Shown: positions 1 through 64,000 of the stretch, in pieces
Layout: each line of letters starts with the position of its first letter
How positions within the stretch are numbered: the stretch's first letter is position 1
Origin: Pelosinus fermentans DSM 17108
Lineage (GTDB): Bacteria; Bacillota; Negativicutes; DSM-13327
Assembly: GCF_000271485.2 (NCBI RefSeq)
Contig: NZ_AKVN02000001.1
Span: forward strand, 4,904,501-4,968,500
Length of the DNA: 64,000 nt
Reading direction: 5' to 3'
Notes under the pieces: generated by a model
Told to the model about the DNA's origin: nothing
The model's input: the letters and a program-made list of their open reading frames with translations, nothing else
Databases searched by the model: none
Program-made: the position numbers and the translations under genes

Positions 1-136
1 TATATTTTTCTATTTCATCAACGGAGCAAGCAAAAATATTTAGGTTTAGAAGATTTCGCTTTTCTCCCTCCATACGCATTTTATTCACTAAAAGACCTGT
101 AGACATGCCCGATGCACATACTAATAAAATATTCAT
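1..136 (-). CDS. PTS lactose/cellobiose-type EIIB component (partial, runs off the window)
   Basis: Only the first 45 codons are in the window. The N-terminus translates as MNILLVCASGMSTGLLVNKM, the signature of EIIB of the lactose/cellobiose (Lac) PTS family. The Cys in CASGMSTGLL is the residue phosphorylated by EIIA before phosphate is passed to the sugar during import. It closely parallels the complete EIIB at 8150-7845. An ACAAGGGGG ribosome binding site precedes the ATG. It lies 91 bp downstream of the EIIC gene on the same strand, so the two should form one permease. The C-terminus, and any following EIIA, are outside the window. Confidence 0.85.
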   Translation of the reverse strand, partial: MNILLVCASGMSTGLLVNKMRMEGEKRNLLNLNIFACSVDEIEKY

Positions 137-227
137 TTTATCCCCCTTGTATCACTTATTTTACGTGTGCCTATTTCTTCATCTGCAGCGACCCCTCTTA
201 AAAAGTGGTTTTATTCCCCTGGGAAAG

Positions 228-1490
228 CTAGGCATTCATTTGCTCTTGTTCTTCTTTCATCTTATTTTCATCCCATATTTTTAGGAAAGGGTAATAAATG
301 ATACCGGCAATGAAAAAATTTAATACTTGCAGTGCAGCTCCTTTCCAGTCTCCCGTAACTAAGAAACCACTGACAAAAGCGGGAGTCGTCCAGGGCGCCA
401 GCACATAAGGCTTATCAACAATTCCTGAGGCCATAAAGACAAACGTTGTAATGACACAAAGCAGCGGAGCCATAATAAAAGGAATCATCATGATAGGATT
501 CATGACGATGGGCATACCAAAAGTAATCGGTTCATTAATATTGAAAAAGCCTGGTAAAATAGACATTTTGCCCAATGCTTTCAATTGATTGGATTTTACG
601 GTAGTAAACAATAACACGGCTAATGCAAGGGTTGTGCCGGAGCCGCCAATTAAGATAAAAGCATCAATAAACTGCTGGCAAATAATATTGGGAACTGCTT
701 CACCGGCTATTTTTGCCACCGCGTTTTGCTGCGTAAAGGCTAACCAGATCGGAGCCATAACCCCTGTCCCCACTAAAGCTTGTCCATGAATACCAAAAAA
801 CCATAGCAGCTGAATGGCAAATACAGCAATTAATACAGCTGGCAGTGTACCGCCAAGATGCAAGAGGGGGGCTGTAACCGCCCGATTGATCACTTCCGAA
901 ATCGATCCTCCCCCTATTCTTGCTAACATTACATTGATGATAAAGATACTGACTAAAATCACAACGCCAGGCAGTAAGACTGCAAAAGAACGTCCTACAG
1001 AGAGAGGAACACCTTCGGGCATTTTAATAATAATATTCTTTTTAATCATGAAACGCTGTACTTCTACAACTAAAAGCCCGATAATCATGGCAACAAATAA
1101 TCCCTTGCTTCCCATTAATCCTGAATCGATATGGCCCTCTTTCGTGAAAGGCGAAGCAAGAATAAATGCGGAAACACTCAGTAATCCAGAAGAAAGGGAG
1201 TCAATGGCATAAGAAGATGCCAAGGCATAAGCAATAGAAAAAGAGGCAACCAATCCCATAATACCAAAAGTAGCATTCACAACTGTCAGTAAATCACTAA
1301 CATAAGGATCTACCAGCATGGCAAGGAAAGATATCGGCGGAAATGCGCAAATCAAAAAAAATGATCCTATCAATAACAGAGGAACGGTGGAGACAACTCC
1401 ATCCCGCAAGGCTTGTAAATGCCGCTGTTGGGCAATAACTTCGACAACTGGAAGGAGATGTCTTTCGAGAAATTGAATGACTCTTTCCAA
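228..1490 (-). CDS. PTS lactose/cellobiose-type EIIC permease
   Basis: Sugar-translocating membrane subunit of a Lac-family PTS, about 420 aa with roughly ten hydrophobic segments. The family motif NINEPITFGMP lies around residue 320; its Glu belongs to the sugar-binding region. It aligns throughout with the EIIC at 9551-8262 (shared QRHLxAxRDG start, GSKGLFVAMI, MPEGVP and MNPxxMIPF). The open frame extends 45 codons further upstream, but that part overlaps the preceding regulator and is unlike the family. I choose TTG at 1490, which follows AAAAAGGAGTG at a good distance and makes the N-terminus match the paralogue. It is 61 bp downstream of the LevR-type regulator and probably co-transcribed with it. 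The sugar is probably a beta-glucoside or chitobiose-like disaccharide (inference). Confidence 0.88.
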   Translation of the reverse strand: MERVIQFLERHLLPVVEVIAQQRHLQALRDGVVSTVPLLLIGSFFLICAFPPISFLAMLVDPYVSDLLTVVNATFGIMGLVASFSIAYALASSYAIDSLSSGLLSVSAFILASPFTKEGHIDSGLMGSKGLFVAMIIGLLVVEVQRFMIKKNIIIKMPEGVPLSVGRSFAVLLPGVVILVSIFIINVMLARIGGGSISEVINRAVTAPLLHLGGTLPAVLIAVFAIQLLWFFGIHGQALVGTGVMAPIWLAFTQQNAVAKIAGEAVPNIICQQFIDAFILIGGSGTTLALAVLLFTTVKSNQLKALGKMSILPGFFNINEPITFGMPIVMNPIMMIPFIMAPLLCVITTFVFMASGIVDKPYVLAPWTTPAFVSGFLVTGDWKGAALQVLNFFIAGIIYYPFLKIWDENKMKEEQEQMNA

Positions 1491-1551
1491 CAAACTAACA
1501 CTCCTTTTTATTCCTTCTCGCACAGCCACACATTCTGATTCTTTACTGCAC

Positions 1552-4362
1552 CTACATATAATGCATGAGATCCACGATATTGTAATATTCATTATCAGGC
1601 AATATAACATGCAGCCGTTCTTCAATTGGCCGCAAAGCTGCCTCTACAATGGCGTGGCTCTCCTCATATTTATGCTGATCTGCCCTTTTACAGCGATTAG
1701 AAGAACCAATCACTTCCCCTGACAATAATTTTTCAATTGCGCAGGCAAGATGTAAAATCAAACCAATACTTGCATCTTCACTAATGATGAAATTATGTTT
1801 TGCCAGTTCTAAATAAAACAATGCAAAGACTTCCATGAACTCTTCGCCATCAAGGCTGGTATGTTCATTGATAACGTTTTTCATAAAGGCCAGCCGATCC
1901 AATGCAAAAGGTGCTGCTAAGCCATTTGAAACATTCTCCATCTCCGATTCCAAATCAGCAGAATCACAGCTTTTGCTTTCATCAGAACAGCTGGCACAAG
2001 GAACCTCTAGTATCACATTAGGGAAAATCTCTGCTAATACAACGTCAAGCTTACCTTCCAGTAATTGTTTGGGAGAAAGATACTGCACTGTACTGTCCTG
2101 GGGTTTAATGCTGCTTACGACTGCTATTAAGTTTTTCTCTCTTTTTATTTTCTTTATTTTTGCAGTGAAATCATTCATACTGGCAATTTCCAGGGGAATA
2201 ATATCGATTTTTCTGTCTTTTCCCAATAGTAAGCCTTCAATAATTTCCTTTAATTTAATAGCAGTACCTTTGCCTGTAATACAGGCTACAACAATCACAT
2301 TATCTTTAAAATAATTATTAAAATCCGAAGTATTGCCGTATATACGCCCAATATAGGGGCTAAGATTGGTTACTGCATAATAGATGTCATCTAAAGGAAC
2401 TCGCATTAAAGATTTCCGTGCTGCTTCCAGCACCATTGGCGTACTAGCCATCTCTATGGTTTTTATGGGAATGGCTGTATTTTCATAAATCATATGACCA
2501 AACATCACTAACGATCCCATGTCAACCAGCATGATGACACCTTGTCCTTCATTGTTGTCCTCTACCAGCTGCGTAATTTCCGCCAAGGCTGTTTCCGTCT
2601 TTTTCTCTAAGGGCATGTCATATCCCACTGCATGGCTTTCCCCTAATAGCCGATTGGCAACTTCCACCATAGAAGTAGCGGTGCTAACGCCATGCATGGC
2701 GACAATCACGCCAACCCTGCCAGGATATTCTTTGCCCACATATTCATCTAATACAATAAACATGGTAATAAAGCCAATTTCGTCAAGAGGTATTTGTATG
2801 TCAAAGCTGTTCTTTAATAAAATACTAAAATGCATGGCAGCCGCAAACTCTTTACTATAGGATTTCTGGATTTCTGCGAGATTAGGATTTGAAATTTCTT
2901 TCCCTTCCCGAATTCTTTCCAGTGTACTGGAGATATGTATCGACATACCAAATAAAATTTTATCATTGAATTTTTTGCCGACTTTATTACTGGCATACCT
3001 TAGAAACTTCTGGGTTATATCTACTACTTTTTTATCAACAATTTTATATAACGCTTCCAAATTGTCTTTGCGAAATTTGGCCATATATTGCTTAATATAG
3101 GTATCAATATCCAGTCCCATAATCAGCTGGATATTTTTCTCACTCATTCCTTTCATTCTAAGGTTTTGAATTTTTTGCTCTAACACCTCATAAATACTTA
3201 TGGTATCTTTATATTTGACATTAATTTGCTTTCCATCTGTAACTTGAAAAATAATATCTTCTGTTAAACCAAGAATATCAAGGTCATCCCGATGCTCCTT
3301 GTATTTTACAAACCCTTTTAGTATATATTCGGGCAGTTCCTCACTGCTGACTTTCAAATTTTCATCCTTACTTCCTACATAATCTAAAAACGCTCTGGCG
3401 CAGCTAAGTTTAATATCACTCTTTAATTGTCCGATGTTATTGGGGCAATCATATAGCAGAAAGGCTTTTAATGCATTTGGCGATACCCGAATGGGAACAT
3501 GAATGCATTGTACCTCTTGTTTAAAAAAGGTTTTAATTAATTCCCACCGTTCTCCTATCGTTCGTTCCCTGATAACTGGAAGTTTAATAATCATGGGAAT
3601 ACGCCGGGTAAAGGTCCTTAGCAAAGTAGAATCCGCATTCTCTGTGGTCGCACAGATAATGAGTATTTCTACCTTTCTATACTCCTCAACCTCTCCCATA
3701 CTGCGAAATAATCCTTTATCAATCAGATAGAACAGCATTTCCTGGCCCTCTGGCGACAATCGATGAACCTCGTCCAAAAATAAAATACCGCCATTTGCTT
3801 TTTCTACTAAACCTACCCGATCCCGTTCTGCCCCTGTATAGCTTCCCTTCTTTGCGCCGAATAGCTGCGCCAATAACAATTGGGGATTATGAGCATAATC
3901 GGCGCAATTAAAAGCAACGAAGGGAGCATTGTCTTGTAACCGTCCTATATCCTGGGCATAACGAAAAATAGTCTCGGCAAACATGGATTTACCAACACCA
4001 GTCTCCCCCAATAGTAAGGTATGCAGCCCTAATGGCGGATATCTCACTGCCGCTTTTGCTTGCTTAACCGCATTCTTAAGACTTTTATCCGCACCAATAA
4101 TAGCATCTAATACCGATTTCTCCGCTGCATCCTCTTCACTGGCTTCACTATCCAGAGTTTTATATAGCACTGGTTTACCTTCCAGTTTTTCTAACTTCCC
4201 TGCTTTTACCAACGCATTCAAGTCACCAGAAGCATTTGGTCTTAAAATACTAAGCTCCATGGCTACCTGATCAGTAGAAACACCGGATACCATTCCATCT
4301 ATACGATGTTGTTCTTCACATAATGTTTTTACAACCATCAATACACTTTCAATTCGTTTCAT
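1552..4362 (-). CDS. LevR/ManR-type sigma-54 dependent PTS activator (AAA+, PRD, EIIA/EIIB-like domains)
   Basis: A 936 aa multidomain activator. In order: an N-terminal winged helix (about 1-80); a sigma-54 interaction AAA+ domain with Walker A GETGVGKS near 120, a GSYTGA loop (Tyr for Phe in the GAFTGA motif that contacts sigma-54) and Walker B FLDEVHRL near 200; a first PRD (about 450-560); an EIIA-Man-like domain with phosphorylatable His in VAMHGVSTAT; an EIIB-like segment with Cys in VVACITGKGT; and a second PRD with His in LILHLACAIEKLL. In LevR relatives, PTS phosphorylation of these His residues tunes activity. It precedes an EIIC/EIIB pair, and sigma-54 promoters lie upstream of the second PTS operon and the porin (9594-9608 and 13158-13172), which are its likely targets. 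RBS is GGAGG. Confidence 0.92.
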   Translation of the reverse strand: MKRIESVLMVVKTLCEEQHRIDGMVSGVSTDQVAMELSILRPNASGDLNALVKAGKLEKLEGKPVLYKTLDSEASEEDAAEKSVLDAIIGADKSLKNAVKQAKAAVRYPPLGLHTLLLGETGVGKSMFAETIFRYAQDIGRLQDNAPFVAFNCADYAHNPQLLLAQLFGAKKGSYTGAERDRVGLVEKANGGILFLDEVHRLSPEGQEMLFYLIDKGLFRSMGEVEEYRKVEILIICATTENADSTLLRTFTRRIPMIIKLPVIRERTIGERWELIKTFFKQEVQCIHVPIRVSPNALKAFLLYDCPNNIGQLKSDIKLSCARAFLDYVGSKDENLKVSSEELPEYILKGFVKYKEHRDDLDILGLTEDIIFQVTDGKQINVKYKDTISIYEVLEQKIQNLRMKGMSEKNIQLIMGLDIDTYIKQYMAKFRKDNLEALYKIVDKKVVDITQKFLRYASNKVGKKFNDKILFGMSIHISSTLERIREGKEISNPNLAEIQKSYSKEFAAAMHFSILLKNSFDIQIPLDEIGFITMFIVLDEYVGKEYPGRVGVIVAMHGVSTATSMVEVANRLLGESHAVGYDMPLEKKTETALAEITQLVEDNNEGQGVIMLVDMGSLVMFGHMIYENTAIPIKTIEMASTPMVLEAARKSLMRVPLDDIYYAVTNLSPYIGRIYGNTSDFNNYFKDNVIVVACITGKGTAIKLKEIIEGLLLGKDRKIDIIPLEIASMNDFTAKIKKIKREKNLIAVVSSIKPQDSTVQYLSPKQLLEGKLDVVLAEIFPNVILEVPCASCSDESKSCDSADLESEMENVSNGLAAPFALDRLAFMKNVINEHTSLDGEEFMEVFALFYLELAKHNFIISEDASIGLILHLACAIEKLLSGEVIGSSNRCKRADQHKYEESHAIVEAALRPIEERLHVILPDNEYYNIVDLMHYM

Positions 4363-4569
4363 TCCTACCTCCAGCCTTTCACTAATTGAAATTTATTTTA
4401 TGATGAATATCTTTATATGATTAGCTAAGGGCTACATTCGGCAAGTAAGGGCAGCTACGATATGGGCGATATTATAATTTATCTAAATATTCCCATTTTA
4501 CTTCGTGATTTTCTGTGAGAAATCCTGCAACCCAATAGTATTGACATCCTGTCCATATTGAAATATACA

Positions 4570-5919
4570 TTATGATCTTACATATTGTGCAAGCCTTTTA
4601 TAAATAATCTCAAAACCATGCTGAATCTCATGAGTATTTGTGCGGGAAATACTTAAGCGTACGCCTTTTTCCCCATAAGAGTTTTGTAAAAAATATAAAT
4701 TTCCTGGAGTTACAAGAACATGATGTTTCTGTAAATCAGCAATAAAACGCCCTTCGTTAATATAATGGGGTAACTTTAGATAAGCATAAAAGCCACTTTC
4801 ACCACCACTATATTGTACATCATATTCCTCCATTTTCTTCAGATTACTTGCTAAACATTCTAATCGCTGTGCTAATTCTTTTTTGATGGCAGTCACATAT
4901 TTTTCTAATAATTTATTACGTATGTAGATTTCCAGCGTTGCCTGAGAGACCAGGGATGCTGAAAAATACGAATGGTAATAGGAATACATTGCATGCCGTT
5001 CAAAAATCGGAATTAAATGCGTGGGAAGCACTACAATCCCAATGCGAAACCAAGGAATAATCTTAGAAAAACTTTTGAGATAAATATGGTGAAAATGATC
5101 TCCGTAAGCATAAATTGGATCGTATTTATGATCTAAGGAAATATCGCTGCAGTAGTCATCTTCCACAATATACACATCATACTTATCAGCCAAGGCTGCA
5201 ATCGCTTTTCTCTGTCTGGTACCGTATGCGGTTCCTAATGGATTATGATTGCGGGGTACAGTATAAAAAAACTTTATTTTCTCCGTCTTAAAAAGAGTTT
5301 CAAGTTCATCTAAATCAACACCCTGTTTCGATCGTCTAATCCCCCTCACATCAGCTCCCCAATGTTCTAAGAATCGAATACAAAATCCATAGGTCGGCTG
5401 CTCTATTAAAATCACATTCTTCTGATTGGGAAAAGTAATCTGTGTCAATATGCTTAATGCTTGCTGAACTCCTAAGTTGATATAGATATTCTTTGCCCTA
5501 GTAAAGACTTGAAAATCCGTGAGATATTTGGGAATCATACTGCGAAGAGAATCTGTACCATGTAAATGACGGTGAATTGAATACTGATTGCTGCTATCGA
5601 CTGCTCGATCAAGGCAATGCTTAAGGTCGGGTATCTGCATATCACCGATAATAGGATTCCCTGTTGAAAAATCAATGACAGAAGTGTTCATTTTCTCAAT
5701 TCTGGGTAGATTTTCCACAATATAGTAGCCGCTTTGGGGCACAGAGTAAACCAAATGTTTACTCTTTACGATCTCATAGGCTTTCACCACTGTACTTTGA
5801 CTACAGTGATAGGTTTGAGATAAAGCCCGAATAGAAGGCAATTTTTCTCTCCCCTTATAACGTCCCAACCTTATATTTTCTTCCAGATCTTCTGTGATAA
5901 TTTGATAAATATCCTTCAT
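4570..5919 (-). CDS. MocR-family (GntR winged helix plus aminotransferase fold) transcriptional regulator
   Basis: A 449 aa protein with a GntR-type winged helix at residues 1-70 (LSQTYHCSQSTVVKAYE) fused to a class I aminotransferase-like domain. VEDDYCSDI and the presumed PLP lysine in LKSFSKIIPWFRIG are visible, so it probably senses PLP or an amino compound. The open frame begins at a TTG at 5931, but ATG at 5919 follows GGAGG six bases away and is preferred. It diverges from the GH4 glucosidase. A perfect 18 bp palindrome lies just upstream of its start and suggests autoregulation and control of the neighbour. MocR proteins usually control amino-acid, vitamin or amine genes, so a link to the glucosidase rests on position only. 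Confidence 0.88.
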   Translation of the reverse strand: MKDIYQIITEDLEENIRLGRYKGREKLPSIRALSQTYHCSQSTVVKAYEIVKSKHLVYSVPQSGYYIVENLPRIEKMNTSVIDFSTGNPIIGDMQIPDLKHCLDRAVDSSNQYSIHRHLHGTDSLRSMIPKYLTDFQVFTRAKNIYINLGVQQALSILTQITFPNQKNVILIEQPTYGFCIRFLEHWGADVRGIRRSKQGVDLDELETLFKTEKIKFFYTVPRNHNPLGTAYGTRQRKAIAALADKYDVYIVEDDYCSDISLDHKYDPIYAYGDHFHHIYLKSFSKIIPWFRIGIVVLPTHLIPIFERHAMYSYYHSYFSASLVSQATLEIYIRNKLLEKYVTAIKKELAQRLECLASNLKKMEEYDVQYSGGESGFYAYLKLPHYINEGRFIADLQKHHVLVTPGNLYFLQNSYGEKGVRLSISRTNTHEIQHGFEIIYKRLAQYVRS

Positions 5920-5930
5920 TATAACCTCCA

Positions 5931-5948
5931 AACTGTACTAGTACAGTT
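5931..5948. promoter_or_regulatory. Perfect 18 bp palindromic operator between mocR-type gene and GH4 gene
   Basis: AACTGTACTAGTACAGTT is a perfect palindrome 12 bases upstream of the regulator's ATG and 84 bases upstream of the GH4 start. Length, symmetry and position fit an operator for a dimeric GntR/MocR-type repressor that would block its own promoter. No binding data; inference from position. Confidence 0.55.
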
Positions 5949-6031
5949 GCCTCCAATGCTGATTGCAGCACCTTTAGTATGGGGATATGATTAATTATAG
6001 GAACTATATTTAATTGTTAGGAGGAATCTTG

Positions 6032-7363
6032 ATGAGCGGATTAAAAATTGTGACTATTGGCGGTGGCTCCAGTTATACACCAGAGATTGTTGAAGGCTTT
6101 ATTAGACGATATGAGGAATTGCCGGTTCGCGAGCTCTGGCTGGTGGATATTGAAGCTGGCAAGGAGAAATTAGAAATTATCAGTAATCTTGCCAAAAGAA
6201 TGGTCAGGAAAGCCGGAGTACCGATTTCCATCTACACAACTTTGGACCGAAGAGAAGCGCTGCCGAATGCAGACTTTGTCACAACCCAGTTCCGAATAGG
6301 GTCGTTAGACGCCAGAATAAAAGATGAAAGAATTCCGTTGCGTCATGGTTATATCGGGCAGGAAACCAATGGTGCCGGCGGAATGTTCAAGGCACTGCGA
6401 ACCATTCCTGTCATGCTGGAAATTGACCAGGACATGGCAGAACTGTGTCCTGATGCCTGGCTCATTAATTTTACGAATCCTTCCGGAATGGTAACAGAGG
6501 CAGTACTTCGCTATGGCAAAACAAAAAAAATTATTGGTTTATGCAATGTGCCTATCGGAATGGAAATGGGCGTGGCGAAACTCTTCGATGTTGACAGTAA
6601 TCGAATCCGAATTGACTTTGCTGGTTTGAATCATATGGTATTTGGTTTGTCTGCCTATCTGGATGGCAATGACATTACGAAATCTGTCATTGACAAAATT
6701 GCTGACGGCAAAATGGAAAGTACGGTAAAAAACATTATGAACATTGATTGGGTTCCAGAATTTGCAGCTGGTTTATCGATAATCCCCTGCCCCTATCATC
6801 GATATTATTTCAAGCGGCAAGAAATGCTGGAGAAAGAATTAGAAGAATTTTCGAAAGGGGAGACGAGAGCCGAAATTGTAAAAAACCTGGAAAATGATCT
6901 TTTTCAGTTGTACAAAGATCCTGCATTAGACTCTAAGCCACCCCAGTTAGAACAACGTGGCGGAGCATATTACAGCGATGCTGCCTGCCGGTTAATCAGC
7001 TCAATCTACAACGACAAAGGTGATATCCAGCCAGTAGATACAAGGAACAATGGTGCTCTTGCCGGCATTTCTCCCGACTCTGTTGTCGAAGTAAGCTGTG
7101 TGATTACCAAGAATGGTCCCCGCCCGCTTACTATGGGTGAACTCCCTATTGAAATAAACGGACTGGTACAGCAAATTAAATCTTTTGAAAGAGTCGTAAT
7201 TGATGCTGCCGTTACCGGTGACTACAATAAAGCCCTGCTGGCAATGACAATCAATCCTCTTGTCTCTTCTGACACAATGGCAAAAGTTTTATTAGATGAG
7301 ATGCTGGAAGCCCATCAAAAGGATTTGCCCCAATTCTCATCGTATTTTGTCTCGAAAGGATAA
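6032..7363 (+). CDS. 6-phospho-beta-glucosidase, glycoside hydrolase family 4
   Basis: Cytoplasmic GH4 enzyme of 443 aa, usual length. GH4 members use NAD+ and Mn2+ to hydrolyse phosphorylated glycosides delivered by the PTS, through transient oxidation at C3. Visible features: the Rossmann motif TIGGGSSYTPE at the N-terminus, the substrate region GYIGQETNGAGG, INFTNPSG, the metal-ligand Cys in GLCNVPIG (about 170) and His in GLNHMVFG (about 200). CNVP is typical of the LicH/CelF-type 6-phospho-beta-glucosidases. The open frame begins six codons upstream at a TTG, but ATG at 6032 follows TTAGGAGG. It stands alone on the plus strand and is closed by a strong terminator. A second hydrolase (GH1, 11533-10097) serves the same pathway; GH4 and GH1 together could cover different linkages. 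Confidence 0.9.
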   Translation: MSGLKIVTIGGGSSYTPEIVEGFIRRYEELPVRELWLVDIEAGKEKLEIISNLAKRMVRKAGVPISIYTTLDRREALPNADFVTTQFRIGSLDARIKDERIPLRHGYIGQETNGAGGMFKALRTIPVMLEIDQDMAELCPDAWLINFTNPSGMVTEAVLRYGKTKKIIGLCNVPIGMEMGVAKLFDVDSNRIRIDFAGLNHMVFGLSAYLDGNDITKSVIDKIADGKMESTVKNIMNIDWVPEFAAGLSIIPCPYHRYYFKRQEMLEKELEEFSKGETRAEIVKNLENDLFQLYKDPALDSKPPQLEQRGGAYYSDAACRLISSIYNDKGDIQPVDTRNNGALAGISPDSVVEVSCVITKNGPRPLTMGELPIEINGLVQQIKSFERVVIDAAVTGDYNKALLAMTINPLVSSDTMAKVLLDEMLEAHQKDLPQFSSYFVSKG

Positions 7364-7374
7364 GTGAATCACTC

Positions 7375-7422
7375 ATATAAAATAACGTCAGATCTCTCCA
7401 TGGATCTGACGTTATTTTATAT
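7375..7422. terminator. Bidirectional intrinsic terminator after the GH4 gene
   Basis: Perfect 20 bp arms (ATATAAAATAACGTCAGATC and its complement) around an 8-base loop, with A/T-rich arm ends giving U-runs on both strands. It ends the GH4 transcript from the left and probably the EIIC-EIIB-EIIA transcript from the right. Confidence 0.85.
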
Positions 7423-7523
7423 GGAAGATCATACATCGAGTGTATAATTTTAATTTCATAATCCAGCTGCTGCTCAGCAGTATCTACAAAGAGCTGCTTA
7501 GATGAAAAATTCCTCATTATATG

Positions 7524-7823
7524 CTACTCTTTAAACATTAAGATCATTTCTTCAATTAAATCTTTTGCCAAAATAGCCGTCATTAAATGATCCTGAGCGT
7601 GAATTAACAAGAGGTTTATTTCTTGTTTTTCGCCCCGGGCTTCAGACTGCAATAACTCCGTCTGAATCTGATGAGCTGCTATTAATTGTTTCTTTGCCTG
7701 GGCAATACTCTCCTCTGCTGCAATAAAATTCTTTTCCCGTGCGTATTTCAATGCTTCCAAGGCATGACTGCGGGCATCGCCCGCATGCAATATAATTGTA
7801 AAAGCGACTTGTTCCTTCTCCAT
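7524..7823 (-). CDS. PTS lactose/cellobiose-type EIIA component
   Basis: A 99 aa all-helical EIIA of the Lac family, usual length. It carries phosphate from HPr to EIIB. The phosphorylated His is in LLLIHAQDHLMTA (about residue 77), and the AGDARSHALEAL motif near the N-terminus is typical. RBS GGAGATAAAC precedes the ATG. It is the last gene of the EIIC-EIIB-EIIA operon, 21 bp after EIIB. No EIIA is seen for the first PTS in this window, so this one could serve both (inference). Confidence 0.93.
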   Translation of the reverse strand: MEKEQVAFTIILHAGDARSHALEALKYAREKNFIAAEESIAQAKKQLIAAHQIQTELLQSEARGEKQEINLLLIHAQDHLMTAILAKDLIEEMILMFKE

Positions 7824-7844
7824 GTTTATCTCCTTTAGTAAAAA

Positions 7845-8150
7845 TTACGATTGTTTTAATTCATATGCTTGTTCAAGAACTTTTTTGCCATCTACCATTC
7901 CATAACTCACAGAATCAATGATCGCAAAGCCTTTATTTTTCCCAGCAGCAATTTCGCCGATAGACTTTGCCTTATATCTGATTTGAGGACCGATTAAAAC
8001 CACTTCACAAGTATCAATGAATTCTTCCAGCTGATCTACAGAACAAGCAAAAATTTCATCATGACTGCCGCTATCGTTACTTGCCTTTTGCATTTTAGTT
8101 ACCAATAAACTAGTAGACATTCCTGATGCACACACTAATAATATTTTCAT
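7845..8150 (-). CDS. PTS lactose/cellobiose-type EIIB component
   Basis: A 101 aa cytoplasmic EIIB. The phosphorylated Cys lies in KILLVCASGMSTSLLV at residue 8, and the C-terminal region LIGPQIRYK is typical of the Lac family. It receives phosphate from EIIA and passes it to the sugar bound in EIIC. It lies 21 bp before EIIA and 111 bp after EIIC. That longer gap contains a 10 bp stem-loop (8202-8250) that may separate or stabilise transcript segments. Closely similar to the partial EIIB at the left window edge, so the two PTS sets look like relatives by duplication. Confidence 0.94.
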   Translation of the reverse strand: MKILLVCASGMSTSLLVTKMQKASNDSGSHDEIFACSVDQLEEFIDTCEVVLIGPQIRYKAKSIGEIAAGKNKGFAIIDSVSYGMVDGKKVLEQAYELKQS

Positions 8151-8201
8151 AAATATACACCTCTTTCTCTTACTATAAAGCTGCGATTAAATAGTTTATC
8201 A

Positions 8202-8250
8202 CGATGCTATGAGCGTTCTACTACATAAAACATTCCCGAACATAGCATCG
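8202..8250 (-). other. Intra-operon stem-loop between EIIC and EIIB
   Basis: CGATGCTATG (8202-8211) and CATAGCATCG (8241-8250) form a perfect 10 bp stem with a 29-base loop. There is no U-run, so it is more likely an mRNA stability or processing element than a terminator. Function is inferred. Confidence 0.5.
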
Positions 8251-8261
8251 CGACACTTTAT

Positions 8262-9551
8262 CTAGGCTCCGATAATGATATTAGGGTCACCTTTTTTGTT
8301 TTGTTTCGCACCCGTTTCTTCTTTGAGCTTGGCATCATCCCACATCTTAAAGAATGGATAATAAATAACACCGGTAACCCCAAAGCAGAATAATTGTAAT
8401 ATTGCTGATCTCATATCACCTGAATCTAAAAAAGCATTAATGATCGGAGGTGTCGTCCATGGTGCCATTGCAAATAATTTATCTACCAGACCAGCATCCA
8501 TTGCAAAATAAGCAATAGTTATCGAAACAAGAGGGGCAAAGATAAAGGGAATCATTAATACAGGGTTCATGACAATCGGCATACCAAAAAGAATGGGTTC
8601 ATTAATTGCAAAGAACGCTGGTCCTATCCCAGATTTACCAAGAGCTCTTAATTGTGTAGATCTTGCTGCAAAGATTAACATGAGTACCAAGGCAAAGGTG
8701 GCACCTGAACCGCCAATATTTCCATATACATCCCATAATTGCTGACAAACAATGTTAGGAATAGGCAGTCCTGCAGCTTTCGCTGCAGCATTTTGCTGAG
8801 CAAGTGTTAAATAGACTGGACTCATTACGCCACCTACTAAAGCAGCTCCATGAATACCGATACACCACAATAATTGAGCAAAAAATATGGCAAGTAAGAA
8901 GGCCGGCAAACTGCCGCCGAGACTTAAAAGAGGTGCTGCCAGTATTTTATAAATGATATCCTGTACATTGGTTGCACTAAGAGATAATACACTGTTAATA
9001 AACCAAACAACAGTGACCGTAATAAAACCGGGAATCAGTGACATAAAGGAACGAGCAACCGCTGGAGGCACGCCCTCCGGCATTCTGATAACTAAATTTT
9101 TTCGAATCATAAACCGTTGAACTTCAACTGCAAAAATAGCGATGATCATGGCTACGAACAAACCCTTGCTTCCCATCCATCCTGCAGTGATATTGCCATC
9201 TTTGGTAAATGGAGTAGCCAGCATAAAGGTAGCAACACTGATTAACCCATTTCCTAATGGATCCATTTTATACGAGTTAGCCAATGAATAGGCGATAGAA
9301 AATGATGCCATTAATCCCATAAGTCCCATTGTGGCATTATTAACCGAACATAAACTTGCTACGTAAGGTTCCACCATTTTTGCCAATGCAGGAATGGGAG
9401 GAAAGGCGATAATTAGAAACAACGACCCCATTAAGAGCAATGGTATTAAGGATACGATACCGTCTCTGATTGCCTTTAAGTGTCGTTGCTCACCAATGCG
9501 AGTTGCAACAGGTGCATAGTACTCTTCAAGCCATTTGATAAATTTCTCCAT
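8262..9551 (-). CDS. PTS lactose/cellobiose-type EIIC permease
   Basis: A 429 aa integral membrane EIIC and the first gene of an EIIC-EIIB-EIIA operon. It begins MEKFIKWLEEYYAPVATRIG, followed by the family QRHLKAIRDG segment. About ten hydrophobic segments are visible, and the motif AINEPILFGMP lies in the C-terminal third. It imports and phosphorylates a beta-glucoside-like sugar, which the GH1 and GH4 enzymes nearby would hydrolyse. RBS AAAAGGAGTG precedes the ATG. A sigma-54 promoter match about 40 bp upstream, together with the LevR-type activator in the cluster, indicates PTS-responsive sigma-54 control. Confidence 0.93.
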   Translation of the reverse strand: MEKFIKWLEEYYAPVATRIGEQRHLKAIRDGIVSLIPLLLMGSLFLIIAFPPIPALAKMVEPYVASLCSVNNATMGLMGLMASFSIAYSLANSYKMDPLGNGLISVATFMLATPFTKDGNITAGWMGSKGLFVAMIIAIFAVEVQRFMIRKNLVIRMPEGVPPAVARSFMSLIPGFITVTVVWFINSVLSLSATNVQDIIYKILAAPLLSLGGSLPAFLLAIFFAQLLWCIGIHGAALVGGVMSPVYLTLAQQNAAAKAAGLPIPNIVCQQLWDVYGNIGGSGATFALVLMLIFAARSTQLRALGKSGIGPAFFAINEPILFGMPIVMNPVLMIPFIFAPLVSITIAYFAMDAGLVDKLFAMAPWTTPPIINAFLDSGDMRSAILQLFCFGVTGVIYYPFFKMWDDAKLKEETGAKQNKKGDPNIIIGA

Positions 9552-9593
9552 AAAGCAACACTCCTTTTTTTATCTTACTCGGTATTATGTTTT

Positions 9594-9608
9594 GCAAGAT
9601 ACATGCCA
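9594..9608 (-). promoter_or_regulatory. Sigma-54 promoter of the EIIC-EIIB-EIIA operon
   Basis: Reading the minus strand, TGGCAT (9608-9603), five bases and TTGC (9597-9594) reproduce the -24/-12 consensus TGGCAC-N5-TTGC with one mismatch. Predicted transcript start is about 30 bp before the EIIC ATG. The wider segment ATTGGCATnnnnCTTGCAAAA also occurs upstream of the porin gene. Confidence 0.75.
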
Positions 9609-9697
9609 ATACGCAGTAAGTCTATAAAAAGAGGTCATTGCACGATTCTAATATAAAGGAAGTAAAGCCTTTATGGCTTATCCATCCCTTATTTTAC

Positions 9698-9714
9698 TTG
9701 GCGTCATGATGCAA
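9698..9714. promoter_or_regulatory. Candidate upstream activating site for the sigma-54 promoter
   Basis: TTGGCGTCATGATGCAA is a near-perfect dyad (GC-x-TCATGA-x-GC flanked by TTG/CAA) centred about 125 bp upstream of the predicted start, where LevR-type activators normally bind. It is a single copy, and no equivalent was found before the porin, so this is tentative. Confidence 0.3.
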
Positions 9715-9878
9715 TCCTCTCACCTTACTTACGATGTGTATTTATGTCTGGGATCATCTGTATTGCATTTACAGATGTTGGGTTATTTCTCAAGTAACGT
9801 GTATTATTTTTCATTGATGAAGTCTGTAACTGCCTAAAGAAAATTTCTGACGCGTTCTTTAAAATATATAAAACGAAT

Positions 9879-9976
9879 CGAACCACAAAGACGCGAAGGA
9901 CACAAAGGGTTTTATTTATATCTTTTTGTGGACTCCTTTGTGTGCCGCATCAGCGGCATTGTGCCTTTGTGGTTCA
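9879..9976. repeat. Interspersed inverted repeat, copy 1
   Basis: The left arm begins AACCACAAAGACGCGAAGGA and the right arm ends TGTGCCTTTGTGGTT, enclosing smaller hairpins (TGCCGC..GCGGCA). It belongs to the window-wide family of imperfect inverted repeats made of short CxCAGAG/CGCGAAG units. It lies between the bglA-type gene and the PTS operon; the rest of the 9552-10096 gap holds the sigma-54 promoter and the bglA terminator. Confidence 0.7.
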
Positions 9977-10025
9977 AAATTTCATCTTTTCCACCTATAA
10001 AACTTATACTTTGTCTACTTAATAT

Positions 10026-10077
10026 AAAGCCAAGATGGCTTGCCATAAACGATCATTTGGCAAGTTCTCTCGGCTTT
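10026..10077 (-). terminator. Stem-loop terminator of the GH1 gene
   Basis: AAAGCC..GCTTGCCA pairs with TGGCAAG..GGCTTT around an internal bulge. On the minus strand a TTTATATTAAG tail follows. It lies 20 bp after the GH1 stop and separates that gene from the PTS operon. Confidence 0.55.
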
Positions 10078-10096
10078 CATAAACATCCGGAATTTC

Positions 10097-11554
<1,458 letters not shown>

Positions 11555-11563
11555 TTAAGTTTG

Positions 11564-11596
11564 AAAAGACCGTTAACAACTTGTTAGCGGTCTTTT
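11564..11596 (-). terminator. Hairpin between porin and GH1 genes
   Basis: AAAAGACCG(T)TAACAA pairs with TTGTTAG(C)GGTCTTTT. The UCUUUU in the right arm could act as a U-tract, but no long U-run follows, so it may be a partial terminator that sets the porin:GH1 ratio. Located 12 bases after the porin stop. Confidence 0.6.
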
Positions 11597-11607
11597 GCAT
11601 ATGTGAA

Positions 11608-12873
11608 TTAGAAGTGAAGGTCAAACTGGGTCCGGAACAGTTTTCTATTGTATTCTGCAGCGGAATTAGAAATATTTACTTTTTGATCAGAGTAAATATT
11701 GGTCCATTGAATATTTTTCCCAACCACATAATCCACACCTACCATCCAGCCCCTGGAATCACTTTTCAATGAATCCCACTCATCATCATGGGATGGATCG
11801 CCATTGGCACCAAATTTGAAGAATCTGGCATACACTCCATAAGATCCTGTTTTATTCAAATCTGTTCCCTTGTAATCCAGTCTGATGTGATGAGTTTTGT
11901 TGAAATCATCAGCGTTGGTTTTCGCATACGTCCCTGTCAATTTCAGATCTTGGGCTATCTTTGCAGCAACTGTCAGGCCGCCCCAGCGACTCATTTGCTG
12001 TTCACCATCATCTTTATTGCCACCCAAGAGTAAGTTCATATTTACATTTTTCGCTATGTCTCCGTTAAAGTTTGCGCCGTAAATATTGGTATCATAAGCA
12101 TCCTTAAGACTTACTGCACCATTTCCTTGGGTAGGCTTGGCAGCAAATACACTCGTTTTAAACTTCCCTGTAGGAACATCCAGCCAAATCCCGGTTGCTT
12201 CATGACCCCACACCATATTATCCCCATACCCGAACCATTTTCGACCAGCTGCAACACCTACTTCACCAACAGAACCAGAGGCCCAGATTCTAAACCAGGT
12301 ACCATCCCCCTCATTGGTATCAGGAGGGTTTACGCCGCCCCAGCCGCTAGTCGTGTAGTCATGTCTTGTTTCACTTGCGAAATGTCCTTCCCATCGATCA
12401 TTGATTTTAGCAGTTCCTTCCAATGCCAAGAAATAATGCTTGTTACCGCCGCTAATATTATGACCATCACTGGTATCGCTGTCATATTTCCCGCGGACAA
12501 AGCCGCTCCATTTTACATTATCAACTTTATTTTCCACAGTCGTCATACGAGCACCCAATTTATCAAGCTCGCTGGCATATTCATTGGATAATCTTTCAAT
12601 AAGAGCTTTGTTGCCTGCATCAGCTTGATCAACTTTCGACATTGCCTTTGCTACGATAATCGCCATTTCATAACGGCTGATGGTTTTATCACCGCGAAAC
12701 GTTCCATCACCATACCCGTCTAAAATACCATCATGAGCCAACTTTGTAACAGCGTCATAAGACCAGTGTTTTGCAGGTACATCAGAGAAAGGATTTACTA
12801 CCGCTGCGAAGGACGTACCTGCTACACCAAGTATCATTGCAGCTGCCAGGGAAGCGACTAACTTTTTTTTCAT
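11608..12873 (-). CDS. Outer-membrane porin with N-terminal SLH domain
   Basis: A 421 aa protein. A signal peptide (MKKKLVASLAAAMILGVAGT..) is cleaved near residue 23. One SLH domain follows (about 26-85; FSDVPAKHWSYDAVTKLA, GYGDGTFRGDKTISRYEMA), then a short coiled coil (about 90-115) and a beta-strand-rich barrel of about 300 residues ending in FDLHF with the C-terminal Phe typical of outer-membrane proteins. In Negativicutes such SLH-porins span the outer membrane and tether it to peptidoglycan. A sigma-54 promoter almost identical to that of the PTS operon lies about 285 bp upstream, suggesting a beta-glucoside-inducible porin for the first step of uptake. The long leader is unexplained. 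Confidence 0.93.
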   Translation of the reverse strand: MKKKLVASLAAAMILGVAGTSFAAVVNPFSDVPAKHWSYDAVTKLAHDGILDGYGDGTFRGDKTISRYEMAIIVAKAMSKVDQADAGNKALIERLSNEYASELDKLGARMTTVENKVDNVKWSGFVRGKYDSDTSDGHNISGGNKHYFLALEGTAKINDRWEGHFASETRHDYTTSGWGGVNPPDTNEGDGTWFRIWASGSVGEVGVAAGRKWFGYGDNMVWGHEATGIWLDVPTGKFKTSVFAAKPTQGNGAVSLKDAYDTNIYGANFNGDIAKNVNMNLLLGGNKDDGEQQMSRWGGLTVAAKIAQDLKLTGTYAKTNADDFNKTHHIRLDYKGTDLNKTGSYGVYARFFKFGANGDPSHDDEWDSLKSDSRGWMVGVDYVVGKNIQWTNIYSDQKVNISNSAAEYNRKLFRTQFDLHF

Positions 12874-13157
12874 TTACAATCTCTCCTTAGGTTTAATTTA
12901 CCTGTTCATTGCTTGTACGACTGACCTTTATTGGAGAGGGATCTATCTAAGTTTCTACATTTCCTTACATCTCCCCTAACCAACAAGCTCATATCTACCA
13001 TTACCTCATTTACTGACCTTACGTCTAACATTAGGCCTCCTTCCTCGACCAGCATGATGCCATTAATGAACTTCATAAAAAGCTCTGGCATTGCCCTATG
13101 TTTCTTGGATTCAATCGTTCTCTTTATAATTGCTTTTTACATTCACTCTTACTTTTT

Positions 13158-13172
13158 GCAAGTACTATGCCA
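13158..13172 (-). promoter_or_regulatory. Sigma-54 promoter upstream of the porin gene
   Basis: On the minus strand TGGCAT (13172-13167), five bases, TTGC (13161-13158). The extended match ATTGGCAT-n4-CTTGCAAAA is shared with the PTS promoter at 9608-9594. Predicted start near 13146 gives a leader of about 270 nt before the porin ATG. Other contents of the 12874-13539 gap are a terminator hairpin at 13271-13294 and a repeat copy at 13425-13490. Confidence 0.72.
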
Positions 13173-13270
13173 ATGTTTTTAAAAGAATCTTTCATCTTTA
13201 AAGAAAAGTTCAAGAATGGCTCTTTCCTATAAAGGATACAAGCCTTGGGGGCCTTTTAAAAAATGAAAAA

Positions 13271-13294
13271 GCTGCCAAAATATGTATTGGCAGC
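13271..13294 (-). terminator. Intrinsic terminator downstream of the L,D-transpeptidase gene
   Basis: GCTGCCAA and TTGGCAGC form a perfect 8 bp stem with an 8-base loop. On the minus strand it is followed by TTTTTCATTTTTT, a good U-tract. It would stop transcripts from 13875-13540 before the porin promoter. Confidence 0.8.
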
Positions 13295-13424
13295 ATGAAA
13301 TGATCTTCCGGCAAAAGATGTGTGTATTTTTCTAAATTTGAATGTGTATTCTTTTCGTCCTTTTTTCACTCTTTTACATCACATAGTGTATTAACTTTGG
13401 CAATTACAATATTCATCGAAAACG

Positions 13425-13490
13425 GAGACCACAGAGGCGCAGAGAAGAGAGAGAGAGGTGATAGAAATACACTCTGCTCTCTGTGCCCAG
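13425..13490. repeat. Interspersed inverted repeat, copy 2
   Basis: Contains GACCACAGAGGCGCAGAGA on the left and CTCTGCTCTCTGTGCCC on the right, the CAGAG-type subfamily. It lies 50 bp after the L,D-transpeptidase stop. Confidence 0.65.
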
Positions 13491-13539
13491 CATACTCTTA
13501 GAAGATATAACGTCTCAATATGATAAGAAAATGCTAAAA

Positions 13540-13875
13540 CTAATATTGAATTCTTACTGGGGTACCGATAGATACCAACCGAGATAGTACAAGAACATCA
13601 TTATTATGCATACGAATGCAGCCATGAGATACCGTCTTACCAATTGATGATGGATTATTGGTTCCATGGATTCCATAATGAGGAATATTTAACCCCATCC
13701 ACATAACGCCAAATGCTCCACCCGGATTTGCCATCTTGCTCGCAATGTAATAGTTACCGATTGGTGTTGGAGTATTTTTTTTACCAACACCAACAGGGAA
13801 AGCTCGGACTTGGGAACCATCCCGATAGAGGGTAAGTCGCTTGGCTGACAAATTTACAGTAATTGAATACGCCAA
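13540..13875 (-). CDS. YkuD-type L,D-transpeptidase (catalytic domain only)
   Basis: A 111 aa protein consisting almost entirely of the YkuD fold. The catalytic motif HGIHG...SHGCIRM is complete, with the nucleophilic Cys in [11 protein letters not shown]. The family makes 3-3 peptidoglycan cross-links or attaches proteins to peptidoglycan. There is no signal peptide or LysM domain, so export is unexplained; many Firmicute short homologues share this. The start is TTG at 13875 after GAGGAGGTGA. It stands alone, closed by the terminator at 13294-13271. Confidence 0.88.
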
Positions 13876-13993
13876 TTTATCACCTCCTCTATAACATATG
13901 CAAGTGGGCTATATAATGCCTAATCCAAAAACATAATTCTATTATGTAATATTTACCTGACAGATCCTGTCATTCTATATGACATAATAGATA

Positions 13994-14038
13994 GCATAAA
14001 AAATAGTCTGCTATCCAGGCAGACCATTTTTTATATGC
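13994..14038 (-). terminator. Intrinsic terminator after the glutamate-synthase-like gene
   Basis: GCATAAAAAATAGTCTGC pairs with GCAGACCATTTTTTATATGC around a short loop. A/T-rich outer arms give U-runs on both strands. It sits 27 bp past the stop at 14065. Confidence 0.8.
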
Positions 14039-14064
14039 TAAATAGCTATCATCAGAAAACTATT

Positions 14065-15753
14065 TCACTTATAATTCTTATAGTTAGCGATCAAGTGTTT
14101 CTTCTTCTGTGCAGGAAGCTCAATCTTTTTTTGGAATGGAGACTTTATATACGTATCGATAACTCTCCACATTAGTTTATTTTCTTCCTTTAATTCCTTA
14201 ATTAATTGTATATGCTCTTCAACCAAGCTTTTATCTAAGGCGGTATTGGATTCCTGGTTCTCTGCGTTGTTCCCAGCTACTCCCAGATCTTTTAAAGTAC
14301 TCCTGCTTTTTCTTTGATCCATTTGCTTTCTTATTTTCTGAACCCTTTGATTTGCCATAGGCTCTTGCAATACACTCCTTACTCCTGTAATTTCAGCAGA
14401 AAGCGAATCTAATGCCACAAGATCATCAGCGCTAAGCTCTTTTAAAGATGCCTTGCCTAAGGCGCGCATTGCTTCTTCCATTTCCAAAATCATGGATGTC
14501 AGCACATTTTCCACGCTGGTTGCAGCTTGATTAATATTAAGCTGCGTTTTTGTTGGGGAGTTATAATAGACCAATGTGGTGGGTGGCTCCCAAGGGATTA
14601 CTTTTTCAAGTTGATTATGCCCTAGAGCAAAAAGAGGTACCGTCGCTAAATAAATTGCATCCGCTCCTAAAGCCAATGCTTTGAGGCATTGGCCAGGTGT
14701 AAAGTAACCGCCGGATATGATAATACTAACAGTGCTTCCCTGCAAAAAGCGTTTTGCACGTATTAGTGCAAGCAGGCTGGGTATGCCAAAATCATCCTGT
14801 TTGGTGGGTACTGTCGCATGAGATCCTCCCTCAGCCCCATCAATCACAATGGCATCAAAACCTAGTTCAACAGCAACAGAGAGCTCTTCTTCAAGACGGT
14901 CTGTCGCCATGATCTTTAATGCTATGGGAATCCCTTTTGCTCTTTGACGCAGCTTTTTCATAAAATTAGGCCAATCCTCAGGCTTCTGAACTCCCGGAGG
15001 CGCATTTAGAGCTACAGCAGGCTCGCCAGGTTCCAAACCGCCAAGGATGCGTGCTCTGCCCGCAAGCTCTGAAGCCTCTATGGTGGCGACCCCTATATCT
15101 GATCCTTGTCCCATTTGTACTTCTAGCATATCAGCAGAAGTAATTTGTTCATTCGTTCTCCCGCCCCATGACCAACGACAAATTTGTAATACGAACTTAC
15201 CCGCTTCACCTGGCTCCTCGGGTAAAAAAGGACCTTCTCCAGAATTCGTAGCAGTTTGCAATGTTTTTGATGCTCTAGCCAATGCCAGCTTTGCTTCTTC
15301 GCTAAGTGCCAGTCCATAGGCCATAGCACCAATCATGAGAGGGATCTTTATCATCAGCGGTTTTTCTGCATTGCTGCCAATCACTACACTCATATCAATT
15401 TGCGCACTTTCAGGCAAGGATAATTGCGTCATTTGACGAGGAGAAAACATTAGCTGGTCATATCCCAGAAAATGCTTCGGCGACCCTAGAGGACGTGTTA
15501 ACACTTTACCACTTTGCGCCCGCAAACTCATCTCAATGAAATTAATTACTGAAAAGCGCTTTAATGACGGCAGTGTCTCAGCAACATTCTGCGTATAATC
15601 ATCCGAGAGCAGCTTTTTCACTGCATCATTTGCGACGATTTTAATAATATAACGCATAATTGGTTTTATTAAAATTAGAGCTGCGATTAACGCAAAAACT
15701 ACTAAAAAGAATATTAAAAACGGCCAGTTTATAGAAGGTATAACAATTTGCAT
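14065..15753 (-). CDS. Membrane-anchored glutamate synthase-domain (FMN-binding GltS-type) protein
   Basis: About 562 aa. One N-terminal membrane segment (INWPFLIFFLVVFALIAALI) is followed by the FMN-binding synthase domain of glutamate synthase (about 100-430): AYGLALSEEAK, IDGAEGGSHATVP, IIISGGYFTPGQCLKALALG and GADAIYLAT are typical barrel motifs. The amidotransferase domain and the Fe-S/NADPH subunit of true GOGAT are absent, so it is one of the stand-alone archaeal/clostridial-type homologues whose reaction is not settled. The C-terminal 90 residues are charged and helical. I chose ATG at 15753; an in-frame TTG at 15777 is possible. Monocistronic between two repeat/terminator regions. 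Confidence 0.8.
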   Translation of the reverse strand: MQIVIPSINWPFLIFFLVVFALIAALILIKPIMRYIIKIVANDAVKKLLSDDYTQNVAETLPSLKRFSVINFIEMSLRAQSGKVLTRPLGSPKHFLGYDQLMFSPRQMTQLSLPESAQIDMSVVIGSNAEKPLMIKIPLMIGAMAYGLALSEEAKLALARASKTLQTATNSGEGPFLPEEPGEAGKFVLQICRWSWGGRTNEQITSADMLEVQMGQGSDIGVATIEASELAGRARILGGLEPGEPAVALNAPPGVQKPEDWPNFMKKLRQRAKGIPIALKIMATDRLEEELSVAVELGFDAIVIDGAEGGSHATVPTKQDDFGIPSLLALIRAKRFLQGSTVSIIISGGYFTPGQCLKALALGADAIYLATVPLFALGHNQLEKVIPWEPPTTLVYYNSPTKTQLNINQAATSVENVLTSMILEMEEAMRALGKASLKELSADDLVALDSLSAEITGVRSVLQEPMANQRVQKIRKQMDQRKSRSTLKDLGVAGNNAENQESNTALDKSLVEEHIQLIKELKEENKLMWRVIDTYIKSPFQKKIELPAQKKKHLIANYKNYK

Positions 15754-15877
15754 CTCTTTTTCCCCAATTATTTTCAAGCATTTTTCTAATTCCTTGTACT
15801 CTAGTATTCGATTTTCCAGGAAAAATTAAACCCTTCCTTTAAGAAAAAGGTTCCTTAAAAGTCAATAAAACATAAAG

Positions 15878-15962
15878 GAACCACAGAGGCGCAGAGAACA
15901 CTGAGAAAGAATAGATACTTCTATGTGTCCTCTGTGAATCTCTGCGCCCTCTGTGTTTAACG
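15878..15962. repeat. Interspersed inverted repeat, copy 3
   Basis: Left arm GGAACCACAGAGGCGCAGAG, right arm ATCTCTGCGCCCTCTGTG. It lies in the divergent gap between the glutamate-synthase-like gene and the peptide transporter operon. The rest of the 15754-16232 gap holds the structured leader described separately. Confidence 0.7.
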
Positions 15963-16058
15963 TTCTCTATTTTCTAAGCTTACGATAAAATCTTACAATG
16001 GCATAAAACAAGGCATCGCCCCCATGGGTATTAAAAAAATGTAGAATAAGAATACTAT

Positions 16059-16158
16059 CTCTTAGAAGGACTTTAAAACATTTTTATAGAATCAGTATCA
16101 TACCTTTAAAGCTTTATCAAGATAAAAAGGATACTCATAAGTCCACTTCATCTAAGAG
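16059..16158 (+). ncRNA. Candidate structured leader (riboswitch- or attenuator-like) of the peptide transporter operon
   Basis: Nested complementary segments are visible: CTCTTAGA (16059-16066) with TCTAAGAG (16151-16158); GGACTT (16068-16073) with AAGTCC (16139-16144); AGTATC (16094-16099) with GATACT (16130-16135); and a small inner stem TTAT/ATAA. It is followed after 17 bases by a terminator-like hairpin and then the first gene. I do not recognise a known riboswitch class. Regulation is inferred from this arrangement only. Confidence 0.4.
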
Positions 16159-16175
16159 AGTCTATCATTAATCAT

Positions 16176-16204
16176 AAAAAGGTATACAGTAAGTATGCCT
16201 TTTT
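16176..16204 (+). terminator. Terminator-like hairpin just before the transporter operon
   Basis: AAAAAGGTATAC and GTATGCCTTTTT pair around AGTAA, ending in a U-run (TTTTTATTG). It lies 28 bp before the start codon and downstream of the structured leader, which suggests attenuation of the operon. Confidence 0.5.
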
Positions 16205-16232
16205 ATTGTATTCAGGAAGGAGAGTCCCCTAT

Positions 16233-17165
16233 TTGCTACGCTACATGCTAATCCGCATCTTTAATTCTCTGTTAGTCCTGCTCGCCATCATTACGATTAC
16301 ATTTTTCTTAATGCATGCCATCCCAGGCGGACCTTTTACTAGCGAAAAGAATATTCCTGCAGCTGTTTTGAAAAATATTGAAGAGCGTTATCGCCTGCAT
16401 GACCCATTATGGAAACAATACATAGACTATTTGGGTAATCTGATTCGCTTTGACTTAGGGCCTTCCTTTAAGTACGCAGGCCGTACGGTTAACGATCTCA
16501 TTCGTGAAAGCTTTCCTGTCTCCTTGCAGTTGGGTGTGGTGAGCATTGCTTTATCTATTTTATTAGGAATTCCCGCTGGTGCCATAGCAGCCCTGCGCCA
16601 AAATAAGTGGCAGGATTATGCTACTATGTTCTTTGCCACCTTAGGTGTCTCTGTACCTAGTTTTGTTCTTGCTACCCTGCTTATCTATATTTTTGCAATC
16701 AAACTTTCCTTATTGCCTGCTGCCATGTGGGGCGGTATTACCTATATGATTTTACCAGCCTTAACCCTCGCGGGACAGCCGACAGCTTTCATCGCCCGGC
16801 TTACCCGCTCCAGCATGTTAGAAGTCCTGGCCCAGGATTATATTAAGACAGCCCGGGCAAAGGGGCTGTCTCCGTTCCTCATTCTCTACCGTCATGCACT
16901 GAAAAACGCCTTAATTCCAGTCATTACCTATATCGGTCCTATGGCTGCAGGGATTCTGACGGGAAGTTTTATTATTGAAAATATCTTTGCGATTCCTGGT
17001 TTAGGACGGCATTTCGTTACCAGTATCTACAACCGGGACTATACCGTAATTCTCGGTGTGACCATATTTTACAGCGTCTTGATTATTGGTTTAAATTTAA
17101 TCGTGGATCTGATCTATCCGCTGCTCAATCCCCGTATTAAACTAAACGGGAAACAGGGGGAATAA
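16233..17165 (+). CDS. Oligopeptide/dipeptide ABC transporter permease (DppB/OppB-like)
   Basis: A 310 aa inner-membrane permease with about six hydrophobic segments. It begins MLRYMLIRIFNSLLVLLAII, and carries the family's ATPase-coupling (EAA) loop SMLEVLAQDYIKTARAKGLS around residue 200. It forms the channel with the following DppC-like protein. The open frame runs nine codons further upstream, but TTG at 16233 follows AGGAAGGAG and starts exactly as other DppB proteins do. First gene of an operon with permease, two ATPases, a hydrolase, a binding protein and two peptidases. The next gene starts 5 bp after its stop. Confidence 0.92.
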   Translation: MLRYMLIRIFNSLLVLLAIITITFFLMHAIPGGPFTSEKNIPAAVLKNIEERYRLHDPLWKQYIDYLGNLIRFDLGPSFKYAGRTVNDLIRESFPVSLQLGVVSIALSILLGIPAGAIAALRQNKWQDYATMFFATLGVSVPSFVLATLLIYIFAIKLSLLPAAMWGGITYMILPALTLAGQPTAFIARLTRSSMLEVLAQDYIKTARAKGLSPFLILYRHALKNALIPVITYIGPMAAGILTGSFIIENIFAIPGLGRHFVTSIYNRDYTVILGVTIFYSVLIIGLNLIVDLIYPLLNPRIKLNGKQGE

Positions 17166-17170
17166 CAGCA

Positions 17171-18082
17171 ATGAATCTTACTAGTCACTCATTTGAACCC
17201 ATCCTGCAAAAGGATGCTGCCGCAAATCATATCCGTCCTAGTATGACCTATCGGCAAGATGCCTGGCGCCGTTTGAAAAAAAATAAACTTGCCATGTTTG
17301 GACTTTATGCCATACTGCTCATCCTTCTTATTGCCCTTGCAGGTCCCTGGCTTTCTTCCCTTTCTTACTCTGACCAAGATCTCATGGCAACCAACCAATC
17401 TCCCAGCGCTGAGCACTGGTTCGGTACGGATAATCTGGGTCGGGATTTGTTCATTCGTGTTCTGTACGGTGCACGAATCTCTCTGTCCATCGGTATTGTT
17501 GCCAGCATCCTAAATCTTACCATCGGTGTAATTTATGGAGGTATCGCCGGATTTTTGGGCGGACGTATTGATAAAGTCATGATGAATATCGTTGACATCT
17601 TATATGGTATACCTGTCTTGCTGTATGTAATATTGCTAATGGTAGTCTTAGAACCTGGCCTAATCAATATTTTTATCGCATTGGGCATTGCGTACTGGCT
17701 GCGCATGGCACGGATTGTCCGCGGTCAGATTCTGAGTCTGAAAGAACAAGACTATGTACTTGCAGCAAGAACTCTTGGAGCAGGCAGCTGGCGAATTTTA
17801 TTCCACCATTTGCTTCCTAACAGTATGGGTCCCATTATCATTACCATGACACTGGCGATTCCCGAAGCCATCTTTACCGAAGCCTTCTTAAGCTTTATTG
17901 GCTTAGGAGTTGCCGCTCCTATGGCCAGCTGGGGAGTGTTGGCCTCTGAGGGAATTACCAGTTTGCGCTCCTATCCGTTCCAATTGTTCTTCCCAGCTAT
18001 GGCAATCAGCATCACCATGCTGGCATTTAATTTTTTAGGGGATGGGCTGCGGGATGCCTTAGATCCCAGAGTACGGCGTTAG
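17171..18082 (+). CDS. Oligopeptide/dipeptide ABC transporter permease (DppC/OppC-like)
   Basis: A 303 aa second permease of the importer. A cytoplasmic N-terminal stretch of about 40 residues precedes about six membrane segments. Family motifs HWFGTDNLGRDLFIRVLYGA (about 80-100) and the coupling loop around LKEQDYVLAARTLGAG (about 200) are intact. It pairs with the DppB-like subunit, 5 bp upstream, and is followed 10 bp later by the first ATPase. Substrate class is peptides or nickel by family; the peptidase neighbours favour peptides. Confidence 0.93.
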   Translation: MNLTSHSFEPILQKDAAANHIRPSMTYRQDAWRRLKKNKLAMFGLYAILLILLIALAGPWLSSLSYSDQDLMATNQSPSAEHWFGTDNLGRDLFIRVLYGARISLSIGIVASILNLTIGVIYGGIAGFLGGRIDKVMMNIVDILYGIPVLLYVILLMVVLEPGLINIFIALGIAYWLRMARIVRGQILSLKEQDYVLAARTLGAGSWRILFHHLLPNSMGPIIITMTLAIPEAIFTEAFLSFIGLGVAAPMASWGVLASEGITSLRSYPFQLFFPAMAISITMLAFNFLGDGLRDALDPRVRR

Positions 18083-18092
18083 GAGGTATAGA

Positions 18093-19103
18093 ATGAATAG
18101 TAACCCATTGCTTACAGTAGAAGAATTAACCGTGTCTTTTGATACCTATGCAGGTGAAGTAAAGGCAGTGGATAATATTAGTTTTCAGGTTTACCCAGGA
18201 GAAGCTATCGGCATCGTTGGCGAATCAGGCTGCGGCAAAAGTGTTACTGCCCATTCCATTATGCAGCTTATTCCTACGCCTCCTGGCCGCTATGCCAAAG
18301 GCAAAATCCTTTTTGGAAAAGATGATCTATTGCAGAAATCTGAGGAAGAAATGTCAAAAATCAGGGGCAATGATATCAGTATTATTTTTCAAGATGCTAT
18401 GACGTCATTAAACCCGGTCCTTACGATTGGAATGCAGATTGGTGAATCCCTGCAGCTGCATCAGCATATGAATAAACAGGCTGCCTATGCACGGGCGATA
18501 GAAATGCTGCGTCTGGTCGGCATACCATCTCCCGAGGAGAGGATTAAAGAATATCCCCATCAATTCAGCGGCGGTATGCGCCAGCGGGTCATGATTGCCA
18601 TGGCCCTCTCCTGTAATCCGAAACTATTGATTGCCGACGAGCCTACTACAGCCCTGGACGTTACGATACAAGCACAAATTTTAGATTTAATGAAAGATCT
18701 TCAGGGGAAACTAAATACCTCCATAATTTTAATTTCCCATGATCTTGGGGCCATTGCCAGTCTGTGCAGCCGTGTCATTGTAATGTATGCAGGTAAAATT
18801 GCAGAAGCAGGTACGGCAATGGACATATTTCACCAGCCCCAGCATCCTTATACTTGGGGACTCTTACAATCCTTACCTCGCATCGATATGATACAGAAAC
18901 AAAAACTCGCGATCATTCCCGGCCAGCCTCCTGATCTTTTGTCACCACCCACCGGATGCCCCTTTCATCCCCGCTGCACTCACGCCATGTCTATCTGTCA
19001 GGAGCATTATCCTGAAACAACAGTGCTGACTAAGGAGCATATGGTACACTGTTGGCTGCAGCATCCCGATGCACCTAAGCCAAAACGGGAGGCAACAGCC
19101 TAA
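18093..19103 (+). CDS. Oligopeptide/dipeptide ABC transporter ATPase (DppD/OppD-like)
   Basis: A 336 aa cytoplasmic ATPase. Walker A GESGCGKS (about 43-50), Q-loop [12 protein letters not shown], signature FSGGMRQRV, Walker [15 protein letters not shown] and the switch His in ILISHDLGA are all present. The C-terminal oligopeptide extension includes [16 protein letters not shown], where Cys residues may bind an Fe-S cluster in this family. It functions as a heterodimer with the next gene, whose ATG overlaps its TAA by one base, indicating translational coupling. Confidence 0.94.
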
Positions 19104-20083
19104 TGGAACAGACAGCGCTATTGGAAGTGCGTAATCTTAAAAAGTATTTCATTACCGACACCGATTTTTGGGGACGCCCTGCTTCTTACCTAAAAGCGGT
19201 AGATGACGTGAGTTTTTCCATTAAAAAAGGCAAGACTCTTGGCCTCGTGGGCGAAAGCGGCTGCGGCAAATCCACCACAGGAAAAACAATTCTTCAATTG
19301 TATAAACCTACCGCTGGAGAAATTCTCTTTCATGGAAAAAATATCAATCATCTAATGGAAGAAAAGAAATTGCGACGTGAAATGCAAATGATTTTTCAAG
19401 ATCCCTATGCATCGTTAAACCCTCGCATGACGGTAAGTGACATCGTCGGTGAGCCCCTGGACATCCACAGGTTAGCTTCCTCCGGGGAACGAAAAGAGAG
19501 AATTCTAAACCTCTTGCAAATGGTGGGACTCAGTGCAGAGCATACGAGCCGCTTTCCTCATGAGTTTAGCGGCGGACAACAGCAGCGAATCGGCATTGCC
19601 CGTGCATTGGCGGTAGAGCCAAGTTTTCTCATTTGCGATGAGCCGATTTCTGCCTTAGATGTTTCGATTCAAGCCCAAGTGGTTAATTTATTAGAACGCT
19701 TGCAGGACGAACTAGGACTGACTTATTTGTTTATTGCTCATGACCTAGCCATGGTAAAACATATCAGCAATAGGGTGGCGGTCATGTATCTCGGTAAAAT
19801 TGTGGAACTGGCCAATAGCGTTGAATTATACCGCAGACCTCAGCACCCTTATACTAAGGCATTGCTATCCGCTATACCCATTCCAGATCCGTTAGCAGAG
19901 GCCAATCGGCAGCGTATTCCCTTAACAGGCGATGTTCCAAGTCCTCTTAATCCTCCTGCCGGCTGCCGATTTTCCTCTCGCTGTCCCCACGTCATGACCT
20001 TATGTTCTGAGCAAGAACCCGTCTTGCAAGATATCGGAGCCGGTCACATGGCAGCATGCCATCTCATTTCAAAAAGCATTTAA
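19103..20083 (+). CDS. Oligopeptide/dipeptide ABC transporter ATPase (DppF/OppF-like)
   Basis: A 326 aa partner ATPase. Walker [10 protein letters not shown] (about 50), Q-loop FQDPYASLNPRM, signature FSGGQQQRIGIARAL, Walker B FLICDEPISALDVS and switch His in FIAHDLAM are intact. The C-terminal GCRFSSRCPHVMTLC extension mirrors that of the DppD-like subunit. Translationally coupled to it (TAATG overlap). Followed 26 bp later by the serine hydrolase gene. Confidence 0.94.
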   Translation: MEQTALLEVRNLKKYFITDTDFWGRPASYLKAVDDVSFSIKKGKTLGLVGESGCGKSTTGKTILQLYKPTAGEILFHGKNINHLMEEKKLRREMQMIFQDPYASLNPRMTVSDIVGEPLDIHRLASSGERKERILNLLQMVGLSAEHTSRFPHEFSGGQQQRIGIARALAVEPSFLICDEPISALDVSIQAQVVNLLERLQDELGLTYLFIAHDLAMVKHISNRVAVMYLGKIVELANSVELYRRPQHPYTKALLSAIPIPDPLAEANRQRIPLTGDVPSPLNPPAGCRFSSRCPHVMTLCSEQEPVLQDIGAGHMAACHLISKSI

Positions 20084-20109
20084 AAGACTCTACGATTTAG
20101 GAGAAAATA

Positions 20110-20901
20110 ATGAAAGAATTGCAAAAAAAAATCGAAGCTACCTTAGCAGCATACAGGGGCCGCTGGGGAATGGTGATTCTAAATCATTCCAGTGGACAGC
20201 ATTTCACAATAAACCCTGATATGGTCTTTCCCGCGGCAAGCATGATTAAAATTCCTATCATGTATGAAGCAATGCGCCAGGCAGCAGCCGGCAGAATCGA
20301 CCTTGAACAGCTTCTGATTGTAAAGGATGAACTGCGCGTAGATGGAGCTGGTATTCTAAAAGAACTGCGGCCCGGTATCTCTATGACGATTCGAGAACTT
20401 GTCACCTTAATGATTATCCTCAGTGATAATACGGCAACCAATATGCTCATTGATCTTCTTAGTATGAGCGCGATCAACCAAACCATGGAGCGTTTGGGAT
20501 TAAAATCAACAGTACTGCGCCGCCAAATGATGGATTTTGCCGCCGCCGCTGCAGGTCAGGAAAATAAAACCTCCTCAGCAGATATTATACGTTTATTAAC
20601 AATAATCTACGATCACTCCCATCTTCCTGCTGATTATGGCAAACTAATGATCGATATTTTATCCAGGCAGCAGGTTAGGGATAAATTGCCCTTCTTCCTA
20701 CCAGAAGAAATAGTAATTGCTCACAAAACAGGAACCCTCCCTGGGGTAGAACATGATGGAGGAATCCTCTTTTTACCCGGCGGTCCTTATATCATTTGCA
20801 TCATGACTGCTGATCTTCCCGCTAATGTAGAAGGACTTCAGCTAGTTGCCGCTCTTGGCAAGGTAATATACGAACATTTTGGGCTTGCTCAAATCAACTA
20901 A
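20110..20901 (+). CDS. Class A beta-lactamase-fold serine hydrolase (likely peptidoglycan-peptide hydrolase)
   Basis: A 263 aa protein of the class A beta-lactamase/transpeptidase-like fold. The catalytic SMIK (S-x-x-K) lies around residue 45, SDN around 105 and HKTG around 215. The omega-loop Glu of true class A enzymes (ExxLN) is not evident; the equivalent region reads RRQMMDFAAAAAGQENKTS. No clear signal peptide is visible. It sits between the transporter ATPases and the substrate-binding protein, with an LD-carboxypeptidase and an M20 hydrolase further down. A role in cleaving imported murein-type peptides is therefore more likely than antibiotic resistance (inference). RBS AGGAGAA. Confidence 0.82.
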   Translation: MKELQKKIEATLAAYRGRWGMVILNHSSGQHFTINPDMVFPAASMIKIPIMYEAMRQAAAGRIDLEQLLIVKDELRVDGAGILKELRPGISMTIRELVTLMIILSDNTATNMLIDLLSMSAINQTMERLGLKSTVLRRQMMDFAAAAAGQENKTSSADIIRLLTIIYDHSHLPADYGKLMIDILSRQQVRDKLPFFLPEEIVIAHKTGTLPGVEHDGGILFLPGGPYIICIMTADLPANVEGLQLVAALGKVIYEHFGLAQIN

Positions 20902-21023
20902 GATTCTCTAGCAAGTCATTCATTCCTGATAGGACAGTAACTATGAGCATAACTAACTTTTGCCTGCTTACAGCTATATAGCTGTTTTTGAAAATTTTAT
21001 TTTGACACTAAGGGGGAAAAACA

Positions 21024-22616
21024 ATGTATAAGAAAATCCTTCTAGCTATGATGATGCTAGTAATGCTCCTTAGCCTAACGGTAGGCTGCAGTAAATCGGA
21101 CAGCAACGAGCAGGTGCTTCGCTATGCCTTAGAGGCAGAACCGGCAACCTTAGATCCTGCTAAGTCCACAGCCATTCCAGAATCCCTAGTCGAACTGCAG
21201 ATTTTTGAAGGTCTGACCCGCCTGGATGCAAAAGACCAACCTGCAGCTGGCGTGGCCGAACGCTGGGAGGTTACTCCTGATGGTCTTAAATATGTTTTTT
21301 ATTTACGCCAGAATGCAAAATGGTCCAATGGTGATCCTGTAACTGCAGGGGATTTTGAGTTTGCCTGGAAGCGAGTCTTAAATCCGGAGTTTGCTTCTGA
21401 AAATGCCTATATGTTATTCTCCATAAAAAACGCCCAAGCCTACAATGAAAAGAAAACAGCAGCTGATACTGTAGGAGTGAAAGCCCTAAATGAGCATACC
21501 CTGGAAGTAACCTTAGAAAAACCTACAGCCTATTTTCTAAGTTTAGCAGCCTTTCATGCCTTTTATCCAGTTCATCCAAAAACAATAACTGCCAGTCCTG
21601 ACAAATGGGCCAACGAAGTGAATACCTTAGTTGGTAATGGTCCCTTCAAAATAATCAATTGGGTTCACAGTGGTCAAATTCATTTTGCGAAAAATGATCA
21701 GTACTGGGATGCAGCGGCTGTGAAATTAACAAAAATGGAATGGCCAATTAGTGATTCTCAATCTACCCGGCTGTCGCTGATCGAAAATAAACAGGTTGAT
21801 ATGATGGTGGAACCGCCTGTTGTAGAGCATGACCGCCTGAATAAAGAGGGACTTCTCCAAATAGCACCTTACTTAGGCACCTATTACTATGTATTTAATA
21901 CCCAAAAAGCTCCCTTTGACAATCCTAAAGTACGTAAAGCTCTTACCTTGGGCATTAATCGCGATGCACTCGTAAAAAATGTAATCAAAGGCGGGAAAAA
22001 ACCAGCTTATGCTTGGGTGGCGCCAGGTCTTACGAATCCTTCTACTGGTAAAGATTTTCGTGAAGAAGGCGGAAATTATACCATTGAAGATATCGAGTCA
22101 GCTAAAAATCTGTTGACGGAAGCCGGCTACCCCGGCGGACAAGGATTGCCTCCCATTACTATTCTGTTTAATACTGGCGAGATGCATAAATCCATTGCCG
22201 AAGCGATTCAAGAAATGTGGAAACAGAACTTGGGTGTATCCGCGAGCTTAACCAATCAGGAATCAAAAGTATTCTTAGAATCACGAACCCAAGGTGAATT
22301 CCAAGTTGCCCGGGCTTCCTGGGTCGGTGACTATGCAGATCCCATGACCTTTATGGATGTATTTAAAGATCCCGGCAATGATGCCAAATACAAGAATCCA
22401 GCATATAATAACCTGATCGAAACTGCCCAATCCACAATGGATCAAAGCCTTCGCATGCAGGCCATGCATGATGGAGAGAAAGTTCTCTTTGATGATGCAG
22501 TGATCCTTCCCATTTACTACACAACCCAGCCATATGTGGCGAGACCCTATGTAAAAGGCTATTTCTGGTCTGTACTTGGTCTTGCTGATTTCAAAACTGC
22601 ATATATAGAGAAGTAA
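21024..22616 (+). CDS. Peptide-binding lipoprotein of the ABC transporter (OppA/DppE-like, SBP family 5)
   Basis: A 530 aa family 5 solute-binding protein. It has a lipoprotein signal (MYKKILLAMMMLVMLLSLTV) with lipobox LTVGC, so the mature protein starts at Cys22 and is anchored to the outer face of the inner membrane. EPATLDPAKS near the N-terminus, the WSNGDPVTAGDFEFAWKRV segment and the C-terminal PIYYTTQPYV are typical. It delivers peptides to the DppBC-like channel. RBS AAGGGGGAAA. The 122 bp gap before it may hold an internal promoter. Confidence 0.93.
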   Translation: MYKKILLAMMMLVMLLSLTVGCSKSDSNEQVLRYALEAEPATLDPAKSTAIPESLVELQIFEGLTRLDAKDQPAAGVAERWEVTPDGLKYVFYLRQNAKWSNGDPVTAGDFEFAWKRVLNPEFASENAYMLFSIKNAQAYNEKKTAADTVGVKALNEHTLEVTLEKPTAYFLSLAAFHAFYPVHPKTITASPDKWANEVNTLVGNGPFKIINWVHSGQIHFAKNDQYWDAAAVKLTKMEWPISDSQSTRLSLIENKQVDMMVEPPVVEHDRLNKEGLLQIAPYLGTYYYVFNTQKAPFDNPKVRKALTLGINRDALVKNVIKGGKKPAYAWVAPGLTNPSTGKDFREEGGNYTIEDIESAKNLLTEAGYPGGQGLPPITILFNTGEMHKSIAEAIQEMWKQNLGVSASLTNQESKVFLESRTQGEFQVARASWVGDYADPMTFMDVFKDPGNDAKYKNPAYNNLIETAQSTMDQSLRMQAMHDGEKVLFDDAVILPIYYTTQPYVARPYVKGYFWSVLGLADFKTAYIEK

Positions 22617-22649
22617 GAAAATACTGCGCGTTAAAAATAAGATCTTTTG

Positions 22650-22734
22650 AAACGCGAAGATGCGAAGAAGAGGAAGAACACGAAGTAAACATACTCGACC
22701 TCTTAACTTCGCCTCTTCGCGCCTTCGCGTTTCG
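22650..22734. repeat. Interspersed inverted repeat, copy 4
   Basis: Left arm GAAACGCGAAGATGCGAAGA, right arm TCTTCGCGCCTTCGCGTTTC: the GCGAAG-type subfamily. It supplies the only upstream ATG (22660) in the LD-carboxypeptidase reading frame, which would add 37 repeat-derived residues unlike the family. Confidence 0.75.
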
Positions 22735-22770
22735 TATTTTTGCTCAAAAAATTATATAGGAGGTGATCTT

Positions 22771-23721
22771 ATTTTTTCTATTCCTCAAATTAAACCGAAG
22801 CGCCTTTTGCCTGGAGACACGATCGGTGTGGTTGCTCCCGCCAGCCCTGGGGATGAAGAGTCCACCCTGGCAGGTATCGCATGGTTAGAAGCACAAGGCT
22901 TTTATGTTCATCTAGGTAAAACAGTCGACCAAACCTTCGGATATTTAGCAGGAGCAGATGCCTTGCGGGCAGCGGATATCAATACGATGTTTGCATCACC
23001 TGCCATTGACGGCATTATTTGCTTGCGGGGCGGCTATGGTACCATGCGGCTATTGGAATTATTAGACTATGACATGATACGCACCCATCCTAAAGTATTT
23101 GTTGGCTATAGTGATATAACCGCCCTGCACACAAGTATCAGGCAAAAGACAGGTCTCGTTACCTTTCACGGCCCCATGGTGGGATCCGATATGGGCAAAG
23201 GTCTGTCGGATTATACTTGGGACTATTTATCCCGAGCGATTACCGTTTCTGCGCCTCTCGGTTCCATTCTAAACCCTGCTGATTCATTGCCGCCCAGCTT
23301 TATCGCCCAGGGAGAGGCCCAGGGACAACTGACAGGAGGAAACTTAAGCCTCATTACCGCCACTCTTGGAACCCCTTATGAAATTGATACCCGGGGGAAA
23401 ATTCTGTGTCTGGAAGAAGTCGCGGAAGCCCCCTACCGCATAGACCGAATGCTGACCCAATTGCTGTTAGCTGGTAAACTGCAAGATACAGCAGGAATTG
23501 TATTCGATGTATGCGCCAACTGTGAATTAGAATTAGAACCTCCTGACTTCACTGTGGAAGAAGTCTTGCGGGATCGTTTAGGAGATTTACAAAAACCCGT
23601 CCTCTATCATTTGCATTTTGGGCATACTGCTGATAAAGCAACGCTTCCATTAGGAGTCACAGGGGTACTCAATTCTTTTTTAAACAACTTCGAAATTATT
23701 GAAACCGCCACTACGAATTAA
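22771..23721 (+). CDS. LD-carboxypeptidase, peptidase family S66 (apparent ATT start)
   Basis: A 316 aa (from ATT) S66 peptidase that removes the terminal D-Ala from murein tetrapeptides in the cytoplasm, a step of cell-wall recycling. Visible: N-terminal LLPGDTIGVVAPASPG, nucleophile Ser in FVGYSDITALH, catalytic Glu in ILCLEEVAEAPYRIDR, and His in LHFGHTADKATLPLG. The frame is open from an ATG at 22660, but those 37 codons are repeat DNA. A perfect anti-16S match AGGAGGTGATC ends just before ATT at 22771, and no ATG, GTG or TTG lies between the repeat and the conserved LLPGD segment. I take ATT as the start. Second-last gene of the presumed muropeptide operon. Confidence 0.88.
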   Translation: MFSIPQIKPKRLLPGDTIGVVAPASPGDEESTLAGIAWLEAQGFYVHLGKTVDQTFGYLAGADALRAADINTMFASPAIDGIICLRGGYGTMRLLELLDYDMIRTHPKVFVGYSDITALHTSIRQKTGLVTFHGPMVGSDMGKGLSDYTWDYLSRAITVSAPLGSILNPADSLPPSFIAQGEAQGQLTGGNLSLITATLGTPYEIDTRGKILCLEEVAEAPYRIDRMLTQLLLAGKLQDTAGIVFDVCANCELELEPPDFTVEEVLRDRLGDLQKPVLYHLHFGHTADKATLPLGVTGVLNSFLNNFEIIETATTN

Positions 23722-23750
23722 AGACTGGGGAACTGAGGTGAAAGACAATC

Positions 23751-24875
23751 ATGGATAAAAAAGTATGGAAAGAACAAGTCATTGCCGCAGTGGATGCCAT
23801 GGCTCCAGAGCTTATTGATATGAGCCTGTTCTTACACAAAAATCCTGAACTGAGCGGTCAGGAATACCAGGCAGCTCAACGACTTATCAGCGCAGCTGAA
23901 AAGCGAGGTTTTCTTGCAAAAAAAAATATTAGCGGTTACGAAACGGCCTTTATTGCCCGCAAAGGAACTACCGGACCTAAAATTGCTTTTCTCGCTGAAT
24001 ATGATGCGCTGCCAGGACTAGGTCACGCCTGCGGACACAATCTCATTGCTGCTATGAGCTGGGGTGCAGCAGCAGCATTTGCAGCGGTGGCAAAAGACCG
24101 GGCCGTTTCCTATTTGATTGGCTGCCCTGCAGAGGAGACCAGCGGTGCTAAAGTCTCCATGGCTGCCGATGGTATCTTTGATGACTTAAGGGCAGCCCTC
24201 ATTATTCATCCTGGAGACAGTAACAACATGGGGGGCACGTCTTATGCCACTCATCCCTTAAAAGTAACCTTTCACGGACGCCCTGCCCATGTAGCCAGCA
24301 AAACAAATAAAGGGGTTAACGCTTTAGATGCCCTTATCATGTTTTATCAGGGCATTAAACCCTTACGCCAAACCTTTACGCAAGAAACCATCTTAGCAGG
24401 AATTATCACCAAAGGAGGAACAGCTCCTAACATTGTAACGGATGAGGCAGAAGGGAAATTCACCATACGGGCTTTATCATCTCACTATTTGGAAGAAACC
24501 GTTATTCCTGCCGTACGAAGGCTGGCTGATGGCATCGCACTTGCTACAAATACAAAGGTTGAAGCTGTACATTATGAGCCTTTGTTCAAAGAGCTGATCA
24601 ATGATCCTGAGTTAATGAAATTCTTCCAAGAAAATATGACCTTGCTGGGTGAAAAAATTACCCTGTTAGAACCAAATGATGCCGATGGCTCCACCGATGT
24701 GGGTAATGTCAGTCATGCGGCACCTACCATCCATCCCGATATTTTCATTGGAAGCAGCCTTTCAGCACACACCCCGGAATTTGCCGCAGCAACAGGATCA
24801 CCCTATGCTCAGGAGCGATTATTAATAGGAGCGAAAGCGATGGCCATGACGGCTATTGATCTGCTTGATTTATAG
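23751..24875 (+). CDS. M20 family amidohydrolase (AbgB/M20D-like)
   Basis: A 374 aa zinc amidohydrolase of the M20 family. Metal-binding segments: AEYDALPGLGHACGHNL (about 80-97), the catalytic EET (ATP-free) segment GCPAEETSGAK (about 125), and a C-terminal SAHTPEFA-type His. GHPAHVASKTNKGVNALDA-like dimerisation features (here GRPAHVASKTNKGVN) are typical. Relatives hydrolyse p-aminobenzoyl-glutamate or N-acyl amino acids and dipeptides. As the last gene of the peptide-uptake operon it may split the final dipeptide or amide. Followed by repeat copy 5. Confidence 0.88.
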   Translation: MDKKVWKEQVIAAVDAMAPELIDMSLFLHKNPELSGQEYQAAQRLISAAEKRGFLAKKNISGYETAFIARKGTTGPKIAFLAEYDALPGLGHACGHNLIAAMSWGAAAAFAAVAKDRAVSYLIGCPAEETSGAKVSMAADGIFDDLRAALIIHPGDSNNMGGTSYATHPLKVTFHGRPAHVASKTNKGVNALDALIMFYQGIKPLRQTFTQETILAGIITKGGTAPNIVTDEAEGKFTIRALSSHYLEETVIPAVRRLADGIALATNTKVEAVHYEPLFKELINDPELMKFFQENMTLLGEKITLLEPNDADGSTDVGNVSHAAPTIHPDIFIGSSLSAHTPEFAAATGSPYAQERLLIGAKAMAMTAIDLLDL

Positions 24876-24910
24876 AGATTATATTTGCTATTACTAAAAA
24901 AATAAACATT

Positions 24911-25006
24911 TTGAACCGCGAAGGCGCGAAGACGGTGAAGAACAGGTCGGAATGTCCATACGATTCCGACCTGTTCTTTGTGTTTCTTCGCGACCTTCGC
25001 GGTTCA
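24911..25006. repeat. Interspersed inverted repeat, copy 5 (hairpin between convergent genes)
   Basis: Outer arms TTGAACCGCGAAGGCGCGAA and CGCGACCTTCGCGGTTCA, with an inner stem GAACAGGTCGGAAT/ATTCCGACCTGTTC. The whole element can fold into a long hairpin. It lies between the convergent M20 and cblS genes and could terminate both. Confidence 0.8.
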
Positions 25007-25018
25007 TTATCTTTTTTA

Positions 25019-25768
25019 TTAACGCTTTACATGTCGAAGCATTCCAATTACTTCGATACTTCCCGGAAGATCCATTTGATAGAATAAAGCCTCTTCCATT
25101 GCTGCTACAACTACAGTACTTGGTCCTGCAGATTTATGAATATCGATTTGTATCCCACTATGTAAAACCAATTGCATATTATTATTTTCAGCTAACTGAT
25201 TCGCCTCATACAAGATTCCTTTAGAACCTACAGGAACCAATTCATATACACGTTCAGAGCCAAGCAACGTTTTTATCAATTGATAACCGGCGATACCCCC
25301 TTTTTCACTTTTTAGTACTTCTTCTCCAACTTTGGGTTTCCCAATAGTGATCAGCAAAGCATCCTGCTTAACATTATTCACTTTTAGATTTTTATTCTCA
25401 ACAATTCCTACCGCAGTAACTCCAAAACCAGTTGCAAAAGTTGCAAAATTTTCTTCTGTACTTCCCGTCAATACAATCTTACCTATCCCAGCCTCTTCTA
25501 ATTCTTCTTCAATACCGGCTATGATCTTCTTACCTGTGACTTCCATTTCATTGCAAATGGTATTAGCCAAACAAACAACCTCTGCCCCTGAACACAGAAT
25601 CTCAAAAAGAGCAACTCTTGCGGTGTACTTTCCAGTAACAAAAGGCGAAACCTTAAGAACATCATACTCTTTCATTCCGATTCCGCCACAGCTGTCACAA
25701 GCAACTACTATGGTTTTTTCCTGATCCAAATCAATCAACGTCAAATCTCTTACTTTTTGTACCTTCAT
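25019..25768 (-). CDS. cblS: Alpha-ribazole kinase, AIR synthase/ThiL-related (CblS)
   Basis: A 249 aa protein of the AIR-synthase-related fold (ACDSCGGIGMKEYD near the N-terminus, VLTGSTEENFATFATGFG mid-protein). In Listeria and Geobacillus, CblS phosphorylates alpha-ribazole to alpha-ribazole phosphate, allowing salvage of the lower-ligand nucleoside of cobalamin when CobT is absent. The identification rests on the fold together with the ECF-type membrane gene overlapping it by four bases (ATGA), the known cblT-cblS arrangement. No cobalamin riboswitch was seen upstream. Confidence 0.78.
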   Translation of the reverse strand: MKVQKVRDLTLIDLDQEKTIVVACDSCGGIGMKEYDVLKVSPFVTGKYTARVALFEILCSGAEVVCLANTICNEMEVTGKKIIAGIEEELEEAGIGKIVLTGSTEENFATFATGFGVTAVGIVENKNLKVNNVKQDALLITIGKPKVGEEVLKSEKGGIAGYQLIKTLLGSERVYELVPVGSKGILYEANQLAENNNMQLVLHSGIQIDIHKSAGPSTVVVAAMEEALFYQMDLPGSIEVIGMLRHVKR

Positions 25769-26280
25769 ATCTTCTTCCTAACCTTTTTTATCCTATTGGG
25801 CAGCAACTTATATACAAGGCATGCAAGGACAATATTAAGTGCCGCAACTCCTGACACCACAGGCAAAAGCGTTATCATTCCTGCTAGCCCGATTGCCGGA
25901 AGCAGCAATGGAGTCAGCATGAGCAGTGAGACTGGTCCATTCATAATAACTCCCAAGACGCCCGCTAGGGTGATTGCTTTTAGAGAAAAATCCTCTTCCT
26001 CTGCCACCTTGCGGTAAACAAGACTAAAAATTACCATTGTTGCTGCCATATCGATCATAATGACAATATGAACAGGAAAAGATAATGGAAATCCAGACAG
26101 CAGCGCAGTCAAAAAATGTCCTATCATACCAATGAAAGCACCATAGACCGGACCAAGCAGCAATGCTCCCAAAAAGCCCGGCATAGAGTCAAAAGCAATG
26201 CTCCCCATAATCTTAATATTAGCTCCAATAAAGCTCAATGTAATAAATAGAGCCGCCGAGACGATTTCTTTTGTCTTCAA
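25765..26280 (-). CDS. cblT: ECF-type substrate-binding membrane protein, alpha-ribazole transporter (CblT)
   Basis: A 171 aa membrane protein with five to six hydrophobic segments, the size and layout of ECF transporter S components. FGLLLLGPVYGAFIGMIGHF-like loop (here LLGPVYGAFIGMIGHFLTAL) and SLPGFLGA-like N-terminal features match the CblT family. CblT imports alpha-ribazole for phosphorylation by CblS, encoded immediately downstream with a 4 bp overlap. No EcfA/EcfT genes are nearby, so shared energising modules would be needed if it works as an ECF importer. Confidence 0.78.
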   Translation of the reverse strand: MKTKEIVSAALFITLSFIGANIKIMGSIAFDSMPGFLGALLLGPVYGAFIGMIGHFLTALLSGFPLSFPVHIVIMIDMAATMVIFSLVYRKVAEEEDFSLKAITLAGVLGVIMNGPVSLLMLTPLLLPAIGLAGMITLLPVVSGVAALNIVLACLVYKLLPNRIKKVRKKI

Positions 26281-26337
26281 TTTTCTTCTCCCGCTTTCTA
26301 TATACTAAAAAATAACTATGATTCTGAAATTCTTATC

Positions 26338-27186
26338 TTACGGAAATAAATATTTTAATTTAGTTAGTTTAAAAAGGAGACCGGTTAAGGGTAGTGCCAG
26401 CACGGAAACTAAGATGAGATGGACTGCTGAAATGTTTCCCCCAGAGGGAACAAAAATATGATATTGCCCAAGAAACCAGTTGAATAGAACTAAAATAACG
26501 ATCCCCATTAGCCGATAACGAAATCGTAATTCCAGGCCGATACACATCGTAATAATCATACTAGTGATCATTAAATGGAGAGCGAAAAAAAGCTGATGAT
26601 CTTTCTCTGAATCTAAGAACCAATTAACATGAAATCTGAATAATTGTCCCCCTTTATTCAGAGTAAAGACTATTAAGTTGTGGATGAATGCATATATCAT
26701 ATAAATGGTAAGGAGCCTAAAAGCTAAAGAAGGCTCCTTGTCATGCAGCCCTCGCCAAATCCATCTGCTAATTGCATAAAGAATGCAAAGCCCAATCCCA
26801 GTATAAAAAGATTTCCACCAGAAGTGCTGATAGATTCCTATTTCTGTAAAATACCAGTCAATCCCCGTAAAAACAGCCGCAATACCAATTATATGGTTCC
26901 AGGAAATTGAAAAAGCATTGATTGCAACAGCAGAAGCCGGTACAATCAATGTATTGGATATATAGGAGCCTAAGTAGTTATCCAGCCTTGCATCCTGCAA
27001 AATACCAGGTAAGTATTGATATCCATTCAATACGATTAAAACGATGATCTCAAAGGGGTGAATCACAGCACTTGTCTGCAAATGCAATACTAAAATTTTC
27101 CAGTCCCTTTTATAAATGAACGATGCTGTTACAAGAACCAGGCTTATGATGATTAATCCATAGTACCAATAAGCAGAAGGCAACAT
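26338..27186 (-). CDS. Unknown multi-pass membrane protein, upstream of cblT
   Basis: A 282 aa hydrophobic protein with about eight predicted membrane segments and aromatic-rich loops (GIDWYFTEIGIYQHFWWKSF). It resembles uncharacterised Bacillus/clostridial membrane proteins, but I cannot name a family. It is 57 bp upstream of cblT on the same strand and probably co-transcribed, so a link to cobamide precursor uptake is possible but unproven. No catalytic motif is visible. Confidence 0.7.
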   Translation of the reverse strand: MLPSAYWYYGLIIISLVLVTASFIYKRDWKILVLHLQTSAVIHPFEIIVLIVLNGYQYLPGILQDARLDNYLGSYISNTLIVPASAVAINAFSISWNHIIGIAAVFTGIDWYFTEIGIYQHFWWKSFYTGIGLCILYAISRWIWRGLHDKEPSLAFRLLTIYMIYAFIHNLIVFTLNKGGQLFRFHVNWFLDSEKDHQLFFALHLMITSMIITMCIGLELRFRYRLMGIVILVLFNWFLGQYHIFVPSGGNISAVHLILVSVLALPLTGLLFKLTKLKYLFP

Positions 27187-27282
27187 TCCATCCCCTCACC
27201 TTTTAATATCGCTATGCGATCATTGATACTATTACCTGATTGGGATGAAATTAAACAATCCAAATACAGTTAAAAATAATTC

Positions 27283-28263
27283 TCATTCTTTTCCAATGAT
27301 CCTGCTTGCATTCACACACGCTGCCAGAGGCTTATCTTCCAATCCTGCAAGAAGATTATCGACGGTAAGCTGTGCCATTGCAGTACGAGTTTCTACCGTT
27401 GCGCTGCCGATATGAGGTGTAATGAGAATGTTGGAAAGCGTCAACAAGGGATGATCCCGGGCCACCGGTTCCGGATCAGTAACATCAAGGGCCGCATAAG
27501 CAATTTCCCCTGTTTGCAAGGCCTCTACCAATGCATCGGTATCCACTACAGGACCTCTTGATACATTAATGAAATAGGCTGTAGATTTCATTTTACGAAA
27601 CTCTTCCCTACCAAATAAACCTCTGGTCTCTTGAGACAGAGGAGTCAAGACGATGATCGCATCGGCTTTGTTCAATAGAGTCTCAAAAGATTGATATGCT
27701 GCACCAATCTTGTCATCATCATGACGGCGATTCCGATTATAATAGATCACATTCATGCCAAATGCCTTTGCTCTTTGAGCAACTGCAGCTCCAATTTGCC
27801 CCATACCGACGATTCCGAGAGTCTTGCCGGCAATATCAATACCAAAAGATAACTTATGACCGAGAGCCCAAGAGTTTTCCCTTACAAAATCCCATCCTTC
27901 ATGAATTCTCCGTGCTGAACATAACAAAAGAGAAAATGCCAGGTCAGCAGTAGTATCAACAAGAACTCCCGGCGTATTGCCAAAGGGTACATTGTATTTC
28001 GAACAAGCTTCAATATCAATGTTGTCATATCCCACAGCCATCTGAGCAATCACTTTGAGCCTCGGTGCATTCTGTAACAATTCCTCATTTACTGCCACAC
28101 TATTATTTACAATCAGACCTTCAGCATCGGCAACCCATTCCAATAAAATATCTCGGGGAATGTCATTTTCTTTCTTCCATTGCTTAATACTGCAAAAATT
28201 TTGCAGTCGTTCTAATGCTGGAGTCATCAGTCCACCAATGACCACTACATTCGGTTTACTCAT
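27283..28263 (-). CDS. D-isomer-specific 2-hydroxyacid dehydrogenase (glyoxylate/hydroxypyruvate reductase-like)
   Basis: A 326 aa NAD(P)-dependent cytoplasmic dehydrogenase. The Rossmann motif GIVGMGQIGAAVAQRAKAFG lies mid-protein, followed by the catalytic Arg in NVSRGPVVD, Glu in DVTDPEPV and His in ITPHIGSAT. Relatives reduce glyoxylate, hydroxypyruvate or 2-ketogluconate. The frame is open for 50 codons upstream (to 28413), but ATG at 28263 after AGAGGTGTTGAAG starts MSKPNVVVIGG as the family does. Stands alone; substrate not determined. Confidence 0.88.
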   Translation of the reverse strand: MSKPNVVVIGGLMTPALERLQNFCSIKQWKKENDIPRDILLEWVADAEGLIVNNSVAVNEELLQNAPRLKVIAQMAVGYDNIDIEACSKYNVPFGNTPGVLVDTTADLAFSLLLCSARRIHEGWDFVRENSWALGHKLSFGIDIAGKTLGIVGMGQIGAAVAQRAKAFGMNVIYYNRNRRHDDDKIGAAYQSFETLLNKADAIIVLTPLSQETRGLFGREEFRKMKSTAYFINVSRGPVVDTDALVEALQTGEIAYAALDVTDPEPVARDHPLLTLSNILITPHIGSATVETRTAMAQLTVDNLLAGLEDKPLAACVNASRIIGKE

Positions 28264-28492
28264 CTTCAACACCTCTATCTTTATCTCAATATCTATATTC
28301 CTTCTATTTGCCAAGTCTATACAAAATCCTGCATGACAATAGGACTCTTTATGATTCTTATCTTTGATGAAGCAAACTTTTTTAAATGGACAGTTTCTTT
28401 GTGCCTTAAACATTTGATGCTAAAATACTGGCTTAACATGCAGACACCTTCCCAAGGTGCTGCCACTGCCTTTACCAGTGATTATGGACATA

Positions 28493-28534
28493 AAAACCAG
28501 AAGTCTTCACTGCTAGCAGCTGCAACTCCTGGTA
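28493..28534 (-). terminator. Terminator hairpin, twin of the one at 29158-29201
   Basis: AACCAGAAGTCTTCACTGCT..AGCAGCTGCAACTCCTGGT forms a stem, and the minus strand ends in TTTTTATG. It follows the small gene at 28896-28606. Nearly identical over about 42 bp to the terminator after tRNA-Ser(CGA). Nothing else was recognised in the 28264-28605 gap. Confidence 0.65.
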
Positions 28535-28605
28535 GTATGTTTCATATCATCCAGCTTTTTCATGGCTCCCCATCTATCGCATAATGAATCCATCCAATCA
28601 ATTGG

Positions 28606-28896
28606 CTACATATCATATAGCTCCCTAGCCAATTGATGATTTGAAATACTTGTATTCATAAAGCCTAGTGCCTTCCAAAAATCACATTTAAACTTTTCCA
28701 TGATTATATGTATTGTTAGACCTTCCACCTTAAACTCATCTACGATTGTTCGATCTGCCAGATAGGTATCAAGTACTCTTTGTAAACTTGCATCAATGAT
28801 ATTTAATTCATTAAATATCATGTCGATCTCACCCTCATCTGAATACCCTTCTTCTAACAGTATCTTTTTAACAACAGCCTCATCAAAAATAATCAT
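28606..28896 (-). CDS. Small hypothetical protein
   Basis: A 96 aa acidic soluble protein (MIIFDEAVVKKILLEEGYSD..). No family recognised. The ATG at 28896 follows TTGGAGGT at a normal distance, which supports translation, and a terminator lies 70 bp past the stop. It is predicted helical with no membrane segment, Cys or obvious catalytic motif. Codon use looks like its neighbours. Confidence 0.6.
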   Translation of the reverse strand: MIIFDEAVVKKILLEEGYSDEGEIDMIFNELNIIDASLQRVLDTYLADRTIVDEFKVEGLTIHIIMEKFKCDFWKALGFMNTSISNHQLARELYDM

Positions 28897-29157
28897 GCTT
28901 TTTACCTCCAAATCCCATTCTGTTTTTTATCTGCTTGACCTTGCTCTGAAATAGTTTCATTTTGTATATATCCACTCTTGCTGCACCGCTAACCATCATA
29001 CAACTACCGAAGTTTTTTCTTTTTAATATACTTACCATTAGAATAAACCATTTTGAAAATCATTACCTCTCCTAAAAGGTGTATATTTTGACATTTTACT
29101 AAATTATTCATACAAAAAACTAGATTTGGTCTTCTAGAACATCTTTCCACCAAAATA

Positions 29158-29201
29158 AAAAACCAGAAGTCTTCACTGCAAGCAGTTACAACTTCTGGTA
29201 T
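29158..29201 (-). terminator. Terminator of the tRNA-tadA-tRNA unit
   Basis: ACCAGAAGT..CTGC and GCAG..ACTTCTGGT form a stem. The minus strand then reads TTTTTTATTTT. It is 12 bases beyond the 3' end of tRNA-Ser(CGA). Confidence 0.85.
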
Positions 29202-29212
29202 GATTGACTTTA

Positions 29213-29303
29213 TGGCGGAGAGGGTGGGATTCGAACCCACGAGACAGTTTCCCGCCTACTCGATTTCGAGTCGAGCGCCTTCGACCAGCTCAGCCACCTC
29301 TCC
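29213..29303 (-). tRNA. tRNA-Ser (anticodon CGA)
   Basis: Minus strand GGAGAGGTGGCTGAGCTGGT.. with acceptor GGAGAGG/CCTCTCC, anticodon arm CTCGA-CTCGAAA-TCGAG (anticodon CGA), a long variable arm typical of serine tRNAs, TTCGAAT T-loop and encoded CCA. Last member of the tRNA-Arg/tRNA-Arg/tadA/tRNA-Ser transcription unit. Confidence 0.96.
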
Positions 29304-29332
29304 GTGACCTGATCTACTTCAATGCTCATGTC

Positions 29333-29821
29333 TCAGGTATCTATATGGTTCTTATTCTTTTTTCGCCGTTGTTTAAAAAAATCTTTCATAATTTGCGCAC
29401 ATTCGTCTCTACGTATTCCCGATGTAACCACCATGGAATGATTTAATGCATCATTTTGCGCTATATTAAAAATCGATTCAATTGCCCCTGCTTTCACATC
29501 AGCACTGCCGTAAACCAATCGGTCAATACGGCTCATGACCAACGCACCAGCACACATCGGACAAGGTTCTATCGTAACATACAATGTAAGTCCAGTCAAA
29601 CGCCATCGTCCAAGCTTTTGGCAAGCTTCCCGAATAGCAATCATTTCAGCATGAGCCGTAGCATCATGCCAGCTTTCACGCATATTGTGTCCTGCAGCCA
29701 CTATCTGACTATCCAGAACAAGCACAGCTCCAATCGGCACTTCACCAATCTCATAAGCCTTTTGTGCTTCCTCTAATGCTAATCCCATATAATAATCATC
29801 ATCCACTATCCGGTTCACCAC
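29333..29821 (-). CDS. tadA: tRNA-specific adenosine deaminase
   Basis: A 162 aa zinc deaminase that converts A34 to inosine in tRNA-Arg(ACG), needed to read CGU/CGC/CGA codons. The zinc site is complete: HAE in DATAHAEMIAIREA (His ligand, catalytic Glu) and EPCPMCAGAL (two Cys ligands). The start is uncertain: GTG at 29821, only 11 bases after the encoded CCA of tRNA-Arg(CCT), or in-frame GTG at 29806, which better matches the usual DDxYYM start. No strong RBS is seen for either. It lies within a tRNA operon whose first member is its own substrate. Confidence 0.95.
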   Translation of the reverse strand: MVNRIVDDDYYMGLALEEAQKAYEIGEVPIGAVLVLDSQIVAAGHNMRESWHDATAHAEMIAIREACQKLGRWRLTGLTLYVTIEPCPMCAGALVMSRIDRLVYGSADVKAGAIESIFNIAQNDALNHSMVVTSGIRRDECAQIMKDFFKQRRKKNKNHIDT

Positions 29822-29832
29822 ACAAAATACAA

Positions 29833-29909
29833 TGGTGCGCCCGGGAGGACTCGAACCACCGGCACACGGTTTAGGAAACCGTTGCTCTATCCGCCTGAGC
29901 TACGGGCGC
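29833..29909 (-). tRNA. tRNA-Arg (anticodon CCT)
   Basis: Acceptor GCGCCCG/CGGGCGC, D arm GCTC..GAGC, anticodon arm ACGGT-TTCCTAA-ACCGT (anticodon CCT), T arm GGTGG-TTCGAGT-CCTCC, encoded CCA. The T stem as written contains a central U-U mismatch; everything else is canonical. Confidence 0.93.
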
Positions 29910-29932
29910 AAAATATAATCAGCAACAAAAAA

Positions 29933-30009
29933 TGGTGACCCCGGCAGGATTCGAACCTGCGACCTCTTGATTCGTAGTCAAGCGCTCTATCCAGCTGGGC
30001 TACGGAGTC
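29933..30009 (-). tRNA. tRNA-Arg (anticodon ACG)
   Basis: Acceptor GACTCCG/CGGGGTC (one G-U pair), anticodon arm CTTGA-CTACGAA-TCAAG (anticodon ACG), T arm GCAGG-TTCGAAT-CCTGC, encoded CCA. It is the substrate of TadA, encoded downstream in the same unit. Confidence 0.96.
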
Positions 30010-30047
30010 ATTCCTTCAATGGAACCCTTGTCCCGTCGACAAAAAAC

Positions 30048-30077
30048 ATCTTACCATAGTTATATAGCTAAAGTCAA
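30048..30077 (-). promoter_or_regulatory. Sigma-A promoter of the tRNA-Arg/tadA/tRNA-Ser unit
   Basis: On the minus strand TTGACT (30077-30072), 18 bp, TAAGAT (30053-30048). Predicted start is about 30 bp before the tRNA-Arg(ACG) 5' end. The DnaA-box cluster begins 27 bp further upstream. Confidence 0.6.
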
Positions 30078-30103
30078 GTATTTTTATTATTTCGTTCTCT
30101 AAT

Positions 30104-30261
30104 TGTGGATAAAAGGATGTGGATAACTTTATCCACATCCTTTTATCCACATGTTTATTCCTCATGAAGCTATAAAATTCCCTCATTTTGAAGTGAAAAT
30201 CAGAATATGTCCCCATAGTTATCCACATTTGTTATCCTTTTGTGCATAACTATGGGGATAA
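30104..30261. promoter_or_regulatory. Cluster of DnaA boxes, including a 48 bp palindrome of four boxes
   Basis: Perfect TTATCCACA 9-mers occur at 30129-30137, 30143-30151 and 30219-30227 (plus) and at 30104-30112 and 30118-30126 (minus). TTATGCACA, also within the TTATnCACA consensus, is at 30241-30249 (minus), and a one-mismatch TTATCCCCA is at 30253-30261 (minus). The first four form a perfect inverted repeat with 23 bp arms. It lies between the ppk terminator and the tRNA promoter, with no dnaA, dnaN or other replication gene nearby. It fits a DnaA-titrating or regulatory cluster rather than oriC (inference). No gene is seen in 30010-30324. Confidence 0.75.
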
Positions 30262-30290
30262 CTAGTGAAATGAAGAGAAAATCAAGATAA

Positions 30291-30322
30291 AACAAGGCTT
30301 ATACGAAAGTATAGGCCTTGTT
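30291..30322 (-). terminator. Intrinsic terminator of ppk
   Basis: AACAAGGCTTATAC-GAAA-GTATAGGCCTTGTT hairpin with a TTTTATC tail on the minus strand. It lies 3 bp after the ppk stop. Confidence 0.85.
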
Positions 30323-30324
30323 CT

Positions 30325-32379
30325 TTAAAAATCTGCACCACCAGCTCGTTCTTGTGCTTCTTGATATAATTTTTGCTGACTATTAACGATCTTACCCCGG
30401 CGATATACCCGCCGATAGGTTCCGTCACTTTTCATCATATACGCTTTACGATTATCTTTTAGCATAATATGTAAAATATTTTTAATTCGTTCTAGAATTT
30501 CTGGATTATCAATGGGAAATAATAATTCGATCCTCTCACTTAAGTTACGATTCATCCAGTCCGCACTGGATAAATAAATTTTTTCCCTGCCACCATTTTT
30601 AAAATATAAAATACGATGATGCTCCAAAAAACGTCCTACAATGCTTCGCACCTTAATATTCTCGCTGACATGCTCAATCCCTGGTTTTAGAGCACAAATT
30701 CCACGAATAATAAGATCAATTTTAACCCCTTTGCTAGAAGCCTCATACAATTTAAGAATAATATCCTTATCCAGCAGAGAATTCATTTTAGCAATGATAT
30801 GGCCGTTTTTTCCCTCTTGAGCCAAAGCAATTTCCCGATCAATCAGCTCTTTTATTTTCTCTCGCAAACCAACAGGAGCAACTACCAGCTTCTTCCACGA
30901 TGGCGGTTCTGAATACCCCAACAGCATATTAAAAAAATCTGAAGCATCCGCTCCTATTTTTTCATTGGCAGTAAACAGACTCATATCAGAATATATGCGG
31001 GCTGTAATGTCATTATAGTTTCCCGTTCCCATGTGCACATACCGCTTAATACGAGCTTCTTCCTGCCGAATGATCAATGCCATTTTACCGTGGACCTTGA
31101 GACCTAACAATCCATAAATTACATGACAGCCAGATTCTTCTAATTTTCTGGCCCATAAAATATTGTTTTCCTCATCAAAACGAGCTCGAACTTCCACTAC
31201 AACCGTAACTTGTTTCCCATTTTCAGCAGCTTGAGCCAGAGCGCGGACAATGGAAGAATTACCGCTCACTCTATATAAAGTCTGCTTAATCGCTAACACT
31301 TTAGGATCAACTGCTGCCTGACGAATAAAGTTCACCACAGGCATAAAAGATTCGTAAGGATGATGCAGTAAAATATCTTTCTCGCGAATCACGTCAAATA
31401 GATCCTCTGCATCGTTTAATCCGATGGGAATCTGTGGAATGAGGGGCTCATAACGCAGGTCATCAAAACCTTGAAGGTCCATGACCTTCATAAAACAAGA
31501 TATATCAATGGGACCTGTCACTTCATACAAATCCTGTTCATCCATATTAAATATATCCAGCAAGAACTCTTTTAAAAAAGATTTGTTTGTTTTGGTCATT
31601 TCCAAACGTACTGCTTCGCCCCGTTTACGCTGACGCAGAGATTTTTCTACCTCGGCCAGCAGATCTTCGGCACCTTCACCATCAATTAACAAATCCGAAT
31701 TACGCGTAATGCTAAAGGCTACAATATCCTTAATCGTATAGCCGCAGAATAACTCAGAACAATGTTTTTTTATAATGTCTTCTAATAATACAAATTGTTT
31801 GCCAACACTTTGGTCAGGCACTTCAATAATTCGTGGCAGTGCATTGGGAACGGGAAGAATTGCTGTCTGCAGCTCCTCTTTTCCCTTCGTTAGCAGCACT
31901 GCCAGATTTAAGCTACGATTAGCCAATAGAGGGAATGGATGACTGGCATTTACCGCTAATGGAGTAAGCAATGGATAAATCGTGTTATAAAAATGCTCTT
32001 CTACCCACTGCCGCCCGCTAACCGATAAGCTCTCCACATCACTTACATAAATATCATGATTTTGCATAGCACCAAGAATCTTCTTTAGATACCAATACTG
32101 CAGCCGCACCATCTCCCGCACTGCTTCATCGATTAACTGAAGCTGCTGTGCTGCATTAAACCCTGCAGGATCTCTCTTACCAATACCGCTTTCCACTTGC
32201 TGTTTCAGTCCAGCAACACGAATCATAAAAAACTCATCCAGATTAGAACTGGCAATCGCCACAAATTTTAATCGTTCCAGCAAAGGTTTTTCAGGATCAT
32301 TTGCTTCTTCTAAAACCCGATGATTAAACTTCAGCCAGCTTAACTCCCTATTTAAGAAATTCTCTTGTTTATCAAACAT
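30325..32379 (-). CDS. ppk: Polyphosphate kinase (PPK1 family)
   Basis: A 684 aa PPK1, usual length, which reversibly polymerises the gamma-phosphate of ATP into polyphosphate. The four-domain order is visible: N-terminal helical domain (NRELSWLKFNHRVLEEA), head domain, and two PLD-like C-terminal domains. The phosphorylated His is in YVHMGTGNYND (about 430), and SADWMNRNLSERIELLFP (about 600) is the second conserved segment. It is divergent from the ppx/gppA-type exopolyphosphatase, so synthesis and degradation of polyphosphate are encoded back to back. Confidence 0.95.
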   Translation of the reverse strand: MFDKQENFLNRELSWLKFNHRVLEEANDPEKPLLERLKFVAIASSNLDEFFMIRVAGLKQQVESGIGKRDPAGFNAAQQLQLIDEAVREMVRLQYWYLKKILGAMQNHDIYVSDVESLSVSGRQWVEEHFYNTIYPLLTPLAVNASHPFPLLANRSLNLAVLLTKGKEELQTAILPVPNALPRIIEVPDQSVGKQFVLLEDIIKKHCSELFCGYTIKDIVAFSITRNSDLLIDGEGAEDLLAEVEKSLRQRKRGEAVRLEMTKTNKSFLKEFLLDIFNMDEQDLYEVTGPIDISCFMKVMDLQGFDDLRYEPLIPQIPIGLNDAEDLFDVIREKDILLHHPYESFMPVVNFIRQAAVDPKVLAIKQTLYRVSGNSSIVRALAQAAENGKQVTVVVEVRARFDEENNILWARKLEESGCHVIYGLLGLKVHGKMALIIRQEEARIKRYVHMGTGNYNDITARIYSDMSLFTANEKIGADASDFFNMLLGYSEPPSWKKLVVAPVGLREKIKELIDREIALAQEGKNGHIIAKMNSLLDKDIILKLYEASSKGVKIDLIIRGICALKPGIEHVSENIKVRSIVGRFLEHHRILYFKNGGREKIYLSSADWMNRNLSERIELLFPIDNPEILERIKNILHIMLKDNRKAYMMKSDGTYRRVYRRGKIVNSQQKLYQEAQERAGGADF

Positions 32380-32741
32380 GGCTTCAACCTGCCTATCTCA
32401 GAATTTGAAATTTGGCTTAACTCATTAACTCATTGTAGTAGTTTTCTTTCGACATAATTCCTTATATTACCTGCCGTTTCCTCTAGTATAAGAGCTGTAT
32501 TTGAATAAATTTACAATAACTTAACAATCCGTTAATTAAGAAAATTATAAAAGAATATGCTTTCAATCCATTAAAATTTCTATAAATCAGCTCTTTTTTT
32601 CTCAATTATCTAAATTTTATAACATTTATTTTATCATAATAATCTTTCGTAAATTACTATTTAGGCAGAGGATTTTCCTAAAATATTGCTAATACATATT
32701 TTATAAAAGAATTGCACCCTGTACAAAGGAGAAAAGATTTC
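32380..32741. other. AT-rich divergent promoter region between ppk and ppx
   Basis: A 362 bp non-coding, strongly AT-rich region separating two divergent genes, so it must hold both promoters. I could not pick a single convincing -35/-10 pair for either gene, and saw no Pho-box-like repeat. Confidence 0.5.
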
Positions 32742-34265
32742 ATGAATCAACGTATCGCGATTATCGATTTAGGATCAAACTCTGCTCGCCTTATTATCGT
32801 CGAAATCTATGCTAATGGTTCCTACAATCTAATTTATCATCAAAAAGATGCGGTTCGTTTGGGACAAGAGGCCGATAAAAATCGTCGGCTGCAGCCAGAG
32901 GCCATGTCTCGTACAATGAGCCTGCTAAAAAGCTTCGCTCATATGTGTCAAATCTTCAAAACGGATAAAATTCTAGGCGTAGGAACAGCAGCACTGCGTA
33001 ATGCCGTGAATGGCTCAGAATTTGTAAAAAAAATTCAAAAAGAAACTGGCATTTCCATTAGCATCATTAGCGGAGAAGAGGAAGCAAAATTAGGTTACTT
33101 AGGAGCTATTAATACCCTTGATGTTACAGATGCCATATTATTTGACTTAGGAGGCGGCAGTACAGAATTAACATTGATAAAGAACCGCAAAGCTAAAGAA
33201 GTAATTAGTTTGCCCTTTGGGGCGGTTACGTTAACAGAACGCTTTAAACTGGAAAACAAAGCAACAGAGGCTCAATTAGCAGAACTTGATGATTTTTTAT
33301 CCCAGGAGCTTGCTAAAGTACCTTGGTTGAAACACCTTGCTCTCCCTCTAATTGGCATTGGCGGAACCGCCCGCAGCATTGGAAAAATGGAACAAAAAAG
33401 AAATCATTATCCTTTATTAAAGCTGCACAACTACCGTACCAGCTCTCTTTCCTTCCACTCCTTATGGGAAGACGTCATAAAAATGTCCTGTGCTCAGCGC
33501 CGCAAAATAGCGGGTCTCAGCAGTGAACGTGCTGATATTATTATCTCAGGTTTAGCCATTGTTAAACACTTATTTGAAACAATCGATAGTACACAGTTAA
33601 TTATTAGCAGCTGTGGTGTAAGGGAAGGATTATTTCTTCAATATTATCTTTCCCAAACTGGGCAAACAGAGCTGTTAGATCCGCTTTCCCATAGCACAGA
33701 CAATATGCTGTCATTCTATAGCGGCAATACAGAGCACGCGGGTCAGGTAGCAAAGCTAGCTAATGGCCTATTTGATGATTGGCAGGAAATACTCGGCTTA
33801 CAGCCGCGCAACAGAACACTCTTGCAAGTAGCCGCTTTATTACATGACATTGGCATTACAGTGAGTTATTATGACCATGCACGACATAGCGCTTATTTAA
33901 TAGAAAATGCCCGTTTATTTGGTCTTTCCCACCGCGAGCAAATCATGGCCGCAATCATTGCCGGCTGGCATCACAGTCCTTCGGTAAAATATTCTTATAA
34001 CAGAATTTATAATGAATTTCTAGATGCAGCCAACTGGCAAACAGCTCGAAAACTCGCATTATTGCTAGCTTTGGCGGAAGGTTTAGATACTACGCAAATG
34101 AGTCTGGTAGAAAAAGTCACAACGAACATCTCAAAAAAACAAGCACAGCTGATTGTAACAACCAAACAAGAATTATTATTGGAACTGCAGGCAGTAAAGA
34201 AGCACAGCAAATGGTTTAAACGTGAGACAGGTCTAGAATTAGCGGTCTCAACAGCCTCCTTATAG
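32742..34265 (+). CDS. ppx: Exopolyphosphatase / guanosine pentaphosphatase (Ppx/GppA family)
   Basis: A 507 aa protein of the ASKHA ATPase-like superfamily. An N-terminal Ppx/GppA domain has AIIDLGSNSARLIIVEI (phosphate 1 loop), the catalytic segment around SGEEEAKLGYLGA and phosphate 2 LFDLGGGSTELTLI. A C-terminal HD-type domain (about 320-500) carries ALLHDIGITVSYYDHARHSAYL, giving the longer architecture. It releases phosphate from polyphosphate and/or converts pppGpp to ppGpp. The frame opens ten codons upstream, but ATG at 32742 follows AAAGGAGAAAAG. Divergent from ppk; ends at a strong terminator. Confidence 0.9.
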   Translation: MNQRIAIIDLGSNSARLIIVEIYANGSYNLIYHQKDAVRLGQEADKNRRLQPEAMSRTMSLLKSFAHMCQIFKTDKILGVGTAALRNAVNGSEFVKKIQKETGISISIISGEEEAKLGYLGAINTLDVTDAILFDLGGGSTELTLIKNRKAKEVISLPFGAVTLTERFKLENKATEAQLAELDDFLSQELAKVPWLKHLALPLIGIGGTARSIGKMEQKRNHYPLLKLHNYRTSSLSFHSLWEDVIKMSCAQRRKIAGLSSERADIIISGLAIVKHLFETIDSTQLIISSCGVREGLFLQYYLSQTGQTELLDPLSHSTDNMLSFYSGNTEHAGQVAKLANGLFDDWQEILGLQPRNRTLLQVAALLHDIGITVSYYDHARHSAYLIENARLFGLSHREQIMAAIIAGWHHSPSVKYSYNRIYNEFLDAANWQTARKLALLLALAEGLDTTQMSLVEKVTTNISKKQAQLIVTTKQELLLELQAVKKHSKWFKRETGLELAVSTASL

Positions 34266-34315
34266 AATAAAGAAGAAAAGGCATAGCCAAAACGCTGTGC
34301 CTTTTCTTCTTTATT
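34266..34315 (+). terminator. Intrinsic terminator of ppx
   Basis: AATAAAGAAGAAAAGGCA pairs with TGCCTTTTCTTCTTTATT. The U-rich right arm is followed by more T. It begins at the ppx stop codon. Confidence 0.85.
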
Positions 34316-34465
34316 TCTCCGGATGTCAAGATACAAAACCGGACTGACTCTCAAAAGAATGCAGGCTTTTTAACAACATTTTGACAACATACAGCTTTGA
34401 AGCTTTACTTTTAAATCAAAATAATATTAAAATAAACTATATTCGTTCGCAATAAGGAGGCTATT

Positions 34466-35533
34466 ATGAATTTCTTTGCTAAGTTCTATAGAGTACTCTC
34501 TTTAATTATTCCTTTTGTCAGAAGGGTCTTTCCCTTAGTTGACAGCGAACTGCACTACTGGTCTACAAAAGGAATAGCCCATGCCTGTCCCGAGCTTAAA
34601 GAACAGGCTCTTGCCAGCATTGCAAACAAAAAATTCCATTGCCAGGGAGGAAGCATTTACAGCCTCTACCCTGCAGTACATAAAACAGACTTTATTTCTC
34701 TCGTCGTCGCGTTACAAACCATCAGTGATTATTTAGATAACCTGTGCGATAACGCTGGAATAACAGATGAACAGGCCTTTCGCCAACTGCATTACGCAAT
34801 GACAGATGCTCTTGACCCCAGCGCCCGCCTTAAGGATTATTATGCTTTTTATCCTTATAAAGAAGACGGAGGGTATTTGAAAGAGCTTGTACTGACTTGC
34901 CAGCAAAAGATAAATACATTGCCTTCTTATGATCTGGTAAAACCAAATATCCAGAAATTAGCCTGCCTCTACAGCGAATTACAGACCTATAAACACCTTA
35001 GTCCTAGCATTCGTGAAGAAAAAATGCTCACTTGGATTCACAAGCATCTCGAACACTACCCTCAGCTTATGCCTTGGGAATTCGCCGCAGCTACGGGCTC
35101 TACCTTAGGTATGTTTATGCTCTGTGCTGCTGCAAGCGATAAGAATCTCACCTCTGGCACAGTTTCAAAAATTGATTCCGCTTACTTTCCCTGGATTAGC
35201 GGCTTACATATCCTATTAGACTATTTCATCGACACTGCCGAAGACCAGCAAAGTGGCGATCTCAATTTTGTCGCCTATTATACTGACTCATCCCAAGTAA
35301 TATCCCGTCTGACATTATTTATTGAGCAGGCTTTTCTTCAAGCCGGCACCCTGCCTGACCCGACTTTTCATAAACTAATCGTCCAGGGACTACTTGCTAT
35401 GTACCTTTCTGACGCTAAAGCCAATCAGTTTAAAGAACAAATTATTAGCAATACTTTACTAAAAACAGCGGGCAGTACTACTAGATTCCTTTATCTGCTG
35501 TGTAAATTTCTTCGATTCAAAAACAAATTATAA
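34466..35533 (+). CDS. DUF2600 family protein, tetraprenyl-beta-curcumene synthase (YtpB)-like
   Basis: A 355 aa all-helical protein of the DUF2600 family, whose B. subtilis member YtpB makes tetraprenyl-beta-curcumene from a C35 prenyl diphosphate. Family features: VFPLVDSELHYW near the N-terminus, KKFHCQGGSIYSL, the Asp-rich VALQTISDYLDNLCD (about 75-90, possible Mg-diphosphate site) and GLHILLDYFIDTAED (about 245-260). RBS AAGGAGG. It stands alone between two terminators, with no prenyltransferase or partner cyclase in the window, so its substrate would come from elsewhere. Expression in sporulation is conceivable, but the sequence does not show it. Confidence 0.82.
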   Translation: MNFFAKFYRVLSLIIPFVRRVFPLVDSELHYWSTKGIAHACPELKEQALASIANKKFHCQGGSIYSLYPAVHKTDFISLVVALQTISDYLDNLCDNAGITDEQAFRQLHYAMTDALDPSARLKDYYAFYPYKEDGGYLKELVLTCQQKINTLPSYDLVKPNIQKLACLYSELQTYKHLSPSIREEKMLTWIHKHLEHYPQLMPWEFAAATGSTLGMFMLCAAASDKNLTSGTVSKIDSAYFPWISGLHILLDYFIDTAEDQQSGDLNFVAYYTDSSQVISRLTLFIEQAFLQAGTLPDPTFHKLIVQGLLAMYLSDAKANQFKEQIISNTLLKTAGSTTRFLYLLCKFLRFKNKL

Positions 35534-35589
35534 AAAAACGAGTTTGAATATGATCTTACACTTAACCGATTATTATTCAAAAAAAACTT

Positions 35590-35618
35590 GGCGGCCTAAT
35601 GCAGGCTGCTATTTTTTT
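35590..35618 (+). terminator. Intrinsic terminator of the DUF2600 gene
   Basis: GGCGGCCT-AATGC-AGGCTGCT stem (two G-U pairs) followed by ATTTTTTT. Confidence 0.75.
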
Positions 35619-35792
35619 CACTGCTGTAAAAATAGAAAGTAGAATAGTGATATTTTTACAAAATAAAAAATTAGAATCCTTATTTATTCTGAAATAGAAA
35701 AGTCAGATACTAGAGGTTATTTATCTGAATGTTCTGTACAATTATATTGTAGTTTAGGCAATCTAATAATTAAAGAAATGAGGTAGGAAATT

Positions 35793-36971
35793 ATGTTAAA
35801 CGGTGAAAGAAAAATTGCACGACCGTTTCGTTGGGCAATGGTCGGCGGCGGACGTACGGGGCAGGTTGGCTATAAGCACAGACTAGGCGCTCTAAGGGAT
35901 AATACTGCATTCCAATTAGTAGCTGGAGCATTTGATATTGATGCAGCAAGAGGCAAAGATTTTGGTGAAAATATTGGTGTATCTCCAGAACGCTGTTATT
36001 CTGATTATAAAACTTTATTTGCCGAAGAAGCCAAACGCCCGGATGGAATTGAAGTTGTATCAATTGCTACACCAAATGGTACGCATTATGAAATTTGTAA
36101 AGCAGCTTTACATGCCGGACTTCATGTAATTTGCGAAAAACCACTGTTTTTTACTACTGCACAAGTGCAGGAAATAAAAAGCCTGGCGAAAGAGAAAGGA
36201 AAAATCATTGGTGTAACCTATGGTTTCTCCGGCAGTCAGATTTTATTACAAGCTCGTCATATGATTGCTAATGGCGATTTGGGTGACATTCGCATTGTCA
36301 ACTTGCGCTATTCACATGGTTTTTCTGCTGCAGAATCTGCAGAAAAATATAGCGATGCAGCAAAATGGCGTGTAGATCCAAAAATTGCCGGACCGAGTTT
36401 TATTATTGGTGATATATCAACCCATACGTATTATATTTCAGAATTATTATTACCCCATATGAAAATAGAAAAATTATTATGCGACAGACAAAGCTTTATC
36501 AAGAGTCGGTCGCCATTGGAAGATAACGCACATATGCTTATGCATTATGATAACGGCGCAGTTGGTACTGCATGGTTTTCAGCAGTTGATACGGGGTATA
36601 TGGGATCTCAGACCGTACGGATTGTCGGCTCCAAAGCAAGCATAGAGTTCCACGATTACAATCCCAATGAACTTTTATATCAAGTACAGGGGCAGCCATA
36701 TCAAACTTTGCATCGCGGCATGGATTATTTAGATGCCAGTGCATTGGAAGATGAAAGATTGGGTGCATTACATACGGAAGGTTTATCAGAATCTTGGGCT
36801 AATATCTATTTAAAATTTGCCATAGCAATGGATGCGAAAAATCGTGGTGATGAAGACTTCTTAAAGAACTTCATATATCCAGGAATTGATGCAGGATTAG
36901 AAGGTGTTCGCTGGATTGAAAATTGTGTCCGATCCGCTGATCAGGGCGCGGTTTGGGTAGATTTTAAATAA
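35793..36971 (+). CDS. Gfo/Idh/MocA family NAD(P)-dependent oxidoreductase
   Basis: A 392 aa two-domain sugar/inositol-type dehydrogenase. The N-terminal Rossmann segment is WAMVGGGRTGQVGYKHRLGA, with the family EKP motif in LHVICEKPLFFT (about 120) and the C-terminal alpha/beta dimerisation domain with GDISTHTYYISELLLP carrying the putative catalytic Asp/His. It oxidises a sugar, inositol or sugar acid. It heads a unit with a sugar-phosphate isomerase/epimerase-type protein, a sugar porter and an AraC regulator. RBS ATGAGGTAGG. The terminator upstream means the promoter lies in 35619-35792. Confidence 0.9.
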   Translation: MLNGERKIARPFRWAMVGGGRTGQVGYKHRLGALRDNTAFQLVAGAFDIDAARGKDFGENIGVSPERCYSDYKTLFAEEAKRPDGIEVVSIATPNGTHYEICKAALHAGLHVICEKPLFFTTAQVQEIKSLAKEKGKIIGVTYGFSGSQILLQARHMIANGDLGDIRIVNLRYSHGFSAAESAEKYSDAAKWRVDPKIAGPSFIIGDISTHTYYISELLLPHMKIEKLLCDRQSFIKSRSPLEDNAHMLMHYDNGAVGTAWFSAVDTGYMGSQTVRIVGSKASIEFHDYNPNELLYQVQGQPYQTLHRGMDYLDASALEDERLGALHTEGLSESWANIYLKFAIAMDAKNRGDEDFLKNFIYPGIDAGLEGVRWIENCVRSADQGAVWVDFK

Positions 36972-37034
36972 GAAAAATGACAGTGTTATAAGAGTTTAGA
37001 TACAGCAATTATGAATGGAATTGGAGGAATTGGG

Positions 37035-37976
37035 ATGAAATTATCGTACGTAACAGACAGCCTAGGAAAATTACCCTTTGAAGAAATGCTGGACCGAGTT
37101 GAGGCAATGGGCATTGACACAGTGGAAATGACTACTGGGGGCTGGTCTCCCGCACCCCATCTAAGGTTAGATGAGTTGCTGGCAGATAAAATTAAAAGGA
37201 TACATTTCCAAGATGCGCTGAAAAAAAGAAATATAGAATTGTGTGCACTAAATTGTTCAGGGAATCCATTAGATCCAGGGTCATTGGGAAAAATTCATCA
37301 GGAAGTAACCGAAAAAACCATGGAACTGGCAAATTTACTTGGTGTTAAAAAAGTAATTATGATGAGTGGTCTTCCGCCAGCGTGCGTGGAGGATAAGACT
37401 CCAAACTGGATTAGCTATACAATCAGCTGGCCGCCTGAATTAAAAGATATGTTGAATTATCAATGGAATGATGTAGCGATTCCGTACTGGAAAAAGCTCG
37501 TAAAAAAAGCAGCCTCTTGCGGCGTTGAAAAAATTGCATTGGAAAATTTTAGTTCTCAGCTTGTATATAACCCTCAAACCTTATTCAGGCTGCGCGATGC
37601 TGTAGGACCAGTAGTGGGATTAAACCTTGATCCTAGTCATCTTTTATGGATGGGTGCTGATCCGATTGCCTCAGCAAGAGCTTTAGGAACGGCCATTCAC
37701 CATGTGCATGGTAAAGATGTCAGGTTAGAGCGCGGCATCGTTGATATTAACGGCGTGATTGAAACCCAGGAAGTTACGGATGTCGCTACCCGCGCCTGGA
37801 ACTATGTGGCTGTAGGCTGCGGACAGGATCTTAAATGGTGGAAAGAATTTTTCTCCGTTGTAAGAATGATGGGATATAATGGTCCTGTTTCTTTGGAGAT
37901 GGAAGATTTGACAATGTCGATAGAAGCTGGTATCGCAACATCTGTGGATGCTTTGAAACAAACGATCAGCCAATAA
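37035..37976 (+). CDS. Sugar phosphate isomerase/epimerase (xylose isomerase-like TIM barrel)
   Basis: A 313 aa AP-endonuclease-2 type TIM barrel (IolE/IolI/EboC-like). Metal-binding candidates: IALENFSSQL (Glu), LDPSHLLWMGAD (Asp/His), HHVHGKDVRL (His) and SLEMEDL (Glu). The frame opens eight codons upstream, but ATG at 37035 follows TTGGAGGAATTGGG. It would act on the product of the preceding dehydrogenase. A terminator-like hairpin follows, so the transporter gene may have its own promoter. Confidence 0.88.
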   Translation: MKLSYVTDSLGKLPFEEMLDRVEAMGIDTVEMTTGGWSPAPHLRLDELLADKIKRIHFQDALKKRNIELCALNCSGNPLDPGSLGKIHQEVTEKTMELANLLGVKKVIMMSGLPPACVEDKTPNWISYTISWPPELKDMLNYQWNDVAIPYWKKLVKKAASCGVEKIALENFSSQLVYNPQTLFRLRDAVGPVVGLNLDPSHLLWMGADPIASARALGTAIHHVHGKDVRLERGIVDINGVIETQEVTDVATRAWNYVAVGCGQDLKWWKEFFSVVRMMGYNGPVSLEMEDLTMSIEAGIATSVDALKQTISQ

Positions 37977-37980
37977 AAAG

Positions 37981-38013
37981 AAGTGGTGTTCTGCCAAACA
38001 GTGACACCACCTT
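37981..38013 (+). terminator. Hairpin after the isomerase gene
   Basis: AAGTGGTGT and ACACCACCTT pair around a 14-base loop, followed by TCTCC. The weak U-run suggests partial termination, so the porter may still be partly co-transcribed. Confidence 0.55.
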
Positions 38014-38221
38014 TCTCCTAACCTGCATGAGTTTTTTTAAAAGTACGTTATCTTCTCTAATCATTTGTAATGAAGCGTTTATCTTTTTAGAATTCAGAGT
38101 TTTCTTTTAATTCTTATAATAATGATTTTTTGGATTTTCTTATCTTGTGAACTTATTTCATCCAGATATAGGAGTACGTTATACTGGCAAAATATCGATT
38201 AAAGTATGAGGAGGAAAAGTT

Positions 38222-39637
38222 ATGGGTATAAATGAACCTGGAAAGCAGCAAACATCACAATCATTTTTACGAACCGTTATGATTATATCGACCTTCGGCG
38301 GACTGTTGTTTGGATATGATACGGGAGTGATTAACGGTGCATTACCGTATATGGCAGCAGAGGATCAATTAAATCTGACACCACTTACTGAAGGCATCGT
38401 AGTCAGTTCTTTACTGCTTGGCGCTGCTCTTGGATCACTAGTAGGCGGGAGTCTTTCTGATCGGCACGGCCGCCGAAAAAATATTATTCATTTAGCCCTA
38501 TTGTTCTTTTTTGCTGCTATTGGCTGCACCCTGGCACCCAATGTAGAAATGATGGTTGCCTGCCGCTTTTTGCTCGGCCTGGCAGTAGGTGGTGCTTCCG
38601 TTTCAGTACCCACCTACTTGGCAGAAATGTCACCAATGGAAAATCGGGGTCGCATGGTTACGCAAAATGAGTTGATGATTGTCACCGGACAATTTCTAGC
38701 TTTTATTTTTAACGCAATTCTTGGAGTTACACTAGGGGACAACGAACATGTCTGGCGCTATATGTTAGTTATTGCCGCGATTCCAGCCATTGTATTGTAT
38801 TTCGGTATGCTGAGAATGCCGGAAAGTCCACGTTGGCTGGTTAAGAAAGGAAAGATCAGTGAGGCATTGCAGGTTTTAAAACGAGCCCGTCACACCGAAG
38901 AAAAGGCTGTAGCTGAATTAAATGAAATTCAGGCTGCTGTTAACGAAGAAGCCCAGATGGAAAAAGCAACCTGGAAAGATTTAAATACCCCATGGGTGCG
39001 CCGACTGCTTTTTGTGGGAATTGGTGTTGCAATTGCAAGTCAAAGTACAGGCGTGAATACTATTATGTACTACGGCACCCAGATCTTGAAAGATGCTGGA
39101 TTTAGTACAAAAGCAGCCTTAATTGGCAATACCGTCAACGGTTTGACATCCGTCGTGGCCGTTAGCGTCGGCATATGGCTGATGGGAAAAGTAAGACGCC
39201 GTCCGATGCTATTAACCGGACTGGCTGGAACGACCTCCGCATTATTCCTGATTGGTCTGTCTTCTATGTTGATGGCTGGATCTTCTCTGCTTCCATATAT
39301 CGTACTTGCATTGACGGTAATTTTTTTGGCATTTATGCAAGGAGCAATTGGTCCAATATTGTGGCTGTTGCTTGCAGAAATTTTCCCGCTGCGACTGCGC
39401 GGTCTCGGCATGGGAATTTGCGTATTCTTTGTTTGGATGACCAATTTTCTGATTGGTCTAACCTTTCCTGTTTTACTTAGCTTGGGGTTGTATATTGCAT
39501 TCTTTATATTTGTCGCGATTGGCATTATCTCCATGATATTTGTTAAATTATGCGTACCAGAAACGAAAGGACACAGCCTTGAAGAGTTGGAACATCGCTT
39601 CCGTAACTATAAGACTTCGCAGATATATAAAAATTGA
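38222..39637 (+). CDS. MFS sugar porter (IolT/XylE-type proton symporter)
   Basis: A 471 aa, 12-segment inner-membrane transporter of the sugar porter family. Signatures: GGLLFGYDTGVINGALPYM in the first segment, GSLSDRHGRRKNI (loop 2-3), PESPRWLVKKGK (loop 6), QSTGVNTIMYYG (segment 7), and the terminal PETKGHSLEELE. The sequence pattern is closest to inositol/hexose symporters of Firmicutes. It probably imports the substrate of the upstream dehydrogenase. RBS GAGGAGGAAAAG. Confidence 0.92.
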   Translation: MGINEPGKQQTSQSFLRTVMIISTFGGLLFGYDTGVINGALPYMAAEDQLNLTPLTEGIVVSSLLLGAALGSLVGGSLSDRHGRRKNIIHLALLFFFAAIGCTLAPNVEMMVACRFLLGLAVGGASVSVPTYLAEMSPMENRGRMVTQNELMIVTGQFLAFIFNAILGVTLGDNEHVWRYMLVIAAIPAIVLYFGMLRMPESPRWLVKKGKISEALQVLKRARHTEEKAVAELNEIQAAVNEEAQMEKATWKDLNTPWVRRLLFVGIGVAIASQSTGVNTIMYYGTQILKDAGFSTKAALIGNTVNGLTSVVAVSVGIWLMGKVRRRPMLLTGLAGTTSALFLIGLSSMLMAGSSLLPYIVLALTVIFLAFMQGAIGPILWLLLAEIFPLRLRGLGMGICVFFVWMTNFLIGLTFPVLLSLGLYIAFFIFVAIGIISMIFVKLCVPETKGHSLEELEHRFRNYKTSQIYKN

Positions 39638-39746
39638 ACCATAATTGGTATAATGAATTTATACAATTTTCCTGCTACTATTATTTTTCTGTAATATGAA
39701 TGCTGATCTAAACATACATTTTAATAATTATGGAAAGGAAAATATT

Positions 39747-40655
39747 ATGGCTGTACAATTTTATGTAAAACAAAAATTTACACCAGGCTTCGAGAAACAG
39801 GTACGGTTGTTGTACGTTTGTAAAGCAGATCAACAACAGACCAGCTTACCTACAGTATTGCATTCACATGAAGATCGTTTGGAACTGGTTTATCTTTATA
39901 ACGGTCAGGGTATTCATACAATTGGCGGTAATTTATATCACACCAGGCAAGGCAATTTATTAATCTATAACAGTGGTGTGATCCATGATGAATGTGCAAC
40001 GCCTGATGTCGGGATGTGTGTATATAATTGTGCTGTCAGTGGATTGAAATTATTGGATCTACCAGACAATCATTTGATTGCGAAAGGCATTTGCCCTGTT
40101 TTAGATTGTGGCCCCCATCAGGAAACAATTGAGAATCTTTTCCAACTCATGCATCAACAAATTTCGGAAGGTTATGAAAGTGCAGAGGCTGTTTGTAATT
40201 ATCTACTACGTGCGTTGCTGATGGTCGTATTGAATCAGATTGACTTTAAAATAGGCAATAATGAAATAGAAGAACATAGTTTACAGAAATATATAAAAGA
40301 ATACATTGACGCACATTATTTAGAAGATTTAACATTAAGCTCGCTCTGCAAAGCTTTACATATGAGTCCTTCCTACCTTTCACACTTATTTAAACAAGAA
40401 ACTGGTTTTGCGCCGATTCAATATATTATGCGTCGTCGGATCGGCAAAGCACAGTCTTTACTTATTAGTACTGATTATAGCGTTACGTTGATTTCCTCTA
40501 TGATTGGGTATGATCATCCGAGCTATTTTAATGATCTTTTTAAAAAGACTGTGGGAATGTCCCCGAAAAAATACCGCCAGTATTATATTGGAAGAACTAG
40601 CTGTAATCAATTAAAAGTGGTGCGAGGATTAAAGCGTAAAATGATAGTATCATAA
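39747..40655 (+). CDS. AraC family transcriptional regulator
   Basis: A 302 aa regulator. The N-terminal cupin-type sensor (about 20-150; LHSHEDRLELVYLYNGQG) is followed by two AraC helix-turn-helix motifs (about 205-295; LTLSSLCKALHMSPSYLSHL and ISSMIGYDHPSYFNDLFKKT). The frame opens 17 codons upstream, but ATG at 39747 follows TGGAAAGGA. As the last gene of the cluster it most likely activates the dehydrogenase-isomerase-porter genes in response to their sugar. Confidence 0.9.
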   Translation: MAVQFYVKQKFTPGFEKQVRLLYVCKADQQQTSLPTVLHSHEDRLELVYLYNGQGIHTIGGNLYHTRQGNLLIYNSGVIHDECATPDVGMCVYNCAVSGLKLLDLPDNHLIAKGICPVLDCGPHQETIENLFQLMHQQISEGYESAEAVCNYLLRALLMVVLNQIDFKIGNNEIEEHSLQKYIKEYIDAHYLEDLTLSSLCKALHMSPSYLSHLFKQETGFAPIQYIMRRRIGKAQSLLISTDYSVTLISSMIGYDHPSYFNDLFKKTVGMSPKKYRQYYIGRTSCNQLKVVRGLKRKMIVS

Positions 40656-40664
40656 ATTTATAAT

Positions 40665-40698
40665 AAAGCGTCCTGTGATTTGAAACACAGGACGCTTT
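40665..40698. terminator. Bidirectional terminator between araC-type and peptidase genes
   Basis: AAAGCGTCCTGTG and CACAGGACGCTTT form a perfect 13 bp stem with an 8-base loop, between convergent genes; T-rich DNA follows on the plus strand. Confidence 0.88.
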
Positions 40699-40701
40699 AC
40701 T

Positions 40702-41829
40702 TTATTTTTTCATATTAGCTGCTGTTTTGATGAGAGCGGTCACTAATTCCGCACTATTATACAAGTCAATCTCTTTTATATATTCATCCTTGGTATGTAC
40801 TTTACTCATACCCACTCCTAATACAGCTGTAGGTACACCATAATTATTAAAGAAATTCGCATCACTGCCGCCGCCTGTAGCTTTAATTTCTGGAATGAGG
40901 CTAATACTTTCCGCAGCCTTTACTGCCAAAGTTACTACAGGATCTGTTTCCGATAAAACATAGGGACCATAAGCAGTTTCTACCTTGACCTCGGCTTGGG
41001 CCCCGTTAGCAGTTGCCACTTGCTCAAAGGTTTCTTTCATATGAAGCGTCTGCACTTCTAATTTTTTCATATTTCGGCTGCGAGCCTCGCATTTTACTTC
41101 TACCAAATCAGGCACGATATTCGTGGCAATACCACCACTAATAATACCCGCATTGGAAGTTGTTTCAAAATCGATACGTCCAATCTGCATCTCGGCTAAC
41201 GCTTTACCGGCTACTACAATGGCATTAATCCCCTCTTCTGGCGCTACACCTGCATGAGCCTTTCTGCCATGAATCAACACTGTAATGCTATTTTGACCGG
41301 GAGCCATCGTAATAATTTCGCCAGGTCCACCACCGGAATCAAGAGCATATCCAAAGTCAGCTTTTAATGCAGCGGGATCAATCGCCTTCGCACCATTTAA
41401 GCCGCCTTCTTCCGCTACGGTAAATACAACCTGAATGGGGCCGTGAGAAATATTTTCTTCATTCACAATACGCAATGCTTCTAAAATGGCTACAACTCCA
41501 GCTTTATCATCGGCACCAAGAATCGTATCACCAACGGACGTGATCACACCATCCTTAAGCTGAGGTTCTATCCCGCCACAAGGTTCAACACAGTCCATAT
41601 GAGCGCTGAGCATCAGAGTAGGAGCATCCTGTATTGTTCCTGGCTTATAAGCAATCACGTTGCCACAATTGCCACCAATGATTTCCCCAACCTGATCTTC
41701 TGTCACCTCTAATCCCAATTCTGCTAAACGAACTTTCAGGACATCTGCAACTTCACGTTCTTCCCGAGTCGAACATTTAATCTTTACCAGTTCAAAGAAT
41801 TCCGCTAATACACGCTCTTTATTAATCAT
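40702..41829 (-). CDS. M20-type tripeptidase-like zinc peptidase (PepT-like)
   Basis: A 375 aa dinuclear zinc aminopeptidase. Zinc ligands are in LSAHMDCVEP (His/Asp, about 80), GDTILGADDKAG (bridging Asp, about 105), catalytic Glu in TVAEEGGLNGAK (about 140), YALDSGG, and the final His in GVGMSKVHTKDEYI. The mid-protein lid carries GRKAHAGVAPEEGINA. Firmicute relatives are annotated as tripeptidase T-like. It releases N-terminal amino acids from short peptides. ATG at 41829 follows TAGGGGG; TTG or GTG codons just upstream are alternatives. Confidence 0.9.
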   Translation of the reverse strand: MINKERVLAEFFELVKIKCSTREEREVADVLKVRLAELGLEVTEDQVGEIIGGNCGNVIAYKPGTIQDAPTLMLSAHMDCVEPCGGIEPQLKDGVITSVGDTILGADDKAGVVAILEALRIVNEENISHGPIQVVFTVAEEGGLNGAKAIDPAALKADFGYALDSGGGPGEIITMAPGQNSITVLIHGRKAHAGVAPEEGINAIVVAGKALAEMQIGRIDFETTSNAGIISGGIATNIVPDLVEVKCEARSRNMKKLEVQTLHMKETFEQVATANGAQAEVKVETAYGPYVLSETDPVVTLAVKAAESISLIPEIKATGGGSDANFFNNYGVPTAVLGVGMSKVHTKDEYIKEIDLYNSAELVTALIKTAANMKK

Positions 41830-42014
41830 CACCAAACCCCCTACAATTTAGCTAAAAATATTGTATCCATAGAACATTTCATCATACTCTAATCTAATTC
41901 TTACTTCGCAATTGTATTCCTGCTTTGAACAAATAAAAAGATATCTTTCCCTATAATCTATAAAGTCAGTACACATACTAGACTAAGAATGAAATAAATT
42001 AAAGGAAGATAGTA

Positions 42015-42320
42015 ATGGACAAAACCATCGCATTGCAAGGAAACAACCAAAAACTAACCCATTTGTTGCAGCAGCAGGGCTATACTGTCATCGACATGTA
42101 TCAGGCCCACCTGCAAAGAGAGTTCGTTGATGCGTATTTGTATACAACCTATCATCCTGCTGCTCTGACTACTTATCATAGTGTAGCCGAACCAGGAGAT
42201 AGTATGCTAGATTCCGAAGAGGAACTTACTTCATATCCCAGCACTCTTATGCTGAATATTACCAACTTAACACCTAAGCAAATACTTCTCACTTTAGAAC
42301 GGCAGCTACAAGCTCATTAG
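42015..42320 (+). CDS. UPF0180/YkuS-like small protein
   Basis: A 101 aa soluble protein starting MDKTIALQGNNQKLTHLLQQ. The start resembles YkuS/UPF0180 proteins (short Firmicute proteins of unknown function), where a conserved N-terminal strand-helix is followed by a Val-Ile-Asp segment. The C-terminus NLTPKQILLTLERQL fits. No catalytic motif. RBS AAAGGAAGATAG. It is convergent with dinB and ends 14 bp from it. Confidence 0.6.
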   Translation: MDKTIALQGNNQKLTHLLQQQGYTVIDMYQAHLQREFVDAYLYTTYHPAALTTYHSVAEPGDSMLDSEEELTSYPSTLMLNITNLTPKQILLTLERQLQAH

Positions 42321-42334
42321 AAGCAGCATGCACT

Positions 42335-43498
42335 TTATTTCGGTTCTTTTCCATTGATCAATCGTCCTTTGGTCACAATGCCTGCGCCAAATCGATTCCT
42401 CAGTTTATCAATGGTTTCATACATGGCAGCACGCTTATCTTCCTGCTGATCAAATAAAGATAGCTGACCGCCGCCAGACTGGAGATTGGACACGGTGAGT
42501 CCCAGCAGTCGTATTCCCTCTCCCATGGGTATCTGATGACATATTTCCATAGCAACATTATAAATAACATCATCAAACTGGGTATAGTCTAACAAGGTCT
42601 TACTGCGAGTAATAGTTTTAAAAGAAGCAAAACGTACTTTAATGGTAATGGTTTTACCACTATAGTCGTACTGCCTAAGCCGCCAGCCGACTTTTTCCGC
42701 CAAGGCCAATAGTTCAGTTTCGATTTGAGATACCGTGATGATGTCAACAGGAAAAGTAAGTTCATTACCGATGGACTTAGGCTCAAGATCCGCGACTACT
42801 GGTCGATCATCCTGACCATGTGCTAACGCATGGATCTTATATGCCATCTGTCCGCAATGCTTTACTAATAACGCCACATTGGTCTGAGCCAACTGACCGA
42901 TGGTATAGATTCCTAAGTTTTTTAAAACCTGAGCCATGGATTTACCGACTCCCCACATGGACGTAATCGGCAGATTCCGCAGCATCGCCTCTTCCTCCCC
43001 TGGATAAACTACAAACAGGCCATTCGGTTTTTTCATCTCAGAAGCCAACTTTGCTAAAAACTTATTCGGAGCAACCCCCGCAGAAGCAGTAAGGTGCAAC
43101 TCACTTTCAATACGCTCCTTTATGCAAACAGCAATCTCTTCGGGACTGGCATAGAGCTGCTCCATTCCTGTAACATCCAGGAATGCTTCATCCAAAGACA
43201 GCGGTTCTACAACTGGTGAAAACTCGGAAAAAATGCGCTGTAATTCTATAGAAACCCGGCTGTATTTTGCATGGTCGCAGGGCACAAAGTTCCCTTCCGG
43301 ACAACGGCGTCTCGCCTCCACCATGGACATGGCGGAGTGTACCCCAAAACGGCGTGCTTCATAAGAAGCTGTTGCAACCACACCTCGATTGCCAGTTCCC
43401 CCAACAATAAGAGGTTTTCCTCGCAGCGCCTCGTTATCACGCTGTTCCACAGCGGCAAAAAAAGCATCCATGTCAATATGTATAATCCATCGTTGCAT
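42335..43498 (-). CDS. dinB: DNA polymerase IV (Y family)
   Basis: A 387 aa translesion polymerase. Catalytic acidic motifs are HIDMDAFFAAVE (about 7-18) and PLSLDEAFLDVTG (about 105). Finger/palm features SAMSMVEARRRCP, the helix-hairpin-helix region MWGVGKSMAQVLKNLGI and a C-terminal beta-clamp motif QLSLFD are present. It extends mismatched or damaged primers at low fidelity. No LexA-like operator was recognised upstream; the gene starts 100 bp from the tRNA-Ser terminator. Confidence 0.95.
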   Translation of the reverse strand: MQRWIIHIDMDAFFAAVEQRDNEALRGKPLIVGGTGNRGVVATASYEARRFGVHSAMSMVEARRRCPEGNFVPCDHAKYSRVSIELQRIFSEFSPVVEPLSLDEAFLDVTGMEQLYASPEEIAVCIKERIESELHLTASAGVAPNKFLAKLASEMKKPNGLFVVYPGEEEAMLRNLPITSMWGVGKSMAQVLKNLGIYTIGQLAQTNVALLVKHCGQMAYKIHALAHGQDDRPVVADLEPKSIGNELTFPVDIITVSQIETELLALAEKVGWRLRQYDYSGKTITIKVRFASFKTITRSKTLLDYTQFDDVIYNVAMEICHQIPMGEGIRLLGLTVSNLQSGGGQLSLFDQQEDKRAAMYETIDKLRNRFGAGIVTKGRLINGKEPK

Positions 43499-43556
43499 GC
43501 ATTTTCACCTAACTTTCCCATTTGTGCAGATCATACCTTATTTCATTATACAACAA

Positions 43557-43587
43557 ACGCCTCCATCTTTTTAAAGATGAAGGCGTA
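43557..43587 (-). terminator. Terminator of the tRNA-Ser pair
   Basis: ACGCCTCCATCTTT/AAAGATGAAGGCGT stem; the minus strand continues TTTGTTG. Located 15 bp past tRNA-Ser(GCT). Confidence 0.8.
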
Positions 43588-43601
43588 AAATTTATAATGA
43601 A

Positions 43602-43692
43602 TGGCGGAGCGACAGGGATTCGAACCCTGGCAGGCCTTACGACCTCTAACGATTTAGCAAACCGTCCTCTTGAGCCGCTTGAGTATCGCTCC
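43602..43692 (-). tRNA. tRNA-Ser (anticodon GCT)
   Basis: Acceptor GGAGCGA/TCGCTCC, anticodon loop TTGCTAA (GCT), long variable arm, T-loop TTCGAAT and encoded CCA, all on the minus strand. Confidence 0.96.
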
Positions 43693-43704
43693 GTATTAGA
43701 AATA

Positions 43705-43794
43705 TGGCGGAGGGGGTGGGATTCGAACCCACGGACCCCTTTCGAGATCGCTGGTTTTCAAGACCAGTTCCTTGAACCGCTCGGACACCCCTCC
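43705..43794 (-). tRNA. tRNA-Ser (anticodon TGA)
   Basis: Acceptor GGAGGGG/CCCCTCC, anticodon arm CTGGT-CTTGAAA-ACCAG (TGA), long variable arm, T-loop TTCGAAT, encoded CCA. It is 12 bases upstream of tRNA-Ser(GCT) in the same unit. Confidence 0.96.
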
Positions 43795-43889
43795 GTGTCG
43801 GTTGACACGTTCCCGATGACACATTTACTAGTATACCAGCATTCTTTTTCCTTGTCAATACTAGTCAACATAAAAATTTATAATATATT

Positions 43890-44660
43890 TTATAAGTTCA
43901 TTTGTCCACGATTCGCAATCACATGAATGATGCCGCTATCATATTTAAAAATAGGAATACGCCGCAATTCCAAATCTGGAGACTCCTTGATGCAGATACC
44001 TTCCCGAACCGTTAATCCGGTTACATAACCCACCTCTTTAGCAATATTTACCACCGTCTCATTATAACTGCCTCGAGGATACGCAATCCCATTTACGGTT
44101 TTCCCTAAAACACTTTCTAATGCCGCTTTGGAATTAACCAGCTCATCACGAATCGCTTCGGGGTCTAATGCTCCTAAATCTCTATGGGTCATAGTATGAG
44201 ACCCGAAAGACATGCCGCCTTGAGACATTTCTACAATATTTTCAGGACTAAGCCGGTCTTGGGTCCACAGCATATCAGTAATCACAAAAAAACTCCCAAC
44301 CATGCCATGTTTTCGCAGTATCGGATACGCATGTTCAAAATTATCCAAATACCCATCATCAAAAGTGATTAAAACGGGTCTCTCTGGCATTTCTACATTG
44401 CGATCATCCAAAAAATTCTGGAATTGTTCTAAGGAGATACTATAATAGCCTCTCTCTTGCAAACTGTCTAAATCACTAGAAAACCTCTCTGGAGTAACCG
44501 TAAGGGCATCTGTGGTATATCCCACACGATGATATACTAAAACAGGAATGTTCCGATTCCCCGACCCGCTGCTGGTAGGAGCCTGAAACAGCAATTGGGA
44601 ACCACTGACAGCAACAATAGCACTAATACATCCTTTGATAAATCTACGCCGCGATATCAT
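43890..44660 (-). CDS. Polysaccharide deacetylase (NodB domain) with Tat-type signal
   Basis: A 256 aa exported NodB-type deacetylase. The N-terminus MISRRRFIKGCISAIVAVSG contains the twin-arginine motif SRRRFIK followed by a hydrophobic stretch. Catalytic motif 1 TFDDGY (about 105), motif 2 SHTMTHRDL (about 150) and motif 3 AYPRGSYNE (about 195) are intact. It removes N-acetyl groups from peptidoglycan or another surface polysaccharide outside the cytoplasmic membrane. The frame opens six codons upstream (44678), but ATG at 44660 follows AGAGAGGTC. Monocistronic. Confidence 0.88.
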   Translation of the reverse strand: MISRRRFIKGCISAIVAVSGSQLLFQAPTSSGSGNRNIPVLVYHRVGYTTDALTVTPERFSSDLDSLQERGYYSISLEQFQNFLDDRNVEMPERPVLITFDDGYLDNFEHAYPILRKHGMVGSFFVITDMLWTQDRLSPENIVEMSQGGMSFGSHTMTHRDLGALDPEAIRDELVNSKAALESVLGKTVNGIAYPRGSYNETVVNIAKEVGYVTGLTVREGICIKESPDLELRRIPIFKYDSGIIHVIANRGQMNL

Positions 44661-44832
44661 GCAATGACCTCTCTTCACTGTAAGAACACTTCATTATCGA
44701 ATAATACTGTATACACACTTCTCATCATTATTGTAACACTATTTGCCTGCTTTGCACTTGTTTTTTTATTACATTTTTATTATATTTTTATTATATTTTC
44801 ATATGTTTTGATTAGACTTTGATATTTTTTCT

Positions 44833-45057
44833 TTATTGCTTGTCTAAACGATAATAGGACCAAACACAATGCAGACCTCTTACAGTCCCACCACACTGAC
44901 AATTCTCATGACCACATATCCGGGAGCAAACCGTATCGACTCCCGATCGGCTAACGCGCTCTGAAACCTGCTTGACTGGAAGAGCCGGCTGTCCAGCCTT
45001 TACTCGATATCCGACCTTATTCTCACCGATCTTACAAAACCAATTCCAAAGTTTCAA
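44833..45057 (-). CDS. Small Cys-rich hypothetical protein
   Basis: About 74 aa with six Cys residues: one near the N-terminus (WFCKIG) and five in CSRICGHENCQCGGTVRGLHC, a spacing that suggests metal or disulfide binding. No family recognised. TTG at 45057 follows AGAGGGTGACAGC; GTG at 45066 is the other possible start. It stands alone. Coding status rests on the RBS and the non-random Cys pattern. Confidence 0.5.
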   Translation of the reverse strand: MKLWNWFCKIGENKVGYRVKAGQPALPVKQVSERVSRSGVDTVCSRICGHENCQCGGTVRGLHCVWSYYRLDKQ

Positions 45058-45147
45058 AGCTGTCACCCTCTTTTATCTCTTTTGCTTCTTATTATAAACG
45101 ATTCATTTACTTTTGTACTATGATCTGTATCACAAAATAAGAAAAAC

Positions 45148-45195
45148 CCTTCGTGTCCTTTGCATTTCTTCGCGATCTTCGCGGTTCACGGCGTT
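45148..45195. repeat. Interspersed repeat, copy 6 (half element)
   Basis: CCTTCGTGTCCTTTGCATTTCTTCGCG..TTCGCGGTTCA is the right arm of the GCGAAG-type repeat with no recognisable left arm. It lies in the menG promoter region. Confidence 0.6.
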
Positions 45196-45273
45196 TTTCC
45201 TAACGCTCTGTGGTTAAAATCTATAGTATAATGATGATATAACCAATCTTTTTTTGTAAAGGGGAGGAACATC

Positions 45274-45990
45274 ATGGAGCAAATGGATAAACATCGACGA
45301 GAAGACTTCGTTCAGGAATTATTCGGCAGCATCGCAAAACGCTATGATTTGCTCAATGCAGTCTTCACCTTAAACCAAGATTCCTACTGGCGCAGCTTCG
45401 CTGCTGATAAAGCAACTATAAAAATAGGGCAGTCCATCCTTGATGTATGCTGCGGCACAGGAAAACTTTCCATTGCATTAGCAGAAAAAGCAGGGCTTCA
45501 AGGACAAATTATCGGTCTTGACTTCTCTGAAAATATGCTGCTGCAAGCCAAAGAAAATATAAAGAAGACGCCCTATTCCCAACGGATAACACTCATGCAG
45601 AGCAATGCCTTAGATTTACCCTTTCCAGATCATACCTTTGACTGTACAACCATCGGCTTTGGCTTGCGAAACGTCGCAGATATACCAAGAACCCTGTCAG
45701 AAATGTACCGGGTAACAAAGTCCGGCGGTACCGTATTATCCGTAGAGTTATCCAAACCTAGCGCACCCATTCTAAAACAGCTTTATTTCCTGTACTTTGA
45801 ACACCTGCTCCCTCTAATCGGCAATCTGGGGTTTCATAAAAACAAGCCTTACTATAATCTGCCCGCCTCCCTCAGAACCCTCCCTGAGCACTCTGTGATT
45901 CAAAATATCTTCCTACAAGTCGGTCTGGAGCAAGTTACTTCTTATCAATTAACAGGCGGTATCGCTGCGGTGCATCTAGGAATAAAATGA
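45274..45990 (+). CDS. menG: Demethylmenaquinone methyltransferase (MenG/UbiE family)
   Basis: A 238 aa SAM-dependent methyltransferase that performs the last step of menaquinone synthesis. Family signature YDLLNAVFTLNQDSYWR near residue 25; SAM motif ILDVCCGTGKLS (about 60); NALDLPFPDHTFD and GFGLRNVAD (post motif I/II, about 115-130); and the UbiE signature YRVTKSGGTVLSVELSKP. RBS GGGGAGGAAC. It stands alone here, so other men genes lie elsewhere. Its stop codon sits within the terminator stem. Confidence 0.94.
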   Translation: MEQMDKHRREDFVQELFGSIAKRYDLLNAVFTLNQDSYWRSFAADKATIKIGQSILDVCCGTGKLSIALAEKAGLQGQIIGLDFSENMLLQAKENIKKTPYSQRITLMQSNALDLPFPDHTFDCTTIGFGLRNVADIPRTLSEMYRVTKSGGTVLSVELSKPSAPILKQLYFLYFEHLLPLIGNLGFHKNKPYYNLPASLRTLPEHSVIQNIFLQVGLEQVTSYQLTGGIAAVHLGIK

Positions 45991-46023
45991 AGCTTGGCTA
46001 TAATTTATAGCCAAGCTTCATTT
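45986..46023 (+). terminator. Intrinsic terminator overlapping the menG stop codon
   Basis: AATGAAGCTTGGCTATAA pairs with TTATAGCCAAGCTTCATT around a minimal loop, with T-rich arm ends. Confidence 0.85.
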
Positions 46024-46203
46024 ACAGCCCGTCGATCAAGTGATGTCCAGCTATTGGCCCGTAAATCGGCAGGAGCAATATGACTAGTTGTTGGCCGAAT
46101 GCATCTAAGTCTTTATTTTCTTTTATTTACTCTACAAATATGGGCAAATTCTCCTGTTGTAAAATAATTTTGAGGATTTTCGTATAACATATCTAAACAC
46201 CTC

Positions 46204-46234
46204 TTGACCGTCCGGTTACGGTATACCTTATTGT
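46204..46234 (+). promoter_or_regulatory. Candidate MerR-type promoter of the ABC exporter operon
   Basis: TTGACC (46204-46209), a 19 bp spacer and TATTGT (46229-46234). The long spacer contains the dyad ACCGT-n6-ACGGT. A 19-20 bp spacer with a centred dyad is the pattern of MerR-family activated promoters, which often control drug exporters. No MerR gene is in the window. Confidence 0.4.
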
Positions 46235-46273
46235 AGAATATATGACAGGCTAAGGCAAGAAAAGGAGACAGGT

Positions 46274-48007
46274 ATGCTCAAACTTTTTAAATTCTTAAAA
46301 CCATACCAAATTTCAGTCGCCACAGTGCTTCTATTTACCTTTATAGAAACATTGGGTACATTGTATGTTCCAACCCTTACGGCTGATATTGTAAATAACG
46401 GTGTGACCCAGGGAAATATACCGTATATTATCAAGACCGGGGTATTCATGTTATTGGTTGCAATATTTACAGCAGGCACGGCAGTGTTAAATTCCCGACT
46501 GTCAGCCAATATTTCCTCCGGGTTTGCACGAGACATTCGGAAAGCATTATTTATGAAGGCACAGGCGCTTTCAATTAACGACTTTCATAAAATCGGCACA
46601 GCCTCAATGATTACCCGAACCACCAGTGATGTGACCTTAATCGGACAGACAACCGTTATGCTGATGCAAATGCTGCTTCCAGCGCCGGTAATGGCGGTTG
46701 CAGGACTATTTCTGGCTTTTTCAAAGGATAAGGGCATCGCCTTGATCATCGTAGCAACCATGCTTATTTTCTTGCTGATTGCTGCATTACTGGGGAAAAA
46801 AATCATCCCTCTGTTTAAGTTTATTCAGATCAAAATGGATAACATCACCCGTATCCTGAGGGAAATCATTATCGGTGTCCGTGTCATTCGTGCCTTTAAT
46901 CGTGAGAACCACGAGAAAAACAAGATTGACACCGCAGTTACCGATTATGCCGCCAATTCGATCCGCATCAATAAGATGATTGCAACCTTGCTCCCTGTGG
47001 TCATGCTGGTGATTAACATGGGAATCATCAGTATTCTGTGGCTGGGCGGAAGAAGAGTGGCGGACGGGCAGATGCAGGTTGGCGATATTATGGCTTTAAT
47101 TGAATACTGCTCCTTAATTCTGTTTTTCCTCATTATGGGAACGATGATGTTTATGTACATTCCGCGGGCCCAGGCATGTGCCGAACGAATCGATGAGGTT
47201 TTGAGCATGACGCCTGAAATTACAGATAAAAGCTCTAATTCACATCCCAGAGGCGACTATGCCCATATTGAATTTCGCAATGTAAGCTTTCGGTATTCCA
47301 ATGCGGCGGAACCGATTTTGAGCAATCTAAGCTTTGAATCAAAATCTGGTGAGGTAACTGCAATCATAGGCGGAACCGGTTCAGGCAAATCCACTATTGC
47401 AAACCTGATTCCACGTTTTTTTGAGATCGAAAGTGGCAGTATTCTAATTAACGGAACGAACATACGCAATTTTTCCCAAAAAGAACTTCGGGATAAAATT
47501 GGCTTTGTTCCACAAAAAGCATTTCTTTTCAGCGGAACCATTGCAGACAACATCCGGGATGGAAAGGCTAACGCGACACAGGCAGAAATTGAACAGGCCG
47601 CACAAATCGCACAGGCGGATGGCTTTATCCGTGAATTGAAAAATGGATATCAGGCCTATGTTGCACAAGGCGGAAACAATCTGTCCGGGGGACAGAAACA
47701 ACGCCTGACGATTGCCCGTGCTTTGATCCGCAAACCTGAAATCTATATTTTTGATGACAGCTTTTCTGCGTTGGATCTTAAGACGGATGCCATGCTGCGC
47801 AGAGCATTGAAAAAGGAAATTGGACGCGCTACTGTTATTATGGTAGCACAGCGCATCAGCACCATTATGGAAGCCGACCGCATTCTCGTGCTGGAGGATG
47901 GAATCATCACAGGAACCGGCCAGCATCAAGAACTGATGCAGAATTGTCAAGTCTACCGCCAGATTGCCGCTTCTCAACTCAGCGAAGCGGAATTGGCTTC
48001 ATCATAA
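46274..48007 (+). CDS. Heterodimeric multidrug ABC exporter, subunit with degenerate catalytic site
   Basis: A 577 aa half-transporter: six membrane segments (about 1-310), then the nucleotide-binding domain. Walker A GGTGSGKST (about 365) and signature NLSGGQKQR (about 470) are canonical. Walker B reads IYIFDDSFSALD, with Asp in place of the catalytic Glu, and the switch residue lies in VAQRIST (Gln for His). That is the degenerate site typical of the first subunit of LmrCD/TM287-288-type exporters. RBS AAAAGGAGACAGG. The second subunit starts 11 bp after the stop. Confidence 0.9.
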   Translation: MLKLFKFLKPYQISVATVLLFTFIETLGTLYVPTLTADIVNNGVTQGNIPYIIKTGVFMLLVAIFTAGTAVLNSRLSANISSGFARDIRKALFMKAQALSINDFHKIGTASMITRTTSDVTLIGQTTVMLMQMLLPAPVMAVAGLFLAFSKDKGIALIIVATMLIFLLIAALLGKKIIPLFKFIQIKMDNITRILREIIIGVRVIRAFNRENHEKNKIDTAVTDYAANSIRINKMIATLLPVVMLVINMGIISILWLGGRRVADGQMQVGDIMALIEYCSLILFFLIMGTMMFMYIPRAQACAERIDEVLSMTPEITDKSSNSHPRGDYAHIEFRNVSFRYSNAAEPILSNLSFESKSGEVTAIIGGTGSGKSTIANLIPRFFEIESGSILINGTNIRNFSQKELRDKIGFVPQKAFLFSGTIADNIRDGKANATQAEIEQAAQIAQADGFIRELKNGYQAYVAQGGNNLSGGQKQRLTIARALIRKPEIYIFDDSFSALDLKTDAMLRRALKKEIGRATVIMVAQRISTIMEADRILVLEDGIITGTGQHQELMQNCQVYRQIAASQLSEAELASS

Positions 48008-48018
48008 CGGAGGATACT

Positions 48019-49872
48019 ATGGAAAATTCTACTAATCAACTCATAGAATCAACAGATAACACTTTTGATGATGCAATTGAAAGAGCCAAAAATGTAAAGG
48101 CAGCAACGATTCGCTTAATTAAGCTGCTTGCAAGGCAGAGAGGAAAGCTCTTGCTGATCTTGCTTTCCGTACTGATCAGCGCCGCTCTGTCGATTGCGGC
48201 TCCTTTGGTAATGGGAAAGGCTGTGGACCAGCTATACGAAGGAATCAAGTCAGCTGCTGCAGCAGAAACAGCATTTCAGGTCAGTATTAATACAATGGGC
48301 GGTACCATCGGCATTCTGCTGCTTATTTATCTAGCCACTTCGTTATTTAATTATTTTGAGGAATATATAATGGCCAGCGTGTCGCAGCAGCTAACGCTCA
48401 GTATGCGCAAGGAATTAAGCGGCAAACTTAACCGCCTGCCGCTCAAGTATTTCGATTCTCACTCGAAGGGAGATCTATTAAGCCGTGTCACCAATGATAT
48501 TGAGCGAATTGCAGACAGCTTGCAGGAGGGACTGATAAAATTTATTACCTCAGTCGTTACTATTTTTGCCTCCCTTATCATTATGACGTTTATCAGCCCG
48601 ATCCTTACCAGCATTGTCATTACAACACTGGGACTCTCCCTATTTGTAACCACAAGGTTCTCACATAAAATAGAGGGATATTTTGCTGATAACCAAAAAA
48701 ACCTTGGTGAACTCAACGGCAAAATTGAGGAAATATATACAGGCCAGCTTATCATTAAAGCCTTCAGCAAGGAGTCGGATACACTAAAAGCCTTTCAGGC
48801 TGCCAATGAAAAGCTGTATGATGCCAACAGAAAGGCACAGTTTTCCGTCTATGCCATTGATCCCCTGATCCGCTTCTTAGGCCGAATCGGCTATGTAATC
48901 ATTGCAGTAGTCAGCGGCATCTTTGCCGTCCAGGGAACAATGTCGCTGGGCAATATACTGGCCTTTCTACGGTATGTGGGCAACTGCTCGGAGCCGATGA
49001 CCGAAATTTCCTATATCCTGAATATGCTGCAATCCGCCGTGGCGTCGGCAGAGCGTATATTTGAGGTTATGGATGAAGAAGAAGAAAGACCGGAGCAAGT
49101 TCTTGACGAGCCGCTGAAAAGCCCGAAGGGCAAGGTCACCTTTAAACATGTAAAATTTGGCTATAGGGATGATGTCGTTTTGATGAACGACATCAATCTC
49201 CAGCTGAATGCCGGCGATACCATTGCTATTGTAGGCCCTACGGGAGCCGGAAAAACCACGTTGGTCAATCTGCTGATGCGATTTTACGAGCTTCAGGGCG
49301 GAACGATAGCCATTGATGGCGTTGATATTAAAAAGATGAGCCGCAGATCCCTGCGAAGGATGTTCGGGATGGTTTTGCAGGATACCTGGCTGTTCCATGG
49401 CAGCATAAGGGACAATATTGCCTACGGGCGTTTGGATGCCAGCCTAGATGAGGTAGTAAGCGCAGCCAAAGCCGCCCGTGCCGACCATTTTATCCGAACC
49501 TTGCCCCAGGGTTACGACACGATATTGGAAGCGGACGGCTCAAATATATCCCAGGGACAAAAACAGCTTTTGACGATTGCCAGAGCCATTCTCGCTAATC
49601 CATCCATTTTGATTTTGGATGAAGCCACCTCCAGTGTGGATACGAAAACGGAAGCTGAAATTCAAAAAGCAATGAGCAATCTGATGAAAGGGCGGACCAG
49701 CTTCGTAATTGCACACAGATTGTCCACTATCCGCGATGCGGATTTGATTTTGGTGATGCAAAATGGAACGATTATTGAACAGGGAAAACATCAGCAGCTG
49801 CTGGAACACCAAGGATTTTATGAACAGCTTTACAACAGCCAGTTTGCCAACAAGGTCTTGCTGGAAGGATAA
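48019..49872 (+). CDS. Heterodimeric multidrug ABC exporter, catalytically competent subunit
   Basis: A 617 aa half-transporter. An N-terminal extension of about 45 residues precedes six membrane segments. The NBD has Walker A GPTGAGKTT (about 410), signature NISQGQKQLL (SQ in place of SG), Walker B ILILDEATSSVD with catalytic Glu, and switch His in VIAHRLST. It complements the previous subunit, giving one competent and one degenerate ATP site. The frame is open 25 codons upstream, but ATG at 48019 follows CGGAGGATACT. The two subunits probably export drugs or lipids. Confidence 0.9.
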   Translation: MENSTNQLIESTDNTFDDAIERAKNVKAATIRLIKLLARQRGKLLLILLSVLISAALSIAAPLVMGKAVDQLYEGIKSAAAAETAFQVSINTMGGTIGILLLIYLATSLFNYFEEYIMASVSQQLTLSMRKELSGKLNRLPLKYFDSHSKGDLLSRVTNDIERIADSLQEGLIKFITSVVTIFASLIIMTFISPILTSIVITTLGLSLFVTTRFSHKIEGYFADNQKNLGELNGKIEEIYTGQLIIKAFSKESDTLKAFQAANEKLYDANRKAQFSVYAIDPLIRFLGRIGYVIIAVVSGIFAVQGTMSLGNILAFLRYVGNCSEPMTEISYILNMLQSAVASAERIFEVMDEEEERPEQVLDEPLKSPKGKVTFKHVKFGYRDDVVLMNDINLQLNAGDTIAIVGPTGAGKTTLVNLLMRFYELQGGTIAIDGVDIKKMSRRSLRRMFGMVLQDTWLFHGSIRDNIAYGRLDASLDEVVSAAKAARADHFIRTLPQGYDTILEADGSNISQGQKQLLTIARAILANPSILILDEATSSVDTKTEAEIQKAMSNLMKGRTSFVIAHRLSTIRDADLILVMQNGTIIEQGKHQQLLEHQGFYEQLYNSQFANKVLLEG

Positions 49873-49879
49873 TAAATCC

Positions 49880-49925
49880 TTCTCTGTGTTCTCTGCGGAT
49901 CTCTGTGCCCTCTGCGTTTAACGCT
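49880..49925. repeat. Interspersed repeat, copy 7 (half element)
   Basis: TTCTCTGTGTTCTCTGCGGA..CCTCTGCGTTTAACGCTC is the right arm of the CAGAG-type repeat; the left arm is missing. It immediately follows the exporter operon. Confidence 0.6.
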
Positions 49926-49943
49926 CTTTATACACTCTTTTCT

Positions 49944-49980
49944 AAAAAAAGCTCAGGAATACTACATTCCTGAGCTTTTT
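49944..49980. terminator. Bidirectional terminator between exporter and SOD genes
   Basis: AAAAAGCTCAGGAAT-ACTAC-ATTCCTGAGCTTTTT, perfect stem with T-runs on both strands, between convergent genes. Confidence 0.9.
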
Positions 49981-49988
49981 GACATCAC

Positions 49989-50570
49989 TTATACAATTAA
50001 TCTTCGATCAACTACATCCCAGTCAATATTTTTAAAGAAAGTTTCCAGATACTCTGGTCTTTTTAAACCAAAATCCATCATATACGAATGTTCCCAGGCA
50101 TCTAATACTAACAACGGCTTATAATCTGCGGGAATCTCAGCCTGATGTTCATCAAGCCAAAGATTATTTAATTTACCACTGCTGTGATCCTGACACAATA
50201 CGGCCCAGCCAACACCAGGAATACTTGCAGTCGTCTTAAAATCTTCTGCCCATGTCTTATAGCTGCCAAAATTCTCGGTCAATTTTTCGATTAAACAGGA
50301 TCTACGATTCATCTCGCTCTGACCGCCTAAGTTTTCAAAATACAGTTCATGCAAACGCATATCATTCGATTGCCAGCTCAAACAACGCTTAAGACTCGCA
50401 TACTCAGGGGTGTCTTCCTGTCCTTGTGCTGCTAATCCTTCAAGGTTGGCTGCAATTCGATTCCGATTTTCCACAAGTTCATGATACAAGGCAAAATGAT
50501 GGTGCAGTAAGGTTTCACTAAAGCCTTGCATTCCTAAAAGATGGTCAAAATCTTGTACTTGATAAGACAT
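49989..50570 (-). CDS. Fe/Mn superoxide dismutase family protein (divergent)
   Basis: A 193 aa SOD-family protein. Metal-ligand candidates: His in SETLLHHHFALYH (about 25), His in MRLHELYFENLGG (about 77), and Asp/His in VLDAWEHSYMMDF (about 160). GVGWAVL and the DAWEH core are well kept. The first helix departs from the classical HHxKHHxxYV pattern: the second His pair and the gateway Tyr are replaced (Leu/Tyr/Leu). Activity is therefore less certain than for a standard SodA. The frame opens five codons upstream; ATG at 50570 follows GGGGAAGAAAC. Confidence 0.8.
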   Translation of the reverse strand: MSYQVQDFDHLLGMQGFSETLLHHHFALYHELVENRNRIAANLEGLAAQGQEDTPEYASLKRCLSWQSNDMRLHELYFENLGGQSEMNRRSCLIEKLTENFGSYKTWAEDFKTTASIPGVGWAVLCQDHSSGKLNNLWLDEHQAEIPADYKPLLVLDAWEHSYMMDFGLKRPEYLETFFKNIDWDVVDRRLIV

Positions 50571-50816
50571 GTTTCTTCCCCTCACTTAAAGTATTTTCAC
50601 AGTGCACATACGTTCTTTTTCTATGCAGTAAAATTGTAATTCACTGCATTCGTTATAGTTTTCGTCTTTATTATATGTTATTATTTCTGTATTATATCAT
50701 CTTAAAAGCGGCATTGCTTCCCCTATACAGCATTTATACAGTATACTTTATCAGAGGAATCATTTGACATTGTGCTATAATGAAAACAATTATCAATACG
50801 CTCAAGGAGGACAATG

Positions 50817-51143
50817 ATGGAGGTTTTAAAATCTGCAGGCTATTTTATCTTGGCTGGTTTATTTGAAATCGGCGGCGGTTATTTAATATGGCTTTGGCTG
50901 CGGGAGGGAAAAGGAATTAGCTATGCAGTGTGGGGCGCTATTATTCTAGTGTTATACGGCGTCATCCCTACATTACAGCCAGCCAGCTTTGGTCGGGTGT
51001 ACGCTGCCTATGGAGGCGTTTTTATCGTACTTTCCATTCTTTGGGGGTGGGGCATTGATAAAATTCCCCCAGATCGATTTGATATTATTGGCGGCCTCAT
51101 TTCACTGGCAGGCGTCCTGATTATTATGTACTGGCCCAGATGA
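50817..51143 (+). CDS. YnfA/UPF0060 family small membrane protein
   Basis: A 108 aa protein with four membrane segments. The [21 protein letters not shown]-terminal motif and [20 protein letters not shown] are the family signatures. Distantly related to small multidrug resistance transporters; function in Firmicutes not established. Two ATGs are adjacent (50814 and 50817); the second is at the better distance from AAGGAGG and gives the usual 108 residues. Monocistronic. Confidence 0.93.
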
Positions 51144-51160
51144 TGGAAGCGCTCTTAATC

Positions 51161-51200
51161 ACATTGTCATTGCGAGCACTAATCTCTCCCTTGCTAGGAA
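51161..51200. repeat. Fragment of a second repeat type (GTCATTGCGAG)
   Basis: CATTGTCATTGCGAGCACTA here and TCTGTCATTGCGAACAATGA at 59397-59416 share a GTCATTGCGA core that I associate with long interspersed hairpins in some bacterial genomes. Only short fragments are present. Confidence 0.35.
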
Positions 51201-51209
51201 TAGAACGAT

Positions 51210-51290
51210 TTAACCGCAGAGACGCAGAGGACGCTGAGAGGGATTTTTACCCTATCTTTTCTCTGTGTTCTCTGCGTCTCTGCGGTTAAA
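51210..51290. repeat. Interspersed inverted repeat, copy 8
   Basis: Cleanest copy: left arm TTTAACCGCAGAGACGCAGA, right arm TCTGCGTCTCTGCGGTTAAA, with 8-9 base internal units (CGCAGAGA, CGCAGAGGA, CGCTGAGAG). It lies between ynfA and addA, which converge. Confidence 0.85.
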
Positions 51291-51381
51291 TTATTTTTCC
51301 CCCACGCATTTTTTATTTAGGATGGCTTTTCTTGATCATGGCATTAAAAAGTACTTATATTTATAATTTCTGAAACGCCTA

Positions 51382-51414
51382 AAAAGAAGCTGTCAAATCC
51401 TGACAGCTTCTTTT
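51382..51414 (-). terminator. Intrinsic terminator of addBA
   Basis: AAAAGAAGCTGTCA-AATCC-TGACAGCTTCTTTT with TTTTTAGG on the minus strand; overlaps the last codons of addA. Confidence 0.85.
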
Positions 51415-54400
51415 GTGCTAAATACGTATAAATATTTTTCGATTACCGGCTGTTTAAAAATTTTCTCTACAGCTTCTGCATACAGATTGAGCTGCACCGA
51501 ATAACGGTCAATTAATTCACTGCTATCAGTCACCCAATCCGTCTTATAATCCACTAACACCAAACCATCCGCCTCATCAAACAATACATCGAGAATTCCT
51601 TGAATGAAAATACCTTCTCCCGCCCCTACCATATCATCATAAAATTTCTCAGCAGGAAGAACCAGACTAAAGGGCAATTCTCGTCGTACTTTCGGTGAAG
51701 CGCATAAGCGCTGACCAAGACTACTTTGGAAAAAGGCTGCCACGCCTTTAATATCCACAATTTCAGCATGTTCCGGCAAGATCATTTCCTTCTTCACCAT
51801 CGCTGTGATTTGCTCTTTGATACCAGACTCAGACAAATTCCCCTGTAAATCCATCTGCTGCATGATACTATGCATTAACGTGCCTCGTTCTGCACCCGTA
51901 AGCCCCACTGACTGCTGAATGAACCTAGGACGCAGAGCAATGGATTTCTTAGCAAAGATTGGCTGGCTGCTGCTTTCTTCCACCTCTGTATCAAAACGCC
52001 GTTTGATTTCCGTCACAGACAATTTAGCAGGTTTGCCCACAATATGCTGATAAGCGTACTGCCAACCTAAGGTTTTCTCTACCCAGACAAAATCTTCGCC
52101 CCCCTCAACAGGCTGCAGGGTACGGATATTTTCTAACAATGTAGTCGTTTCAGACTGCTCTTCACCCGCCTCCAGCAATTGGCTGCGGGAATAAATATCC
52201 ACCTTCCACGCTGACAGATCATCAGCAAAAATGTGGCTGGGCTCTTGTTCACATTCCCCATATTCTCGAAGAAGTGCTCCCCCCTCATGCCGTGCCACAG
52301 CGGGACATAGCCAATCCAAATAATTGCCAGCCCCTGCAATCATTGCATCTGGCAGAGTAGGCTGAAGACGATCCGTATATTGACACCATCCTGCCGCCTT
52401 TTTCGCCAGCTTGCTCACAGAACCTACGAGAATCAGTTTTTCCCTCGCCCTTGTTAAGGCTACGTAGAGAATGCGCAGCTCCTCCGCCTTGGTTTCCATG
52501 ATGAGCTTATGACGAATGCCATGCCTTGCTAAAGTGGGATACCGAAAACGCAGTTCCGGATTGGTCACATAAGGACCCACCCCTAATATTTTGTGACTCA
52601 GTACCAGGGCTTTACTATCCTGCAAATTGATGTTCTTGCCTAAATCAGCCACAAATACCAGAGGGAATTCCAGCCCTTTACTCTTGTGGATACTCATAAT
52701 TCGTACCACATCTTCACTTTCTCCCAAAGCCCTGGCAACGGCAAGGTCAGAACCTTTGTCCTGCATCCGCTCGACAAAGCGCAAAAAGCGAAATAAACCG
52801 CGAAAATTTGTCGATTCATATTGACGAGCCCGATCATACAGCGCCCGCAAATTTGCTTGCCGCAGCATTCCACCCGGCATGCCGCCTACATAATCATAGT
52901 ACCCGGTATCCCGATAAATCTGCCAGATCAGTTCAGGTACACCCTTGCGCCGAGACAAATTACGCCATTTTTCAAACTGCCTCACAAAGGCTGCTAATTT
53001 CTTCTGCGTCTTTTCGTCTATGCTTTCCTGCTCTATCTCATAGCTCAAGGCGCTCCACAACTCTTCTCCCGGGCAGCACAAACGAACTTCTGCCAACTCT
53101 TCCGTCGTAAAACCCACTAAGGGTGAACGCAGCACCGCCGCCAAGGCAATATCCTGACGCGGATTGTCAATTACACTTAATAACGCTACCATGATCTGCA
53201 CTTCAATTTCTCTAAAATAGCCGGCATCCAGTTCGGCATAAGCTGGTATGCCTGCCTTTCGCAGTACATCCAGCATGACATTCGCCTTGCCCTTTACTGA
53301 CCGGAGTAAAATAACAATATCACGCCAAGCGAGATTGCGATATTGTTTTAAACTTTTATCATACACTCGATAACTGCCTGTCATATATTCAGCCATCTTT
53401 TTCGCAATCAAACGTGCCTCTAGCTCAAACCCACTGAGTTCTGCTTCTTCCATCAGCTCGGCCGCAGGACCATCGGGGGATTCTACGCCCTCACCATTAT
53501 CCATTTCCCCTTCGGGAAGATCCATCGGTTCTTGGGCCTCATCCCGATCCACAATGCACAACTCTACAGGTCCTTCTAATAAAATCCCCGGCTCCTCCGG
53601 ATAATCAGGACCAGGATTGAGTTTTTCTGCTTCCCCATACTCCAATTCTCCAATTCGCGGTGCCATGAGCTGCACAAAGAGAAAATTGACAGCGTGCAGC
53701 ACCCCTGCCCGGCTGCGAAAATTCTGAGACAGATCGATGCGGGTATATCCGCTGCCAGCTGTAGGATAGTGACGATACTTTTCCATAAACAATTCTGGTT
53801 CAGCTAAACGGAAACGATAGATGCTCTGCTTTACATCCCCAACTAAAAATAAATTAGGCTGGGTACTGCTGGCTACCAAACGCAGAATGGTTTCCTGCAC
53901 TCCATTGGTATCCTGGTATTCATCAACCATCACTTCTGCATAACGCTCCTGCAGTTCTATGGCAACAGAAGAAGGTTCGATCTCCCCTGACCGGCTTGTT
54001 GGTGCAAGCAATATTTCTAAACAGAAATGCTCCAAATCATTGAAATCCAATACATCCTTGCTGCGCTTCATTTTGGCAAATTCCTGACCAAACTCAATGA
54101 CCAATTTGCCTAAGGTCTCCACCACCGGGGCAATGAGCCGCATATCTGCCAATAGTTCTTCTGCCGGACGATCAAAAAAGTGCACCTTGCAGTCATTGAC
54201 TTTATCCTTTACCTTCTGCCTGCCCCGCTGAAAATATTTTTTCAGCGACTCATCCGTTCCTTTGGGTACAGCAGCAATCTTCTCAAACTTACAACTGGCT
54301 ATTGCATCAGCCAGCCGTTCCCAGGAATGAGCAGCTGCAGACAGTACTTCATCTAGAACGGCCCGATCCGCCATGAAGGTATCTACGTAGGCTTCCACGC

Positions 54401-55121
54401 CGCCTGACTTTCCTGCTTCCAGGCAAAGAGCATCCAGCTGCTGACCTGCCTGTTCCAAATCCAATATGATCTTCTCCCGGATCAACTGAGACCAAGGTGT
54501 TTGATCAACCCTTGTCCCTTCCGGCAAGGCAAAACGCTTAGAAAGATCAGCCAGCCAGTCTTCTGGCCACGGATGACTCTGGGAAAAGTTATATAACCCT
54601 AACACCAGCTGATACAAAGAATCATCACTCTGCTCATCCCCGTAGTGTTCCACCAGATCCAAAAACGTCTCATCTCCTTGAGCATATTTGCTCTCAAAGA
54701 GGGCTTCTAAAACTTCGGTCTTCATAATCGTCACTTCTGCCTGACCCCCAATGCGAAACTGAGGATCTAAATCTAAGAGATGAAAATTCTGCCGTACAAT
54801 GTTTTGACAAAAAGCATGGATGGTTGAAATAGCGGAGGAATTTAACAGTGCCAGCTGCCGCTGAATATGCTCAGAACGAGGCTGTTTCTTCAGGGCTTCA
54901 TTCAACGCCGAGCCGATTCTTCCCCGCATTTCAGCTGCCGCCGCATTGGTAAATGTAACGACTAGTACCTTATCCACATCAATTGGCTGGTCTTTATCCA
55001 ATATACGGGAAATGATCCGCTCAACCAATACAGAAGTTTTACCCGATCCAGCGGCTGCCGCTACCAATATATTTTTATTGCGAGTCTCAATTGCCAATAA
55101 CTGCTGTTCAGACCAACTCAT
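51393..55121 (-). CDS. addA: ATP-dependent helicase/nuclease subunit A
   Basis: A 1242 aa UvrD-type helicase with C-terminal RecB-like nuclease. Motif I AAAGSGKTSVLVERI (about 24), motif II VDEYQDTN (about 395), motif III GDVKQSIYRFRLAEP, motif V SIHKSKGLEFPLVFVADLG (about 810), motif VI LYVALTRAREKL (about 900), and nuclease motif LVDYKTDW (about 1195). With AddB it processes double-strand breaks to Chi-terminated single strands for RecA loading. Its start overlaps the addB end by 14 bp, so translation is coupled. Same gene order (addB-addA) as other Firmicutes. Confidence 0.96.
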   Translation of the reverse strand: MSWSEQQLLAIETRNKNILVAAAAGSGKTSVLVERIISRILDKDQPIDVDKVLVVTFTNAAAAEMRGRIGSALNEALKKQPRSEHIQRQLALLNSSAISTIHAFCQNIVRQNFHLLDLDPQFRIGGQAEVTIMKTEVLEALFESKYAQGDETFLDLVEHYGDEQSDDSLYQLVLGLYNFSQSHPWPEDWLADLSKRFALPEGTRVDQTPWSQLIREKIILDLEQAGQQLDALCLEAGKSGGVEAYVDTFMADRAVLDEVLSAAAHSWERLADAIASCKFEKIAAVPKGTDESLKKYFQRGRQKVKDKVNDCKVHFFDRPAEELLADMRLIAPVVETLGKLVIEFGQEFAKMKRSKDVLDFNDLEHFCLEILLAPTSRSGEIEPSSVAIELQERYAEVMVDEYQDTNGVQETILRLVASSTQPNLFLVGDVKQSIYRFRLAEPELFMEKYRHYPTAGSGYTRIDLSQNFRSRAGVLHAVNFLFVQLMAPRIGELEYGEAEKLNPGPDYPEEPGILLEGPVELCIVDRDEAQEPMDLPEGEMDNGEGVESPDGPAAELMEEAELSGFELEARLIAKKMAEYMTGSYRVYDKSLKQYRNLAWRDIVILLRSVKGKANVMLDVLRKAGIPAYAELDAGYFREIEVQIMVALLSVIDNPRQDIALAAVLRSPLVGFTTEELAEVRLCCPGEELWSALSYEIEQESIDEKTQKKLAAFVRQFEKWRNLSRRKGVPELIWQIYRDTGYYDYVGGMPGGMLRQANLRALYDRARQYESTNFRGLFRFLRFVERMQDKGSDLAVARALGESEDVVRIMSIHKSKGLEFPLVFVADLGKNINLQDSKALVLSHKILGVGPYVTNPELRFRYPTLARHGIRHKLIMETKAEELRILYVALTRAREKLILVGSVSKLAKKAAGWCQYTDRLQPTLPDAMIAGAGNYLDWLCPAVARHEGGALLREYGECEQEPSHIFADDLSAWKVDIYSRSQLLEAGEEQSETTTLLENIRTLQPVEGGEDFVWVEKTLGWQYAYQHIVGKPAKLSVTEIKRRFDTEVEESSSQPIFAKKSIALRPRFIQQSVGLTGAERGTLMHSIMQQMDLQGNLSESGIKEQITAMVKKEMILPEHAEIVDIKGVAAFFQSSLGQRLCASPKVRRELPFSLVLPAEKFYDDMVGAGEGIFIQGILDVLFDEADGLVLVDYKTDWVTDSSELIDRYSVQLNLYAEAVEKIFKQPVIEKYLYVFSTKEAVRI

Positions 55122-58100
55122 CAGGTTTCACCTCCTGCCCTTGGACAATTTTCCCCATAATACTGCTCTCGTCCGGCTTTGCCAGTCTGCGGTATTGATT
55201 TTCCGGCAATAAACTGTCAAACTGACACACTGAACTATACTGACAAAATCCGCATGGCGTTCGTTTATCTAAGGCATACGGACTAATTGCAATGTTTCCC
55301 TCCATAATCTCCCGTGCTGTATCCACTAATTTCTTCTCTACGTGACGGAGTAACAATTGAAATTCTTCCGGCTCTTTGACATAAGACAAGCAATTGCTAT
55401 AAAAGGTATCATCCTTTTTCAAGGCGACCTTCAAGAATTCAGAATAGCCATCAATGCTTTGATCCAATAGCCGTATGACCTGAGAATCTGCTAACACCCA
55501 GCCGGGCATCTTCAAAAGACCATTGATTTTTTTGCAGATTTCATCTGCGCCTAATTTTATCTTATCGGATAAGTTCGGATTCTTTAAAAAATAATACAGC
55601 ACTCCTGCGGGCAGACAATCTTCATATGCCTTACTCGCTACCAATAGATAGGTTAATAACTGCAGCCGCAGTCCATAATATACATCCACCAATTTCAGCC
55701 AAGCGCCCCCTGACTTATAATCAATGATGAGCATATATTTCTTGCCTTCTAAATCGGCAACATCCAAACGATCAATCTGTCCCACTATTTCCAAGGAAAT
55801 ATCATCAGGCAGCATATAAACGAGAGGCGGCAGCGCATCATCCCCCCGGCCAAATGACTTTTCCATTGCCATGGGTTTAAAGGTACTTACTCTGTCAAAT
55901 TCCACCAGACGACGCACTGCACGAGTCACCGTCCGCTTCAGCCTGCCCACCAAATGCTTGTGCTGCTCCGAACTTAATAAAATCTCATTTTGCAGTTTTG
56001 GGGCCAGTTCTTCTACCACTTGATTGACAATTTCCTTGTACTCCCCTTCGCTCATACTGCCCCAATCCCGCCCGGCCTCTTGCAGGCTGTCGCCAAATCC
56101 TTTGAGAGCAGCATGCAAAAACTGTCCCCAGTCAGGAGCCTGCAGTCGAAAAACCGCTCGTTCCTTAAGACTAAGTCCATATTGAGCAAAGTGCTTGAAG
56201 GGACAAGCCTGATAGGATTCAAAACGGGTGACGCTGCCCCTAAGTTTATTCTTCTTCGGATATAAACGTCTCGCCAAATTTCCTGGCAGGGGCTCTACCT
56301 GGTTGTGATGAAACAATCCTGCTACCGCTCGCTGCACATACCACTCCAGTCCCTGATGCTGTATCGCCCAGTTATAAACATCCCACCACACACTGGCAAT
56401 TGCCTCACCGCTCTTGTAGCTGCGGAGCACAGCCGCCAAAGAGGAAATACTGCGTTTCCCATGGGCGATATATTGTCGTTCACTTCCCGGCACAGGTTCT
56501 ACAGGCAAGGAATGAAAGGGTACGTCTGCCAATTCCCGCACCCGTTTGATCAAAAGGGAAGGGCTTAGCCCCTTGCCTTCTTCATCTGCCAGAGGATAAC
56601 TCAGCCACAAATAGTCTCTCGCCCTCGTTAAAGCTGTATAAACCAGAAACCGTTCTGCAAAAGAATCCGATTGAGAACCGGGTGCTAATTCCAGTCCCAG
56701 CTGGCTCATCTGACCTCGCTCGGCATCCGTTAATAAACCCTCGCCGCGACCACGCATAGGCAATACCCCATCATTTACGCCAGGGATATAAATACTCCGA
56801 ATGTTTACCAAGCTGGTCTGCTCCATGGGAGAAACAGTAACATAATCAAGTCCAGGAGGTATGAGACTGAGGGTCAGTCCTTCCAAGCCTTCACTGAGCA
56901 TAATTCCATAATCGGCGACTTTCATTTCTTCTGTTCCACAGATTTCCACCAGTTGTTCCATTAACTGAATGACTTGGTCCCATAGCTGACGATGCTCCCG
57001 TGCCTGCTCCAGATCTCCGGTTTCTTCGGCATGAACCGCCCACACTTCCAGTTTTTCAGGCACCATCAGCCCCACTAGAAATTCATATAGGGCCGTCGTC
57101 ATCGCCAGTACCGTAGTTGCAGCTTTCATCTGCTGCTCAAAGACAATCAGGGGCGCGGAGGCTTTCATCCGTATCTCATTAATAGATTGCAGCTGCTCTT
57201 GCTGCACTTCATTCAATTCCTCATCTTCCCCTAAGGAAAAACGACGAATAAACGTCCAGGGCTGACCATTGGTCCATTTTGTACCGCGAATCCCAAACTC
57301 CAATACGTAGTTTTCCAATTTATCAATGTCATCCCGGGACAAATCAAATAAATCTGTCTTAAAACAGCGAAACAGCGGATCATAACTCCACCTTTCCGTG
57401 ATCACTTCTAAAACAGAACGCAATAATTCTGCTAAGGGATGATGTACCGGCTGACGTTTGCGATCACTGAAAAAAGGTATCTCATAATCAGCCAGCACTG
57501 TTTCTACAAGTTCAGCGTAACTATCCCCATTCCGAAGCAAAACCCCAATATCCCGCCAGCGATAGCCTTCCTCCCGGCTTAAACGCAGCATATCTCTTGC
57601 CATACCCTCGATTTCTACCCGACGATTGGCAGCCTCTGTTACCACTACGCCTCGTACTTCTCCCGTCCAAACCATAGAAGGAAAGGTAAATAACTGCTCT
57701 TCTATATGACCAAGAAGTGGAGCGCTAAAGCGCTTAGTCTGAACTAGTTCCACTTCCTCAACCTCTGCTCCCATTTTCCTTGCCATGTCCAATAGCTTCC
57801 GCCGTGTATCCCACTGGCGATGAAACAAGGCTGTCTCACTTGCCTGCTCGCCAGACTTCGCATCTGCCAAACACAAGGTAATGGTTACACTGGCAGCATT
57901 CTGCAATAGCTGTGCCACCACACCTGCTTCTTGAGGATTAAACCACGTAAAACCATCAATCCACACCTCGGCCTGATGCAAAATAGCAGACTGAGGAATC
58001 TTCTCCGCCAGCAAAGTGAGATAGTCTTCAGGATCTGTATAACGCCCTTGCAAAAAGTTCTCAAAACCTTGATATACTAAGGCTAAATCATGCAGTTTAT

Positions 58101-58560
58101 CACCAATCGGCAAATCCGAACACTGTTCTTCCACTTCCGCCAAAGACTCTGGTGATACACCATAGGCTTTAAATTCCTGAATCATGCTGACTAAAATATC
58201 GGCAAAACTTCGCTGGGCAGCCGCCCGATGAAAGATCTTAAAATCTGCTTGATGATCATGCAGCAATTTATTCAATACGATTCGTTTCCCCAGTTCCGTA
58301 ATATGAGGACGAACCGCACCACCCGTTTCCATTAAAATCCGATGCGCCAAACGGCGAAAACCAAAGACATAGGCCCTCGTAAAGCCAGCAATGTCAGGAT
58401 TGGATGCCAGCTCATGCTCCACCTGAAAGGTAGCATGCTCCGGCAAGATCATGATCATGGACCGGCCTTCCGGTGATGCTGCCAGCATCTGTCCCATTTC
58501 CTCTAAACAATACTGGGTCTTACCAGCCCCAGCCCTTCCTATTATTAAACGAAGCTTCAC
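55108..58560 (-). CDS. addB: ATP-dependent helicase/deoxyribonuclease subunit B
   Basis: About 1150 aa. An N-terminal helicase-like domain with Walker A IIGRAGAGKTQ precedes a C-terminal nuclease domain with MLIIDYKSGG (about 960). Cys residues in YQACPFKHF and RTPCGFCQYSSVCQF match the four-Cys Fe-S cluster that staples the AddB nuclease domain. In AddAB the inactive AddB helicase region recognises Chi. The frame begins at GTG 58572, but GTG at 58560 lies seven bases after AGAGGTGA and starts MKLRLIIGRAG, so I prefer it. Confidence 0.95.
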   Translation of the reverse strand: MKLRLIIGRAGAGKTQYCLEEMGQMLAASPEGRSMIMILPEHATFQVEHELASNPDIAGFTRAYVFGFRRLAHRILMETGGAVRPHITELGKRIVLNKLLHDHQADFKIFHRAAAQRSFADILVSMIQEFKAYGVSPESLAEVEEQCSDLPIGDKLHDLALVYQGFENFLQGRYTDPEDYLTLLAEKIPQSAILHQAEVWIDGFTWFNPQEAGVVAQLLQNAASVTITLCLADAKSGEQASETALFHRQWDTRRKLLDMARKMGAEVEEVELVQTKRFSAPLLGHIEEQLFTFPSMVWTGEVRGVVVTEAANRRVEIEGMARDMLRLSREEGYRWRDIGVLLRNGDSYAELVETVLADYEIPFFSDRKRQPVHHPLAELLRSVLEVITERWSYDPLFRCFKTDLFDLSRDDIDKLENYVLEFGIRGTKWTNGQPWTFIRRFSLGEDEELNEVQQEQLQSINEIRMKASAPLIVFEQQMKAATTVLAMTTALYEFLVGLMVPEKLEVWAVHAEETGDLEQAREHRQLWDQVIQLMEQLVEICGTEEMKVADYGIMLSEGLEGLTLSLIPPGLDYVTVSPMEQTSLVNIRSIYIPGVNDGVLPMRGRGEGLLTDAERGQMSQLGLELAPGSQSDSFAERFLVYTALTRARDYLWLSYPLADEEGKGLSPSLLIKRVRELADVPFHSLPVEPVPGSERQYIAHGKRSISSLAAVLRSYKSGEAIASVWWDVYNWAIQHQGLEWYVQRAVAGLFHHNQVEPLPGNLARRLYPKKNKLRGSVTRFESYQACPFKHFAQYGLSLKERAVFRLQAPDWGQFLHAALKGFGDSLQEAGRDWGSMSEGEYKEIVNQVVEELAPKLQNEILLSSEQHKHLVGRLKRTVTRAVRRLVEFDRVSTFKPMAMEKSFGRGDDALPPLVYMLPDDISLEIVGQIDRLDVADLEGKKYMLIIDYKSGGAWLKLVDVYYGLRLQLLTYLLVASKAYEDCLPAGVLYYFLKNPNLSDKIKLGADEICKKINGLLKMPGWVLADSQVIRLLDQSIDGYSEFLKVALKKDDTFYSNCLSYVKEPEEFQLLLRHVEKKLVDTAREIMEGNIAISPYALDKRTPCGFCQYSSVCQFDSLLPENQYRRLAKPDESSIMGKIVQGQEVKPDELV

Positions 58561-58727
58561 CTTATGTTTCACCTCTTACTTTGTATCTGCTATAAGCAGT
58601 AACATTCGGTATAAGAAGGGAAAAGTCCTACACGATAGGATTGCACAGAGAAAGTATTCATAGAAAGAAGTTTTTTTCAATCCCTCCAAGAAATTACACC
58701 TCCTGTAGCTACTACAAAAGAAAACAA

Positions 58728-58759
58728 GAGAGCTAATGCCTTTTATAAAGCTAGCTCTC
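58728..58759 (-). terminator. Terminator of the small secreted-protein gene
   Basis: GAGAGCTA and TAGCTCTC stem; the minus strand continues TTGTTTTCTTTTG. It lies between that gene and addB. Confidence 0.6.
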
Positions 58760-58852
58760 CTTTTTCCAGGATTCTATGATCCTGCAGAAAATTTCAAATT
58801 GTAAAATATCAGCCCCAAAAGGGTAGAATAAAGACATAGGTTAAGTTATTTT

Positions 58853-59197
58853 TTATTTATGTAAAACGAAATTAAAGTTATCACTGCCATCTTTCAAATA
58901 AATTTTTCCGCGGTATGTTTTGTATCTTTCTTTACCTATCGTTACCCAATATGTTTTGTTTGTTGCTGGCAAAGAAATTGTATAATTACCTCGATTGTCA
59001 GTCTTTGCAATTTGTATCCCTTTCAAGCCGCCCTCCATTTCGAATACTACTTTTGCTCCATCAATTGGCCGCAAATTTGAATCCGTTATTTTCCCAGAAA
59101 TAAGGTACTTGGCTGTTGCCCCCGCAGTGTTAAAATAAAACAAGTTCACGAAAAGAAAAGAACCGAGAATTAGCAGGAAAATCTTTCTGTTTTTCAA
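58853..59197 (-). CDS. Small secreted protein with carboxypeptidase-regulatory-like (beta-sandwich) domain
   Basis: A 114 aa exported protein: signal peptide (KIFLLILGSFLFVNLFYFN), then one carboxypeptidase D regulatory-like beta-sandwich (about 33-112; ISGKITDSNLRPIDGAKVVF and KTDNRGNYTISLP are typical). Such single domains usually bind partners or sugars at the cell surface; no enzyme motif. TTG at 59197 follows GAGGAG at a good distance; GTG at 59206 is too close to it. Stands alone with its own terminator. Confidence 0.72.
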   Translation of the reverse strand: MKNRKIFLLILGSFLFVNLFYFNTAGATAKYLISGKITDSNLRPIDGAKVVFEMEGGLKGIQIAKTDNRGNYTISLPATNKTYWVTIGKERYKTYRGKIYLKDGSDNFNFVLHK

Positions 59198-59300
59198 AAC
59201 AAGCACTCCTCATCGATAATAATTTTGACACAAGCAAACAATATGATACTATACATTTGTGACGAGACTATGACAAAATCACGGCTTCTGCTTATGTAGA

Positions 59301-59500
59301 ACGTTAAACACAAAGGACACAGAGATGTGCAGAGAAAAATTAAAATCCGCCTTCGTATACGTAAGCGTCTTCGCATTTCAACCGTTTGCTTTATCTCTCT
59401 GTCATTGCGAACAATGACAAATAGATCGAAAGATGTATTGCTAGATACACCCTTCGATCTGTATTCTTTGTGAATCTCTGTGCTCTCTGCATCTAACGTT
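59301..59500. repeat. Interspersed inverted repeat, copy 9 (long, with internal insertions)
   Basis: Left arm AACGTTAAACACAAAGGACA, right arm CTCTGTGCTCTCTGCATCTA..AACGTT. Between them are a CGTCTTCGC-type segment, the GTCATTGCGA fragment and a hairpin GATCGAAAGATGTAT..CCTTCGATC. It fills most of the 59198-59572 gap. Confidence 0.6.
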
Positions 59501-59572
59501 GACCTTGGAAATTTAGGCTATCAAGAAGAAAACGAAAACTCTGTGAAGCTTAGCTCTCCAAGTTTTATGACT

Positions 59573-59893
59573 TTACTTTGTTGATTCATTTACATGTAAA
59601 CTATAAAATACATTCCGCAGGGCGATGCCATCAAGTACCCCTTGGAGATATTCATGAGTGCTGATATAGTTTTGCTCTTGTAATACGACCGTTTCATACT
59701 GCTCTAACAACTCTGCGTTAAGTGAACTAAGTTGTTCTCGAAACCTTTCAATCTCTGCCGCCATCTTTTGATATTCCGCGGTTTTATAAAACTGCCGAAA
59801 AGCCCTAGTGCGTCGATCATCGATAAAGCTATCTAATTCTTCTACCAGATTTCTTACAAATTGATCTTTGATATAATTGTGCAAGAACTTCAT
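59573..59893 (-). CDS. Small coiled-coil hypothetical protein, divergent from XRE regulator
   Basis: A 106 aa charged, helical protein (KFLHNYIKDQFVRNLVEELD..) with a likely coiled coil in residues 40-75 (AEIERFREQLSSLNAELLEQ). No family recognised. The frame opens five codons upstream, but ATG at 59893 follows ATGGAGGGG. It diverges from the XRE-type regulator, with repeated operator-like motifs between them, so it is probably that regulator's target. Confidence 0.6.
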   Translation of the reverse strand: MKFLHNYIKDQFVRNLVEELDSFIDDRRTRAFRQFYKTAEYQKMAAEIERFREQLSSLNAELLEQYETVVLQEQNYISTHEYLQGVLDGIALRNVFYSLHVNESTK

Positions 59894-60000
59894 AACAATC
59901 CCCTCCATTATGAACTTTCATAATCATTTCGTAATCTTTATGAATACTTTTAGAAAAGTAAATCCATTTCACCTCCGTAGATAGAGTTTTTGTATATTTT

Positions 60001-60099
60001 TAAACAAAACGTTTAATTAATTTTTATTATATATAAATGTTACGTTTAAGTCAATAATTTTTACACGTTTTGTTTAACTATGTTTTCATTACGTTTAAA
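60001..60099. promoter_or_regulatory. Repeated operator-like motifs of the XRE-type regulator
   Basis: TAAACAAAACGTTTAA (60001-60016) and, inverted, TTACACGTTTTGTTTA (60061-60076) match at 15 of 16 positions. Additional half sites TTACGTTTAA occur at 60040-60049 and 60090-60099. All lie between the two divergent genes; a TACAAT -10 element at 60105-60110 precedes the regulator. Confidence 0.6.
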
Positions 60100-60130
60100 A
60101 ATGCTACAATTACAATGAGGATGTGAGACA

Positions 60131-60502
60131 ATGCTTGGTCAAAGATTGCGTGAAGCTAGACAATTAAAGAACTTAAAACAAATTGATGTTGCTCCGCTTA
60201 TCGGTATAACCAGCCAGGCATTATCAAATTATGAACGCGGTGACAGAGACCCCGATACAGATACCTTGAATAAGCTTGCTGGAATTTACAATGTAACTGT
60301 TGACTACCTTCTAGGTCGTGATACTCCCCTAATCCACTCAAAAGAAGAAAGAAACACCAAGGATCTAGGGAGATTCCTAGAACAGCCAGAAATCCTATTT
60401 AATGGTATACCATTGACAAAGGAAGATATAGAAAAAATCAAAGCATCTCTGGAAATCGTATTCTGGGATGCAAAGCAGAAAAAGAAGCGGGAAAAATCGT
60501 AA
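60131..60502 (+). CDS. XRE-family (Cro/CI-type HTH) transcriptional regulator
   Basis: A 123 aa protein. The N-terminal HTH_3 domain (residues 1-60; LKQIDVAPLIGITSQALSNYERGDRDPD) is followed by VTVDYLLGRDTPL, the hallmark of ImmR/SinR-like repressors, and then a charged C-terminus without a visible protease or dimerisation motif. RBS TGAGGATGTGAGAC. It probably represses itself and the divergent small gene through the motifs at 60001-60099. No integrase or phage gene accompanies it. Confidence 0.88.
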   Translation: MLGQRLREARQLKNLKQIDVAPLIGITSQALSNYERGDRDPDTDTLNKLAGIYNVTVDYLLGRDTPLIHSKEERNTKDLGRFLEQPEILFNGIPLTKEDIEKIKASLEIVFWDAKQKKKREKS

Positions 60503-60523
60503 ACGATTTTCTCCGCTTCTTTT
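60481..60523 (+). terminator. Terminator overlapping the end of the XRE gene
   Basis: AAGAAGCGGGAAAAATCG and CGATTTTCTCCGCTTCTT stem followed by TT; it overlaps the last codons of the regulator. Confidence 0.8.
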
Positions 60524-60574
60524 CCCATCAAGTGATTCATTCTCACAATCTTTCTAATCAAGAAGATAGACACT

Positions 60575-60826
60575 TTATCTTAGATTATCTTTGTGCCTTT
60601 GCTTTTCAAGTTCCTGACGTTTATGCCATTCCCGCTCACTCTCATTTGGACGTCTCTTTATCTCACGCTCATGTCTTTCATTTTCAATCTGATTTCGATT
60701 ATCCTGCTGCTGCACAGAGGATGGTTCAATATGTAACGGTGAAGCTTCTATTAACGATGTACCCAATCCGATTTGCATCATACCTGCCATTGACAATATA
60801 GCTATTTTTTTAACTATGCTTTTCAT
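60575..60826 (-). CDS. Small exported, highly charged hypothetical protein
   Basis: An 83 aa protein with a signal peptide (MKSIVKKIAILSMAGMMQIG..; cleavage near residue 29) and a very polar mature part rich in Glu, Arg, Lys and Asn (RHEREIKRRPNESEREWHKR), probably one helix. No family assigned. RBS GGGGGGATTTCTC. In a diderm it would be periplasmic. A near-perfect dyad lies about 55 bp upstream and may control it. Confidence 0.65.
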   Translation of the reverse strand: MKSIVKKIAILSMAGMMQIGLGTSLIEASPLHIEPSSVQQQDNRNQIENERHEREIKRRPNESEREWHKRQELEKQRHKDNLR

Positions 60827-60870
60827 GAGAAATCCCCCCCTATCTAGTATTACTATTTATATTGTAATCC

Positions 60871-60898
60871 ACTAATGTAACAGCATTGTTACAGATTA
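60871..60898. promoter_or_regulatory. Dyad operator upstream of the small exported protein gene
   Basis: TGTAACA-GCAT-TGTTACA (60876-60893) is a perfect 7 bp inverted repeat, extended by an outer CTAA/TTAG. It lies just upstream of a likely TACAAT/TATAAA -10 region for the gene at 60826. Confidence 0.4.
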
Positions 60899-60953
60899 GT
60901 CACTTTTTTACCTAAATCTAAAATGCATTGGCTATCATCTGATAATAAAGAGT

Positions 60954-60978
60954 GTTAATCAATATCATATTGATTAAC
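60954..60978. promoter_or_regulatory. Perfect 25 bp palindrome of unknown role
   Basis: GTTAATCAATAT-C-ATATTGATTAAC, AT-rich, perfectly symmetric around one base. It lies 34 bp upstream of the -35 element at 61012. Confidence 0.45.
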
Positions 60979-61011
60979 ATAATCGATAAAAAAATAGCGA
61001 TATTATATTAT

Positions 61012-61040
61012 TTTACAATCGGCATAAAACTGAGTATAAT
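61012..61040 (+). promoter_or_regulatory. Strong sigma-A promoter firing toward the toxin-like gene's 3' end
   Basis: TTTACA, 17 bp, TATAAT: five and six of six consensus bases. No plus-strand gene with an RBS follows, so it most likely makes an RNA antisense to the small ORF at 61198-61106. Confidence 0.7.
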
Positions 61041-61046
61041 AAGACT

Positions 61047-61300
61047 ATACTAAACAAGCAACCGTTCCTGCTGCAAACAGGAACGGTTGCTATGGATAGC
61101 GGAGGCTACCTCAGTAGAATAGTGATTTTATCTGGTCGTAAAACAATTATTGTTAGTGCAATAATTAACCAAATAATCTCTCGTGGAGAAATCCACATGG
61201 TTTCACCTCCCCTATTCAGCTTTTGGGAGAGTCGTTCGCTCTCCCAAAAATCATTATGCCAAAAGCCTATTGGAGATAACCAACGGCTTTTGGTTTTATT
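61047..61300 (+). ncRNA. Candidate antisense RNA (type I antitoxin-like)
   Basis: The predicted transcript from the promoter at 61012-61040 begins near 61047 and folds first into AGCAACCGTTCCTG/CAGGAACGGTTGCT (61057-61092). It then runs antisense to the whole 30-codon ORF and its RBS, and ends at CCAAAAGCC..GGCTTTTGG-TTTTATTT (61259-61300). Boundaries are approximate. The RNA is inferred from promoter, terminator and lack of a coding frame. Confidence 0.45.
61106..61198 (-). CDS. Small hydrophobic peptide, possible type I toxin
   Basis: A 30 aa peptide, MWISPREIIWLIIALTIIVL plus a charged tail ending LLR, predicted as one membrane helix. The ATG lies seven bases after GGGGAGGTGA, an almost perfect ribosome binding site, which is rare for a chance ORF. 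A longer in-frame extension to 61324 lacks such a site. The size, single membrane helix and an antisense promoter facing it resemble type I toxins of Firmicutes, but I find no sequence family. The mRNA could start in the stretch up to 61565, where hairpins lie at 61230-61250, 61259-61296 and 61306-61346. Confidence 0.5.
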   Translation of the reverse strand: MWISPREIIWLIIALTIIVLRPDKITILLR

Positions 61301-61305
61301 TGTAA

Positions 61306-61346
61306 AAGAGTTAAGGGTATGCAAAATAGCATACCCTTAACTCTTT
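61306..61346. terminator. Strong bidirectional hairpin terminator
   Basis: AAAAGAGTTAAGGGTATGC-AAAATA-GCATACCCTTAACTCTTTT: a long perfect stem with A/T ends giving U-runs both ways. Nothing else was recognised in 61347-61526. Confidence 0.8.
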
Positions 61347-61527
61347 TTAATCTGGATATCTTTCAAATTCATATCTTCCAAAAATGGAACTATCATATAG
61401 TCATACGATACATGGCCAACTCTATATTCCAGCTTACATAAAACTCAACGCCTTCTGTTTTTACGTTGTGATAAGAAGATAACTCATTAGAATCATTCCC
61501 CAATATTCCGAACCCGAAAAATAAAAT

Positions 61528-61560
61528 ATCCTCACACTTCTTTCTAGGAAGTGCGAGGAT
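61528..61560 (-). terminator. Terminator of the small membrane protein gene
   Basis: ATCCTCACACTTC-TTTCTAG-GAAGTGCGAGGAT; the minus strand continues ATTTTATTTTTC. Confidence 0.85.
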
Positions 61561-61565
61561 TAAAA

Positions 61566-61745
61566 TTAATTTAAAGCTGCAGGATCTATATAAACTCCTA
61601 TAGATACCCCATACAATACAATTGCTGTTAAAGCAATCAGGAATAAGATATAACCGCCAATTATGACTTTCTTATTAAAGCTCTCATTGGGATCTTCTTT
61701 CCTTGTTGATTCACAATATCCGTCGTGACAATAGCTATTCGCCAT
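61566..61745 (-). CDS. Small single-span membrane protein
   Basis: A 59 aa protein. A polar N-terminus with two Cys (NSYCHDGYCES) is followed by one membrane helix (VIIGGYILFLIALTAIVLYG). No family recognised. It has a full expression signal set: a promoter at 61787-61815, AAAGGAGTG before the ATG and a strong terminator 5 bp after the stop. So it is a real gene of unknown function. Confidence 0.7.
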   Translation of the reverse strand: MANSYCHDGYCESTRKEDPNESFNKKVIIGGYILFLIALTAIVLYGVSIGVYIDPAALN

Positions 61746-61786
61746 TATAATCACTCCTTTCGAACTGAATGACTAGCTTTAAATTA

Positions 61787-61815
61787 AATATATAACCATC
61801 AATAATCATTGTCAA
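61787..61815 (-). promoter_or_regulatory. Sigma-A promoter of the small membrane protein
   Basis: On the minus strand TTGACA (61815-61810), 17 bp, TATATT (61792-61787): near-consensus, about 40 bp before the ATG. Confidence 0.75.
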
Positions 61816-61878
61816 TTAGAAAGTTTATTCCATTAAAAGGCACAATTTTGATAATTGTAAAAATTGTGCCTAAGCTTA

Positions 61879-62896
61879 TCAGCATTGCTGCCATTTTATT
61901 TTTTTAAATCTTTCTATGGCTTCCTTTAATACTTCTTCTTCCTTGCAAAATGCAAATCGCAGCCAAACACTTTGCTTTGTTAAAGTTTCATTGGAATAAA
62001 AACCAGATAAAGGCCGCGCTGATACACCAATATGTTCTGTTATATATTTCGTGAAATCAAAATCATCCTTCCATCCGAAACCCGAGAAATCAACGAGTAA
62101 AAAATAGCCTCCTTCTGGCGCCAGATAAGGGATTTCCATTTCATCAAATCCCTTTTTCAATATATCCAGCCGTTTTCTATAGTCTTTTCTCAACTGAATG
62201 TAGTAACTTTCTTCACTGCCAACCGCTTCTACCATACCCATTTGCAATGGCAATGCAGAACTTAATGAAAATAATTATGCGCTTTTCGAATCCCTTTCGT
62301 TAGAGTCGGCGTTGCAATGACATAGCCCAGCCGCCAGCCTGTAACACTGTAGACTTTTGAGAAGCCATTGGTGAATTAAAAATAATTGCTTTTGTACGCT
62401 CTGTAATCACAGCTTCCACTTTTTCTTTTTCCAATCGAAAATCCGGCTGTGTCAATTCTACATAAACAGGTTTTCCACCACACAACTGTACATCTGCAGC
62501 ATATGCTGCAAAGGCAGGTACCAATACAATCACTTCATCCCCTGGATCAATGACAGCTAAGAGTGCAGCGGCCATACTTTCTGTAACACCGCTGCAGATA
62601 GTAATTTCCAGCTCAGCATCAAAGTTCACTTGTGTTTTTTGCTGCAATCTCTTAGAAATTCCCTGTCGTAATTCTGTTATTCCCTGGGATGGAGCATATT
62701 GATTCAAATCATCTTGAATCGCCTGTATCGCAGCATCTTTAAACTCTGCATTCGCTGGAAAATCCGGCTTACCGCCCCCTAAGTCAATTGCTTGATGCTG
62801 CACCGCTAAATCCGCCAGTTGTTTAAAACTTGGTACTGTAATCTGAGTGATGCGGACAGATAATTTACCTTCCACATCAAATCGGTTTATCGCCAT
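61879..62896 (-). pseudogene. Class I/II aminotransferase, broken by internal deletion and frameshift
   Basis: Reads as a PLP-dependent aminotransferase (methionine/kynurenine aminotransferase-like) in three pieces. Codons from ATG 62896 give MAINRFDVEGKLSV to IFNSP (N-terminal half). The frame then jumps to NGFSKVYSVTGWRLGYVIAT, which contains the PLP-lysine motif, and after RKAHNYF a second shift leads into LPLQMGMVEAV to KWQQC at 61879. About 60 residues between NSP and NGFSK (the NPTG and DEVY region, with PLP-binding Asp and Tyr) are missing. The junction CCAATGG suggests deletion between short direct repeats. It should be non-functional. RBS remnants and a good C-terminus indicate a recent loss. 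Confidence 0.88.
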
Positions 62897-62938
62897 GGCT
62901 TTTTCCTTCTTTCTGCAAGAATTTTGATAAATAAACAA

Positions 62939-62975
62939 AAGGCTGGAAACATCCCAAGGGACGTTCTCCAGCCTT
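62939..62975 (-). terminator. Intrinsic terminator between membrane protein and aminotransferase pseudogene
   Basis: AAGGCTGGA..TCCAGCCTT with inner pairing; on the minus strand TTGTTTATT follows. It ends the transcript of the gene at 63722-63096. Confidence 0.75.
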
Positions 62976-63095
62976 CATTTATCCTGATCAGCTTTATAAC
63001 GATCGAATATAAAATTAGTTGTTAATAAGCATACCATATTTTCTTACATACCATCAACTCACATACCTTGGTGGCAACTACCGTCAATACTCTTT

Positions 63096-63722
63096 TTACT
63101 CCTTTTGATTCTTGTTATCTTTGCCCAGTGGTTTCATTGCTGGTTGCATCAATGGTGTTAAGGAGCTGTTAGAACATCCTAACTCATGTTTTTGTTCTAT
63201 TTTTAAAATAGTAAGAAGGATCGCCCGCATCACGCTTGCGACGATTATCATAATAAAAAAGGTGTAGTAATACTGCCAATTGTACAACCGAAGAATATCA
63301 AATTTTACTAGCATGGGAAGAAGAAGAAAAGAGTAAGCCGCTTCAATGATGACGGTCCAAAGGAAGAATTTTTTCCACGACCGGCAATATTGATATACCA
63401 ACATAAATCCTAATGGCACAATCGTTAAATCGTTCAAAAACAATGCCTGGCCAAAAGGCAATGGTTTTACGCTGTAGCCCCAAAGGGCGGCAGATGAGCC
63501 AGCATCATCCATAATTAACCTGAAAACCGCTATAAAGGAGCCAAACAAGAGAATTTGCGTTAAATGACGCTTATCTACATACTTCCACCAGAGACCATAT
63601 GCGATAGCGATGCTGACAATGATAAGCCACCACCGAGCCGTAAAGAGATTCATGTGCCACTCGGTAAGCTGGTAGCCCCATAATTCAAATGTAGAGTTAT
63701 GGATCATGTCAATAATATCCAC
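63096..63722 (-). CDS. CBO0543-like multi-pass membrane protein
   Basis: A 208 aa hydrophobic protein with about five membrane segments. WWKYVDKRHLTQILLFGSFI and the LWGYSVKPLPFGQ..DLTIVPLGFMLVYQY pattern match CBO0543-type proteins, uncharacterised membrane proteins common in spore-forming Firmicutes. GTG at 63722 follows GGGAGGCGACTTCC. The C-terminal 30 residues are polar and cytoplasmic. No functional assignment. Confidence 0.75.
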   Translation of the reverse strand: MDIIDMIHNSTFELWGYQLTEWHMNLFTARWWLIIVSIAIAYGLWWKYVDKRHLTQILLFGSFIAVFRLIMDDAGSSAALWGYSVKPLPFGQALFLNDLTIVPLGFMLVYQYCRSWKKFFLWTVIIEAAYSFLLLPMLVKFDILRLYNWQYYYTFFIMIIVASVMRAILLTILKIEQKHELGCSNSSLTPLMQPAMKPLGKDNKNQKE

Positions 63723-63842
63723 GGAAGTCGCCTCCCTTTTTTATCATCAGCCTTAGATTACCCGAGGGTTGGATAATCTATGCGCAGACTAGATCTTACG
63801 TGGATATTGCATTTTACTAATGAATGACTCGAAACTGTTCCT

Positions 63843-64000
63843 TTACGATTTTTCTTGTACCAAATAGACAGATGAAGGTCGCTTTTTTTCTAAATTAGGA
63901 TATATAATCCCTATGAGAATAAATAAAATGCCGACCCATTGTGAAAAGTGTACAGTTTCACGGAGAACCAGCGTTGACATAAGTACAGCCATTGGCAGTT
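63843..64000 (-). CDS. EamA/DMT-family transporter, C-terminal fragment (runs off the window)
   Basis: The last 51 codons of a gene entering from the right edge. LPMAVLMSTLVLRETVHFSQ and WVGILFILIGIIYPNL are typical of the final two membrane segments of EamA (drug/metabolite) transporters, where a conserved Glu follows a Leu-rich helix. Ends KKRPSSVYLVQEKS. The start and the other segments are outside the window. Confidence 0.75.
   Translation of the reverse strand, partial: LPMAVLMSTLVLRETVHFSQWVGILFILIGIIYPNLEKKRPSSVYLVQEKS

Follow-up and report, generated by a model that had tools for sequence, protein, structure and literature searches.

A conserved three-box DnaA-box module near the replication origin of Negativicutes: a candidate DnaA control locus preceding a tRNA-Arg unit

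What does a dense group of DnaA boxes do when it lies outside of the replication origin, between a polyphosphate kinase gene and a tRNA-Arg unit? The question is raised by a locus of Pelosinus fermentans DSM 17108 (genome G000), for which a stretch of 64,000 nucleotides of contig C1 (5,009,075 bp), here called the window, was analysed. A pattern search of the window located six exact TTATNCACA boxes and one single-mismatch box within the 158 bp at 30104-30261 (C1:4934604-4934761; Table 1), and thus confirmed the initial annotation, which had listed five perfect boxes, one variant and one box with a single mismatch. The exact matches start at 30104, 30118, 30129, 30143 and 30219 (all TTATCCACA) and at 30241 (TTATGCACA); the remaining TTATNCACA match within the window, the seventh, starts at 54970. 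The number of boxes per 64-kb window is not extreme: 7 matches compare with a shuffle mean of 3.2, and 5 of 100 shuffles reach 7. It is the clustering, rather than the box number, that is the extreme property of the window.

Table 1. Features of the box cluster and of its neighbours, in window coordinates
Feature	Position	Strand	Remarks
tadA, tRNA adenosine(34) deaminase	29333-29821	minus	NF008113 over cut-off
tRNA-Arg (cct)	29833-29909	minus	second tRNA-Arg gene
tRNA-Arg (acg)	29933-30009	minus	most widely kept downstream neighbour
Promoter-like TTGACT-18-TAAGAT of tRNA-Arg unit	30048-30077	minus	26 bp from last box
48-bp perfect palindrome	30104-30151		boxes 4-7; inverted-repeat search
box7, outermost	30104-30112	minus	26 bp from -35-like hexamer of tRNA promoter
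box6	30118-30126	minus	exact match
box5	30129-30137	plus	14 bp beyond box4
box4	30143-30151	plus	orientation as box3; start-to-start distance to box3 76 bp
Second inverted repeat, around box2/box3	30210-30258		arms 30210-30227 and 30241-30258, 18 nt, 94%; absent from initial annotation
Three-box module	30219-30261 (G000:C1:4934719-4934761)	minus	box1, 3 bp, box2, 13 bp, box3; 1 mismatch
box3 TTATCCACA	30219-30227	plus	opposed to box1 and box2; minus-strand reading TGTGGATAA
box2 TTATGCACA	30241-30249	minus	exact match
box1 TTATCCCCA	30253-30261	minus	differs from TTATCCACA at one position; many relatives have the exact box
Inverted repeat just past ppk, then TTTTATC on minus strand	30291-30322	minus	putative ppk terminator; absent from terminator-scan list
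ppk, polyphosphate kinase 1	30325-32379	minus	NF003920 and TIGR03705 over cut-off

In the complete genome (5,027,115 bases), TTATNCACA occurs at 234 places, 117 on the forward and 117 on the reverse strand; the corresponding numbers for the reversed control are 47 and 54. By our own arithmetic, this frequency corresponds to about 0.007 expected boxes per 146 bp, compared with the six exact ones found, and the cluster is therefore above chance. A chance origin, which the initial annotation had called very unlikely, was ruled out by this density relative to the genome background. Box pairs at most 30 bp apart, searched for in three orientations across the whole genome, are confined to five regions, namely 71.8 kb, 109.6 kb, oriC at 162 kb, 1034.9 kb and the ppk/tRNA-Arg cluster. 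Six boxes are present only in oriC and in the ppk/tRNA-Arg cluster, and the latter contains the sole divergent pair of the genome. The genome count and the mapping relative to dnaA/oriC are those that had been proposed as a check. A repeated element was ruled out, as the module pattern and the divergent pair each occur in one place of the genome, and so was plasmid-borne sequence, as no plasmid match to 30060-30325 was obtained.

Two of the other clustered regions were inspected by eye. At C1:109616-109636 (L230), a convergent pair, TTATCCACA-AAC-TGTGGATAA, lies between minus-strand ORFs resembling dnaB and purA. At C1:1034902-1034943 (L231), four near-consensus boxes in 42 bp are located directly upstream of a minus-strand ORF of 1195 aa that is pyruvate:ferredoxin oxidoreductase-like. 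Among the 100 TTATNCACA matches listed, those on the minus strand extend to 1.02 Mb and those on the plus strand to 2.97 Mb; as the number listed seems to be limited per strand, the motif looks strand-biased with the direction of replication.

The description of the cluster as being far from any replication gene proved misleading. dnaA is located at C1:163006 and, provided that C1 is circular, the cluster lies 237 kb to its left. This dnaA scores over the NCBIfam cut-off, and the last domain of its product carries GGRDHTTV, a motif that counts in support of the DnaA-control reading. dnaA and the ORF that follows it (judged by eye to be dnaN from its position and sequence) occupy C1:162.5-165.5 kb together with boxes of their own. 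The cluster is thus 237 kb off the dnaA/dnaN location that characterizes oriC, and an orphan or second oriC was ruled out, dnaA being elsewhere. The locus has the make-up of a DnaA-box cluster (DBC), with several consensus DnaA boxes clustered in an intergenic position away from dnaA and oriC.

Aligned over the module-to-promoter stretch, six Pelosinus sequences have 56 invariant columns among the 63 that belong to boxes, compared with 47 among 151 others, which indicates strong constraint on the boxes. After addition of two sister-genus sequences, the corresponding values are 52 of 63 and 20 of 151; as columns are not independent, P values derived from this alignment are a rough guide only. 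Four of the boxes had been noted to form a 48 bp palindrome with 23 bp arms, and the inverted-repeat search found precisely this: the arms, 30104-30126 and 30129-30151, are 23 nt long, 100% complementary and 2 nt apart. The palindrome is complete in three of the six Pelosinus sequences, and the outer box decays in the other three.

Comparison of the regions downstream of ppk across families revealed a module that is common to the class. It consists of box1 (TTATCCACA), a gap of 3 bp, box2 (TTATNCACA), a gap of 13 bp and box3 (TGTGGATAA); the class-wide pattern comprises these three boxes and no fourth one. At a threshold of at most 3 mismatches, the module was detected in 104 of 380 Negativicutes genomes, corresponding to 74 of the 234 better ones and to 49 of 102 genera, while the reversed control was detected in one genome; at the same threshold, 276 genomes had no module. 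Among the 104 genomes, 61 are outside family f20 and 43 belong to it. The three-box module is the ancient, conserved core of the cluster, and the palindrome, which makes up the other half, is a local elaboration.

Counts of fourth boxes, small genes and tRNA-Arg genes refer to 55 of the 61 non-f20 genomes, as G004, G093, G291, G310, G311 and G313 are without a locus used; the 43 f20 genomes were left out of the ppk-linkage, fourth-box and phasing counts. In 46 of the 55 loci, a further minus-oriented box follows 40-100 bp beyond box3, and in nine it is absent. The offsets of this fourth box fall into three groups with family means of 54.0, 65.25 and 76.1 bp. Phasing was assessed with one median per family. 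For the 19 families, the resultant length is 0.74 at 10.5 bp and 0.79 at 11 bp, and none of 20,000 uniform draws was as high, under a uniform null and with families taken as independent. The fourth box is thus displaced in steps of a helical turn, and it is therefore plausible to assume that DnaA molecules on box3 and box4 make contact across a loop.

The module recurs at origin-proximal places across much of the class. For 14 ppk-linked genomes with dnaA on the same contig, it lies 105-379 kb from dnaA, on the opposite strand, which amounts to 2.0-9.0% of the genome, although at least three of these distances (G008, G298, G088) stem from partial contigs, which favours short values. G019, G029, G031, G052 and G123 are outside of this set. 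The module is to the left of dnaA in 12 of the 14 genomes and to the right in two f6 genomes. Its origin-proximal place may simply follow from the place of its neighbours.

These neighbours were rightly named by the initial annotation as ppk and a tRNA-Arg/tadA unit, with the refinement that the unit contains two tRNA-Arg genes and that the promoter-like site is 26 bp, and not 27 bp, from the last box. The product of ppk shares 98-99% identity with entries from Pelosinus fermentans. The module is located downstream of ppk on the same strand, at a distance of less than 100 bp to 9.2 kb, in 48 of the 61 non-f20 genomes; for 17 f1/f25 genomes, the linkage was scored manually. Of the 13 without this link, six gave no match to ppk, whereas in seven ppk is distant or on a different contig. 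In f20 genomes, contigs with the module and contigs with ppk were compared by eye, and none were close. A role in ppk expression, which had been proposed, is not borne out, given that in 48 of 48 linked genomes the module follows the 3' end of ppk and that in 13 of 61 it was not found near ppk.

On the other side, 36 of 51 non-f20 loci, from 18 families, have a same-strand tRNA-Arg gene (30 acg, 6 cct) that starts no more than 500 bp beyond the module, so that a link confined to one family was ruled out; tRNA-Arg is also found behind the module in G304. The count leaves out G002, G029, G078 and G301, with less than 500 bp downstream, although in locus L039 of G002 a cut-off tRNA-Arg was recognized by eye. 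The 15 loci without tRNA-Arg within 500 bp comprise nine of the ten scored from f25 as well as G318, G077 (tRNA-Arg at 800 bp), G289 (tRNA-Arg at 1.8 kb), G290, G292 and G031. In the Sporomusa-type family f25, the boxes are thus kept without tRNA-Arg and with other genes downstream. Among seven f20 loci that were checked, one has tRNA-Arg and six lack ppk, the small gene and tRNA-Arg. Each of these three neighbours is missing somewhere with the module being kept; no scored non-f20 locus, however, is without all three. The function might therefore depend on the neighbourhood, and in particular on tRNA-Arg. In L283 and L284 (G091 and G092, f16), the module is right behind purL (L284 by eye) and before tRNA-Arg(acg), with neither ppk nor the small gene.

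The small gene encodes a protein of about 96 aa. It is found on the same strand within 1 kb upstream of the module in 43 of 55 non-f20 loci, in 40 of them within 180 bp, and also where ppk is elsewhere. G019 was scored as lacking it, because an equally scoring, overlapping module on the opposite strand was picked; the gene is 12 bp upstream of the first. In f20, none of seven loci has it within 1 kb and one has it at about 2.2 kb. It was not seen in the 64-kb window of Pelosinus. The protein is exemplified by L044:6413-6700, with homologues for example in L042, L043, L046, L052-L056, L182-L190 and L285-L287; G16, Y20, F60, W82 and W91-S92 are conserved, and the sequence frequently ends with TGVxVDWSRP. 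For three versions, no Pfam or NCBIfam family scored over cut-off, and for 9 of 11 versions PHROGs gave a weak match to phrog_26403, a family of unknown function. The best hit of a PDB sequence search had an E-value of 0.011. The AlphaFold model is of high confidence, with a mean pLDDT of 91.9, and no solved structure stands out for it in Foldseek (best E 0.48) or VIA-align (best Z 3.5).

Further box arrays were noticed in other genomes. In L191-L194 (G360, G362, G368, G372; f35), a dense array forms part of the coding sequence of an RluA-family pseudouridine synthase, with boxes at 0, 12, 75, 96 and, in two genomes, also 108 bp. They are read as V-D-N-like repeats between two family-match stretches (L193 checked), and in G362 and G368 some 210 kb separate the array from dnaA (G368 being taken as circular). 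L181 (G292, f23) contains a four-box array directly behind tsaD/gcp, with groES/groEL-like ORFs farther on (by eye); the gene neighbour is the same as that of the B. subtilis cluster 'downstream of gcp'. Similar arrays, again identified by eye, occur near a trimeric-autotransporter-like gene in L195/L196 (G061, with two copies, and G063) and within a prophage-like segment in L197 (G116).

Given what is known of DnaA, the protein very probably binds the cluster. The function that we favour is DnaA control of the DBC/datA kind, by an origin-proximal locus that heads a tRNA-Arg unit and would mainly withdraw DnaA, and we consider its chances to be about even. A titration or regulatory site of this kind had been put forward as a candidate, and it is still the best reading in view of the constraint, the recurrence in the class and a geometry that fits known modes of DnaA. 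The tandem of box1 and box2 would be bound by a DnaA dimer, and DnaA on box3 would stand head-to-head against this dimer. By analogy with known sites, the DNA between box3 and box4 would loop, such that DnaA on box4, and in Pelosinus also on boxes 5-7, could join the same face and give rise to a high-affinity complex of several DnaA molecules. As no more than a few per cent of the genome separate it from oriC, the locus is copied soon after initiation. The new copy would then withdraw DnaA by titration and perhaps also by changing the bound nucleotide, and thereby lower the chance of premature re-initiation. The near-origin position favours such a negative role in initiation, which, like the looping, is assumed by analogy. 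The observations suggest a so far undescribed control site, which may tie chromosome copying to growth.

Among the points against withdrawal of DnaA as the main function are the 276 class genomes with no module at the threshold used, the wide linkage to tRNA-Arg, which lowers our confidence in it, and the head-to-head topology, which resembles that of DARS, a type of site that activates DnaA. The linkage makes transcription control possible: DnaA bound upstream would activate or tune the tRNA-Arg promoter and thus tie the supply of arginine tRNA, and of tadA, which modifies tRNA-Arg(acg), to replication. The link to tRNA expression that the initial annotation had considered has gained weight through the 18 families in which it is seen, but with 15 exceptions among 51 loci, nine of them in f25, it is not obligatory. 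tRNA-Arg follows within 500 bp also in G091, G092 and G080, where ppk and the small gene are elsewhere, and a promoter-like hexamer pair (at least 9 of 12 positions) precedes the tRNA in 35 of 36 loci; in addition, datA of E. coli is coupled to a tRNA operon (PMC10950094). In contrast, the module and the tRNA are separated by a variable distance of 117-467 bp. The best promoter-like site is free of overlap with exact boxes in all 36 loci, and in the 29 with a box there and a promoter score of at least 9, this site is preceded by the end of the last box at a distance of 14-240 bp. Simple repression therefore does not fit, whereas activation or a link via supercoiling could. On this evidence, transcription control is a possible but rather unlikely main function.

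The DARS topology makes a positive role possible as well. In this case, head-to-head DnaA molecules on box3 and box2, stabilized by box1, would promote the release of ADP and raise the amount of active DnaA before initiation. The cores of E. coli DARS1 and DARS2 have one box (Box I) opposed to a tandem pair (II and III) whose boxes are 12 bp apart, with a gap of 3 bp, and the module shares this order in reverse reading. However, its opposed boxes are separated by 13 bp instead of the 5 bp of the DARS cores (PMC5742627), so that the gaps are 13 and 3 bp rather than 5 and 3 bp. To fit the module pattern, DARS1 and DARS2 need 6 and 7 mismatches, respectively, among the 24 scored positions, and five shuffled 64-kb windows fit it with 6-7. 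Moreover, DARS sites are farther from oriC (RD 0.33 and 0.21) than datA (RD 0.10; PMC5010248), and we regard DARS-like reactivation as improbable. Even less probable is a protein-plus-site unit, in which the module would be partnered with the protein of about 96 aa. The close upstream position of its gene in most non-f20 loci argues for such a unit; on the other hand, the boxes are behind the gene, the searches placed neither a function nor a fold, and the gene was not found upstream in eight Pelosinus and sister-genus loci nor in G091, G092 and G080, all of which keep the boxes. Finally, the palindrome might act as a terminator or as a single-strand DnaA hairpin, that is, a primosome-type site, instead of providing duplex binding sites. 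As a single strand, it forms a 22-bp hairpin of -23.6 kcal/mol (z -11), and it is among the plus-strand hits of the terminator scan. Its linkers are mirrored fully in all six Pelosinus sequences in three versions (AAGGA/TCCTT, AGTGA/TCACT, AGTAA/TTACT), and a fourth (CGCGA/TCGCG) is mirrored in f18. Duplex binding of DnaA needs no mirrored linkers; therefore, hairpin formation or palindrome-templated repair is possible. Yet the T-rich tail is weak, only two of five linker positions are mirrored in the sister genus, and the Sporomusa-type rows have no such palindrome and keep the module, which leaves this explanation with hardly any likelihood.

A bolder proposal would join several of these elements, and we hold it to be doubtful. 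The locus might be an ancient replication-translation hub of Negativicutes, with a DnaA-switching core of DARS topology, its own 13-bp geometry and a phased loop to the fourth box. It would be situated immediately before the tRNA-Arg(acg) promoter, in Pelosinus adjacent to tadA, and the protein of about 96 aa would be its dedicated partner in the majority of lineages. Negative supercoils left by transcription would favour the DnaA complex, such that tRNA output and growth rate would set the withdrawal or conversion of DnaA, and the hub would have arisen apart from datA and DARS.

An extra-oriC control locus made of DnaA boxes is of a known kind. The fixed module, the stepped fourth box and the gene linkage were not found described; for the locus, these two features and the linkage to ppk, the small gene and tRNA-Arg, this refers to the matches listed from the open-licence literature. 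In B. subtilis, loss of the six DBCs outside of oriC leads to early initiation (PMC5295017, PMC13220808), and the effect of these clusters (Okumura et al. 2012, as cited in PMC5295017, PMC13220808 and PMC5010248) depends on their nearness to oriC (PMC5010248). They are multi-box intergenic clusters with the DnaA consensus, as is the module locus. The six top sites outside of oriC are ywcI/vpr, gcp/ydiF, trmE/jag, ywlC/ywlB, yqeG/sda and yydA (PMC4447404, Table 1), and the Pelosinus cluster with its neighbours ppk, tRNA-Arg and tadA is not orthologous to any of them. Neither a fixed three-box module nor a stepped fourth box is among the DBC features described in the available parts of these sources. 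The gap of 3 bp between box1 and box2 resembles that of the double boxes of E. coli, whose DnaA has an in vivo preference for pairs with a spacing of 2 or 3 bp (PMC11317965); these are mostly single pairs at target sites, whereas the tandem of the module is part of a larger fixed array. According to a 2026 review, B. subtilis is without datA and DARS (PMC13220808). The way in which DnaA is limited outside of oriC in organisms of the Firmicutes type is little understood, and the fixed geometry offers a concrete DNA substrate together with a candidate partner protein.

Among the known systems, E. coli datA is similar in being near oriC and beside a tRNA; its boxes are joined across a bent stretch, and it is sensitive to supercoiling and transcription (PMC5742627, PMC10950094), negative supercoiling being stimulatory (PMC10950094, PMC5742627). 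When moved to the terminus, datA works less well, as origin-proximal dosage is needed (PMC5010248). Its box order and spacing are different, with at best 9 mismatches to the module pattern, and it is downstream of its tRNA operon, whereas the Pelosinus site is upstream of the tRNA. The placement of the module beside a tRNA promoter thus parallels that of datA beside tRNA-Gly in an unrelated arrangement, and a link between tRNA output and DnaA control therefore becomes testable in a second phylum.
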